DNA from: Halorubrum kocurii JCM 14978
GTDB taxonomy: Archaea > Halobacteriota > Halobacteria > Halobacteriales > Haloferacaceae
Assembly: GCF_000337355.1 (NCBI RefSeq)
Contig: NZ_AOJH01000083.1
Span: forward strand, 1 to 42,174
DNA: 42,174 nt
Reading direction: 5' to 3'
Part shown: one piece after another, positions 1-42,174 of the stretch
How the letters are laid out: each line of letters starts with the position of its first letter
Numbering within the stretch: position 1 is the stretch's first letter
Position numbers and translations under genes: made by a program
The notes under the pieces: generated by a model
The model's input: only the letters and a program-made list of their open reading frames with translations
Database searches by the model: none
Told to the model about the DNA's origin: nothing

Positions 1-103
1 CGAAACGACCGTCTTCGCGCTCCAGCGACCGCTCTATCTCGGCCGCTCGTTCCGGTGTCCTCGCGACGAGGACGATCGCGACACCGTCGCTCGATGACTC
101 CAT
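1..103 (-). CDS. N-terminal fragment of an unidentified protein, possibly receiver-like
   Basis: Reading leftward from an ATG at 103 gives 34 residues with no stop before the window edge, so only the N-terminus is visible. It starts with a Ser-rich leader, then a hydrophobic strand (VAIVLVA) and a charged helix (RTPERAAEIERSLERED). Strand-then-helix at the very N-terminus is how receiver-like domains of haloarchaeal PAS/bacterio-opsin-activator regulators begin, but no acidic pocket is visible after the strand. The family is a guess; that it is a real gene is likelier, because an AT box (141-148) lies about 40 nt upstream and codon use fits its neighbours. It lies downstream of dph2 on the same strand. 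Confidence 0.55.
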   Translation of the reverse strand, partial: MESSSDGVAIVLVARTPERAAEIERSLEREDGRF

Positions 104-140
104 TTCGGCACTTGTGTGTCCATCCTGTGTCCGCGTGACC

Positions 141-148
141 TATATCTA
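141..148 (-). promoter_or_regulatory. TATA-like box for the truncated gene at the left edge
   Basis: The minus strand reads TAGATATA about 38-45 nt before the ATG at 103, in otherwise GC-rich sequence. The spacing suits an archaeal TATA box with a leader of roughly 10-15 nt. This is inferred from composition and spacing only. Confidence 0.4.
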
Positions 149-151
149 CCG

Positions 152-191
152 GGAGTGCAAGGAGAACGCCTGGAGTGCAAGGAGAACGCCT
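152..191. repeat. Perfect tandem duplication of a 20-bp unit
   Basis: Two identical 20-nt copies (152-171 and 172-191), beginning GGAGTGCAAGG, lie head to tail and are followed by a third start of six matching bases (192-197). They sit in the gap between the end of dph2 and the truncated gene. Exact identity suggests a recent slippage duplication or a paired protein-binding site. Confidence 0.85.
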
Positions 192-208
192 GGAGTGACC
201 CGGAGGGC

Positions 209-1252
209 TTACCAGGTGTCGTGGAACGTGTCGAACTCGATCGAGTCGAGCGGTTTCTCGCCGATCGCGGCCTCGTACTCGCCCGGGGTCAACATGGGCT
301 TGTGGAACCGCGGGCCGTCGTCGGTCGTGATCCGGGGACAGCCGGTGTTGACGAACGCGTCCATGTCGAAGTTGCGGAGGCGGTCCGGGGTCACCTCGTC
401 CATCGTGATCAGGTAGGCGTTCTCGTTGTTCTCGACGATCTCCTGGGCCGTCTCCCAGCGGCCCTGACCGATCTTCGTACAGAAGATGACGCCCCACTTC
501 TCGGCGCCCATAGCCTTGTGAACCGAGGCGTAGCGCTGCTTGAGGAACTGGTCGTGTTCCGCGACCGAGACCGCGTTGTTGACGGGGTCGGCGATGACGA
601 CGCGCTTGTCGGGGTGTTCCATCGCGAGCCCGACCGGGTGGAACTTCCCGCCGCCGACGTACAGCACCTGTTCGGCGTCGATGTCCGCGGAGGCGTAGTT
701 GCAGCCGAGCACCTGCCCCTCCTTCGTGAGCCGGTCGTCCCCGCGGCGAGTGTGGACCTCGTAGCCGCGCTCCTCGAGCCAGTCGGTCATCTCCTCGAAC
801 CGGTTCATGTGCTGGGCGGTCGTGACGAGGCCAACGTCGGCGTCCTCCTCCGGAGCCGTGAGCTCCTCCGCCAGCGCGTCCTCCATGATCGGGAATGGGT
901 CGACGTTCGAGAACAGGGGCACGTAGACGATGCTGTCGGACTCCTTCATCGGCGTGTGACCGAAGTGGACGAACACGTCCGTCCGGCGCATCAGGTACGT
1001 GTCGAGGTCGCAGGCGCCGTAACAGGGCTGGCCAGACAGCATGAACGTGACGTCGTCCGGCGCCACCTCGCGGAGGTCGTCGGCGACCTTGGGGCCGCGG
1101 CGCTTGAGTCCCTCCGGGAACTGGAGGCCGACCTTGGAGGCGTCGCGCTCCTCGATCGCCTCGACGATCCGATCGAGTTCGTAGTCCCACTCGCGGTCGT
1201 GTTTCAGGGCCATCCCCGTTTTCGTGAGGTCGCCCTCCGTGGAGCCGCTCAT
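209..1252 (-). CDS. dph2: 2-(3-amino-3-carboxypropyl)histidine synthase, archaeal Dph2
   Basis: This 347-residue protein matches archaeal Dph2, a radical-SAM-like enzyme that moves the 3-amino-3-carboxypropyl group of S-adenosylmethionine onto a histidine of elongation factor 2, the first step of diphthamide synthesis. The three cysteines expected to hold the [4Fe-4S] cluster are visible: C77 in GQPCYGACD, C184 in VLGCNYA and C305 in NTGCPRI. The conserved LQFPEGL stretch is at about 44-50. I chose the ATG at 1252 (MSGSTEG); the frame stays open upstream, but that extension is basic and unlike the acidic protein. A second diphthamide gene, the ligase Dph6, lies 8.5 kb away at 9777-10493. Confidence 0.93.
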   Translation of the reverse strand: MSGSTEGDLTKTGMALKHDREWDYELDRIVEAIEERDASKVGLQFPEGLKRRGPKVADDLREVAPDDVTFMLSGQPCYGACDLDTYLMRRTDVFVHFGHTPMKESDSIVYVPLFSNVDPFPIMEDALAEELTAPEEDADVGLVTTAQHMNRFEEMTDWLEERGYEVHTRRGDDRLTKEGQVLGCNYASADIDAEQVLYVGGGKFHPVGLAMEHPDKRVVIADPVNNAVSVAEHDQFLKQRYASVHKAMGAEKWGVIFCTKIGQGRWETAQEIVENNENAYLITMDEVTPDRLRNFDMDAFVNTGCPRITTDDGPRFHKPMLTPGEYEAAIGEKPLDSIEFDTFHDTW

Positions 1253-1363
1253 ATGGACCGAATTGTGCGGCAGGACGGTTAAACGGCGCGTTCGACTGCG
1301 GGTACCGTCCGAGACGTTCGTGATGTTCACGACGTTCGTGAACGTCACGGCGACCCCGCCCCC

Positions 1364-2065
1364 TCAGAAGTTGTTTCCGGTGAGCAAGCGACCGACCCAC
1401 GCTCGCCCGCCAGCTAGCACCGAGCCCTCCTCGACGGCGACCGGGTCCCGATCGACGTCGACGAACACCCGTCCCTCGTCATCGGGCTCGGTGCCGTCAC
1501 GGGTCCAGACGAGGCGCCCACCAGAATCGCTCGCGCTCGCGTCGCCGCGGACCTCCCACCCTGACTCCCCGCGGACGGTCACCCGATCGGCGCCGAGGTA
1601 CCGCGGCCCCTCGCCGCCGATGGCGAACGGGACCGAGGGAGACGCCGGCGTCAGCGGCGTGAACACCACGACGCCGAGGTGTCGCTCCGTGGCGTTCGGG
1701 TCCCGGTAGTCGACGAGGAGAGTGTCGCCGTCGACCCGAGCGTTAACGTCTCTCGGCTCCGCGATCCCGTCTCGAATTGCCGCAGACACGACCCGTTGCC
1801 GAAGCGACTCGTTCGCCGCGAGCGCGTCGCTACCGGCCGCGAGGTCCACCCGCGCCTCCCACGTCGTCGACCCGTTCCCGCGGAGCGTGACGGTCAGCGC
1901 GCTCTCGCCGGCGGCCACGGGCGTGCCGTCCGGCGTCGTTCGGTCGAGTTCACAGACGCCGCATATCGGCGTCGGCGGTGCGCGCGCGTCGGCCGCCGGT
2001 GCGGCGGCGATTCCGGCCGCGAGGAGGAGAATCGCCGTCGCCGCGGCGATGGTGCGAGGACGCAT
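1364..2065 (-). CDS. Secreted haloarchaeal protein of unknown function
   Basis: The 233-residue product begins with MRPRT and a hydrophobic stretch rich in Ala, Ile and Leu (about residues 6-27), followed by AADARA, so it looks like a Sec-exported protein. Just after the predicted cleavage region is ICGVCE, a CxxC pair that could bind metal or form a disulfide. The rest is a beta-rich domain with DVDRDP near the end and no obvious second membrane anchor. The ATG at 2065 is preferred over upstream starts because it places the signal peptide at the N-terminus and leaves an AT box (TTATTT, about 2091-2096) some 28 nt upstream, as in leaderless haloarchaeal genes. It is divergent from the esterase at 2211. 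I cannot name the family. Confidence 0.72.
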   Translation of the reverse strand: MRPRTIAAATAILLLAAGIAAAPAADARAPPTPICGVCELDRTTPDGTPVAAGESALTVTLRGNGSTTWEARVDLAAGSDALAANESLRQRVVSAAIRDGIAEPRDVNARVDGDTLLVDYRDPNATERHLGVVVFTPLTPASPSVPFAIGGEGPRYLGADRVTVRGESGWEVRGDASASDSGGRLVWTRDGTEPDDEGRVFVDVDRDPVAVEEGSVLAGGRAWVGRLLTGNNF

Positions 2066-2210
2066 GGCCCGAACTCTCGCCGCGACCGCCAAATAACTCA
2101 CGCGCGAACGAGCGGAGGTCGCGGCTCTACCGACCGTCGGCGACGATCCCCCAGACCGCGCGCTGCCGCGGCCGACGGATACAACCGCCGAGCCGACCAA
2201 CCGCAGGGAC

Positions 2211-2879
2211 ATGTCCGAGATTCCGCTGCAACACATTCACGTCGCCCCCGACCACGGGTTCGACGACGAACTCGCTCCCGCCGTCTTCGTGCTGCACGGC
2301 CGCGGCGCCGACGAAGAGGACCTGCTGCCGGTCGCGCGACACCTCCCGGACGAGCTGCACGTCGTGAGCCTACGCGCCCCCGACCCGCTGCAGGGCGGGT
2401 ACACGTGGTACGAGCTCGACCTGTCCGCCGGCGGCCTCGAATCGAGCCAGCCGCACGCGGCGGAGTTCCGACGGAGCCTCGACTTGGTCGCCGAGAGCGT
2501 CGACGCCGCGGTCGAGTCGTACGGTCTCGATCCCGACCGACTCGGCCTGCTCGGGTTCAGTCAGGGCGCGATCACGAGCCTCTCGCTCGCGTTGGAGGAC
2601 CCGGACCGCTACGCGTGGGTCGTCGCGCTGCACGGCTACCTCGCGGACGCGCACGCCAACCTCGAACCGGCCGGGATCGAGGGCAAGCCCGTGTTCGTCG
2701 GCGCCGGGGCCGGAGACCGCGTGATCCCGGAATCGCGGTCGACCGCCGCCGCCGACAGGTTCGACGAGATCGGTGCCGCGGTCACCCGCGGGAGCTACCC
2801 GGGTGGCCACGGCATCGGCCAACAGGAGCTGCGCGACGTCGTCGCGTTCGTCGAGTCGCAGGTCGCAGAGGAGGCGTGA
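2211..2879 (+). CDS. Alpha/beta hydrolase, phospholipase/carboxylesterase family
   Basis: The 222-residue protein is a compact alpha/beta hydrolase of the phospholipase/carboxylesterase (acyl-protein-thioesterase-like) group. The oxyanion-hole region LHGRGADEED is at about 28-37, the nucleophile elbow GFSQG at 115-119 (S117), the acid in GAGDRVIP (D169) and the base in GGHGI (H200), so the catalytic triad is complete. There is no signal peptide, so it should act in the cytoplasm. The physiological substrate cannot be read from sequence; carboxyl esters or thioesters are typical. A weak AT-containing box (GATACAAC, near 2177) sits about 30 nt before the ATG. Confidence 0.88.
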   Translation: MSEIPLQHIHVAPDHGFDDELAPAVFVLHGRGADEEDLLPVARHLPDELHVVSLRAPDPLQGGYTWYELDLSAGGLESSQPHAAEFRRSLDLVAESVDAAVESYGLDPDRLGLLGFSQGAITSLSLALEDPDRYAWVVALHGYLADAHANLEPAGIEGKPVFVGAGAGDRVIPESRSTAAADRFDEIGAAVTRGSYPGGHGIGQQELRDVVAFVESQVAEEA

Positions 2880-2982
2880 ACGGAGCCGTTCCACGCCCCG
2901 TGGAAGCCGGTCGGAGCCGGCCTGTGCCCGGCGACACCCCCGGCTCCGGCAGGTTAAAACCGATCCGTCCCGAGGATACGGT

Positions 2983-3375
2983 ATGAGCGTCGAACAGGCC
3001 TCTTCCGACGAACAGGCCGCAATCGAGGACCTCGGTCGCGAGCTCGGCGAGCGCATCGCCCGAACGGCGGAGTACGAGCGCTTCGAGGCGGCTCGCGAAG
3101 CGGTCCAGCGCGACGAGGAGGTCCAAGCGAAGATCGATGAGTTCGAGCAGATCCGCGCGGAGTTCATGCAGTCCCGAGAGACCGGACAGGCGACGAAATC
3201 CGGGCTGAAGAAGGTGCAGGAAGCGCAGGCCGAACTCCACTCGATGCCCGTCATGAGCGAGTTCCTCGACGCGCAGGAGGAGCTGACCGACACCCTCGAA
3301 GCCGTGAACGAGGCGATCTCGGAGCCGCTCGCGGTCGACTTCGGCGGCGAGGCCGGCGGCTGCTGTCAGGACTGA
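2983..3375 (+). CDS. YlbF/YmcA-like coiled-coil protein
   Basis: A 130-residue, strongly acidic, mostly helical protein resembling the YlbF/YmcA family (in Bacillus, partners of RNase Y and regulators of competence and biofilm; archaeal role unknown). The helical hairpin spans about residues 12-110, with the signature-like RFEAAREAVQRDEEVQAKI and a central RETGQATKSGLKKVQEAQ. It ends in a flexible GGEAGGCCQD tail, whose vicinal cysteines could bind metal or be redox-active. The ATG at 2983 is chosen because GTTAAAAC (2953-2960) lies about 27 nt upstream, a good leaderless promoter; in-frame codons further upstream encode unlikely Arg-rich sequence. Confidence 0.8.
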   Translation: MSVEQASSDEQAAIEDLGRELGERIARTAEYERFEAAREAVQRDEEVQAKIDEFEQIRAEFMQSRETGQATKSGLKKVQEAQAELHSMPVMSEFLDAQEELTDTLEAVNEAISEPLAVDFGGEAGGCCQD

Positions 3376-3401
3376 GCCGTTCCGGTTCCGTTTCCCTTCG
3401 T

Positions 3402-3455
3402 CCCGTAGTCCGCTTTTCGTCCGGTCATCCCGCAGTCCGCTTTCCGTCCCGTCAT
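3402..3455. repeat. Adjacent 27-bp imperfect tandem repeat
   Basis: Two abutting 27-nt units (3402-3428 and 3429-3455) differ at three positions; each contains AGTCCGCTTT and ends GTCAT. They fill the space between the YlbF-like gene and the MinD-like gene. The T-rich tracts could help terminate the upstream transcript, and the second copy runs into the putative TATA box (ATTTATC) of the next gene. Confidence 0.85.
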
Positions 3456-3484
3456 TTATCAGCGATCGCGCCGCACTCCGGCGC

Positions 3485-4159
3485 GTGATAGCCGTGGCCG
3501 GCGGAAAGGGCGGAAGCGGGAAGACGACCACCACGCTGGGGCTCGCGCGGGCGCTGTCGCGGCGGGGCGCTCCCGTCGTCGCAGCCGACGCGGACTGGGA
3601 CCTCCCGAACCTCGCGCGGCTGGCGAGCGCGACCGCCGATGGCGGCGAGCCCGCCGCGCGCGCGCCGACCGTGGTCGACGCCGTTCGGCCGGCCGGCGAG
3701 CTCCGTCCCGATCGGCGGGGACCGACGGTGCTTTCGGCGCCGGACCGGCCCGGGGACCTCGACGCGGGGCGAGTTCTCGGCGCGCTGGCCGAGGCGGCCC
3801 CCGACGACTCTCCCACCCTTCTCGACTGTCCGGCGGGGGCGTCGCCCGACGCCGCGGCGCCGCTCCGGGTCGCCGACCGGTGTCTCCTCGCGACGCCGCT
3901 CCGACGGGCGGCGCTCCGCGACGCCGCGAAGACGGCGGCGCTCGCGCGGCGGCTGGACTGTCCCCCGGTCGGCGTCGTCGCCGTTCGAGCCGAGTCGGTT
4001 CCGGACGGGGTGGGGGATCTGCTCGGCTGTCCGGTGCTCGGACGGGTCCCTCCGGCCGACCCCGAGCCCCTCGCGGCCCCCTCGGTTCGATCGGCTCACG
4101 ACGACCTCGCGAGCCGGATCGTCGATGAGTACGGGGCGGACCGGTGGCGGGTCGCGTGA
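3485..4159 (+). CDS. MinD/ParA-family P-loop ATPase
   Basis: The 224-residue protein carries the deviant Walker A motif of the MinD/ParA/SIMIBI class, KGGSGKT at residues 8-14, with the signature lysine at K8. A switch-I-like DADWDLPNL is at 35-43 and a Walker-B-like LLDCPAG at 112-118. Members use ATP-driven dimerisation to position cell components or load clusters; the cargo here is unknown. The start is a GTG at 3485, the only start that leaves the Walker motif at the extreme N-terminus, and ATTTATC lies about 26 nt upstream. It is short for MinD and has no clear C-terminal amphipathic membrane helix. The next gene on the strand is a RecA-fold protein with a broken P-loop. Confidence 0.85.
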   Translation: MIAVAGGKGGSGKTTTTLGLARALSRRGAPVVAADADWDLPNLARLASATADGGEPAARAPTVVDAVRPAGELRPDRRGPTVLSAPDRPGDLDAGRVLGALAEAAPDDSPTLLDCPAGASPDAAAPLRVADRCLLATPLRRAALRDAAKTAALARRLDCPPVGVVAVRAESVPDGVGDLLGCPVLGRVPPADPEPLAAPSVRSAHDDLASRIVDEYGADRWRVA

Positions 4160-4298
4160 CCTCCGGCTCCCGTCCAAACGCCCCGGGCGGACGAAAACGA
4201 GGGGCCGGAGAGCGCCGGACGTGAACGGCGGCTCGGGCTCGCGTCGGGCGCTCGTCACCCACCGACAGAGCCAAACCTCCGGAGCCGGCAGCGGATGT

Positions 4299-4946
4299 AT
4301 GGAGACGCTCCCGACCGGGATCTCCGTGCTCGACAGGGAGTTCGGCGGCGGGCTCCCGAGCGGCAGCGTCGTCGTGTTGAAGGCGGACCCGGCGAGCCAG
4401 TCGGAGCTGATCGTGGACCGGTTCTCGCGCCCGCGGGAGTGTCGCTACCTCACGACGGTGCGGTCGGCCGAGGCGGTCGAGGCGAGTCTCACGCTCGACG
4501 GAGCGGCGGAGAGCGGGGAGGCCGCCGAGGGGGGAGACGCCGGCACGGTCGTCGAGGAGACGGACCCCAAAAACCCGATCGACGACGTGCTGGCGGCCGC
4601 CGCCGACCTCCCCGAGCGGGCCACGCTCGTCGTCGACTCCGTCGAGCCGCTGGAGGCGACCGACCGGTCGCGCTACGGCCCGTTCCTCACCGACCTCCGC
4701 GGACGCATCGCCGACGCCGGCGGCATCGCGGTGATACACGCATTTAAAAGCGAGAGCGGCGAGAACCGCGTCGTCACCGAGCAGGTCGCGGACGTGGTGT
4801 TCGACCTCCGGACGACCGTGACCGGCACGGAGATCGTGAACCGACTGATCGTCCCGAAGTTCCGCGGCGGCGCGGCGCTCGAAGAGCCACTCAAACTGAA
4901 GCTCACCGACACCGTGTCGGTGGACACGAGCCGCGACATCGCCTGA
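4299..4946 (+). CDS. RecA/KaiC-fold (RAD55-like) protein with degenerate P-loop
   Basis: The 215-residue protein starts METLPTGISVLDREFGGGLP, the entry of KaiC/RAD55-like RecA-superfamily ATPases, but the expected Walker A (GxxGxGKT) is replaced by ADPASQSEL at 29-37, with no Lys-Thr/Ser pair. A Walker-B-like strand LVVDSVEPL is at 110-118, and the C-terminal core includes VTEQVADVVFDL. Nucleotide binding is therefore doubtful. I recall haloarchaeal families with the same ASQSEL signature, which would make this a conserved non-ATPase scaffold or sensor rather than a decayed gene. It follows the MinD-like gene by 139 nt on the same strand. The ATG at 4299 is chosen because the motif begins at once. 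Confidence 0.78.
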   Translation: METLPTGISVLDREFGGGLPSGSVVVLKADPASQSELIVDRFSRPRECRYLTTVRSAEAVEASLTLDGAAESGEAAEGGDAGTVVEETDPKNPIDDVLAAAADLPERATLVVDSVEPLEATDRSRYGPFLTDLRGRIADAGGIAVIHAFKSESGENRVVTEQVADVVFDLRTTVTGTEIVNRLIVPKFRGGAALEEPLKLKLTDTVSVDTSRDIA

Positions 4947-4970
4947 CTCGGTGAGGCCGATCCTTCCGCT

Positions 4971-5231
4971 CTACGCTACCGACGCCGCAGCGACGACGAC
5001 GACGCCGACGAGCACCGCGACCGCCGCCCAGTTCCGCGGCCGGTCGAGCGGGCCGTACGGTCCGCCCTTCCGCGAGAAGAGGTAGCCCGCGTAGACGACC
5101 AGCGGTGCCAGCGCCGGCAGGGTCGGCACGTCGGCGACCCCGGCGACCCCGGACAGAAGCGCTATCGCGATCGTCGCGCCCCCGGCGCTCGCGGCGACGA
5201 TGAGGTCGTCACGCGCACGTTCGATTTCCAT
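4971..5231 (-). CDS. Small haloarchaeal membrane protein
   Basis: An 86-residue protein with a short charged N-terminus (MEIERARDD) and three hydrophobic segments at about 10-33, 38-53 and 68-86, the last ending the protein. A polar loop, SRKGGPYGPLDRPRN, separates the second and third. This pattern fits a conserved small integral membrane protein of haloarchaea; no function can be assigned. It converges with the RecA-fold gene (25 nt between the stops) and lies downstream of the FKBP gene on the same strand. Confidence 0.72.
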   Translation of the reverse strand: MEIERARDDLIVAASAGGATIAIALLSGVAGVADVPTLPALAPLVVYAGYLFSRKGGPYGPLDRPRNWAAVAVLVGVVVVAAASVA

Positions 5232-5313
5232 GTCTCTCAGTGGGTCGACCGCTGTTCAAAAGGGATCGGTTCGCGTTCGCGCGGCGATTCCGCGGGGCTG
5301 GCCGCGGCCCGGC

Positions 5314-6231
5314 TTACTCGTCGTCGATCTCGTCGACGATCTCGTCGGCGTCGACGTCGACGTCCTCGAGCGCCTCCTCGATGTCGCCGGCACCGGCGCC
5401 GCCCATGCCGCCCATCATGCCGCCGAGACCGCCCATGCCGCCGCCCTCGATGACCTCCTCGACCACGACGCGGTCGAGGTCGAGCCGGCCCATGAGGTCC
5501 TGCGCGATCTGCTGTTTCTGGAACATCCACTGCTGGTTCATCTGCATCGCCTGCGTGGCCGTCACGTAGAGGACGTCCTTCTCGACCGCCTCGGTCTCGA
5601 CGACCTCCTCGCCGTCGTCGTCCTCGGTGACGGTCTCCTCCTCCTCGGTGACCGACTCGATCCGGACCTCGGGAGCCTCCTGGAGGTACATCCCGAGCAT
5701 GCCGGCGGCCTGCTGTTCGCGGTCGTCGATGGCCTCGATGATCTCGTACTCGTACTCGAGGTCCTCGCCGGCCAGCGGGTGGTTGAAGTCGACGCGGGCG
5801 CGGCCGCCGATGATCGTCTCGAGGTAGCCCTGCTGGTTGTCGATCTGGACCTGTGCGCCGGGGTAGCGGCTGTCCTCCGGGATCTTGTCGGCCTTGACGG
5901 TCTCGACCTCGTCCGGATCGTACTCGCCGAAGGCGTCCTCGGCGGGCACGTCGACGACGCCCTCGTCGCCGACCTCGGCGCCGATGAAGGCCTCGTCGAC
6001 CGACGGGAACACGTGACCCGCGCCCAGCGCGATGACGCGCGGCTCGAACTCGTGTTCCTCGGTGTCGATCTCCGCGTCCTCGGCGACCGCCTCGTCGGTC
6101 GTGTCGATGACGCGGTCGTCGTCGGCGGTTCGGATCGTGTACGCGACGCGCACGAAGTCGCCGTCGGCGAGTCCCTCGGTCTCGGCCTCGTCGGCGTCCT
6201 CGGCCGCGTCCGCTTGCTCCTGATCGCTCAT
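5314..6231 (-). CDS. SlyD-like FKBP-type peptidyl-prolyl cis-trans isomerase
   Basis: The 305-residue protein has an acidic leader, then an FKBP domain (ADGDFVRVAYT from about residue 22; LGAGHVFPSVDEAFIGAEVG around 69-88) interrupted by the insert-in-flap domain typical of SlyD chaperones (about 95-150), and the FKBP closing strand VDFNHPLAGEDLEYE. It should catalyse prolyl isomerisation and act as a holdase in the cytoplasm. An extra C-terminal domain of about 130 residues follows and contains a Gly/Met-rich run (GGGMGGLGGMMGGMGG, about 267-282) before an acidic end. That tail resembles thermosome and GroEL tails and is unusual for SlyD. The ATG at 6231 gives the acidic MSDQEQ start; upstream residues look non-coding. 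Confidence 0.9.
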   Translation of the reverse strand: MSDQEQADAAEDADEAETEGLADGDFVRVAYTIRTADDDRVIDTTDEAVAEDAEIDTEEHEFEPRVIALGAGHVFPSVDEAFIGAEVGDEGVVDVPAEDAFGEYDPDEVETVKADKIPEDSRYPGAQVQIDNQQGYLETIIGGRARVDFNHPLAGEDLEYEYEIIEAIDDREQQAAGMLGMYLQEAPEVRIESVTEEEETVTEDDDGEEVVETEAVEKDVLYVTATQAMQMNQQWMFQKQQIAQDLMGRLDLDRVVVEEVIEGGGMGGLGGMMGGMGGAGAGDIEEALEDVDVDADEIVDEIDDE

Positions 6232-6341
6232 ACCCTGAACGTCTCCTGTTACACCCTTAAGGCGCACGGTTCGGCACGGACCGGCGACGGCGACGAGCGC
6301 GTCCCATCGCGCTTAAGAACCGTCCCGGCGGACCCGGTGGT

Positions 6342-6944
6342 ATGTACGAGGTCGAGATCAAGGTGCCGGCCGACGCCGATGCGGTCCGCGAGCGACTGCG
6401 CGAGGCCGGCGCCGAGCGCGTCGACGCCCGCAGTCAGCGGGACGCGTACTACGACGCTCCGCACCGCGACTTTGCGGAGACGGACGAGGCGCTCCGGGTC
6501 CGGCGCGAGAGCCCGCTTCCCGACGGGATCGGGTCGGCCGCCGGGACGCGGTCGACCGCGGACTCGGCGCCGGAAACGACGAAGGTCACCTACAAGGGAC
6601 CGCTGCTCGACGCGGGGTCGAAGACGCGCGTCGAACACGAGACCGCCGTCGACGACGGCGAGGCGATGGCCGGCGTGCTCTCGGGGCTCGGCTTCGAGCC
6701 GGCCGCGGTCGTCGAGAAGCGCCGCGAGTTCTGGTCGTTCGCGGGGTTCACCGTGACCGTCGACGCGGTCGACGGCGTCGGCGAGTTCGTCGAGATCGAG
6801 CGCGAGGTCGACGACGAGGGCGTGATCGAGGCCACCCGCGACGAGGCGTTGGAGGCCCTCGACCGCCTCGGTCTCGACGGCGACTCGCAGGTCCGTACGT
6901 CGTACCTCGGGCTGTTGCTGGCCGACGACGAGGCGACCGACTGA
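6342..6944 (+). CDS. CYTH-domain protein (class IV adenylate cyclase / triphosphatase-like)
   Basis: A 200-residue CYTH (triphosphate tunnel metalloenzyme) protein. The diagnostic ExExK is at the N-terminus (EVEIK, E3/E5/K7), followed by QRDAYYDAP at about 34-42, LRVRRE, VTYKGP and FVEIEREV near 148-155, all part of the acidic/basic tunnel. Such enzymes act on organic triphosphates: some make cAMP from ATP (CyaB class), others hydrolyse thiamine triphosphate or tripolyphosphate. Archaeal members are usually annotated class IV adenylate cyclase without proof, so I leave the reaction open. The ATG at 6342 is supported by the immediate ExExK motif and by GCTTAAGA (6310-6317) about 28 nt upstream. 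It converges with the MaoC gene. Confidence 0.88.
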   Translation: MYEVEIKVPADADAVRERLREAGAERVDARSQRDAYYDAPHRDFAETDEALRVRRESPLPDGIGSAAGTRSTADSAPETTKVTYKGPLLDAGSKTRVEHETAVDDGEAMAGVLSGLGFEPAAVVEKRREFWSFAGFTVTVDAVDGVGEFVEIEREVDDEGVIEATRDEALEALDRLGLDGDSQVRTSYLGLLLADDEATD

Positions 6945-6962
6945 GTCGTCCCGCGGCCCCGT

Positions 6963-7433
6963 TCACTCCCCGTCTCTCGGTCGCTTCTCCGAGAGCACGG
7001 TCCGGTCGAACTCGCAGACGAGCACGTCGTCGCCGTCCTCGACGATCTTGAACGCCTCCACGTGCATCGTCACCACGCCGCGCTCGCCGTCGCTCGTCTC
7101 GCGCTTGTCCGTGACGGTCGACCGCGCGCGGATCGTGTCGCCGTGGAACACCGGGTTCGGATGTTCCACCGCGTCGTACGAGAGGTTCGCGACGATGGTC
7201 CCGTCTGTCGTCTCCGGGATCGACGCGCCGACCGCGAGCGACATGGTGTACAGGCCGTTGACGAGTCGCTCGCCGAACTGCGTCCCCTCGGCGAAGTCGG
7301 CGTCGAGGTGGAGCGGCTGCTGGTTCATCGTCATGTCGCAGAACCGCTGGTTGTCGGCCTCGCTTATCGTTCGTCGCGTCGCGTGCTCGATCGCCTCGCC
7401 GACCGCGAACTCCTCGTAGTAGCGTCCGGGCAT
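6963..7433 (-). CDS. MaoC-family enoyl-CoA hydratase/dehydratase
   Basis: A 156-residue hot-dog-fold protein of the MaoC family, which adds water to or removes it from acyl-CoA thioesters. The hydratase motif is read as MNQQPLHLD, with N37 and H42; the usual catalytic Asp of R-specific hydratases (DxNPxH) is Asn here, as I recall for mesaconyl-CoA-hydratase-like members. FGERLVNGLY follows, then VFHGDTIRARSTV. It is a single hot-dog domain, shorter than the double-domain mesaconyl-CoA hydratase. The start at 7433 (MPGRYYEEF) is preferred because upstream residues are Arg-rich and atypical. It is divergent from the CitE-type lyase at 7562, with a 128-bp shared control region. Confidence 0.88.
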   Translation of the reverse strand: MPGRYYEEFAVGEAIEHATRRTISEADNQRFCDMTMNQQPLHLDADFAEGTQFGERLVNGLYTMSLAVGASIPETTDGTIVANLSYDAVEHPNPVFHGDTIRARSTVTDKRETSDGERGVVTMHVEAFKIVEDGDDVLVCEFDRTVLSEKRPRDGE

Positions 7434-7561
7434 GGCGCCACCGTCTCCCGCCGGCGGCAAATCGCTACCGCTCCGCCGGTCGCGCGGCGCGTTGGACGAC
7501 GAGCCGACCGGCCGGCGTCGCCGTCGGGACGATTTATGTCGATGCGGCCGGACCGCCCGAC

Positions 7562-8434
7562 ATGGCACGACGAAGCCTGCTGTTCTCGCCGGGCGACCGT
7601 CCGGAGCTCATGCGCAAGGCCCCCCGCGCCGGCGCCGACGTGATCTGCTTCGATCTGGAGGACGCGGTCGCCCCCGACCGGAAGGCGGAGGCCCGCGAGT
7701 CGGTTCGCGCGGTGCTCGCCGACCCCGACTTCGCCCCCGACGCGGAGGTGTGCGTCCGGCTCACCGCCTCCGAGCCGGCGGTCGACCTCGACGCGCTGGT
7801 CGGGGCGGGTGAGCGGCCGGCGACCGATCGCCGCGCCGATCCGTGCCTCGACGCGGTGATGCTCCCGAAGGTCGAGTCGCCGGACCGCGTCGAGCGGGCG
7901 GCGTCGCTCTGCGCGGACCGCGGGCTCGACCTCGCCGTGTTCGCGCTGGTCGAGACCGCCGGCGGAGTCCTCTCCGCCGAGTCGATCGCGGCGGCCCCGG
8001 GGACCGACGCGCTCGTCTTCGGCGCCGAGGACCTCGCGGCCGACGTGGGCGCGACCCGCACCGACGAGGGGACCGAGGTGCTGTACGCCCGCGAGCACGT
8101 CGTCCTCACGGCCGGCGCGGCCGATATCGACGCGATAGACACGCTGTACACCAATTTCACCGACATCGACGGGCTCCACGACGACGCCGCGTTCGCCCTC
8201 ACGCTCGGCTACGATGGGAAGCTGGCGATCCACCCGGACCAGGTCGACCCGATCAACGCGGCGTTCACGCCGGACCCCGAAGAGGTCGAGTGGGCCGAGG
8301 CGGTGCTCGACGCCCGCGACGCCGCGGACCGAGAGGGTCGGGCCGTCTTCGAGGTCGACGGCGAGATGATCGACGCGCCCCTGATCGCGCAGGCGGAGCG
8401 GATCGTCGAGCGCGCCGGCGCGGGCGATCGGTAG
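7562..8434 (+). CDS. HpcH/HpaI/CitE-family CoA-ester lyase
   Basis: The 290-residue protein is a CitE-like TIM-barrel aldolase. It opens RRSLLFSPGDRPELM, continues with ICFDLEDAV (Mg-binding acidic motif near 33-41), has LVETAGG in mid-barrel and the signature FGAEDLAADVG around 157-167. Enzymes of this group cleave or form malyl-CoA, beta-methylmalyl-CoA or citryl-CoA, and some act as malyl-CoA thioesterases. In haloarchaea, CitE paralogues serve the methylaspartate cycle and malate synthesis; which one this is cannot be decided by eye. The divergent MaoC hydratase and the glutamate dehydrogenase 67 nt downstream are consistent with C4/C5 CoA-ester and glutamate metabolism. The ATG at 7562 follows a TATA-like GATTTATG (7531-7538). 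Confidence 0.85.
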   Translation: MARRSLLFSPGDRPELMRKAPRAGADVICFDLEDAVAPDRKAEARESVRAVLADPDFAPDAEVCVRLTASEPAVDLDALVGAGERPATDRRADPCLDAVMLPKVESPDRVERAASLCADRGLDLAVFALVETAGGVLSAESIAAAPGTDALVFGAEDLAADVGATRTDEGTEVLYAREHVVLTAGAADIDAIDTLYTNFTDIDGLHDDAAFALTLGYDGKLAIHPDQVDPINAAFTPDPEEVEWAEAVLDARDAADREGRAVFEVDGEMIDAPLIAQAERIVERAGAGDR

Positions 8435-8501
8435 GGCACCGGTCGAGACAAGAACCGAGCCGTCCGCCACAGTTAACCTCAACCCCCCGGGAGACTGAGA
8501 C

Positions 8502-9755
8502 ATGAGCGACCAAGCCAATCCCTTCGAGAACCTCCGAGAGCAGGTCGACGACGCGGCGGCGTTCCTCGACGCGTCCGCGGGGGTCCTCGAGCGCCTGAAG
8601 AACCCCGAGCGAGTGTTGGAAACGAACCTCACGTTCGAGCTCGACGACGGATCGCTGGAGACGGTCCGGGCGTACCGCTCGCAGTTCAACGGCGACCGCG
8701 GCCCGTACAAGGGCGGCATCCGGTATCATCCGGGCGTCACCCGCGACGAGGTGAAGGCGCTGTCCGGCTGGATGGCGTACAAGTGCGCCGTCGTCGACGT
8801 CCCGTACGGCGGCGGGAAAGGCGGGATCGCGATCGACCCCGCCGACTACTCCGAGGCCGAGCTGGAGCGTCTCACTCGCGCGTTCGCGACCGAGCTCCGG
8901 CCGCTGATCGGCGAGGACCGCGACATCCCCGCGCCCGACGTCAACACCGGCCAGCGGGAGATGAACTGGATCAAAGACACCTACGAGACCTTAGAGAACA
9001 CGACTGCACCCGGCGTCATCACCGGGAAGGCGCTCGACTCGGGCGGCAGCGAGGGACGCGTCGAGGCGACCGGCCGCTCCGTCGCGCTCGCCGCGCGGGA
9101 GGCGTTCGACTGGCTCGACCGCGACCTCGCGGGCGCGACGGTCGCCGTGCAGGGATACGGGAACGCGGGCTCGGTCGCCGCCGCGCTGCTCGACGACCTC
9201 GGCGCTGACGTGGTCGCGGTGTCCGACTCCTCCGGCGGTATCCACGCGCCCGACGGCCTCGACCCCCGGTCGGTGAAATCACACAAGGCGGAGACGGGCT
9301 CAGTGACCGAGTACGACGACGCGGGGTCGCTCACGAACGAGGAGCTGCTGACGCTCGACGTCGACATCCTCGTGCCGGCGGCGCTGGAGAACGCGATCGA
9401 CGGCGACCTCGCGGTCGACGTGCGCGCCGACGTGGTCGTCGAGGCCGCGAACGGACCGCTCACGCCGGACGCCGACGACGCGCTCGTCGAGCAGGACGTG
9501 TACGTCGTCCCCGACATCCTCGCGAACGCCGGCGGCGTCACCGTCTCGTACTTCGAGTGGGTCCAAAACCGACAGCGGTTCTACTGGACGGAAGAGCGCG
9601 TGAACGAGGAGTTAGAGCGCGTGATCACCGAGGCGTTCGAGGGGATGGTCGACGCCTACGAGGCGCGCGACACGCCGAACCTCCGAACCGCGGCGTACGT
9701 CGTCGCCATCGATCGAATCGTCGACGCCGCCGATCAGGCCGGCAACTGGCCGTAA
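8502..9755 (+). CDS. gdhA: Glu/Leu/Phe/Val dehydrogenase, glutamate dehydrogenase paralogue 1
   Basis: A 417-residue, full-length hexameric-type glutamate dehydrogenase interconverting glutamate and 2-oxoglutarate plus ammonia. The substrate-binding [11 protein letters not shown] is at about 67-77, the catalytic lysine in PYGGGKGG (K106), and the Rossmann nucleotide site in VQGYGNAGS near 212-220, with DILANAGGV toward the C-terminus. Cofactor preference is not assigned. GTTAACC (8473-8479) lies about 25-30 nt before the ATG, so a separate leaderless promoter is plausible despite the CitE gene directly upstream. A second, somewhat longer paralogue is at 33698-35005 in the opposite orientation. 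Confidence 0.92.
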
Positions 9756-9776
9756 CTGTCGCCTCAGGGAGGAATT

Positions 9777-10493
9777 CTAACCCAGCCGCGCGTTCCGGAT
9801 CTCGACGTGACCGCGGTCGCCCTCCCACACCGCGTCGTACTCGATGTCGATCCGGCGGTCCATGTGCGGCCCGTCGACGACGTACGTCTCGAACTCTCCG
9901 CCCTCGCCGAGCGGGTGGACCCCGTACTCCTCGCGCAGGTCGACGAGCTCGGCCAGCGCGTCGGCGTCGTACCGGCGGCCGAGCCACGACTCGTCGAGCC
10001 CGTAGGCGGCCACCTGCACGATCCGGATCTCGAAGCCCGCGTCGAACATCGACTCGGCGAGCGCGACCGGGTCCTCCCGCCACAGCGGCGCGAAGAGGTC
10101 GATCCCGAGGCGGTCGCACATCCCCTGAATGCGGCTCGTCTGGAACTCGCTCTCGACCGCGCCGGCGGTGACGCCCGCGAGGTCGACGTCGTCCTCGGCG
10201 GCGATCTCGCGGAGCGCCGCCTCCATCGGCTCCAGCTCGGCGTCTCCCTGCGCGCCCGCGTCGTCGACGTCGTCAGCTCCGAAGTCGTCGGGAGACACCT
10301 CGACGAGGTCGATCCCGACGCTCTCGGCCGCGAGCTCGGCCAGCTCGGTCGCCGGCGTGTGGTACATGTACGAGTCGCCCGCGGGGTGGACCGTCAGGAG
10401 CCGCGAGACGTCGAGTCCCTCCTCCAGCGCGCGGTACAGCGCCCACGAGGAGTCTTTCCCGCCCGAAAAGAGGCTCACCCAGTCGTCGGTCAT
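9777..10493 (-). CDS. dph6: Diphthine--ammonia ligase, Dph6 family
   Basis: A 238-residue PP-loop ATPase matching the archaeal Dph6/MJ0570 family, which amidates diphthine on elongation factor 2 with ATP and ammonia to finish diphthamide. The adenylate-forming PP-loop SGGKDS is at residues 10-15. The family region PATELAELAAESVGI follows, then TAGAVESEFQTSRIQGMCDRLG and the C-terminal HPLGEGGEFETYVVDGP. The ATG at 10493 puts the PP-loop at the N-terminus as in homologues; the upstream in-frame sequence overlaps an AT-rich promoter and is not coding. It converges with gdhA, leaving 21 nt between stops. With Dph2 at 209-1252 the window holds two steps of one pathway; Dph5 was not found. Confidence 0.92.
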   Translation of the reverse strand: MTDDWVSLFSGGKDSSWALYRALEEGLDVSRLLTVHPAGDSYMYHTPATELAELAAESVGIDLVEVSPDDFGADDVDDAGAQGDAELEPMEAALREIAAEDDVDLAGVTAGAVESEFQTSRIQGMCDRLGIDLFAPLWREDPVALAESMFDAGFEIRIVQVAAYGLDESWLGRRYDADALAELVDLREEYGVHPLGEGGEFETYVVDGPHMDRRIDIEYDAVWEGDRGHVEIRNARLG

Positions 10494-10641
10494 TGGTGGG
10501 AGAACGCTCGGCGCGCCTAAAGCGTCGGCGGTCCGGGTTGACGGTCGTCGACCGAGCCGACCGCGACGCGGCGATCCGTCGATCGAACGGCGATATCTCC
10601 GAGAGTTATCCGCCGAACCGCTATTATTAATGAAAAATAAC

Positions 10642-10650
10642 AATATATTA
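10642..10650 (+). promoter_or_regulatory. TATA box of the trans-sulfuration gene
   Basis: AATATATTA lies 25-33 nt before the ATG at 10675, inside an unusually AT-rich block (10621-10650) in high-GC surroundings. The position predicts a leaderless or nearly leaderless transcript. A short inverted repeat, TTATT/AATAA (10624-10628 and 10636-10640), lies just upstream and could be a regulator or BRE-proximal site. Confidence 0.65.
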
Positions 10651-10674
10651 GCGACTGCGCGTCGGAGTTCGCGT

Positions 10675-11916
10675 ATGGAGGACCAACCGGAGCCGTCGCT
10701 CGACACGACCGCCGTCGCGGAAGGCGAGGAACCGTTCGGGAACGGCAGCGAAGCGGGCGACGTCGTCTCGCCCGTCCACCTCTCGTCGACGTTCGCGCTT
10801 CCCGGTCTCGACACCGAGATGCGACTCGACGACGTGGATCCGAGCGCCGGCGAGTTCGTCTACGGCCGGCTGTCGAACCCGACCCGTCACGCGTTGGAGA
10901 CTCGGCTCGCCGCGCTCGAGGGGGGCGCGCACGGCGCCGCGTTCGCCTCGGGCACCGCGGCGATTTTCACGACCCTGCTCGCGCGACTCACTCCCGGCGA
11001 CCACGTCGTCGCCTTCGAGGACCTGTACGCCGGCACCCGTCGGATGCTCGACGACGTGTTCCGGTCGCGCCTCGGCGTCGACGTCACCTACGTCGACGCG
11101 ACTGACACGGCGAACGTGGCGGCCGCGCTCCGCGAGGAGACCGCCGTCGTCTGGATGGAGTCACCGACGAACCCCAAACTCGCGCTGTGTGACATCGCCG
11201 GTATCGCCGACCTGGTCGCGGACCGAGACGTGCTGTTCGGCGTGGACAACACGTTCGCGAGCCCGTACTTCCAGCGGCCGCTCGAACTGGGTGCCGACGT
11301 CGTCGTCCACAGCACGACGAAGTACCTCAACGGCCACTCGGACGCCATCGCCGGCGCGGTCGTCACCGACGACGACGCGCTGGCCGAGGAGATCCGGTTC
11401 CTCCAGCAGGTCGGCGTGGGCGCCGTGAGCGGCCCGTTCGACAGCTACCTCGTGTTACGCGGCACGAAGACGCTCGCCGCTCGGATGGACCGGCACGAAG
11501 CGAACGCGACGGCCGTCGCCGAGTTCCTCGACGAGCGACCGGCGGTGACCGACGTGTACTACCCCGGTCTGCCGACCCACCCGGACCACGAGCTCGCTCG
11601 CGAGCAGATGTCCGGCTTCGGCGGGATCCTCTCGTTCGAACTCGACGGAGAAATCGACGACGCGAAGCGGTTCGTCGAGGCGTTATCGGTGTTCACGCTC
11701 GCGGTCTCCGTCGGCGGCGTCGAGAGCCTGATCGAGCTGCCGGCCGCGATGACCCACGAGCCGCTGTCGGCGGCGGAGCGCGAAGCGCTGGGGATCTCCG
11801 ACACGCTCCTCCGCGTTTCGGTCGGTATCGAGGGAACGGACGACCTGATCGCGGACTTAAAAAGAGGTTTCGCTGCGATGAACCGCCGCGCGACGCCGCC
11901 GTCGACCGACCACTGA
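10675..11916 (+). CDS. PLP-dependent trans-sulfuration enzyme (cystathionine gamma-synthase/lyase family)
   Basis: A 413-residue Cys/Met-metabolism PLP enzyme. The cofactor lysine is K216 in HSTTKYLNGH, the PLP-contacting aspartate is in VDNTFASP (about 190-197), and FVYGRLSNPTRHALE and FASGTAAI are further family signatures. Members form or cleave cystathionine or make homocysteine from activated homoserine; the exact reaction cannot be told from sequence. The ATG at 10675 is chosen because a strong TATA box ends 25 nt upstream and the preceding in-frame codons are AT-rich promoter sequence. It is divergent from dph6 and converges with the acidic protein at 11946. Confidence 0.9.
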   Translation: MEDQPEPSLDTTAVAEGEEPFGNGSEAGDVVSPVHLSSTFALPGLDTEMRLDDVDPSAGEFVYGRLSNPTRHALETRLAALEGGAHGAAFASGTAAIFTTLLARLTPGDHVVAFEDLYAGTRRMLDDVFRSRLGVDVTYVDATDTANVAAALREETAVVWMESPTNPKLALCDIAGIADLVADRDVLFGVDNTFASPYFQRPLELGADVVVHSTTKYLNGHSDAIAGAVVTDDDALAEEIRFLQQVGVGAVSGPFDSYLVLRGTKTLAARMDRHEANATAVAEFLDERPAVTDVYYPGLPTHPDHELAREQMSGFGGILSFELDGEIDDAKRFVEALSVFTLAVSVGGVESLIELPAAMTHEPLSAAEREALGISDTLLRVSVGIEGTDDLIADLKRGFAAMNRRATPPSTDH

Positions 11917-11945
11917 CACCGATCGACGCCGCGGCGGCGCCGGTC

Positions 11946-12515
11946 TCAGTCCGAGATGAACTCGTTATCGCGCCAGTTGACCCCGCCGTCGCCGTCACCC
12001 GCCCCCTGCGGGCTCTCGACGACCTCGATGCTCGCGGGACGCGGTTCTCCCTCGACGATGCGGGTCGCCTCCAGCTCGCCGTCCTCCTCGGTGATCGCCG
12101 TCAGCGTCCCCTTCTCGGAGAGGGTCGCGATCTTGCGGAGTACGAGGAACATCGGGTACTGGAGCGCGGAGTTCTGCAGGACGGTCTCGCGGTCACCCTT
12201 GAAGCAGGCGAACTCGACGAGCTCGGAGGGGATCTCCTCCTCCTCGTCGTCCATCCACTGCGGGCCGCCGGCGCGCGGAGGTTCTTCCTCCCACACGCGG
12301 GTCTCGGTGACCGACGCCTTCAGCTGGGCTGTCGGCGTGTACTTGCTAATTGACTCGTCGTCGGACAGGGCCTTGATGATGAGGGTGTTGTTTCGACGCG
12401 TGATGTCGATGTCGTCGATCTCCGGGGGGAGGTCGGGATCTTCTTCGAAGTACGTCTCCACGTCTTCGAGTGGCAGTTCGAGCGTCGAATGAAGTCTGAA
12501 CACGCGGCCTGTCAT
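11946..12515 (-). CDS. Conserved acidic haloarchaeal protein, unknown function
   Basis: A very acidic 189-residue protein (MTGRVFRLHSTLELPLEDV start) with a beta-strand-rich N-terminal half, a central EEPPRAGGPQWMDDEEEE linker, a helical stretch around QYPMFLVLRKIATLSEK, and a Gly/Asp-rich tail ending NWRDNEFISD. The look is that of a haloarchaea-specific conserved family; I do not recognise a catalytic motif or a DNA-binding helix. A minus-strand CATATAAA box sits at about 12598-12605, 83-90 nt before the start codon, so a leader of about 55-60 nt is likely, unlike the leaderless genes around it. Confidence 0.75.
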   Translation of the reverse strand: MTGRVFRLHSTLELPLEDVETYFEEDPDLPPEIDDIDITRRNNTLIIKALSDDESISKYTPTAQLKASVTETRVWEEEPPRAGGPQWMDDEEEEIPSELVEFACFKGDRETVLQNSALQYPMFLVLRKIATLSEKGTLTAITEEDGELEATRIVEGEPRPASIEVVESPQGAGDGDGGVNWRDNEFISD

Positions 12516-12730
12516 TGTTGATTGGGTGAAGTGGGGTCGAACCGATCAGCACGGCGGCAGCGGCGACTGCTGCACCTACCGACTCTACGGCCCGTGGGTT
12601 TATATGGCCTGCCCTTCGATTCTCCGAGATCGGAGCCGCAACGCCCCGGAGCGGAGGCGGTGCCGACCGTTTCGGGGACGTCGCCTCGGTGTCTGCCGGC
12701 GATCGAGAGGCGCGTCGAGGCGGGGTTCGT

Positions 12731-13075
12731 CTACTCGGCGCCCAGCTCGGCCGCCAGCTCGCCGCGCTCGTCGAGCTCCGCCAGCACGTCGCTCCCGCCG
12801 ACGAACTCCCCGTCGACGAACGTCTGTGGGATCGTCTCCCAGCCGCTGTGAGACTCCAGCGCCTCGCGGTAGTGCGGCAGCGCCGGCAGCACGTCGACCG
12901 TCTCGAACTCGTCGACGTGCTGGCCGATCAGCTCGACCGCGCGCTTCGAGTAGCCGCACTGCGGCATCAGGCGGTTGCCTTTCATGAACAGCACCACGTC
13001 GTTGTCGGCGATCGTCTCCTCGACTCGGGCCGCGATCTCGTCGGGCTCGGCGTCCGTCTCGGGTTGGAACGTCAT
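12731..13075 (-). CDS. Monothiol glutaredoxin (Grx4/GrxD-like)
   Basis: The 114-residue protein is a monothiol glutaredoxin: a helical N-terminus, strand VVLFMKGN, active site CGYS at 40-43 (normally CGFS), then the glutathione-binding region with WETIPQTFVDGEFVGGSDVL. Monothiol glutaredoxins hand over [2Fe-2S] clusters and regulate iron metabolism; haloarchaea use gamma-glutamylcysteine in place of glutathione, so the thiol partner here is probably that (inference). It lies downstream of gfcR on the same strand (89 nt gap). The ATG at 13075 is chosen because it gives a normal family length. Confidence 0.9.
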   Translation of the reverse strand: MTFQPETDAEPDEIAARVEETIADNDVVLFMKGNRLMPQCGYSKRAVELIGQHVDEFETVDVLPALPHYREALESHSGWETIPQTFVDGEFVGGSDVLAELDERGELAAELGAE

Positions 13076-13164
13076 GGAGAGCGATACGCACCCGCGACGC
13101 AAATGGGTTCCGCACGGGATCGGCGTAGCCGGGAGCACGGGGAGCCCCGGCGCGTTTCCGCCCC

Positions 13165-13800
13165 TTACTCCTCGCGGTCGACGCGGACCACGTCGACGAG
13201 CGAGTACACCGGCACGCCGTCGATCTCGTCGTACCCGCGCTTGTCGACGAGCACGACGCACGCGACGGGCTCGCCCCCCTGCTCGCGGATCGCGTCGATC
13301 GACTCGCGCATCGTCGTCCCCGAGGTGATGATGTCGTCGACGACGTAGCACTCGCGGTCGCGGATGGCGGCGAAGTTCCGGGAGAAGCCGCCGCCCTGCT
13401 CGTCGATGTCACCCTCGTCCCACTGGTGTTTCGCGGGCGCGTACGTTCCCAGGTCCGTGTCGAGCTGGTTCGCGACCGCGGTCGCGAGCGGCGCGCCGGC
13501 CTTCTCAATGCCGACCGTCAGGTCGACCGCTTCCCCCTGCTTGGCCAGCAGGTCGGCCATCGCGCTCGCCGCGTACCGAAGCCGCGTCGAGTCGCGCCCC
13601 AGCGCCGACCAGTCGACGTGGATGTCGGCGGTCGTGGTCGACGCCGCGAGCTCGGCGCCGGTGTCGTTCCCGCCGGCGCGCTCGACGAGCCAGCTCGCGG
13701 TCTCCCGGGAGACGTTCAGTTCGTCGGCGATTTCGCCCTTCGAGAGGCCGTGTTCCGCGAGCTCGGCCGCGCTGTCTATCAGGTCGTCAACGTTCTTCAT
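13165..13800 (-). CDS. gfcR: GfcR, PRTase-like transcriptional regulator of sugar catabolism
   Basis: A 211-residue fusion of an N-terminal helix-turn-helix (about 19-42, KGEIADELNVSRETASWLV) to a type I phosphoribosyltransferase domain with the PRPP loop VVDDIITSGTT at 153-163. This is the archaeal GfcR architecture; in Haloferax volcanii GfcR activates glycolytic and semi-phosphorylative Entner-Doudoroff genes. Such proteins are often misannotated as orotate phosphoribosyltransferase. The ATG at 13800 lies 14 nt inside the end of the glucose dehydrogenase gene, so the two are co-transcribed and probably translationally coupled. The effector is likely a sugar-pathway metabolite, not orotate. 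Confidence 0.9.
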   Translation of the reverse strand: MKNVDDLIDSAAELAEHGLSKGEIADELNVSRETASWLVERAGGNDTGAELAASTTTADIHVDWSALGRDSTRLRYAASAMADLLAKQGEAVDLTVGIEKAGAPLATAVANQLDTDLGTYAPAKHQWDEGDIDEQGGGFSRNFAAIRDRECYVVDDIITSGTTMRESIDAIREQGGEPVACVVLVDKRGYDEIDGVPVYSLVDVVRVDREE

Positions 13801-14857
13801 ATACGTCGAATTCGACCGCCGTTTTAATAGTCGTGTCGTCATCCGCGAACGCGGCCTCGAACTCGTCGAGCCCGTACACGCCGGTGACAAGATCGTCGAG
13901 GAACGATTCGGAGAAGCGGGACAGCGAGCCGACGGCGGCCTCGAAGTGCTCGTAGCCGGAGTTGACGCTGCCGACGAGCGCCTTGTTGTGGAGGACGAAC
14001 TCCCGGTGGAGCCGGCCGCCGTCGATCTCGAACTCCCAGTCGTTCGGCACGCCGAGCAGCGCGCCGACGCCGTTGGGCGCGAGCGCCTCGATCGTCTCGA
14101 AGGCGTGGGGCGCGTAGCCGGTCGCCTCGAAAACGAAGTCCATCGCCTCGTGGTCCTCCGGCACCGACGGCACCGGCGTCTCGTTGGAGTTGACGTACGT
14201 CGCGCCGAGCGACTCGATCACGTCGATCGTCGGGTCGGGGCGCTCGCGGCGGCCGAGACAGTAGATCCGATCGAACTCCTCGTCGAGGGTCGCCACCGTC
14301 AACAGCCCGAGCGAGCCGTTCCCGAGCACCAGCGCTGACTCCGGCTCCCAGTGGAACGCCGACCGGCTCGCGTGGGCGTGCTCGATCGCCTTCTCCGCGA
14401 TCGACACGGGCTCGACGAGGAACCCCCACTCGGCCAACGCCGGCGGAATCTCGACGAGGAACTCCGCGGGGCTGGTGAAGTACTCCGCCATGAACCCGTG
14501 CGCGCCGACGATCCCGCGCTCGTGGTACCGCCCCTCCGGCGCCATGTCCGGCTCGCCCCGCGCGAAGTACTCGTTCGCTCCGTTCGGCGGGCGTCGGACC
14601 GTCGGGACCACGACGTCGCCGACCTCGAACGGCGTGTCGTTCGGGTCCTCGATCACGCCGACGGCCTCGTGGCCCAACACGAGGTGGTCTTCGCCCTCCG
14701 GAGCCCCGCCGTGGCCCCCCGAGATGACCTCGTGGTCGGTCCCGTCTACGCCGACTCGGAGGGTCCGGACCAACGCCTCCCCGGGCGCCGGCTCCGGCCG
14801 CGGCTTCTCTGTCACGACCGGTTCGGCCGCCCCGTCGTACACGGCGATCGCTTTCAT
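13787..14857 (-). CDS. gdh: Glucose 1-dehydrogenase (zinc MDR family)
   Basis: A 356-residue medium-chain dehydrogenase closely matching haloarchaeal glucose 1-dehydrogenase, which oxidises glucose to gluconolactone as the first step of the semi-phosphorylative Entner-Doudoroff pathway. Zinc-site residues typical of the Haloferax enzyme are visible: D38 (VGVDGTDHE), H63-E64 (LGHEAVG) and E149 (LVEP). The Rossmann motif is LVLGNGSLGLL around 184-194. The ATG at 14857 starts MKAIAVYDG. Overlap with gfcR by 14 nt places enzyme and regulator in one transcript. Upstream lies an AT-rich control region with three perfect inverted repeats. Confidence 0.92.
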   Translation of the reverse strand: MKAIAVYDGAAEPVVTEKPRPEPAPGEALVRTLRVGVDGTDHEVISGGHGGAPEGEDHLVLGHEAVGVIEDPNDTPFEVGDVVVPTVRRPPNGANEYFARGEPDMAPEGRYHERGIVGAHGFMAEYFTSPAEFLVEIPPALAEWGFLVEPVSIAEKAIEHAHASRSAFHWEPESALVLGNGSLGLLTVATLDEEFDRIYCLGRRERPDPTIDVIESLGATYVNSNETPVPSVPEDHEAMDFVFEATGYAPHAFETIEALAPNGVGALLGVPNDWEFEIDGGRLHREFVLHNKALVGSVNSGYEHFEAAVGSLSRFSESFLDDLVTGVYGLDEFEAAFADDDTTIKTAVEFDVYEER

Positions 14858-14861
14858 ACCA

Positions 14862-14915
14862 TGACCTTCGAGGTCAGTCACCAAAAGATTTCTTTTATTG
14901 TGAGTAAAGACTCAC
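14862..14915 (-). promoter_or_regulatory. Palindrome-rich control region of gdh-gfcR
   Basis: Between the divergent gdh and NRDE genes are three perfect inverted repeats: TGACCT-TCG-AGGTCA (14862-14876), AAAAGA-TT-TCTTTT (14883-14896) and GTGAGT-AAAG-ACTCAC (14900-14915). On the minus strand AATAAAAG (14892-14899) is a likely TATA box, so the first palindrome overlaps the expected start site and the third lies just upstream of the box. GfcR, encoded downstream in the same operon, is the obvious candidate binder (inference). The palindromes themselves are seen directly. Confidence 0.7.
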
Positions 14916-14963
14916 CACCACCGAGACCGCGGGTTTTTCGGCGGCGCCCCCCGGATCACCGCC

Positions 14964-15767
14964 GTGTGCACGCTCACTCTCGCGTGGCGGACGTTCGGCG
15001 ACGCCCCGATTGCGCTCGCCGCGAACCGCGACGAAGCGCTGGACCGACCGTCTGAACCGCCGGCCCTTCGGGGCGGCGACGACAGCGACGACGCCGCCGA
15101 TGGCTACGTCGCGCCTCGCGACGCCGAGGCCGGCGGGACGTGGATCGGGCTCTCGGGGTCGGGCGTCGTCGCCGCGGTCACGAACCGGTGGCTCGACGCC
15201 GACCGCCGGAGCGACCGGTCCCGCGGCCTGCTCGTCCGCGACTGCCTGACGGCCGACTCCGCGGAGGACGCCGTTCGCAGGGTCGAACGGGACCTCGAAA
15301 CGCGGTCGTACGACGGGTTCAATCTCGTGCTCGCCGACGCCGACGCCGCCTTCCTCCTCTCGTACGACGGCGGACTGGCGATCACCCGCCTCGACCCCGG
15401 CGTCCACGTCGTCGGCAACGTCGGCGGCGTGGTCAACGGCGTCGAGCGCTTCGCGGTCCCCGAGCGCCGGCGGGAGTTCGGCGCGGAGCGCGCCGACAGC
15501 GCGCGGGCGGTCGCGGTCGCGACGGCGCCCGAACCGGGCGAGACGGGTGCGGAGTGGCTCGACCGCGCCAGCGCGACGCTGGCGGACCACGAGTACGGGG
15601 CCTGCCTCCACGGCGACGGCTTCGGGACGCGGTCGTTCACTCGGATCCGGACCGCCCCCGGTCCCGAGGGGACTCCCGAGTTCGCCTACGCCGACGGCCC
15701 GCCCTGCGAGACCCCCGCGGAGGCGGTGTCGCTGCCGGCGGGCTTCGGATCCGGCGGATCGGCGTAG
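14964..15767 (+). CDS. NRDE/TANGO2-family protein
   Basis: A 267-residue NRDE-domain protein. It begins MCTLTLAW and contains the family motif AANRDEALDRPSEPP at about 19-33, YVAPRDAEAGGTWIGLS, and NLVLADADAAFLLSYDGG in mid-protein. The family (TANGO2 in eukaryotes) has an Ntn-hydrolase-like fold in which Cys2 would become the N-terminal nucleophile after Met removal; its biochemical role is unsettled, with links to haem and lipid handling. The start is a GTG at 14964, the only one that leaves Cys at position 2. It is divergent from gdh, so the palindromes between them could influence both genes. Confidence 0.88.
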   Translation: MCTLTLAWRTFGDAPIALAANRDEALDRPSEPPALRGGDDSDDAADGYVAPRDAEAGGTWIGLSGSGVVAAVTNRWLDADRRSDRSRGLLVRDCLTADSAEDAVRRVERDLETRSYDGFNLVLADADAAFLLSYDGGLAITRLDPGVHVVGNVGGVVNGVERFAVPERRREFGAERADSARAVAVATAPEPGETGAEWLDRASATLADHEYGACLHGDGFGTRSFTRIRTAPGPEGTPEFAYADGPPCETPAEAVSLPAGFGSGGSA

Positions 15768-15791
15768 CGCCGGCGACGGCGCGGAAAGCCA

Positions 15792-15800
15792 GTTTTAAGC
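15792..15800 (+). promoter_or_regulatory. TATA box of the winged-helix regulator gene
   Basis: GTTTTAAGC lies 24-32 nt before the ATG at 15824, matching the spacing expected for a leaderless transcript, and follows the end of the NRDE gene closely. Confidence 0.6.
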
Positions 15801-15823
15801 GACTCGCGGGCGCCCAGTAGTGT

Positions 15824-16177
15824 ATGAGCGTGTCCGAACTCGAGGCCGACCTCTCGGAGGACGAACACGCCGGCCTCGAACTCATCCGCGAGACCGGTGG
15901 CATCCACCAGAGCGACTTCTGGAAGGAACTCGACGTCTCCTCGCGGAAGGGGAGTCGGATCGCGGAGGCGTTAGAGGTGTCCGGGCTCATCCAACGCACG
16001 GACACCGTCTACAACGGCCACAACACGTACTACCTCGAACCCGCGCCCCGCGACCTGGACTTCTCCCTGCTCATGGCCGGCGACATGCTCTCGCCGTTCA
16101 TCGGCGAGGAGGAGGTCGACCCGCAGGCGGACGCCTTCTCGCAGTGGATGATGAACCTCGCGTACGAGGAGTACTGA
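15824..16177 (+). CDS. Winged helix-turn-helix transcriptional regulator
   Basis: A 117-residue, single-domain winged HTH protein. Residues about 15-65 form the HTH (DEHAGLELIRETGGIHQSDF, WKELDVSSRKGSRIAEALE, SGLIQRT) followed by the wing (VYNGHNTYYLEP). The remainder, LDFSLLMAGDMLSPFIGEEE through QWMMNLAYEEY, is a short hydrophobic/acidic helical tail that probably mediates dimerisation. The family appears conserved in haloarchaea (MarR/Lrp-like), but no target is known to me. A close TATA box supports an independent promoter. Confidence 0.82.
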   Translation: MSVSELEADLSEDEHAGLELIRETGGIHQSDFWKELDVSSRKGSRIAEALEVSGLIQRTDTVYNGHNTYYLEPAPRDLDFSLLMAGDMLSPFIGEEEVDPQADAFSQWMMNLAYEEY

Positions 16178-16214
16178 GCCGGACGGCGGGCGACCGCCTC
16201 AGACGACCATCCCT

Positions 16215-16808
16215 TCAGTTCTCCGGGTCGATCACGTCGTCGTCGACCCGCCGAATGCTCTCCGCCAGCCGGGAGCCGTCTGGCACGGCGTTTAAAAACG
16301 CCGGGGAGCCGAACGGCGCGTCCCCGTTGACCGACACCATCCCGAGGTCCGCCGGGTCGCCGTCGAGCCCGGTGAGGAACGCGACCGTTCGCACCGCGGG
16401 GACGTCGTCGACCCGCGTCGCCGCGTCGACGGAGCCGTACAGCGACCGATGCGTCGCGACGTGATAGACGCAAGTCGGGGTCGGCGCGAAACAGAGGCGG
16501 AACCGCGCGCCCGGTTCCGTGCGCCCGAGCTTCGGGCGGAGCGCGTGGCTCGCGTCGGCGTGGAAGTACCGCTCCATCCGGCGGTACTGCCGGAGGACCT
16601 CGTTGGCGCCGGTCGCGCGCCGGACGGCCGCGTCGCCTTTGAGCTCGATGACGTGGTCGACGCGCTCCGGCGTGTGGACCCGGACGTACACGTCGACGAT
16701 CCCGCGGCGCCCCTCGGCGTCGTACGGCTCCTCCAACCGGATCTCGGGGTCGTCGTGGACCGCCGCGTAGTGGTCGACCACGCGCGTCGCCAACTCGTCC
16801 TCTCGCAT
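16215..16808 (-). CDS. Putative PD-(D/E)XK-fold protein
   Basis: The 197-residue product has a restriction-endonuclease-like core: an N-terminal helix, then GIVDVYVRV (D39), HVIELKGD with E55-x-K57, and a helix carrying QYRRM (Q74). D...ExK followed by Q is the PD-(D/E)XK catalytic pattern, so a nuclease or a nuclease-derived DNA-binding role is possible. The C-terminal half (FRLCFAPTPTCVYHVATH, VRTVAFLTGLDGDP) is unfamiliar. It lies alone between a regulator and halocyanin, with no methyltransferase or defence partner nearby, so restriction is not indicated. The ATG at 16808 gives MREDELATRVVDHY, a normal helical start. Confidence 0.6.
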   Translation of the reverse strand: MREDELATRVVDHYAAVHDDPEIRLEEPYDAEGRRGIVDVYVRVHTPERVDHVIELKGDAAVRRATGANEVLRQYRRMERYFHADASHALRPKLGRTEPGARFRLCFAPTPTCVYHVATHRSLYGSVDAATRVDDVPAVRTVAFLTGLDGDPADLGMVSVNGDAPFGSPAFLNAVPDGSRLAESIRRVDDDVIDPEN

Positions 16809-16897
16809 GGCTCGACCACGGGGACGCCCGCGAATAAAGCCGCCGACGGCGAGGCGTCTCGCCGGCCCGACCGGGTCTCGTCGCACGCGGTCCACCA

Positions 16898-16922
16898 AGG
16901 GGTTTGTAAGGCTTGAACCCCT
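16898..16922 (+). promoter_or_regulatory. Halocyanin promoter bracketed by an inverted repeat
   Basis: Perfect 7-bp arms AGGGGTT (16898-16904) and AACCCCT (16916-16922) flank an 11-nt core containing a weak TATA-like TTTGTAAG (16903-16910), 24-31 nt before the ATG at 16934. A dimeric factor binding here would cover the TATA box and act as a repressor. The repeat is seen; its role is inferred. Confidence 0.55.
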
Positions 16923-16933
16923 ACAGAGTAGTG

Positions 16934-17449
16934 ATGTCTGATAGACTGTCTAGACGGCGGTACGTCGCCGGAACCGGAGCTGCGCTGACCCTGGGAACGC
17001 TTGCCGGCTGTTCCGGCGGTGGGGACGGCGGTGACGGGTCCGACGGCGGCGACGGCTCCGACGGCGGGTCTCCTTCCGACGACGTTCCGGACGAGATCGA
17101 CGAGTTCCTCGCGGACGCCCAGCTGTACGACGGCCAGATCATGGACTTCACCGGACAGGACGAGGTCACGGTCGCGGTCGGCGCGGGCGACGTGGGGTTC
17201 GCCTTCGACCCGCCGGCGATCCGCGTCGACGCGGGCACGACCGTCGTCTGGGAGTGGACCGGTGAGGGCGGCGCGCACAACGTCGCCTCCGCCGAGAACT
17301 CCGCGTCGGAGTTCGACAGCGGTAGCGCCGTCGACGAGCAGGGAGAGACCTTCGAGCAGTCGTTCGAAAGCGCTGGGATTCAGCTCTACTACTGCACCCC
17401 CCACCAGGGGAACGGAATGCTCGGCGCCGTCGACGTCGTCGAAGCGTAA
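16934..17449 (+). CDS. Halocyanin, membrane-anchored blue copper protein
   Basis: A 171-residue type I copper protein. The N-terminus has a twin-arginine motif (SRRRY, 6-10) and a lipobox LAGC with C26, so it is exported folded by Tat and lipid-anchored outside. A Gly/Asp/Ser linker (27-50) leads to the cupredoxin domain with ligands H115 (GGAHNV), C154 (YYCTPH), H157 and M162 (GMLGAV). Halocyanins carry electrons, probably to the terminal oxidase, and oxidase subunits lie within 1-8 kb here. The ATG at 16934 places the Tat motif correctly. Confidence 0.93.
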   Translation: MSDRLSRRRYVAGTGAALTLGTLAGCSGGGDGGDGSDGGDGSDGGSPSDDVPDEIDEFLADAQLYDGQIMDFTGQDEVTVAVGAGDVGFAFDPPAIRVDAGTTVVWEWTGEGGAHNVASAENSASEFDSGSAVDEQGETFEQSFESAGIQLYYCTPHQGNGMLGAVDVVEA

Positions 17450-17503
17450 CTCGGCCGCCGATCACGGTTCGGTTTTATGAATCGATGACCCTCGCTAGCG
17501 ACG

Positions 17504-17599
17504 CGGCCGATCGTACCGTCAGCGACACAACCGATCGTACCGTCACCGACGCGACCGAACGCACCGTCAGCGACACAACCGATCGCACCGTCAGCGACG
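17504..17599 (+). repeat. Four tandem 24-bp repeats
   Basis: Four abutting 24-nt units (17504-17527, 17528-17551, 17552-17575, 17576-17599) share CCGATCG.ACCGTCAGCGAC-like sequence with a few differences each. Because 24 is a multiple of three, the frame from an ATG at 17485 reads an 8-residue repeat (TDRTVSDA-like) in a 66-residue ORF ending at 17685. That ORF overlaps the end of the opposite gene and has no well-spaced promoter, so I annotate the repeat and not the ORF. Confidence 0.85.
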
Positions 17600-17632
17600 C
17601 GACGGCCCCCTCCACCGTCGTCCCCACGCGAG

Positions 17633-18358
17633 CTACGGCAGGAACGACCACCGCACGTCGACGATCCGGTCGTGTTCGCTCGTGACCGTCGGGCGCGCGA
17701 GGTGGTCGTTCGCGTTGATGCCGGCGTCGGCCAGTCGCGAGAGCGACTCCTCTAACGTCCGATCGGAGCGCTCGACCGACGCGTCGCGTTCGTACGGCGC
17801 GTCGAGGGGGTCCGATCGTGAGTTCGAGATCTCAATCGCGTCAGTGAGCTCCCCGCCGATCGCGTAGGCCGGCTGGTGGAACTTCCATCCGTCGACCGAT
17901 AAGAAGAGCCACACGTCGCCGTTGATCGCGTGGTACTCCCCGGAGACGCGGGAGGGGTCGGCGGCGACGACGCGGGAGAGGACGGCCGTCTTGGTCCGAT
18001 ACAGCGCGTCCTTGCGCGCCGAGCGGACGTTGCTCTCGGTGAGGTCGCCGCGCTCGTACGCGGCGGTCGCCTCGTCGGCGAACTGCTTCGCGACCTTGTT
18101 GACGACGTACAGCGATTCAAGCAGATCGTCCGTCGGTTCGAGCGGGTCCACGGTGACATCGGTCGGCGGCTGCGACCGCCCTGAAGTCGGCGCGTCGAGC
18201 GGATAGGCGTTTCGGGATCCGCGGTCGAACCGACCGGTGGCGTCGGTGACGACGGCATCGCCCGGGTCGACGCGTCGGCGAGGCGTCTCGCTACTCGGGG
18301 GATCCGCCCCCCGGATGGTTAATTCTTTAAGCACACGGACGAAGTCGAAGGCAAGCAA
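17633..18358 (-). CDS. Conserved hypothetical protein, start uncertain
   Basis: The clearly protein-like part begins around VDPLEPTDDLLESLYVVNK and continues through a helical region (FADEATAAYERGDLTESNV, RKDALYRTKTAVLSRVV) to a beta-rich segment (SGEYHAINGDVWLFLSVDGW) and a C-terminus containing LSRLADAGINANDHL. I do not recognise the family. The longest reading starts at a TTG (18358) that touches the divergent oxidase gene and runs through its promoter, which is unlikely; an in-frame GTG at 18151 would give 172 residues covering the conserved-looking part. The gene should thus be read as certain from 18151 down and doubtful above. It shares the control region with the COX4-type gene. Confidence 0.65.
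   Translation of the reverse strand: MLAFDFVRVLKELTIRGADPPSSETPRRRVDPGDAVVTDATGRFDRGSRNAYPLDAPTSGRSQPPTDVTVDPLEPTDDLLESLYVVNKVAKQFADEATAAYERGDLTESNVRSARKDALYRTKTAVLSRVVAADPSRVSGEYHAINGDVWLFLSVDGWKFHQPAYAIGGELTDAIEISNSRSDPLDAPYERDASVERSDRTLEESLSRLADAGINANDHLARPTVTSEHDRIVDVRWSFLP
18322..18332 (+). promoter_or_regulatory. TATA box of the COX4-type gene
   Basis: TTCTTTAAGC, within the AT block GGTTAATTCTTTAAGC, lies about 27-35 nt upstream of the ATG at 18358, predicting a leaderless transcript. The block is nearly symmetrical in composition and might also serve the divergent gene. Confidence 0.6.
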
Positions 18359-18633
18359 TGTCGGACGACTCGCTCAAACTGTACACGGCGATCTACGTCG
18401 CGCTCCTGGTCGCGGCCGCCCTGAACTTCGTGCTCTTCGAGGCCGAGTTCCTGAACTTCACGTACGCCCAGGCGCTCGGCGGGACGCTGCTGATCGCGAC
18501 GGTGAAGACGCTGCTCATCGTCGCCTACTTCCAGCACCTCCGGTGGGAGAACCGCTCGCTCACCTACGTGATGGGGCTCGCGCTCGCGCTCACCATGCTG
18601 CTGATGGCCGCCGCGACGTACTCCATCTCGTAG
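18358..18633 (+). CDS. Cytochrome c oxidase subunit IV (COX4_pro-type) membrane protein
   Basis: A 91-residue protein with three transmembrane helices at about 8-27, 36-60 and 68-90 and the family-like stretch LLIVAYFQHLRWENRSL (about 52-68) between the second and third. This matches the small prokaryotic subunit IV of haem-copper oxidases, which stabilises subunits I and III. The genes for subunits I+III and II lie 3-6 kb away on the other strand, with halocyanin 0.9 kb upstream; together they probably form one terminal oxidase pathway, though this subunit could serve another oxidase. Confidence 0.85.
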   Translation: MSDDSLKLYTAIYVALLVAAALNFVLFEAEFLNFTYAQALGGTLLIATVKTLLIVAYFQHLRWENRSLTYVMGLALALTMLLMAAATYSIS

Positions 18634-18746
18634 ACCGCCCGCGAGCGTTCAGGGTTTTATTCCGCGTTCCGGTTCTCACCGCGCCGTCTCAACCGCCGAC
18701 GCGTTCCGCCTGTGTGTTTTTTGTGGCCACGCGTGAATGAGCAGGT

Positions 18747-19496
18747 ATGGATCTCCGACCCGCGACGCTCGACGACATCGACGCGATCCGGACTGTGGCG
18801 CGCGAATCGCTGATCGCTTCCTACGGCCACGCCGTCGACGAATCGCTCCTGACGGAGGCGGTCGACGAGTGGTACGACCCCGACGAGCTCGGCGCGGACA
18901 TCGGCGGCGACGACACGGTGTTCCCGGTGGCCGTCGTCGAGGGGACCATCGTCGGCTTCGCCGAGAGCTACGTCGTCGGCCGTCGCGAGCGGGTCGGCGA
19001 GATCGACTGGCTCCACGTCCACCCGGACCACAGGGAGTCGGGGATCGGCTCGGAGCTCCTCGAGCGGGTGGAGTCGGAGCTCCGCGCGGCCGACGTCGAC
19101 CGCATCGAGGCGCGGGTCCTCGTCGACAACGAGGCCGGGACGGCCTTCTACGAGCGGGAGGGGTACGACCTCGACGGCGAGCGCGCGGTCGAGATCGGCG
19201 ACGAGACGTTCGACGAGCGGGAGTACAGAAAGCAGGTCGGTCGGCTGACCGGCATCTCGGAGGGGACCTACGAGACGGAGGACGGCGAGACCGTCTACGT
19301 CGCCTTCGACGAGAGCGATCGAGGCTCGCTGGCCCCGTTTTACGTCGCGTACGTCGATGCCGAGCTCTCGCGGCGCTACGGCTACCTCTGCGGGAACTGC
19401 GAGGGGACGAACATCGCCATCGACACGATGGACCGCATGGAGTGTCTCGACTGCGGCAACCGGCGCAAGCCGGCCCGGTGGGACGCGGCGTACTGA
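18747..19496 (+). CDS. GNAT N-acetyltransferase fused to a zinc ribbon
   Basis: A 249-residue protein with a GNAT domain over about 1-150: MDLRPATLDDIDAIRTVARE, then the acetyl-CoA-binding motif HPDHRESGIGSELLERVE and VLVDNEAGTAFYEREGYD. A middle segment (FDEREYRKQVG... EDGETVYVAFDESDRG) links to a C-terminal zinc ribbon, YLCGNCEGTN...MECLDCGNRR, with four cysteines in two CxxC pairs. The acetyl acceptor is unknown; the ribbon suggests a nucleic-acid or protein target. A T-rich TATA-like GTGTGTTTTTTG (18711-18722) lies about 25-36 nt upstream of the ATG. Confidence 0.85.
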   Translation: MDLRPATLDDIDAIRTVARESLIASYGHAVDESLLTEAVDEWYDPDELGADIGGDDTVFPVAVVEGTIVGFAESYVVGRRERVGEIDWLHVHPDHRESGIGSELLERVESELRAADVDRIEARVLVDNEAGTAFYEREGYDLDGERAVEIGDETFDEREYRKQVGRLTGISEGTYETEDGETVYVAFDESDRGSLAPFYVAYVDAELSRRYGYLCGNCEGTNIAIDTMDRMECLDCGNRRKPARWDAAY

Positions 19497-19520
19497 ACCG
19501 CGCCTCCCGCGTCCCCCTTC

Positions 19521-20513
19521 CTACAGCGTCTCTTTGACGCCCAGCACGCGCTCCTCCGCTTCCCGGCCCGGGTCCCACTCGCTGCCGTCGCGGTCAGCGT
19601 CCCGGTGCTCGGCGACGGTCCGCGCCATCGCCTCCTCGACGGGCGTCGACTCCCACCCGAGGTCGGCGAGCGCGCACGTGTCGAGCAGGTGGGGGTACTC
19701 CCGGTACAAGACGAAGTCGTCCGGTTCGAGGCCGCCGGCCGCCAGCGCGTCGGCGCTCGCCGTGACGACCTCGCAGTCGACGCCGGCCGCGTCGGCGATC
19801 GTCTCCAGCGTCTCCTCGAGCGTGAGCGCCCGTCGGTCGCCCACGTTGTACGCCCGTCCGGCCTCGCCGCGCTCGGCGACGATCCGGAGCGCGCTGGCCA
19901 CGTCCTCGACGTACGCGCGGTGCCAGAGGTTCTGCCCGTCGCCGGGGACGACGACGCGGTCGTGGGCGCACACGCGGTCGATCCAGTAGTCGAGCCGCTC
20001 GGTGTAGTCGTACGGGCCGTAGACGATACAGGGGCGCACCGCCATCGCGTTAACGCCCTCCTCGGCGGCCGCGAAGACGGCGCGGTCGCCCTCGGCCTTC
20101 CGGTTCCCGTAGGTCTCGGAGCCGTCGTCGGCGGCCTGTTCGGGCGTGCAGGCCCGAAGCGGCGTTTCCCCCTCGCGCTTCGGGACCTCCTCGGCGGCGT
20201 AGCTGTCGCCCGAGGAGACGTACACGTACCCGTCCGCGTCGGCGAACACGTCCGTCGCCGCCTCCACGTCGGCCGGCTGATAAGCGACGCAGTCGATCAC
20301 GACGTCGGGCTCGACCGAGAGCTTCGCGGTCCGGAGCGCCTGATCGTCCTTGCGGTCGCCTTCGACGTGGGTCACGCGGTCGTCGTCGGCGAAGGGGTTC
20401 TCGCGCGTGCCCCGGTTCAGCATCCCGACCTCGTAGCCGTTCGCGAGCAGGTCTGCAACGGTGTGCCGGCCGATAAACCGGGTGCCGCCGATGACGAGCG
20501 CCGTATCGGTCAT
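19521..20513 (-). CDS. NAD-dependent epimerase/dehydratase (extended/atypical SDR)
   Basis: The 330-residue protein opens MTDTALVIGGTRFIGRH with the Rossmann motif GGTRFIG at 9-15, followed by a strand and helix reading LLANGYEVGMLNRG. The catalytic region SSGDSYAAEEVP ... YGNRKAEGD carries Tyr and Lys as YxxxK, and VRPCIVYGPYDYTERLDYW is the usual substrate-side strand. Homologues include nucleotide-sugar epimerases and RNA-binding plant/cyanobacterial CSP41-like proteins; the substrate is not assigned. It converges with the GNAT gene (24 nt between stops) and is followed upstream by small membrane-protein genes. Confidence 0.88.
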   Translation of the reverse strand: MTDTALVIGGTRFIGRHTVADLLANGYEVGMLNRGTRENPFADDDRVTHVEGDRKDDQALRTAKLSVEPDVVIDCVAYQPADVEAATDVFADADGYVYVSSGDSYAAEEVPKREGETPLRACTPEQAADDGSETYGNRKAEGDRAVFAAAEEGVNAMAVRPCIVYGPYDYTERLDYWIDRVCAHDRVVVPGDGQNLWHRAYVEDVASALRIVAERGEAGRAYNVGDRRALTLEETLETIADAAGVDCEVVTASADALAAGGLEPDDFVLYREYPHLLDTCALADLGWESTPVEEAMARTVAEHRDADRDGSEWDPGREAEERVLGVKETL

Positions 20514-20565
20514 ACCGGTTCTCCGGGGACCGGACTCAAAAGCGTGGCCGAACCGGAACGAACGG

Positions 20566-20754
20566 TCAGTTCTCCGTCTGCGCCTCGTCGTCGCCCGTCT
20601 TGTCGGGACCGTCCACCCCGTCGGCTCGCGGACCGTCGCCGCGCCACCGCCTGTACAGCAGGTACGCGATCCCGAGCCCGATGAACCAGGTTCCGACCCC
20701 GGCGATCGCGAACCCGACTCCGATCAGGAACTCTCCGGTCGGCACGCCGAACAT
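20566..20754 (-). CDS. Small single-domain membrane protein
   Basis: A 62-residue protein starting MFGVPTGEFLIGVGFAIAGV with one long hydrophobic segment, probably two closely packed helices (about 7-36), ending in LLYRRWRGDG and a charged cytoplasmic tail rich in Asp and Gln. No family is recognised, but the positive-inside arrangement and codon use indicate a real gene. The ATG at 20754 is chosen because upstream in-frame codons are antisense to the next gene's coding sequence. Its start lies 79 nt from the divergent zinc-ribbon gene. Confidence 0.65.
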   Translation of the reverse strand: MFGVPTGEFLIGVGFAIAGVGTWFIGLGIAYLLYRRWRGDGPRADGVDGPDKTGDDEAQTEN

Positions 20755-20833
20755 ACTCCCGCTCGGCGTCTTGGCCACATAAACGCTCCGAGGGAGGGGT
20801 AGTTTCTCGGCGCTCGCGCCCGTCGTGCACGGC

Positions 20834-21370
20834 ATGAGCGATTCCGATACCTCCCGTCGACGACCGTGGCTCGCGGCCGCGCTGGCGCTCGTGGTGTCCG
20901 GGCTCGGCCACGCATACCTCCGTCGGTGGGCGCGGGCCTTCGGGTGGTACGTCGTTATCACCGCGACGCTGGTGTTCGTCGTCCCGGACGCGGCGGTCGA
21001 CGGAATTCTGGCGGGCGACCGCCCGCCCGTCGTCGAGGTCGCCCCGGCGCTCGTCGCCGTCGCCGCCAGCGTCGTCGACGCGTACGTCCTCGCCGTCAGA
21101 AACAACCGCAAGCACGAGCGCCGGTCGACGGCGGGGCCCACGGACGCCGCGCCGCAGCGATCCGGGGCCGAGGGGGCGTGGCGCACCGGGACCACGTCCG
21201 AGGCGGCTTCGACCGAGTCGAAGTCAGCGTCCGAATCGCCTGAATCGCCCGAATCGCCCGAATCGGACACAGGAGCGGCCTCCGAGACCGCCTCGTGTCC
21301 GCACTGCGGCCGGCAGGCGGACGCGGAACTGGAGTTCTGTCAGTGGTGCGCCGAGCCGCTCGAAAACTGA
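20834..21370 (+). CDS. Membrane protein with C-terminal zinc ribbon
   Basis: The 178-residue protein (MSDSDTSRRRPWLAAALAL start) has hydrophobic helices at about 11-25, 34-52 and 68-86, a low-complexity hydrophilic linker, and a C-terminal zinc ribbon CPHCGRQADAELEFCQWC with two CxxC pairs. The linker contains a Ser-Pro-Glu repeat (ESPESPESPES) encoded by a 9-nt DNA repeat near 21229-21264, a slippage-prone site. Haloarchaea carry many such helix-plus-ribbon proteins of unknown function. A GTG 9 nt upstream (20825) is an alternative start. Confidence 0.78.
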   Translation: MSDSDTSRRRPWLAAALALVVSGLGHAYLRRWARAFGWYVVITATLVFVVPDAAVDGILAGDRPPVVEVAPALVAVAASVVDAYVLAVRNNRKHERRSTAGPTDAAPQRSGAEGAWRTGTTSEAASTESKSASESPESPESPESDTGAASETASCPHCGRQADAELEFCQWCAEPLEN

Positions 21371-21470
21371 CGGGGAACCACTGAGCGAAACCGGACGGCG
21401 CGTCCGTCGGTGAACAGATCAAACCGGAGCGTTCGGTCGAGAAAATCTGGTCGGGGTGTCCGCCGCTCCC

Positions 21471-23969
21471 TCAGAAGAGGTAGAACAGCGGGAAGATGAA
21501 CACCCAGACGATGTCGACGAAGTGCCAGTAGAGGCCGAAGTACTCGATCGGCCGCTCGTCGTTCAGGTAGTGCCCCTGATACGTCCGGACGAACAGGAAG
21601 ATGGCGATAACGAGGCCGATGACCACGTGGATCCCGTGGAGACCGGTCGTCACGTAGTAGATCGACGCCTGAACGGGGTCGCCGTACGGGTTCTGCGCGA
21701 GGCGGACCCCCACCTCGAAGATCTCGTGGTGCCACTCCCACATCTTGATCGCCAGGAACGTGAACCCGAGCGCGATGGTCGCGCCGAGCGAGGCGAGCAC
21801 TCCCTGCCGGCTCTTCCGGTGGGCGAACACCAGCGCGAGGATCACGGTGAACGACGAGGTGATCAGCACGAACGTGTTGATGAGTCCCGGCAGCGACTCC
21901 GTCAGCGGCTCCCACGTCATCCAGCCGGCGTTGTACCGAACGAAGATGGCCGCGGAGAGGAACGCGCCGAAGACGATCACGTCCGACGCCAGGAAGAACC
22001 ACATTCCCAGCTTCACCTTCTCGACGCCCTCGAAGGGCCACCGCTCGGCGAACTCGCTGGGCGGGGCGTAGAAGTCTTCTAACCCCCACTTCACGCCGCT
22101 CCAGACCAACCCGACGAGGCCGACGACGACGAGTATCGGGTACACGGGGTTCGAGACCGTCATGGTCGTCGCCGCGAGCGACTCGCCGACAGCGAACGAC
22201 AGCGACTCGCTGAATCCGGAGAGGCCGAGCATCATGACACCGAGCGCCAGCGAGAGCGCGAACGGCCAGATGCTCGCGTGGCTCGGGTGTTTGTCCCAGT
22301 GCGGATACTTCGAGATGTGGTCCTCGTGGGTGTCACCGCCGTCCGTGGCGGCGTTGCCGTCGCCGTCGGCCTTGACCGCCGGGCCGCCGTCCGGCACGTA
22401 ATCTTTCACGAACTCGAGCTTGCCGGAGGCGTACGAGGGGCGGTTCGGCCAGTTCTCGAGCGGTGGGGGCGAGGAGACCGCCCACTCCGCGGTCCGCGAG
22501 TAGTCCCACGGGTTGTCCCCGGCGGGCTCGCCGGAGACGTAGGACTTCGCGAAGTTGTAGAACATGATGAAGAATGAGAATCCGAGGATGAACGCGCCGA
22601 TCGTCCCGAACTGGTGGAAGATCTGGAACTCGGGGTTGTACTCGAACACCCGGCGGGGGGTCTCCCAGCCGAGGAACATCGAGAAGTACACCATGTTGAA
22701 GCTGATGAAGAAGATGACGAAGTGGATTTTCCCGAGCAGCTCGTCGTACATCTTCCCGGTCACCTTCGGGAACCAGTAGTAGGCCCCGCCGAACAGCGCC
22801 GTCGCGCCCCCGAACATCACGTAGTGGAAGTGCGCGACCACCCAGTAGGTGCCGCGGAACTCGTAGTCGAGCACGATCGCGCCGAGGAACACCCCGGTGA
22901 TGCCGCCGAGGATGAACAGCAGCAGCGCCCCGAACGCGAAGAGGAACGGGGTCGTGAACTGGATGCGGCCCTTCATGAGCGTGTAGATAAGCGAGAACAC
23001 CAGCAGGTCGAAGGGTAGCGAGATGCCGATGGTGGTCGCCATCATCAGCGTCTTGATCTCCAGGTTGATCGTCGTCAGGAACATGTGGTGCATCCACACG
23101 AGGAACGACTGCACGGAGATCAGACAGATGGAGATGATCACCCACTTCCGGCCGACGAGGCGCCGCCCGGAGAACGTCTGGAACAGCTCCAACATCACGC
23201 CCAGCGCCGGGAAGAAGACGATGTACACCTCCGGATGGCCGAAGAACCAGAAGAGGTGGCCCCACAGCAGGGAGCCGCCCTCGGTCGCGGAGAAGTAGAC
23301 GCTCCCGAGCACGCGGTCGGACGCGAGGATGAGTCCGACGGCCAGCAGCGCCGCGAACGCGAACAGCATCATCCACGCCGTCGCGAGGATGGACCAGGTG
23401 AACATCGGCATGTCCATGATCCCCATCCCTTCGGCCCGCGAGTGGTGGATGGACGTGAGGAAGTTCACCGTCGACGCCGTGATGCCGATGGTGAACACCG
23501 CGACCGCGAGCACCGCCCCGGTCGACCCGATGCTCGGCGTGTACATCGGGATGTTGAGCGGAGCGTACATCGTCCACCCGGCGTCGAGGGTCCCGCCCTG
23601 GAAGAAGCTGATTCCCAGCAGGACGCCCGAGAAGAGGTACATCCAGTAGGACAGCGCGTTCAGGCGGGGGAACGCGAGGTCGTCGGCGCCGATCTGCAGC
23701 GGCACGAAGTAGTTCGCGAATCCGAACCCGAACGGTGAGAGGAACCAGAACACCATGATGAGCCCGTGCGCGGTGACGGCCTCGTTGTACGCCAGCCCGG
23801 AGAGGATCTGGCTCGTCGGGTCCCACAGCTGCAGGCGGATCAGCAGGGCGAGCACCCCGCCGAACAGCAGGAAGAACAGCGCGGTGATGGTGTACAGGAT
23901 CCCGATGTCCTTGTGATTCGTGGTGACGAACCAGCGCTTGACGGAGGTCGTCGGTGGTAGCTCGCTCAT
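21471..23969 (-). CDS. Fused cytochrome c oxidase subunits I and III
   Basis: An 832-residue fusion. Residues about 1-520 are haem-copper oxidase subunit I: TTNHKDIGILY at the start, the low-spin haem ligand in VTAHGLIMVFWF, the CuB/Tyr site GHPEVYIVFFP, the His pair in VWMHHMF and the haem ligands in VAHFHYVMFGG. A hydrophilic Asp/Gly linker (about 520-565) joins subunit III, which carries WFFLASDVIVFGAF, GLHGIHVVIGL and the end YWHFVDIVWVFIFPLF. The complex reduces oxygen and pumps protons in the membrane. The gene overlaps coxB by 4 nt. The electron donor may be the halocyanin at 16934. Confidence 0.95.
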   Translation of the reverse strand: MSELPPTTSVKRWFVTTNHKDIGILYTITALFFLLFGGVLALLIRLQLWDPTSQILSGLAYNEAVTAHGLIMVFWFLSPFGFGFANYFVPLQIGADDLAFPRLNALSYWMYLFSGVLLGISFFQGGTLDAGWTMYAPLNIPMYTPSIGSTGAVLAVAVFTIGITASTVNFLTSIHHSRAEGMGIMDMPMFTWSILATAWMMLFAFAALLAVGLILASDRVLGSVYFSATEGGSLLWGHLFWFFGHPEVYIVFFPALGVMLELFQTFSGRRLVGRKWVIISICLISVQSFLVWMHHMFLTTINLEIKTLMMATTIGISLPFDLLVFSLIYTLMKGRIQFTTPFLFAFGALLLFILGGITGVFLGAIVLDYEFRGTYWVVAHFHYVMFGGATALFGGAYYWFPKVTGKMYDELLGKIHFVIFFISFNMVYFSMFLGWETPRRVFEYNPEFQIFHQFGTIGAFILGFSFFIMFYNFAKSYVSGEPAGDNPWDYSRTAEWAVSSPPPLENWPNRPSYASGKLEFVKDYVPDGGPAVKADGDGNAATDGGDTHEDHISKYPHWDKHPSHASIWPFALSLALGVMMLGLSGFSESLSFAVGESLAATTMTVSNPVYPILVVVGLVGLVWSGVKWGLEDFYAPPSEFAERWPFEGVEKVKLGMWFFLASDVIVFGAFLSAAIFVRYNAGWMTWEPLTESLPGLINTFVLITSSFTVILALVFAHRKSRQGVLASLGATIALGFTFLAIKMWEWHHEIFEVGVRLAQNPYGDPVQASIYYVTTGLHGIHVVIGLVIAIFLFVRTYQGHYLNDERPIEYFGLYWHFVDIVWVFIFPLFYLF

Positions 23970-24733
23970 GCGGTCACACCCCCGTACGCAGCGCCGTTAA
24001 CGTTTGCGGCGCCCTCGACGTTGGACTCGTTACCGGTCCCCTCGTACCACTCCTCCCACTCGTCTTCGGGGATGACGGTGATCTGGCCCCCCATCGCGGA
24101 GTGGCCGGGGCCGCAGAGCTCGAAGCACTCGACCGTGTACGTCGCCTCGCCGCCCTGCGCTTGGACCTCTTCGGAACTCACGGAGAACCAGTTGGTGTTA
24201 GTGTCTCCGGGGATGGCGTCGGACTTTATCCGTAACTCCGACGAGCCGAAGTTGTGCCACACGTCCCGTGAGGTCACCGTGATGTCGATCCGCGTGTCGG
24301 CGGGAACGATCATCTCACCGGTCTCGCTGTGGCCGTTCGGGTACTCGTAATCCCAGCCGTACTGGTACCCCTCGACCGTTATTTCGATGTTGTCATCGTT
24401 GGCGTCCGGCCCATCCTCGACGTAGAGGAGGATCCCGTACGCGTACACGACGAGGCTGATGACAACGATCGCGCTCAACCCGAACGACAGGAAGAGCTTC
24501 TTCGCTTTCGGACCGCCCTGTCCCGTCGGGAGCTCTCCGACCTCCGGCGCGTCGAAGTCCTCTTTCGGCTCGCTGCCGTCGTCGCGGTACTTGTACACGT
24601 TCCACAACGTGTACGCGACGACGATGGTGCCGACGAGGGTGCCTAACGCGAGGAAGACGAAGAAAATCTCGTCGAAGACCTCCGCCTGCGCGCGCCAGTC
24701 GCTCCCCTGTTGCAGGATAAGTGAATCTATCAT
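23966..24733 (-). CDS. coxB: Cytochrome c oxidase subunit II
   Basis: A 255-residue subunit II with two membrane helices (about 21-45 and 88-110) and an outward cupredoxin domain. The binuclear CuA site is intact: an upstream His in SRDVWHNFGS and the cluster CFELCGPGHSAMGG, with two Cys, a His and a Met in C-x3-C-x3-H-x2-M spacing. It receives electrons from a soluble or anchored donor and passes them to subunit I. Four nucleotides overlap the start of the I+III gene (ATGA type), so the two are translationally coupled. Upstream, AGTTAACTT (about 24772-24780) is a possible TATA region with a leader of roughly 15 nt. Confidence 0.95.
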   Translation of the reverse strand: MIDSLILQQGSDWRAQAEVFDEIFFVFLALGTLVGTIVVAYTLWNVYKYRDDGSEPKEDFDAPEVGELPTGQGGPKAKKLFLSFGLSAIVVISLVVYAYGILLYVEDGPDANDDNIEITVEGYQYGWDYEYPNGHSETGEMIVPADTRIDITVTSRDVWHNFGSSELRIKSDAIPGDTNTNWFSVSSEEVQAQGGEATYTVECFELCGPGHSAMGGQITVIPEDEWEEWYEGTGNESNVEGAANVNGAAYGGVTA

Positions 24734-24933
24734 GTTCGTCTCACTGCTCTTGTACCCTCCTTAGCGAAGGCGAAGTTAACTCTTGTGTAGCCAAGCGGGA
24801 CGCGCCCCTTCTCGGGGTCCGGACGGTGTGTTTCTCGGCGGCCGGATCCCTTTGTAGACGGAGTCACGACGGAGCGCCACGGCGGGGTGCGGCGGCGTCG
24901 GTCCCCGGCGCGTACGAACGATTCGGCGTCGAT

Positions 24934-24974
24934 CGCCGGAACATACGAAGCGGTGAACGCCGGAACATACGAAG
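24934..24974. repeat. Two 17-bp direct repeats, period 24
   Basis: Identical copies of a 17-mer starting CGCCGGAACATACG lie at 24934-24950 and 24958-24974 in the intergenic region between coxB and the next membrane-protein gene. They sit about 44-84 nt before the ATG at 25018 and just upstream of a TATA-like CTATTTG (24976-24982), a position suited to an activator. Confidence 0.75.
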
Positions 24975-25017
24975 GCTATTTGTACGCGGGAACGGACCAG
25001 CTAACAACGAACTCACC

Positions 25018-25470
25018 ATGGTCTCACTCACGCTCTTGAGCACGGCACTGATGGGGCTGCTCGTCGTGGCCACCTTCGTCGCCGTCGCGCGGATCGGCGC
25101 GAAGCGCACCGCTCCCGGTGCCGGATCGGTCAGCAGGTACGACGCGATAACCGGGACGCTCAGCGACGTCGCCCGGAAGCCGGTCGTCTGGGCCGTGGCC
25201 TTCATCGCCGTCACGGTCGGTATCGGCGCGGTCGCGCTCCTCGCGGTCGGCAACTTCGGAGTGTCTGAGGCGCTCGCCGGAACGCTTCTCACCGCCGTGT
25301 ACGCCGTCGTCGGGCTCCTGCTGACGGGCTTCGTCTTCCTCGGTGCCTACTTCGGCGCTCGCGGCCGCGGTCTCGGTAACGCACACGGCGTCGCGGCCGG
25401 CTCGTTCGCGTCGGGACTCGTGTTCCTCGTCCTCATCGTGACCGAGCTGCTCATCGGCGTCATCGGGTAG
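25018..25470 (+). CDS. Conserved haloarchaeal membrane protein (four helices)
   Basis: A 150-residue protein with hydrophobic segments at about 3-24, 58-81, 85-112 and 126-150, small loops and no recognisable cofactor motif. The loop VSRYDAITGTLSDVARKPVVW lies between helices one and two. It is divergent from the oxidase operon, but nothing in the sequence links it to oxidase assembly. The ATG at 25018 is preferred: the repeats and TATA-like element lie just upstream and earlier codons are not protein-like. Confidence 0.75.
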   Translation: MVSLTLLSTALMGLLVVATFVAVARIGAKRTAPGAGSVSRYDAITGTLSDVARKPVVWAVAFIAVTVGIGAVALLAVGNFGVSEALAGTLLTAVYAVVGLLLTGFVFLGAYFGARGRGLGNAHGVAAGSFASGLVFLVLIVTELLIGVIG

Positions 25471-25614
25471 CCGCGGTCGGACGGGCGGACGGCTTTTGCA
25501 ACCCCTCTCCAAACTGAAACCCTCTCCGAATTCGTTGCCGGACGCATCACCGGTTTCCGGACCGCCTCGGCGTTAAAAAGACGAGTCGCGGTTCTCCCTT
25601 CGCTCTCGATCCGA

Positions 25615-25815
25615 TCAGGCGACGGCGACGCCGTTCCGGGCGAGGTAGTCGCTCGCGGCCTTGATCTCGACGGGGCTCCCGATGATCCGGTAGTGGTCGT
25701 CGGTCTCGACCACCGTCACGGTGAACCGCTCGCAGACGCCGTCTCGCAGCCCGTCGAGCGCGCACCGCGGGAGGACGATCTGCGTGCTGTCACGGAGGCT
25801 CGACGGATCGGGCAT
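25615..25815 (-). CDS. Short conserved haloarchaeal protein (VNG_1110C-like)
   Basis: A 66-residue protein, MPDPSSLRDSTQIVLPRCAL start, with an alternating strand-helix-strand pattern (ERFTVTVVETDDHYRIIGSP) and the helix VEIKAASDYLARNG at the end. It resembles a short haloarchaeal family that I recall as VNG_1110C; that label is from memory and not verified. KH-like or ferredoxin-like folding is possible at this size. There is a cysteine at C18 and another at C28, both in the N-terminal half. It stands alone between two plus-strand genes. Confidence 0.68.
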   Translation of the reverse strand: MPDPSSLRDSTQIVLPRCALDGLRDGVCERFTVTVVETDDHYRIIGSPVEIKAASDYLARNGVAVA

Positions 25816-25907
25816 TCGACGGGTCTACAATCGCGGTAAGCCGGTATAATCGTGTCGAAAGATTGCCGAATCGGGGCGGCGCTCGCCCGCGTCGCCACCG
25901 ACGGACC

Positions 25908-25975
25908 GCGCTCCGAATCGCCGGCTGACTGCTTTTCGACTTGTCGGCCGGACGCGCTCCGCATCGCCGGCTGAC
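25908..25975. repeat. Pair of 22-bp direct repeats
   Basis: GCGCTCCGAATCGCCGGCTG-like 22-mers at 25908-25929 and 25954-25975 differ at one base and have a period of 46; a third partial start (GCGCTCCG) follows at 25977. They lie between the VNG_1110C-like and DRG genes, with no ORF of their own that I would support. Confidence 0.75.
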
Positions 25976-26068
25976 CGCGCTCCGCTCCGCAGGAACGGCC
26001 GCCGGACGCGGATGGCGGAACGGCGGACCACGGAACGGGCGAGGCGCCCGCGAGGCGGAAGGAACACC

Positions 26069-26077
26069 TTTAACGAG
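26069..26077 (+). promoter_or_regulatory. TATA box of the DRG gene
   Basis: CCTTTAACG is centred about 27 nt upstream of the ATG at 26100, a spacing that fits leaderless transcription and helps settle the start codon. Confidence 0.55.
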
Positions 26078-26099
26078 TCGAGCGGCCGACTGTACGCCA

Positions 26100-27209
26100 A
26101 TGGGACTGGAGGACGAGATAGAGGACCTCCGCGAGGAGATCGCCAACACGCCCTACAACAAGGCCACCGAGGCCCACATCGGGCGTTTAAAGGCGAAGCT
26201 CGCGGAGAAGAAGGAGAAACTGGAGAACCAGTCCTCCGCCGGCGGCGGCCACGGGTACGCCGTCGAGAAGCACGGGGACGCCACCGTCGCCCTCGTCGGA
26301 TTCCCGAGCGTGGGGAAGTCGACCCTCATCAACGCCCTCACCAACGCCGACAGCGAGGTCGGCTCCTACGAGTTCACCACTCTCGACGTCAACCCCGGCA
26401 TGCTGCAGTACCGCGGTGCGAACATCCAGATCCTCGACGTGCCGGGGCTGATCGAGGGCGCCGCGGGCGGGCGCGGGGGCGGGAAGGAGGTGCTCTCCGT
26501 GGTCCGGACCGCAGACCTGGTCGTGTTCATGCTCTCCGTGTTCGAGATCGAGCAGTACGACCGCCTCCGCGAGGAGCTGTACAACACCAACATCCGCCTC
26601 GACACGGAACCGCCGAACATCAACATCCGGAAGACCCACAAGGACGGGATCGGGGTGACGATGAGCGACGACGTGAGCCTCGCCGAGGACACCGTCAAGC
26701 AGGTCCTCCGGGAGTACGGCTACGTCAACGCCAAGGTGACGATCCCCCACGACCTCACGATCGACGAGCTGGTCGACGCCGTGATGGACAACCGCGAGTA
26801 CCTCCCCTCGATGGTGTCTGTGAACAAGGCGGACCTCATCGATAAGAGCTACCTCCCGACGGTGAAAGAGGAGCTCCGCGAGCGCGACCTCGACCCGGAC
26901 GACGTGCTCTTCATCTCCGCCGAGAAGGAGCTCGGGCTCGACGGCCTGAAAGAGCGGCTCTGGGAGGAACTGGGGCTCATCCGCATCTACATGGACAAGC
27001 CCGGGCGCGGCGTCGACTACGAGGAGCCGCTGGTGCTCTTCGAGGGCGACACCGTCGGCGACGCCTGCACGAAGATCGGCGGCGAGTTCGACGAGCGGTT
27101 CAAGTTCGCGCGGGTGTCCGGCCCCAGCGCGAAACACGACGACCAGCAGGTCGGGAAGGGCCACGAGCTGGCCGACGAGGACGTGCTCCGGATCGTCGCC
27201 CGGAAGTAA
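26100..27209 (+). CDS. DRG-family GTP-binding protein
   Basis: A 369-residue developmentally-regulated-GTP-binding (DRG) protein of the Obg superfamily. An N-terminal coiled helix region (1-45, IGRLKAKLAEKKEKLE) precedes the G domain: G1 GFPSVGKST at 67-75, G2 around SYEFTTLDV, G3 DVPGLIEGAAGG, G4 NKAD near 246-249. The C-terminal TGS domain (about 290-369) includes PGRGVDYEEPLVLFEGDTV. DRG proteins bind ribosomes and assist translation; partner proteins (Dfrp-type) were not seen here. The ATG at 26100 gives MGLEDEIEDL, the common family start, with a TATA box close upstream. Confidence 0.94.
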   Translation: MGLEDEIEDLREEIANTPYNKATEAHIGRLKAKLAEKKEKLENQSSAGGGHGYAVEKHGDATVALVGFPSVGKSTLINALTNADSEVGSYEFTTLDVNPGMLQYRGANIQILDVPGLIEGAAGGRGGGKEVLSVVRTADLVVFMLSVFEIEQYDRLREELYNTNIRLDTEPPNINIRKTHKDGIGVTMSDDVSLAEDTVKQVLREYGYVNAKVTIPHDLTIDELVDAVMDNREYLPSMVSVNKADLIDKSYLPTVKEELRERDLDPDDVLFISAEKELGLDGLKERLWEELGLIRIYMDKPGRGVDYEEPLVLFEGDTVGDACTKIGGEFDERFKFARVSGPSAKHDDQQVGKGHELADEDVLRIVARK

Positions 27210-27268
27210 TCGGTTGCTGTACGCGGTGCGTGGAGGGGGCGGGCTAGCGGTCTTGCGCTTCTCGGAGA

Positions 27269-27560
27269 ATGCTTATAAATGGGTAACGATGGATCGATGA
27301 CGAACACCGCCAAAGCCCCAGTCGCGAGGACTCGCGCGGCCTGCTGCGCTCCTCGCTCAGTCGCTGGCGCTCCTTCGCTGCGGTGCTTGTTGCGCCGTGC
27401 TTCGTCCACGCGACTGCCCCTTTGAGTCCCACCCCGCACCGCTCCGCACAGCACCTCACGCCTCCCCAGCCTCGTCGCTCGCCAGAGGCGAGCGACTCCC
27501 TCGCGCGTGCTGACTCGCGCCCTGCGGGCGCTCGCAGGCACGCGCCACTGCGACAGCCTC
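27269..27560 (+). repeat. Dispersed GC-rich non-coding repeat, copy A
   Basis: The 440-nt gap between the two GTPase genes holds no credible gene. It starts with an AT box (GCTTATAAATG, 27270-27280), then a long GC-rich block with many short inverted repeats. A 52-nt core (27448-27499) matches 33420-33471 at all but five positions. The first part (GAACACCGCCAAAGCCCC) also has a weaker match in copy B. I associate such blocks with repeats scattered through Halorubrum genomes (memory, unverified). Boundaries are approximate. Confidence 0.7.
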
Positions 27561-27649
27561 GGTTGCTCTTCCGCTCTCCCCGCCCGGATCGCGCAGGCGT
27601 CACCGCGGCCGACCGAAAGGCGCTTTTCGCGGGGCCGCGACCGTCGGGT

Positions 27650-28837
27650 ATGCTCACGGTCGCGCTGGCGGGCAAGCCGAACGCCGGCAAGTCCACCTTT
27701 TATACCGCCGCCACGATGGCCGACGTCGACGTGGCGAACTACCCGTTCACGACGATCGACGCCAACCGCGGCGTGACGCACGTCCGCACGGAGTGCCCCT
27801 GCCTCGACCGCGAGGAGCGCTGCGGCGACGAGAACTGCCGCGACGGGAAGCGGTACGTCCCCGTCGAGCTCCTCGACGTGGCCGGGCTCGTGCCGGGCGC
27901 TCACGAGGGCAAGGGCCTCGGGAACCAGTTCCTCGACGAGCTGACGAACGCGGACGTGGTGTGCAACGTCGTCGACGCCTCCGGCGCGACGAACGCGGAG
28001 GGCGAGCCCGTCGAGGTGGGCGCGCACGACCCCCTCGACGACGTGGACTTCGTCGAGGAGGAGATGGACCTCTGGCTGGCGGGGATCGTCGACCGCAACT
28101 GGGAGGGCGTCGAGCGGCAGTCGCGGTCGCCCGACTTCGACCTGGAGGCCGCCGTCACCGACCTGCTGACGGGCTTCGGCGCGACCGAACACGACGTGAC
28201 GGCGGTCCTCCGCGAACTGGAGTACCCCGACGACCCGAAGGCGTGGTCCGACGACGACCGCGAGGACCTCGCGCGGGCTATCCGGCGCCGGACCAAACCG
28301 ATCGTCGTCGTCGCCAACAAGGTCGACGCCGCGCCGGAGGGGGCCGTCGACAGGCTCCGCGAGGGGACTGACAAGCCGGTGGTCCCGGCCACGGCGGACG
28401 GGGAGCTCGCGCTGCGCCGCGCCGCGGAGGCGGGCGTCGTGGACTACGACCCGGGCGACGAGGGGTTCGACGTGGTCGGAGAGGTCTCGGAGGGCCAACG
28501 GAAGGGGCTGGAGGCGATCCGCGGCGCGATGGCCGAGCACGGCGGAACCGGGGTCCAGACCGCGCTGAACACGGCGGTGTACGACCTGCTCGACCGGATC
28601 ACCGTCTACCCCGTGCAGGACGCCTCGAAGTGGACGGACGGGACCGGGAACGTCCTCCCGGACGCGTTCCTGCTCCCGTCCGGTTCGACGCCCCCCGATA
28701 TGGCCTACGCGGTCCACACCGACATCGGCGAGGGGTACCTCCACGCCGTCGACGCGCGCTCGTCGCGTCGGATCGGCGAGGCCCACGAGCTCTCGGAGGG
28801 CGACGTGGTGAAGATCGTCTCGACTGCGGGGCCGTGA
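27650..28837 (+). CDS. Archaeal YchF/Ygr210-type GTP/ATP-binding protein
   Basis: A 395-residue Obg-superfamily P-loop protein of the Ygr210/YchF branch. The Walker A AGKPNAGKST is at 7-16, a four-Cys cluster CPCLDREERCGDENC at 48-62 is an extra metal-binding-like insert, G3 is DVAGLVPGAHEGKG and G4 is NKVD. A TGS-like domain closes the protein (DAFLLPSGSTPPDMAYAVHT, then EAHELSEGDVVKIV). Members may bind ribosomes and respond to stress; nucleotide preference is not obvious because the usual NKxD is present. The ATG at 27650 starts MLTVALAGKPN. It is the second Obg-family gene in a row after DRG. Confidence 0.9.
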   Translation: MLTVALAGKPNAGKSTFYTAATMADVDVANYPFTTIDANRGVTHVRTECPCLDREERCGDENCRDGKRYVPVELLDVAGLVPGAHEGKGLGNQFLDELTNADVVCNVVDASGATNAEGEPVEVGAHDPLDDVDFVEEEMDLWLAGIVDRNWEGVERQSRSPDFDLEAAVTDLLTGFGATEHDVTAVLRELEYPDDPKAWSDDDREDLARAIRRRTKPIVVVANKVDAAPEGAVDRLREGTDKPVVPATADGELALRRAAEAGVVDYDPGDEGFDVVGEVSEGQRKGLEAIRGAMAEHGGTGVQTALNTAVYDLLDRITVYPVQDASKWTDGTGNVLPDAFLLPSGSTPPDMAYAVHTDIGEGYLHAVDARSSRRIGEAHELSEGDVVKIVSTAGP

Positions 28838-28919
28838 CGGGACGGACTGAATCCGAGGCGAGGACGGGCGGCGAGCGCGACCGACAGGCACATGCGGATC
28901 GCCCGAGAGGGGCCGGTAG

Positions 28920-29750
28920 ATGCTCGGGCTGGAACACGACTTCCGGATCGTCGACACCCGCGCGACGCTCGACCCCGACGAGTCGTCCGTCGCGACCCAC
29001 GGACGGGACATCTCCCCCGAGCGGCTGGAACGCGAGATGCTGCAGGCCGGCGTCGTCCGCGCGGTTGCAAGCCCGGGTCGGCGCGCCTCGGGACGGAGCT
29101 ACCTCCGCGCGAACAACGCGGTCGCGCGGCTCTCGATCGACCGCCCGTTCGTCGCGTTCGCCCGACTCAACGGTCCCCGCGATCCCGGGACCGGTCCCCT
29201 CTCCGCAGTGAAGAACCTCCGCGCCGAGCGCGAGGACCACCACGCCCGCCCCGACGACGTCGAGCAGTACTCCTACGACGACCGGTTCCACGGGTTCACG
29301 CTCGTGCCGCACGCCGACGGGCTCCCGAACGAGGACGTGCTCGCGCGACTGGAGAGCGCGGACCTCCCCGTTATCGTCCACGCCGGGAAGCGGTTCCCGC
29401 CCGAGGCGGTCGAGCGCGAGCTGCTCGGCTACGACGTCCCGATCGTGCTCGCCAGCTTCGGGGGCTACCCCCTCGACGCCGACCTGATGAACGAGACGCT
29501 CGACCTGCTGGACGAGTACGACCGGCTGTACGTCGAGACGAGCGCCGTGCGGTACCGCGAGGTACTCGAACGCGGCGTCCTCGAACACCCCGACCGCGTC
29601 CTCTTCGGCTCCGGCGCCCCCGACGTGCACCCGAACGTCGGCGTGATGGAGGTGCTCACCCTCGACGTCTCCGAGGACCTGATGCGCCGCGTGCTCGCGA
29701 AGAACCCCGCCCGGCTGATCCCCGGGCTCGCCGAGGGCGCCGACGTCTGA
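28920..29750 (+). CDS. Amidohydrolase-like protein lacking the HxH motif
   Basis: A 276-residue TIM-barrel-like protein related to TatD/amidohydrolase-2 enzymes. The N-terminal strand reads FRIVDTRATLDPDE where active members have DxHxH, so two metal ligands are missing. Other barrel features remain: LPVIVHAGKRFPPEA (His), VLASFGGYPLDADL, YVETSAVRY, and the late GSGAPDVHPNVG that replaces GSDxP. Either it uses a different metal arrangement or is a non-catalytic barrel. DUF371 and the YchF-like gene are its neighbours on the same strand (82 nt from the latter). Start: ATG at 28920. Confidence 0.78.
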   Translation: MLGLEHDFRIVDTRATLDPDESSVATHGRDISPERLEREMLQAGVVRAVASPGRRASGRSYLRANNAVARLSIDRPFVAFARLNGPRDPGTGPLSAVKNLRAEREDHHARPDDVEQYSYDDRFHGFTLVPHADGLPNEDVLARLESADLPVIVHAGKRFPPEAVERELLGYDVPIVLASFGGYPLDADLMNETLDLLDEYDRLYVETSAVRYREVLERGVLEHPDRVLFGSGAPDVHPNVGVMEVLTLDVSEDLMRRVLAKNPARLIPGLAEGADV

Positions 29751-29790
29751 AGCGACGGGCACTTGTCGCCCCGACGCGGACCGAACTGGC

Positions 29791-30315
29791 ATGAGCGACG
29801 CCGAGAGCGCCGGTTCGAACGACGTCGAGTCCGAGGACGACACCGACGACGCCCTCGTCGAGGTCGTCCGCGCCGTCGGCCACGAGCACGTCACCGCCGA
29901 GCACGCGAGCACCGTCGAACTCACGACCGACGACTGGCTCACCCCCGCGGGCGACTGCATCGTCGGCGTCGAGGCCGACCGCGCGCCGCGCGACTTCTCG
30001 GCCGCCTTCCGCGAGGCGTGTCGGGACGCGGACGCGACGATCAGGGCGACGTTCGCGGTCGGGGAGCCGGGCGACGAGGCGGTCGACCTCGCGGCGCCCG
30101 CCCACGTCGACGCGATCGTCGGCCGCGGCGACCCCGACCTCACGCTTCTCGACGACCGCTCGATGGTCGGCCGGACCAGCGGCTACACCGACGACGAGCG
30201 CACGATCTTCGTCGACGGCGACGGCGCGGCCGCCGACCTCGACCGCGACCTGGTCGACGCGCTCGCGGCCGGCGCACCGGTGGCGCTGCGGCTGGCGGTC
30301 GAACCGGCCGAGTAA
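29791..30315 (+). CDS. DUF371-family protein
   Basis: A 174-residue protein with an acidic, low-complexity N-terminus (residues 1-30) and a DUF371 domain: VRAVGHEHVTAEHASTVELT, DDWLTPAGDCIVGVEAD, and later VGRTSGYTDDERTIFVDGDG. The family is widespread in archaea and its function is unknown; a conserved GDCI motif suggests a shared site. It follows the amidohydrolase-like gene by 40 nt on the same strand and is probably co-transcribed with it. The ATG at 29791 is the first reasonable start after the previous stop. Confidence 0.82.
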   Translation: MSDAESAGSNDVESEDDTDDALVEVVRAVGHEHVTAEHASTVELTTDDWLTPAGDCIVGVEADRAPRDFSAAFREACRDADATIRATFAVGEPGDEAVDLAAPAHVDAIVGRGDPDLTLLDDRSMVGRTSGYTDDERTIFVDGDGAAADLDRDLVDALAAGAPVALRLAVEPAE

Positions 30316-30347
30316 CGCGGTCGGCGGAACGCCCGCGTCCCGCCGGA

Positions 30348-30695
30348 TCAGGACCGATCGGCGGCGGCGATGAGATCGTTGACGGGGAACGGGTCGGTCC
30401 GGTCGAACGACGCGAAGAGGGCCTCGTAGCGGGCCGAGGGCAACACGAGCACGACGACGTTCTCGAAGAACAGCGTCTGGGCCTCGAACGCCTCGTCGAT
30501 CAGATCCTTGAATTCGTCGCCGGTGACCTGGTTCGCCATGATCAGCCGGTACGCGGACTCCAGATCCCGGTTGGAGTACCGCGTTTCGAGGTCCTCCCGG
30601 ACGTACTCGATCGTGAAATCGAGGGAGTCGAGGTGAGCGATCACCCGGGCGTCGGCGCCGTCGACGCCGCGGAGGGTCTCGACGAGGTCTGACAT
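30348..30695 (-). CDS. Conserved small haloarchaeal protein, unknown function
   Basis: A 115-residue helical, acidic protein: MSDLVETLRGVDGADARVIA start, then LDFTIEYVREDLETRYS, YRLIMANQVTGDEFKDLI, and a hydrophobic strand FFENVVVLVLPS followed by RYEALFASFDRTDPFP. The pattern looks like a soluble domain found in haloarchaeal sensor-related proteins, but I cannot name it. It stands between DUF371 (convergent) and the Nudix gene. On the minus strand a weak box (GCAAAAGTTTC, about 30700-30710) lies close to the start. Confidence 0.7.
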   Translation of the reverse strand: MSDLVETLRGVDGADARVIAHLDSLDFTIEYVREDLETRYSNRDLESAYRLIMANQVTGDEFKDLIDEAFEAQTLFFENVVVLVLPSARYEALFASFDRTDPFPVNDLIAAADRS

Positions 30696-30749
30696 GGCGG
30701 AAACTTTTGCTGCAACGGCGTAAAAGTGCCCATTCGGGGTCGACCGCGC

Positions 30750-31352
30750 TCAGATCGGCAGCTCGGCGTCGGCCCCGACAACGCGGTCGACCTCCTCGGG
30801 CGCGCGCCAGTCGGTCGTCCGCTCCAGCAACTGCACGACCATCTGGCCCGTCACGCCCCAGACGGTGTAGCCGTCGACGTGGAAGAAGTGGACTCGGTGG
30901 TCGCCGTACTCCGGGTGGCCGATTCGACGCTCCGTCTCGTAGTTCGCGGGGTCGGTCAGCCCGCCCACGGGGAGGATCGCAATCTCCGCGACCTCGGACT
31001 CGTCGGCGACGTACTCCCGGTCCGGCGCGACGCCGACGAACGGCCGGATCCGGTACGCGGAGGAGGTCCGCGTGTCGTCGAGCCGCCCGAGGACGTCGAC
31101 CTCCTCGGGGCGCATCCCGACCTCCTCGTCGGCCTCCCGGAGCGCGGTGTCGGTCAGGGTCCGGTCTATCGGCTCGCGGCCGCCGCCGGGGAAGCTCATC
31201 TGCCCGGGGTGTTCGCCGAGGTGGGCCGCGCGCTTGGTGAACAGCAGGTGGGCCTCGCCGCCGCGCTCGATGACGGGCGCCAGCACGGCGGCCTCGCGGC
31301 GCGCCCGGGTCACCTCCTCGGGCGTGTACCGGCGCAGCCCCGTCAGGTCCAT
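30750..31352 (-). CDS. Nudix hydrolase, CoA pyrophosphatase-like
   Basis: A 200-residue Nudix protein. The NuCoA signature LLFTKRAAHLGEHPGQMSFP (about 36-55) precedes the Nudix box, which ends TALREADEEVGM (69-80); the metal-binding READEE core is intact, while the first Glu of the canonical box is replaced by Arg near residue 64. Such enzymes split CoA or related dinucleotides into 4'-phosphopantetheine and an adenosine diphosphate. The substrate assignment rests on the NuCoA signature. It is divergent from proS at 31482, with about 130 nt of shared promoter space. Confidence 0.87.
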   Translation of the reverse strand: MDLTGLRRYTPEEVTRARREAAVLAPVIERGGEAHLLFTKRAAHLGEHPGQMSFPGGGREPIDRTLTDTALREADEEVGMRPEEVDVLGRLDDTRTSSAYRIRPFVGVAPDREYVADESEVAEIAILPVGGLTDPANYETERRIGHPEYGDHRVHFFHVDGYTVWGVTGQMVVQLLERTTDWRAPEEVDRVVGADAELPI

Positions 31353-31447
31353 ACCGGCCGTAGGCCCCCGGACCGGGTTAACGTTTCTCCGCGTTCCGGC
31401 GATCTGAAACGAGCGCGGGCGGCCCGAGCGACCCGCGCGGCTTCGGA

Positions 31448-31456
31448 CGTTTTAAG
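31448..31456 (+). promoter_or_regulatory. TATA box of proS
   Basis: CGTTTTAAG lies about 26-34 nt before the ATG at 31482, the classic leaderless spacing. It fixes the start of proS at 31482 and not at longer in-frame starts upstream. Confidence 0.65.
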
Positions 31457-31481
31457 CCCGCGACCCACCCTTCACTGGACA

Positions 31482-32957
31482 ATGAGCGACGACGACCAGG
31501 AGCTCGGCATCACCGAGTCCAAGTCACACAACACCGGCGAGTGGTACGCCGAGGTCGTACAGAAGGCGGGGTTGGCCGACTACGGCCCCGAGGGGATGAG
31601 CGGGTTCATCGTCACCCGTCCCCGCGCGTACGCCGTCTGGGAGCGGCTCCAGGGGTTCCTCGACGCGAAGTTCAAGGACACCGGCGTCCAGAACGCCTAC
31701 TTCCCCCTCTTCATTCCCGAGTCGTACCTCGAGCGCGAGAAGGACATCGTCGAGGGGTTCGACCCCGAGGTCGCGTGGGTGACCGAGGCGGGCAATCAGG
31801 AGCTCGAAGAGCGGCTCGCGGTCCGACCGACCTCCGAGTCGATCATCACGCCGTACATCAGCCAGTGGGTCCGCAGCCACCGCGACCTCCCGCTGCGCGT
31901 GAACCAGTGGTGCTCCGTCGTGCGCTGGGAGGCGACCGAGACGAAGCCGTTCTTCCGCACGAAGGAGTTCCTCTGGCAGGAGGGTCACACCGCCCACGCC
32001 ACCGCGGAGGGCGCGTGGGAGGAGACGATGACGCGGCTCGACCAGTACGCCTCCGTCTACGAGGACCTGCTGGCGATGCCCGTTTTAAAAGGCCAGAAGC
32101 CCGACCACGACACGTTCCCGGGCGCGGAGACGACCACGACCGTCGAGGCGCTGATGCCCGACGGCAAGTCGGTGCAGGCGGGGACCTCCCACCACCTCGG
32201 GCAGTCGTTCGCCGAGGCGTTCGACATCACGTTCTCCGACGAGGACGAGGAGGAGCGGCTCGCGCACACCACCTCGTGGGGGCTCTCGTGGCGCGCGCTC
32301 GGCGCGCTGATCATGACGCACTCCGACGAGCAGGGGCTCGTGCTCCCGCCCGGGGTCGCCCCCGAACAGGTCGTCGTCGTCCCGATCTGGCAGGAGGACA
32401 CGAAAGACGACGTGCTGGCGTACGCCGAGGGCGTCGCCGACGACCTCGACGACGCGGGGATCCGCGTCGAGCTCGACGACCGGGACGAGCGCAACCCCGG
32501 GTTCAAGTTCAACGAACACGAGCTCAACGGCGTCCCCCTCCGGATCGAGATCGGTCCCCACGAGGTCGAGGACGACGAGCTCACGCTCGTCCACCGGCCC
32601 GACGGCGAGAGCGTCGTCGAGGGGCGTGACGGGGTCGTCGAGACGGTCCGCGACCACTTCGACGAGGTGTACGCGAAGCTGTACGCCGCCGCCGAGGAGA
32701 CCCTCGACGGCGAGGTTCGCGAGGCCGACGACCGCGCCGACATCCTCGGGACGCTCGGCCAGCACGGCGGCTACGTGACGGCGCCGTGGTGCGGCGACGA
32801 GGAGTGCGAGGAGCCGATCAAGGAGCCGATGGCCGCCGAGATCGTGATGGTCCCGTTCGAGGACGATGACCCCCTCGTCGACGGCGACGGCGACGAGACC
32901 TGCGCGATCTGCGACGCCGACGCCGAGCGGACGGCGTACTTCGCGAAGTCGTACTGA
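31482..32957 (+). CDS. proS: Prolyl-tRNA synthetase, archaeal/eukaryotic type
   Basis: The 491-residue class II synthetase charges tRNA-Pro with proline. Motif 1 is in the N-terminal region (YFPLFIPESYLEREKDIVEG), motif 2 reads VVRWEATETKPFFRTKEFLW, followed by QEGHTAHATAEGA, and motif 3 lies in SWRALGALIMTHSDEQGLVL. It lacks the bacterial editing insert and ends in the archaeal-type C-terminal zinc domain, with cysteines in WCGDEECEEPIKE and ETCAICDAD and the characteristic terminal tyrosine (AKSY). The ATG at 31482 is set by the TATA box; a longer reading frame upstream is the antisense of the Nudix gene. Confidence 0.97.
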   Translation: MSDDDQELGITESKSHNTGEWYAEVVQKAGLADYGPEGMSGFIVTRPRAYAVWERLQGFLDAKFKDTGVQNAYFPLFIPESYLEREKDIVEGFDPEVAWVTEAGNQELEERLAVRPTSESIITPYISQWVRSHRDLPLRVNQWCSVVRWEATETKPFFRTKEFLWQEGHTAHATAEGAWEETMTRLDQYASVYEDLLAMPVLKGQKPDHDTFPGAETTTTVEALMPDGKSVQAGTSHHLGQSFAEAFDITFSDEDEEERLAHTTSWGLSWRALGALIMTHSDEQGLVLPPGVAPEQVVVVPIWQEDTKDDVLAYAEGVADDLDDAGIRVELDDRDERNPGFKFNEHELNGVPLRIEIGPHEVEDDELTLVHRPDGESVVEGRDGVVETVRDHFDEVYAKLYAAAEETLDGEVREADDRADILGTLGQHGGYVTAPWCGDEECEEPIKEPMAAEIVMVPFEDDDPLVDGDGDETCAICDADAERTAYFAKSY

Positions 32958-33004
32958 GTCGGGGCGGTTCCGCCGCGACCAACGATCTTCGAGGCTTACG
33001 GAGG

Positions 33005-33375
33005 TGCGAGGAGAAAGCCCCGCCGTTCACGGCGGGGATGAATCCGACAACCCCTCTACGAACTACGTTCGACGTGCCGAACGGATATTTAAGTAGCTTG
33101 AGATCGTATTTAAGCACAACCGAGGCGGTCTCCCCGCCCCACTAATCGGACAATATCGGGATTCCCTCATTTCAAGCGGAAGACACCCTCTTCCGTGCCG
33201 AAATAGGGTGTAGGCAGGAAGAAGTACCTCCGAATCCCATGCCGGGATAGGAGTAACGGCTGGTTGGCACAGCCAGTAGCCGCCATCGAGGCGTCTACAA
33301 ACCGTAACCATCCCAACCCAGCGGTGTAGTGCCGTGGGAATCTTCGCCCTTCAGGGCGGAGAGGATGTCAACCAT
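33005..33375 (+). mobile_element. Decayed IS200/IS605-family element with two right-end-like hairpins
   Basis: Between proS and the second glutamate dehydrogenase are two hairpins typical of right ends of IS605/IS1341 elements: CCCCGCCG-TTCA-CGGCGGGG (33018-33037) and a 10-bp stem with one wobble centred on CGCCCT-TC-AGGGCG (33341-33362), the latter followed by GAGGATGTCAA, as in haloarchaeal TnpB-element ends. Between them are two ATTTAAG boxes (about 33088 and 33110), as expected of an element's left end or promoter. No TnpA or intact TnpB remains, so this is a relic, perhaps of two nested insertions. Boundaries are approximate. Confidence 0.55.
33207..33329 (+). pseudogene. Possible C-terminal remnant of a TnpB gene
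   Basis: In the frame ending at the TAG at 33327-33329 the sequence reads DRSNGWLAQPVAAIEAS before the stop, which lies just upstream of the right-end hairpin, exactly where a TnpB gene would end. The frame is blocked by a stop at 33204, and a frameshift near 33245 would join it to a preceding PMPG-containing frame, as if one base was gained. All catalytic parts (RuvC, zinc finger) are gone. The identification rests on position and my memory of haloarchaeal TnpB tails. Confidence 0.4.
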
Positions 33376-33399
33376 GATCGACTCCGGGGTGAACACTTC

Positions 33400-33600
33400 C
33401 AAAGACCGCACGGAATCGGACAGCACCTCACACCTCCCCAGCCTCGTCGCCCGCCTCTGGCGAGCGACTCCAGCGAGCGACCGGCGGTCCCGCTGGCAGC
33501 CGGCGCGCAGCGCCGGCGACCTCGCACATGCTCCTCGACGGCCGCCGAGGGCGATCACTCGTGCACACGCCACCGCGGCGTTCGTTTATAAATGATCGTC
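33400..33600 (+). repeat. Dispersed GC-rich non-coding repeat, copy B
   Basis: The sequence following the IS relic repeats the core of copy A: 33420-33471 matches 27448-27499 over 52 nt with five differences. Three of them turn the loop of an 11-bp stem from CGCC-AGA-GGCG to CGCC-TCT-GGCG, an exact inversion of the hairpin. Upstream, GAACACTTCCAAAGACC resembles the start of copy A, so copy B looks shortened inside. It ends near TTTATAAATG (33588-33597), a box also found at the left of copy A. No gene is supported in 33376-33697. Confidence 0.7.
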
Positions 33601-33697
33601 GCTGTCGCTCATGATTTTTAAATGTCACAGTATCACCGCCGATCTGCGACCCCCCCACTCGCGCGGTTGCTCGCCGCTCAGGAGAGCTACGCGCGAT

Positions 33698-35005
33698 TCA
33701 CGGGAACAGCCCGCGGTACTCGTGGGCGCTGGCGGTACGCTCGAGCGCGAGCGTGTACGCGGCCGTCCGGAGGTCCGGCAGCCCCTTCCGGTCGTACTGG
33801 TCGATCGTCTGGTCGAACGCCGTGCCGATGCGGCGCTCCAGTTCGGCGTTCACCGTTTCCAGTGGCCACGAGAACTCCTGTGCGTTCTGGACCCACTCGA
33901 GGTACGAGACGATCACCCCGCCGGCGTTCGCGAGGATGTCGGGGACGACCTGGATGTCCCGTTCGGCGAGCACCTCGTCGGCGGCGACCGTCGTCGGCCC
34001 GTTCGCGGCCTCGACGATGGCGGAGGTGCGGAGGTCGTCGACGTTGTCCGCGGTGATCACGCCCTCGACCGCGGCGGGGATGAGCACGTCGACGTCGAGC
34101 GTCAACAGCTCCTCGTTCGTGATCCGGTCGGGATCGTCCCACTGGTTCCCGCCGCTGGTGCGCCGGTCTTCGGGTAGCGCCCGGGGATCGCCGGCGACGT
34201 ACTCTTCGATCAGCCCGCCGGCGTCGACGTGGGCGCCCAGCGCCGCCACGTCGAGCCCGTCGGGGTCGTAGGCGGCGCCGGTCACGTCGGACGTGGCGAC
34301 GATCCGCGCGCCGGCCTCGTCGAGCAGTCGGGCGGCGTTTGAGCCGACGTTCCCGAACCCCTGGATCGCCACGCTGGCGTTCGAGAGGTCGCGGTCGAGG
34401 TAGTCGAAGAGCCGCTCGGTGACGATGGAGACGCCGCGGCCGGTGGCCTCAACCCGCCCGGGCGTGCCGCCGATCTCCAGCGGCTTCCCGGTGACGACTT
34501 GCGGCACGGAGTGGCCCTCGTACATCGAGTAGGTGTCCATCATCCACGCCATCGTCTGCGGGTTCGTGTTCATGTCCGGGGCGGGCACGTCGGTCTCGGG
34601 ACCGATCATCCGACGGATCCCCTCGGTGTACCGCCGCGTGAGGCTCTCCAGGTCGTTCTGGGTGAGGTCCTTCGGCTCGCAGACGACGCCGCCCTTCGCG
34701 CCGCCGTACGGGAGGTCGACCAGCGCGGTCTTCCACGTCATCCACCCGGCGAGCGCCTCGACCTCGCGCTGGGTGACCGACGGGTGGAACCGGACGCCGC
34801 CTTTAAACGGACCGCGGGCGCTGTCGAACTGGCAGCGGTACCCCTCGAACACCTCGGTCTCACCGGAGTCCAACTCCACCGGAAGCGTCACCTTGAGGGT
34901 GCGCTCCGGGTGTTTGAGGCGCTCGAAGACGCCGTGATCCACGTCGGCGTACTCCTCCGCGCGGTCCATCTGTGCGAGCATGTTCTCGAACGGATCGTCC
35001 GTCAT
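33698..35005 (-). CDS. gdhB: Glu/Leu/Phe/Val dehydrogenase, glutamate dehydrogenase paralogue 2
   Basis: A 435-residue paralogue of the 8502-9755 enzyme, catalysing reversible oxidative deamination of glutamate. It keeps RGPFKGGVRFHP, the catalytic-lysine motif PYGGAKGG, the dinucleotide site IQGFGNVGSNAA and DILANAGGV. It differs in a longer N-terminus and an insertion before the LLTLDVDVLIP segment (GDPRALPEDRRTSGGNQWDD), and ends HEYRGLFP. Paralogues often differ in cofactor and direction; which is biosynthetic cannot be read here. Start MTDDPFENM at 35005; a minus-strand ATAATT box lies about 70 nt upstream. It is flanked downstream by the repeat/IS region. Confidence 0.92.
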   Translation of the reverse strand: MTDDPFENMLAQMDRAEEYADVDHGVFERLKHPERTLKVTLPVELDSGETEVFEGYRCQFDSARGPFKGGVRFHPSVTQREVEALAGWMTWKTALVDLPYGGAKGGVVCEPKDLTQNDLESLTRRYTEGIRRMIGPETDVPAPDMNTNPQTMAWMMDTYSMYEGHSVPQVVTGKPLEIGGTPGRVEATGRGVSIVTERLFDYLDRDLSNASVAIQGFGNVGSNAARLLDEAGARIVATSDVTGAAYDPDGLDVAALGAHVDAGGLIEEYVAGDPRALPEDRRTSGGNQWDDPDRITNEELLTLDVDVLIPAAVEGVITADNVDDLRTSAIVEAANGPTTVAADEVLAERDIQVVPDILANAGGVIVSYLEWVQNAQEFSWPLETVNAELERRIGTAFDQTIDQYDRKGLPDLRTAAYTLALERTASAHEYRGLFP

Positions 35006-35134
35006 GATCGGGGCGACTCGACCCCGGGTCATATCGGTTTCGGCAATTATCGCCACCGACTGTTATTGACACGCACAGCGAGTCGGCGCGCTGACGCCGC
35101 ACCGATGGTCCGGCCTCGCACTGACGAGCGGCCC

Positions 35135-35169
35135 CCGAACCGACCGTCCGCCTCCGAACCGACCGTCCG
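35135..35169. repeat. Two 16-bp direct repeats, period 19
   Basis: CCGAACCGACCGTCCG occurs at 35135-35150 and 35154-35169 in the gap between gdhB and the PH-domain genes. The repeat lies on the far side from each promoter, and its role is unknown. Confidence 0.7.
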
Positions 35170-35224
35170 GTCCCACAACAGCGACGAGTCGACGCCGGCC
35201 GCCCCTCCTCGCTTTCGGCCGGAC

Positions 35225-35230
35225 TTATAC
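35225..35230 (+). promoter_or_regulatory. TATA box ahead of the leader ORF and PH genes
   Basis: TTATAC, within ACTTATACG, is 24-29 nt upstream of an ATG at 35254, where a leaderless transcript would begin, and about 56-61 nt upstream of the PH-domain gene at 35286. It is the only AT-rich box in this stretch. Confidence 0.55.
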
Positions 35231-35253
35231 GTCGGCGTCGACAACCACGGCGC

Positions 35254-35289
35254 ATGACATTCGGACGCGCGCCGGGGGTGCGTCGATGA
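35254..35289 (+). CDS. Possible 11-codon leader peptide MTFGRAPGVRR
   Basis: An ATG 24 nt after the TATA box opens an 11-residue frame (MTFGRAPGVRR) whose TGA overlaps the ATG of the PH-domain gene by 4 nt (ATGA). It could be translated from a leaderless transcript and couple ribosomes to the downstream gene, which has no good ribosome-binding site of its own. The reading is based only on spacing and overlap; no protein evidence is possible from sequence. Confidence 0.4.
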   Translation: MTFGRAPGVRR

Positions 35290-35750
35290 CGGCACAGACG
35301 CTTCACCCCCGCGTTCAGGTCGTGTGGGTCCTCCGTGCGGTCCTCATCGCCGCGGTGTTGACGGCGCCGTTCGCTGGCGGCGTCTACCTCGACCGGCTGC
35401 CGGAGTGGGCGCCGGTCGTCGCCGGAGTCGCCTTTCTCGTGCTCGGCGTGGGGCACGCGATCCTCCGGTACCGCCGGTGGAGCTACGAGATCCGGGAAGA
35501 CGCGCTGTACCTCGACCGGGGCGTGATCACGCAGGTCCGGACGACGGTGCCGCTGGTACGGATCCAGCACGTGGACTCCCGGCGCGGTCCGGTCGAGCGC
35601 GGGGCTAGCCTTGCCTCCTGTGTCGTGTACACGGCCGGCTCCCGCGGCGCGGACGTCCGGATTCCGGGGCTCACGCCGGACGGCGCGAGCGACCTCCGCG
35701 AGGAGCTGAAGCGACTGGCCATCCGCGCGGACGGGGAGGACGCGGTGTGA
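35286..35750 (+). CDS. Bacterial-PH (YdbS-like) membrane protein
   Basis: A 154-residue protein with two membrane helices (about 11-32 and 41-58, the latter in APVVAGVAFLVLGVGHAIL) and one bPH_2 (DUF304) domain from residue 63, showing YEIREDALYLDRGVITQVRT, TVPLVRIQHVDSRRGPVERG and a C-terminal helix LREELKRLAIR. In bacteria YdbS and YdbT occur as pairs and have been linked to membrane stress or lipid interaction. It overlaps the three-domain partner by 4 nt (GTGA), so both proteins are probably made together. The ATG at 35286 overlaps the leader ORF stop. Confidence 0.82.
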   Translation: MTAQTLHPRVQVVWVLRAVLIAAVLTAPFAGGVYLDRLPEWAPVVAGVAFLVLGVGHAILRYRRWSYEIREDALYLDRGVITQVRTTVPLVRIQHVDSRRGPVERGASLASCVVYTAGSRGADVRIPGLTPDGASDLREELKRLAIRADGEDAV

Positions 35751-37744
35751 AGCTCGCGCCCCAGTCGATCCCGTACCGCGCGCTCCAGAAGGTGTCCGGG
35801 GTCGTCGTCGTCCTCTTTTTCATCGTGAACAACAACCCCGAGTGGGGGTTCGCGGCCGCGGCCGCCGTCAGCGGCGCGGTCGTCCTCCTCGCGGTCGGGT
35901 ACGAGGTCGCGTACTACCAGCGGTACGAGTACGAGCTGACCGAGGACACCCTCGACATCTCCTCGGGCGTGATCTCGCGGCGCGAGCGGGAGATCCCCTA
36001 CCGTCGGATCCAGAACGTCGACGTGAGCCGGAGCGTGATCCAGCGGGCGATCGGGGTCGCGGCCGTCGATCTGGAGACGGCCGGCGGGTCCAGCACCGAA
36101 GGGTCGATCCGCTTCGTCTCCCCCGCCGAGGCGACCCGGCTCCAACGCGAGGTCCAGCGCCGCAAGTCGTCGGGAGCGGCCGGGTCGAGCGAGGGAACCG
36201 GAACGGAAGCAGCGGCGGGCGACGAGACCGACGGCCGACCCGGACGCGAGACGGGCGCCGGGCCGGGGACCGTCGGTCCCGCCGAGGAAGAGCTGTTCGC
36301 GATCTCCCCGGGGGAGCTCGCCTTGGTGGGGGCGTTGTCGTTCGACGGTCGCCTCATCGGCCTGTTGGCCTTCCTGAGTTCCGGGTCGGTCCCGGTGCTT
36401 TCCAGCTTCGTGCCGAACGCGTCGGCGGTCGCGCTCACCGCAACCGCGATCGTCGGCGTCGGCGGGCTGTTCCTCGTGTCGTGGGTGCTCGGTGCCGGGA
36501 TCGCCTTCACGAACTACTACGGCTTCCGGCTCTCCCGCGCAGGTGACGAGCTCCGGTACGAGCGCGGGCTGTTCCGCCGGTACAGCGGCTCGATCCCGAC
36601 CGAGAAGGTGCAGGCGCTACGGCTCACCGACAACCCGGCGAAACGGGCCCTCGGCTACGCGAGCCTGTCGATCGAGACCGCCGGCTACGCGCCCGGACAG
36701 AACGGGGAACAGGGGAGCCAGGCGGCGGTCCCGATCGCGGCGACCGACCGGGTGTACCGGCTGGCCCGCGAGGTCGAGTCGTTCGGCGACCCGCGATTCA
36801 GCCGGCCGCCCAAGCGGATCCGGTGGCGGTACGCGTTCCGCTACACCCTGGTCGTCGGCCTCCTCGTCGCCGTCGCGTTCGGCGTCGATTGGTATCTCGG
36901 CGCCGGCCTCCCGTGGTACGCGCCGGCCGCGCTCCTCCTCGTGGTGCCGCCGGCCGCCCACCTGAAGTGGAAGCACCGCGGCTACTGGCTCGGCGAGGAC
37001 CACCTCCTCACCCGGAACGGGTTCTGGAGCCGCACGGTGACCGTCGTGCCGTACTACCGGATCCAGAACGTCATCGACACCCGGACCGTGTTCCAGCGCC
37101 GCTGGGACGTGGCGACGGTCGTCGCTGACACCGCCGGCAGCAGTTCCATCGCCGGCAACGACGCCGCGGCCGTCGACTTCGCGACCGACGAGGCGGTCGA
37201 CCTCCGCGAGACCCTCCGAGAACGGCTCCGGGTCGCCGTCGCGGAGCACCGCGAGCGGCGGGATCGGTTCGAGTGGTTCGATGGCGACGTCGAGGAGCCG
37301 ATTGCGGGTCCCGACCCTGAGGAGCCGATTGCGGACCCCGACCCTGATGAGCAGACGACCGACGATCGCTCCACCGCTCCGGACGACGTCGACGTCCCCG
37401 TCGACGGGGACGACGAAGAGCGCTCGGAGGCCCCCCGCGACGGCGTGATCCGCCCCGACTTCTCGGGCAGCGATCGGGACTACTCCGAGCCGGCCGAGCG
37501 GGTCGACACCGGGGATTACGCGGTGGACCGCAACCCCTCGGACATCCACGACGCCGACCGGAGGGACGGAGCGGACGCGACGCGCGACGACACGGACGGG
37601 AGAACCGAAAGCGAAGACTCGACGCGCGACGACGCGGGCGGGACCGCCGGCGAGGCGGCGGAGTCGAAAGACGAGCCGGACGCGAGGAGCGACCGAGACG
37701 ACGGGGACGAGGCCGACGGTGATACGAACGACGCCAACACGTGA
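35747..37744 (+). CDS. Triple bacterial-PH-domain membrane protein (YdbT-like)
   Basis: A 665-residue partner of the YdbS-like protein. After an N-terminal membrane region (about 14-52) come three bPH_2 domains: about 58-135 (REREIPYRRIQNVDVSRSVI), about 262-345 (GLFRRYSGSIPTEKVQALRL) and about 408-480 (TVTVVPYYRIQNVIDTRTVF), with membrane pairs near 193-250 and 365-400. The last 180 residues are an acidic low-complexity tail. The start is a GTG overlapping the previous stop. Within the tail a 27-nt duplication (37292-37345) encodes the EEPIAGPDP/EEPIADPDP repeat. The role is unknown, probably envelope-related. Confidence 0.83.
   Translation: MKLAPQSIPYRALQKVSGVVVVLFFIVNNNPEWGFAAAAAVSGAVVLLAVGYEVAYYQRYEYELTEDTLDISSGVISRREREIPYRRIQNVDVSRSVIQRAIGVAAVDLETAGGSSTEGSIRFVSPAEATRLQREVQRRKSSGAAGSSEGTGTEAAAGDETDGRPGRETGAGPGTVGPAEEELFAISPGELALVGALSFDGRLIGLLAFLSSGSVPVLSSFVPNASAVALTATAIVGVGGLFLVSWVLGAGIAFTNYYGFRLSRAGDELRYERGLFRRYSGSIPTEKVQALRLTDNPAKRALGYASLSIETAGYAPGQNGEQGSQAAVPIAATDRVYRLAREVESFGDPRFSRPPKRIRWRYAFRYTLVVGLLVAVAFGVDWYLGAGLPWYAPAALLLVVPPAAHLKWKHRGYWLGEDHLLTRNGFWSRTVTVVPYYRIQNVIDTRTVFQRRWDVATVVADTAGSSSIAGNDAAAVDFATDEAVDLRETLRERLRVAVAEHRERRDRFEWFDGDVEEPIAGPDPEEPIADPDPDEQTTDDRSTAPDDVDVPVDGDDEERSEAPRDGVIRPDFSGSDRDYSEPAERVDTGDYAVDRNPSDIHDADRRDGADATRDDTDGRTESEDSTRDDAGGTAGEAAESKDEPDARSDRDDGDEADGDTNDANT
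37292..37345 (+). repeat. In-frame 27-bp duplication in the PH protein tail
   Basis: Two abutting 27-nt units (37292-37318, 37319-37345) differ at two bases and encode EEPIAGPDP and EEPIADPDP in the acidic tail. They suggest recent in-frame slippage that only lengthens the disordered tail. Confidence 0.85.
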
Positions 37745-37771
37745 CGAGACGCCGGCGTCAGCCGCCTCGTT

Positions 37772-38917
37772 CTACTCGTCGAGGAGCTGTTGGGCGATCG
37801 TGTTCCGCAGCACCTCGCTCGTCCCCTCGTAGATCTCGTTCAGCTTCGCGTCGCGGTAGAACCGCTCGGCGGGGAAGTCTTTCGTGTAGCCGTAGCCGCC
37901 GTGGATCTGGACCCCCTCGTTGGCGACCTCGCGCGAGATCTCGGAGGCGTACAGCTTCGCCTGCGCGGCCTCCTTGATGTAGTCCTCGTCGCGCATCTTC
38001 AGGTCGGCCGCCTCGTGCATCAACAGCTCGGCGGCGCGGGCCTTGGTGTCCATGTCGGCGAGCTTGTGCTGGATCGCTTGGAACTCCGCGATAGGGCCGT
38101 CGAACTGCTCGCGCTCCTGCGCGTACGTCTTCGCCTCGTCGAGGGCGGCCCGGGCGATCCCGACCGAGCGCGCGGCGATGGTGATCCGGCCGCCGTTCAG
38201 CGTCTTCAGCGCGTGCACGAATCCGGCCCCCTCCTCGCCGAGCCGGCGCTCCTCGGGGATCCACATGTCGTCGAAGCGGAGTTCGGCGGTCGGACACCCC
38301 TTGTCGCCGAGCTTGTCCTCCGTCCCCTCCACGATGAACCCGTCGTCCTCTTCGGGTCGGACGACGAACGAGGAGATCCCCTTCCGTCCCGCGTCGGGGT
38401 CGGTCTTCGCGAACAGCGTGACCGTGTCTGCGACGGAGCCGTTCGATATCCACAGCTTCCCGCCGTTGATCAGGTAGCCGTCGCCGTCGCGCTCAGCGGC
38501 GGTCGACATGGCTGGCACGTCCGAGCCCGCCTCGGCCTCGGAGAGGGCGAAGGCGCCGATGTCCTCGCCGGTGTTGAGCGCGGTGAGGTACTCCTCCTTC
38601 TGCGCTTCGTCGCCGAACTCGTACAGCATGTTGCCCGCCAGCGACGTGTGGGCGGCGACGATCGTCCCGAGTCCGCCGGAGCCGCGGGCTATCTCTGCGA
38701 GCCCGATCGCGTAACTGTGGTAGTCGAGCCCGGCGCCCTCGTACTCGACCGGGAACGGCATCCCCATCAGTCCCAGCTCTGCCATCTCGTCGATCAGGTC
38801 GGCCGGGAACTCGTCGGTCTCGTCGATCTCGGCGGCGCGCGGGACGACCTCCTCGTCGACGAACTCCGCGACGGTGTCCCGGATCTGACGCTGTTCCCCG
38901 GAGAGCGTGAAGTCCAT
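37772..38917 (-). CDS. Acyl-CoA dehydrogenase
   Basis: A 381-residue FAD enzyme with normal family length. It starts MDFTLSGEQRQIRDTVAEFV, carries the FAD-binding ALSEAEAGSD and LWISNGSVADT, and has the catalytic glutamate in IYEGTSEV (E364). QIHGGYGYTKDFPAERFYRD is the standard C-terminal helix. It oxidises acyl-CoA to trans-enoyl-CoA, passing electrons to ETF; chain-length preference is unknown and no beta-oxidation partners are adjacent. Met at 38917 is chosen over an upstream in-frame start six residues earlier (MRIPSG), because homologues begin MDFTL or similar. Confidence 0.93.
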   Translation of the reverse strand: MDFTLSGEQRQIRDTVAEFVDEEVVPRAAEIDETDEFPADLIDEMAELGLMGMPFPVEYEGAGLDYHSYAIGLAEIARGSGGLGTIVAAHTSLAGNMLYEFGDEAQKEEYLTALNTGEDIGAFALSEAEAGSDVPAMSTAAERDGDGYLINGGKLWISNGSVADTVTLFAKTDPDAGRKGISSFVVRPEEDDGFIVEGTEDKLGDKGCPTAELRFDDMWIPEERRLGEEGAGFVHALKTLNGGRITIAARSVGIARAALDEAKTYAQEREQFDGPIAEFQAIQHKLADMDTKARAAELLMHEAADLKMRDEDYIKEAAQAKLYASEISREVANEGVQIHGGYGYTKDFPAERFYRDAKLNEIYEGTSEVLRNTIAQQLLDE

Positions 38918-39088
38918 GCCTGAGGGTATCCTCACGGCAACTTAGCAGTTTCCACACGGTTGTACACGGGCCGGGCGTTGGGCGACGCGGGGAACGCCGG
39001 AAACGTGGGCCCGCGCGGGGGCGAGCGGGGAGAAGCGGGCGACGCGGACCGGCGATCGTCGCCGCGGACGCTCCCGCCGTTCCACGAG

Positions 39089-39098
39089 GCTTTTTATG
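39089..39098 (+). promoter_or_regulatory. TATA box of the squalene/phytoene synthase gene
   Basis: GCTTTTTATG is placed about 28-37 nt before the ATG at 39126, consistent with a leaderless or very short leader transcript; a few in-frame codons upstream are therefore not translated. Confidence 0.55.
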
Positions 39099-39125
39099 CG
39101 TTGTGCCGTAAGTGTCCGTAACCGA

Positions 39126-40193
39126 ATGAGCGGACGAGAACACGGTCCCGTCGAGCCCGACCTCCCGTGGTGCCACGAGGCGGTTCAGGGGGTGTCCCGG
39201 ACCTTCGCGTTAACCGTCGACGTGTTGGAGGAGCCGATGGCCTCACACATCTGCGTAGGGTACCTGCTCTGTCGGGTTGCCGACACCGTCGAGGACGCCG
39301 GGCACATTCCCCCGGAAGCCCAGAGCGACGTGTTGCGGACGTACCGGCGCGCGATCGATCCCGACGACGACACCGAGATGGCGGCGTTCCGCGACGCGGT
39401 CGACGAGTGGCTCCCGGCGCCCGCGGAGCGCAACGACGACTGGGAGGTCGTCGCCGAGGCGCCGACGATTGCGGCGACCTTCGCGGAGTTCGACGCCGAG
39501 GCCCGCGAAGCGATCGTCCCGCCCGTGCTGGAGATGGTCGAAGGGATGGCGATGTTCGTCGACCGGCACGCCACCGAAGGCGGGCTCCGCATCGACGACC
39601 GCGACGAGTTGGAGCAGTACTGCTACTACGCCGCCGGGACGGTCGGGAACCTCATCACGAACCTGCTCACGCGCGGGGACATCACCGAGGACCGCGCGCG
39701 CCGGCTCCGCGACACCGCCGAGGAGTTCGGGCTCCTCCTCCAGCTGGTGAACGTCTCGAAGGACGTGTACGACGACTACACCGAGGAGAACAACGTCTAC
39801 CTCCCCGCGGAGTGGCTCGCCGACGAGGGGGTCGAGCAGGAGCGCGTCGTCCACCCGGAGAACCGCGAGTCGTCCGCCCGCGTCGTCGACCGGACCGCCG
39901 AGTACGCTCGCTCGTTCCTCGACGACGCGCAGGCGTACTTAGAGACGATGCCGCTCTCGAACGGAAACACGATGGAGGCGTGGACCGTCCCGTACCTGCT
40001 CGCCGTCGGCACACTCCGAGAACTCAGCTCCCGCCCCGAGGACGCGCTCACCGAGACCGGCGTGAAGATCTCCCGTCAGGAGGTGTTCGCGGTGATGGCC
40101 GTCGCCGGCGACGCCGGCCGCGACTCCCTCGCGGACCTCCGGCAGACGATCGCGCGGACTCCCTTCCACCGCGCCGTCGAACCCGCGGACTGA
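39126..40193 (+). CDS. Squalene/phytoene synthase family (trans-isoprenyl diphosphate synthase, head-to-head)
   Basis: The 355-residue protein condenses two prenyl diphosphates head to head. The two aspartate motifs that bind Mg-diphosphate are RVADTVED (DTVED, 53-57) and NVSKDVYDD (DVYDD, 213-217). GVSRTFALTVDVL (22-34) and YCYYAAGTVGNL (165-176) match squalene synthase better than phytoene synthase, which usually has a CxxVAG variant with YxRAxD. I lean to a squalene-forming enzyme; phytoene synthase cannot be excluded. Haloarchaea use squalene as membrane lipid. The next gene on the other strand is a helicase, so no carotenoid cluster is visible. Confidence 0.88.
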   Translation: MSGREHGPVEPDLPWCHEAVQGVSRTFALTVDVLEEPMASHICVGYLLCRVADTVEDAGHIPPEAQSDVLRTYRRAIDPDDDTEMAAFRDAVDEWLPAPAERNDDWEVVAEAPTIAATFAEFDAEAREAIVPPVLEMVEGMAMFVDRHATEGGLRIDDRDELEQYCYYAAGTVGNLITNLLTRGDITEDRARRLRDTAEEFGLLLQLVNVSKDVYDDYTEENNVYLPAEWLADEGVEQERVVHPENRESSARVVDRTAEYARSFLDDAQAYLETMPLSNGNTMEAWTVPYLLAVGTLRELSSRPEDALTETGVKISRQEVFAVMAVAGDAGRDSLADLRQTIARTPFHRAVEPAD

Positions 40194-40238
40194 TCGGCGC
40201 TCTCCCGCGCTCTCCTGCGCTTCGTTTCTCTCGCCCCG

Positions 40239-42174
40239 TCACAGCCGCGAGCGCGCCCTCGCGACCGCCGGGACGCGCACGCCGATCGTCTCGGCGAGCG
40301 CCTCGGCCGCGCTCAACAGCCACTCGGCGCGCTCGACGCGAGAGTCGAGGTCGCCCGGGCCGATCCGGTACGACTCCACCAGCTCCTCGACAGTCGCGCC
40401 GCCGATCCACTCGTCGAGGATCCGCGCCGTCTTCACCGACTCGAGCCACCCCTCGAAGTCGTCCGTCTCGTCCATCGCCGTCGTCAGGGTGCCGGCGTTC
40501 GCCCGCGCGAACCGGTAGATCTCGGCGCGCTCTGCGTTGCCGAGATAGGTGTCCTGCATATCGGGCGTGTCGCAGACGACCTCAAAAACGGTGAGCGTCG
40601 TCGCGTTCGGCATCTCGGCCGCGGTCCGAAGCCCGCTGACGATCCGCTCGGCGGTCTCCGGCCTGACATACTGCTTCGAGGCGGTCTCTCCGATCGGCGT
40701 GGCGACCAAGCGATACGCCTCAACGCCGCCTCCGCCCGTCTCCCGGCGGATGAGCCCGGCGGCCACGAGGTCGTCAACCGCGACTGCGACGGCGTCGGCG
40801 AGTCCGCCGGCTCCCGTCTCCCGAGCGTAAAAGGTCCCCTCGAACACGTCGAGGATCTCGGCCTCCGTCTCCGCGAACCCCGTCGCGACCGCGGAGAGGA
40901 CGTGCGTCCGGAGCGACGCCGGATCGGCGAGCGTCGACTCCACCGCCTCCGGCTCCCCGTCGACATATCGCTCGACGAGCTCGGCCTCGGTGTCGCGACT
41001 GCCGACGAGGACGGCCTCGCCGTACGGGTCCAACCCCGGCCGCCCGGCCCGCCCGCACATCTGGTGGACCTCCAGCGTGGGAAGCCACTCCATCGCCGAC
41101 CCCGCGTACCGCTTCTGGTCGCGGACCACGACTCGCCGCGCGGGGACGTTGACGCCGGCGGCCAGCGTCGGCGTCGCACAGATACAGGCGACCTCGCGGT
41201 CGCGGAACGCCTCCTCCACGACCGCCCGATGGCCGGCTCGAAGCCCGGCGTGGTGGAACGCGACGCCGGCACGAAGGCAGTCTGCCAGCTGGCTGCCGGT
41301 CGCCGTCCCGTCCACGTCCGCGGCCTCGTCGCCCGCGGCCGCGGCGGCGGACTCGACTCCCAGTCGGTCCGCGAGGCCGTCGGCCGCGAGCCGCTCGGCC
41401 AGCGCGACTGCCTCGGTCCGCGACCTGACGAACGCGAGACACTGGCCGCCCCGGTCGACCGCGTCGGCGACGAGGGCGGCCGTGACCTCGGTGGCGTCGG
41501 GGGGATCGTCGTCGCCGCCCTCGCTCTCCTCGCCTCCGTCCCCGCCGACAGCGTCGTCTCCGGTCTCGACGGTCATCGCCGTCCCGTCGTCGAACGAGAC
41601 GTCGCCGCCGACGGCGACCCCGGTGCGGAGGTCGACGGGACGCCACGCCGACTCCACGAGAGTCGCGTCGAGCCAGTCGGCGATCGCGTCCGGGTTGTCG
41701 ACGGTCGCCGACAGGGCGACGACCTGCAGCTCCGGGTTCCGCCGTCGGAGCGTCGCGAGCGTCACTTCGAGGGTCGGGCCGCGGCGCGCCGCGCCGAGGA
41801 GGTGGACCTCGTCGACGGCGACGCAAGCGAGCTCGTCGACCCACGAGGCGCCGTTGCGGATCGCGGAGTCGACCTTCTCGCTCGTGGCGACCACCACGTC
41901 GTTGCCCGCGAGCGCCTCGCCCGTCGCGTCGACGTCGCTGGTCGAGATGGCGGCGTCGACACCGGGGAGCGCCGCGAACGCCTCGTACTTCTCGCGGGCG
42001 AGCGCGCGGAGCGGACAGACGTACAACCCGGGGCCACCGGCGGTCAGCAGCGCCAGCTCCGCGACGAACGTCTTTCCGGACGCGGTCGGTACGGCGGCCA
42101 CGACGTTCTCGCCCTCGCAGACGCCGGCGTCGACCGCGGCCGCCTGCGGCGGGGGCAACCCCCCGGCGCCCCCC
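40239..42174 (-). CDS. Hel308-like DEAD/DEAH-box helicase, N-terminus cut by the window
   Basis: At least 640 residues of a superfamily 2 helicase of the Hel308/Ski2-like class, its 5' end beyond the window. Visible are the end of the Q motif (PPPQAAAV), motif I VPTASGKT, motif II DEVH, motif III LSATVDNPD, motif IVa CLAFVRSRTEA, motif V AGVNVPARRVVV and motif VI QMCGRAGRPG. A long acidic linker (GDDAVGGDGGEESEGGDDD) is inserted between the two RecA domains, a halophile-style expansion. C-terminal winged-helix and ratchet domains follow (about 410-640). Such helicases process stalled replication forks. The in-frame TTG at 42158 is not taken as the start, as conserved-looking sequence continues upstream. 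Confidence 0.9.
   Translation of the reverse strand, partial: GGAGGLPPPQAAAVDAGVCEGENVVAAVPTASGKTFVAELALLTAGGPGLYVCPLRALAREKYEAFAALPGVDAAISTSDVDATGEALAGNDVVVATSEKVDSAIRNGASWVDELACVAVDEVHLLGAARRGPTLEVTLATLRRRNPELQVVALSATVDNPDAIADWLDATLVESAWRPVDLRTGVAVGGDVSFDDGTAMTVETGDDAVGGDGGEESEGGDDDPPDATEVTAALVADAVDRGGQCLAFVRSRTEAVALAERLAADGLADRLGVESAAAAAGDEAADVDGTATGSQLADCLRAGVAFHHAGLRAGHRAVVEEAFRDREVACICATPTLAAGVNVPARRVVVRDQKRYAGSAMEWLPTLEVHQMCGRAGRPGLDPYGEAVLVGSRDTEAELVERYVDGEPEAVESTLADPASLRTHVLSAVATGFAETEAEILDVFEGTFYARETGAGGLADAVAVAVDDLVAAGLIRRETGGGGVEAYRLVATPIGETASKQYVRPETAERIVSGLRTAAEMPNATTLTVFEVVCDTPDMQDTYLGNAERAEIYRFARANAGTLTTAMDETDDFEGWLESVKTARILDEWIGGATVEELVESYRIGPGDLDSRVERAEWLLSAAEALAETIGVRVPAVARARSRL

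Follow-up and report, generated by a model that had tools for sequence, protein, structure and literature searches.

The closest described haloarchaeal repeats are, going by the accessible part of their description, the PATEs and SMRs of Haloquadratum walsbyi, elements without a transposase that feature palindromes and mini-repeats inserted into palindromes (PMC3119063). In bacteria, the REP and BIME sequences, including the GTAG- and CGTC-tagged classes, are high-copy intergenic stem-loops located mostly between unidirectional or convergent genes; in the accessible text a REP is defined as a single palindrome of 20–40 bp, and the CGTC class has stems of 8–9 bp and mostly a CCA tail (PMC3733652). 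Haloarchaea are not named in the accessible portion of that paper, nor in that of a 2025 survey of REP-like palindromes across archaea (PMC12306157). REPs of the GTAG class are characterised by a RAYT transposase gene that the repeat flanks. Small inversions at stem-loops are described for plastids, where, according to the available part of the source, one loop form is common and the other rare, and where the inversions are recurrent and found mostly in intergenic spacers (PMC6824564).

The window analysed here, a stretch of 42,174 nucleotides from Halorubrum kocurii JCM 14978, contains two copies (A and B) of an intergenic structured repeat family that is found throughout Halorubrum. Their parts are the following:

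27273–27279, plus strand: left edge of copy A, TTATAAA, start of the left unit; TTATAA stands at the same place in many H. kocurii copies
27308–27319, plus strand: conserved left block of copy A, CGCCAAAGCCCC
27323–27412, plus strand: long left hairpin module of copy A (CGCGAGG ... CACGCG; pairing read by eye), absent from copy B
27421–27430, plus strand: conserved block of copy A, TTTGAGTCCC
27452–27474, plus strand: conserved core of copy A, reading CGAGGCTGGGGAGGCGTGAGGTG on the minus strand
27474–27496, plus strand: hairpin 1 of copy A, 10-bp arms, loop AGA at 27484–27486
27497–27502, plus strand: conserved linker of copy A, TCCCTC (GAGGGA on the minus strand)
27503–27545, plus strand: hairpin 2 of copy A, with an interrupted stem
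27546–27551, plus strand: right end block of copy A, CACTGC (usually CACCGC)
33388–33404, plus strand: remnant of the left block of copy B
33424–33446, plus strand: conserved core of copy B
33446–33468, plus strand: hairpin 1 of copy B, loop TCT at 33456–33458, one arm mismatch
33472–33520, plus strand: second mini-repeat with two hairpins, nested in copy B between hairpin 1 and hairpin 2; a similar insert is present in loci L019, L045, L241 and L242
33521–33576, plus strand: hairpin 2 and right end block of copy B, ACACGCCACCGC
33585–33594, plus strand: TTTATAAATG, just beyond copy B on its right; in the H. kocurii genome this sequence is common at right edges

Direct alignment of 27448–27499 (copy A) with 33420–33471 (copy B) gave 47 identities in 52 positions and loops of AGA and TCT, just as the original prediction had it; the differences outside the loop are 27460 G / 33432 A and 27479 T / 33451 C. 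Hairpin 1 reads GTCGCTCGCC-AGA-GGCGAGCGAC in copy A and GTCGCCCGCC-TCT-GGCGAGCGAC in copy B, with arms of 10 bp in both, and the single arm mismatch of copy B, C against A on the plus strand, becomes G-U when read on the minus strand. This likeness goes beyond chance, as a 31-base core pattern with up to three mismatches was matched 34 times in the H. kocurii genome and not once by a reversed-letter control. The longer left part ascribed to copy A was found as well: it spans 27308–27430, while copy B retains the remnant alone, a state that, as read by eye, is common to about 20 other H. kocurii copies. Copy A has all parts of the family except the right-hand TTTATAA; the left hairpin has been lost from copy B. 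A GTPase gene lies on either side of copy A; the neighbours of copy B are a prolyl-tRNA synthetase gene and a gene of the glutamate dehydrogenase family.

The mini-repeat nested in copy B is about 50 bp long and forms two hairpins (AGCGAG..CTGGCAGCCGGCG..CGCCGGCGAC); besides the loci listed above it is present in L253. It can point either way and is located within the main family's hairpins or next to them. The insertion of SMR-A into palindromes, as given in the accessible description from Haloquadratum, resembles this arrangement. Two further palindromes are present in the window, one at 33014–33037 (GCCCCGCC..GGCGGGG) and one at 33336–33371 (CGCCCTTCAGGGCG, ending in GGATGTCAA). They resemble the two ends of an IS605/IS1341-type element from which the core has been deleted, and a similar right end adjoins the copy in locus L213.

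A 23-base core pattern was matched 74 times in the H. kocurii genome and once by the control. Several contig ends of the assembly (C40, C52, C61, C68, C69 and C87) lie inside or near the repeat, so that 74 copies may be an undercount. Read on the plus strand, the repeat begins with at least one left unit (TTATAAA ... CCAAAGCCCC), followed by the optional long hairpin, TTTGAGTCCC and a short microrepeat; then come the core CRCCTCACRCCTCCCCAGCCTCG, hairpin 1, TCCCTCGC, hairpin 2, CACCGC and often TTTATAA. The left unit with TTATAAATG..GGTGAACACC..AAAGCCCC is tandemly repeated at a spacing of about 60–70 bp in many H. kocurii copies, for example L007, L024 and L223. Locus L389, in the first 200 bases of G007:C146, contains four tandem repeats of a 35-bp unit that comprises the core and half of hairpin 1; slippage or template switching may have produced them, or they may be an artefact of assembly where the contig ends.

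Like the bacterial REP sequences, the Halorubrum repeat is high-copy and intergenic: a simple gene finder based on codon usage placed none of 73 H. kocurii copies inside a gene, and the 60 copies with both neighbours called showed a convergent bias (28 convergent, 25 tandem and 7 divergent). No strand preference relative to the neighbouring genes was seen, the left gene being on the plus strand in 50 of 67 cases and the right gene on the minus strand in 42 of 66. The repeat differs from REPs in size, tags and tails, being a multi-hairpin unit of about 110–280 bp, with 10-bp stems in copies A and B and with a hairpin 1 that ends in CGAC-TCC; it also differs in its several hairpins, its long conserved single-stranded blocks and its arms, which change freely between copies. 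In the accessible account, PATEs and SMRs are marked by palindromes close to their termini or by inverted terminal repeats, whereas the hairpins of the present family form a series in its interior, a comparison made by description. The ends of H. kocurii copies were viewed by eye, and neither inverted ends nor a target duplication, as in MITEs or SMR-A, were resolved at site A. We read copies A and B, with a probability of about 0.6, as high-copy, non-coding, REP-like haloarchaeal repeats that mostly sit at fixed sites and whose hairpins are often overwritten and occasionally inverted.

The original prediction held that the stem-loop had flipped between the two copies and that loops, once collected and counted, would fall into two clean orientations. 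A and B are separate copies and the AGA/TCT difference alone therefore proves nothing. Three-nucleotide loops, present in 20 of 52 genomes, turned out to be scattered over 17 triplets in 45 places, which goes against two clean orientations; they include four reverse-complement pairs (P = 0.108), which is not clearly above chance, so that A against B alone is no proof of a flip. The flip itself is borne out for the family by hairpins with an asymmetric tip (type YYCGCKTYGCT), which occurs 720 times in normal orientation (49 of 52 genomes) and is inverted in 13 copies (12 of 52 genomes), with no match in the control. Compared by eye, each of the 13 inverted hairpins is the reverse complement of a hairpin of the normal type, with the adjoining core and linker in their usual orientation. 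Hairpin inversion within unflipped flanks thus occurs in the family. Hairpin 1 of locus L090 is a near reverse complement of the 48-nt hairpin of L015, and in L247 the asymmetry of the arms also appears inverted (by eye, against L092), which places the breakpoints near the base of the hairpin.

Candidates for a flip in place were found at two sites. At site A the relative G005 has the same arms and flanks and, instead of AGA, the loop TCC, which is of the opposite type and a single change away from the exact flip TCT. Three other positions differ over about 170 columns, hairpin 2 and the flank among them, and the hairpin scores 0.74 in direct and 0.91 in inverted comparison. The best reading of this loop is a flip followed or preceded by one substitution; three substitutions could also give it. 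The second candidate is L376, whose hairpin occupies the site of the inverted L241 and has arms of the L241 type, but in normal orientation; at this site L383, too, has its own tip of the inverted type. Since the tip is oriented one way in 98 percent of cases, flipping is either rare or selected against. As in the small inversions of chloroplasts, the same stem encloses sequence in both orientations; those, however, are loops at a single locus, whereas here an entire hairpin inverts within an archaeal repeat that is dispersed, alongside frequent replacement. By analogy, a hairpin-bounded inversion process of the plastid type would explain the rare flips.

Selection for structure had been offered as an alternative to flipping. 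It is supported by compensated changes and is compatible with flipping, so that it is no alternative to it: in 58 minus-strand copies, hand-chosen from 98 candidate sequences for a similar type of hairpin 1, RNAalifold predicted 26 pairs, 15 of which show compensated double changes. Which strand folds is suggested by the imperfections of the stems. Hairpin 2 could be parsed in 179 of 345 distinct copies and has a TC/TC interruption in 126 of them, whatever the flanking pairs; four copies have GA/TC or TC/GA at this site, which pair perfectly, and none of the 179 has GA/GA. Read on the minus strand, this interruption becomes a tandem G-A mismatch, a stable motif in both RNA and DNA. Among imperfect pairs, A-C outnumbers G-T by 65 to 18 in hairpin 2 (235 distinct sequences) and by 23 to 10 in hairpin 1 (209 distinct sequences), counts that refer to distinct sequences rather than independent events and are uncorrected for relatedness. 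An A-C mismatch on the plus strand is G-U or G-T on the minus strand, and the arm mismatch of copy B is of the same kind. The mismatch counts favour the G-rich minus strand as the folded one; base-pair counts from columns 19–22 of the RNAalifold alignment, possibly out of register, were left out of this argument.

Core matches with at most one mismatch were present in all 22 other Halorubrum genomes, at 11 to 160 per genome, and in none of 16 genomes of other genera. In a core search of a wider collection, the 80 matches listed came from Halorubrum, from three loci of Halobellus captivus and from a few unclassified halophile assemblies. A covariance model reached further: in a sample of 243 genomes of the order, it gave matches at E 1e-5 or better in 33, of which 15 belong to Halorubrum, four to a second genus of the same family and 14 to three further genera; when six outside genomes were searched again with the model, the best result was 35 matches. 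The loci outside the genus keep GAGGGA and GAGGYTGGGGAGG around hairpins of unrelated sequence, no hairpin 1 sequence being common to Halorubrum and the outside loci. Two of the outside hairpins have the same arms and the loops TCC and GGA, which are reverse complements. A TATA-driven transcript starting from the right edge was considered and rejected: the box is common in H. kocurii and, by eye, not evident beside the outside-genus copies.

This distribution bears on the first rival explanation, a class-wide structured RNA gene or protein binding site in which the hairpin sequence is free and the single-stranded core is functional. The persistence of GAGGYTGGGGAGG and GAGGGA beside unrelated hairpins points in this direction, as do the wobble excess on the minus strand and the outer stem of hairpin 1, which has at least six pairs in 22 of 25 distinct outside sequences and in 8 percent of shuffles. 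The variation in copy number, from 11 to 160 per genome, argues against it, and so does the lack of an Rfam match: of the searches with Rfam 15 covariance models, two gave no match and one gave three at E 1.5 or worse, far below the gathering scores. We consider this explanation possible, though on the whole doubtful. In the literature accessible to our search, no paper contains the core strings, and none among those listed for Halorubrum and haloarchaeal repeats names this family.

A second explanation, somewhat less probable still, is an active non-autonomous mobile element of the MITE, PATE or SMR type, fresh copies of which would land repeatedly in tolerated intergenic spots; inverted hairpins would then arise in transposition through single-stranded DNA. 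Such elements are known from haloarchaea (PMC3119063, accessible part), the number of matches per genome is compatible with them, and there is evidence of mobility that speaks against a purely fixed-site view: at site A, where a copy is present in 15 of 30 loci, short empty spacers of 60–97 bp were found in L288, L292, L293 and L307, and at site B, with a copy in 13 of 30 loci, three copies are on the plus and ten on the minus strand. However, all 15 copies at site A have the same orientation. At ten other H. kocurii sites, examined in nine relatives, 70 orthologous loci (tallied by locus, with spurious five-mismatch and double matches removed by eye) comprised 37 with a copy in the same orientation, one with the opposite orientation and 32 without a copy. 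Of 42 regions orthologous to seven copies with an inverted hairpin, 31 have a copy; every one of these is oriented like the reference, and most have another hairpin 1. Hairpin 2 and its flank can moreover persist while hairpin 1 changes, as in L375, L376 and L378.

For the most part, then, copies stay at their sites and it is their hairpins that are renewed, though some copies have been gained, lost or reinserted. Hairpin 1 of H. kocurii was unchanged in 2 of the 37 same-orientation copies at the ten sites, and in 39 same-flank pairs, which are not independent, it was the same in five, near in two, better inverted in one (site A against G005) and otherwise different in 31. Wholesale replacement of the hairpin is far commoner than flipping. 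The remaining explanation, that loops merely mutate and that A and B differ by three coincidental substitutions, agrees with the scatter of the three-nucleotide loops and could still hold for A against B alone, but it is very improbable and for the family is refuted by the 13 inverted hairpins, since point substitutions are an implausible source of whole asymmetric hairpins of about 35 nt that are reverse complements.

In our preferred reading of a fixed-site, REP-like repeat, the element consists of conserved single-stranded blocks around at least two hairpins and sits between genes, most often convergent ones. Its stems persist although their sequence varies, probably because folding of the G-rich minus strand is required, whether in RNA or in single-stranded DNA. 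Inheritance at fixed sites is the rule for most copies, and their hairpins are often overwritten from other copies, as we infer by gene conversion between dispersed copies. Occasionally a hairpin is inverted between its flanks, since its two arms form an inverted repeat, presumably through template switching or recombination between the arms. The sequence comparisons establish the family, its fixed sites, the replacement and the inversion; the molecular steps, the molecule that folds and the function are proposals. More speculatively, the repeat may be a haloarchaea-wide element in which hairpins of the G-rich strand are joined by the fixed GAGGGA and GAGGYTGGGGAGG, and in which template switching and exchange between copies rewrite, and at times invert, the stems on a constant scaffold of RNA or single-stranded DNA.

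The repeat affects genome assembly, through contig ends, as well as gene annotation. As a structured repeat in several haloarchaeal genera that belongs to no known family, it is a candidate non-coding RNA or binding site of a host factor. With hundreds of copies that combine fixed blocks with both orientations of the hairpin, it represents a natural assay of the inversion and exchange of hairpin DNA in archaea.
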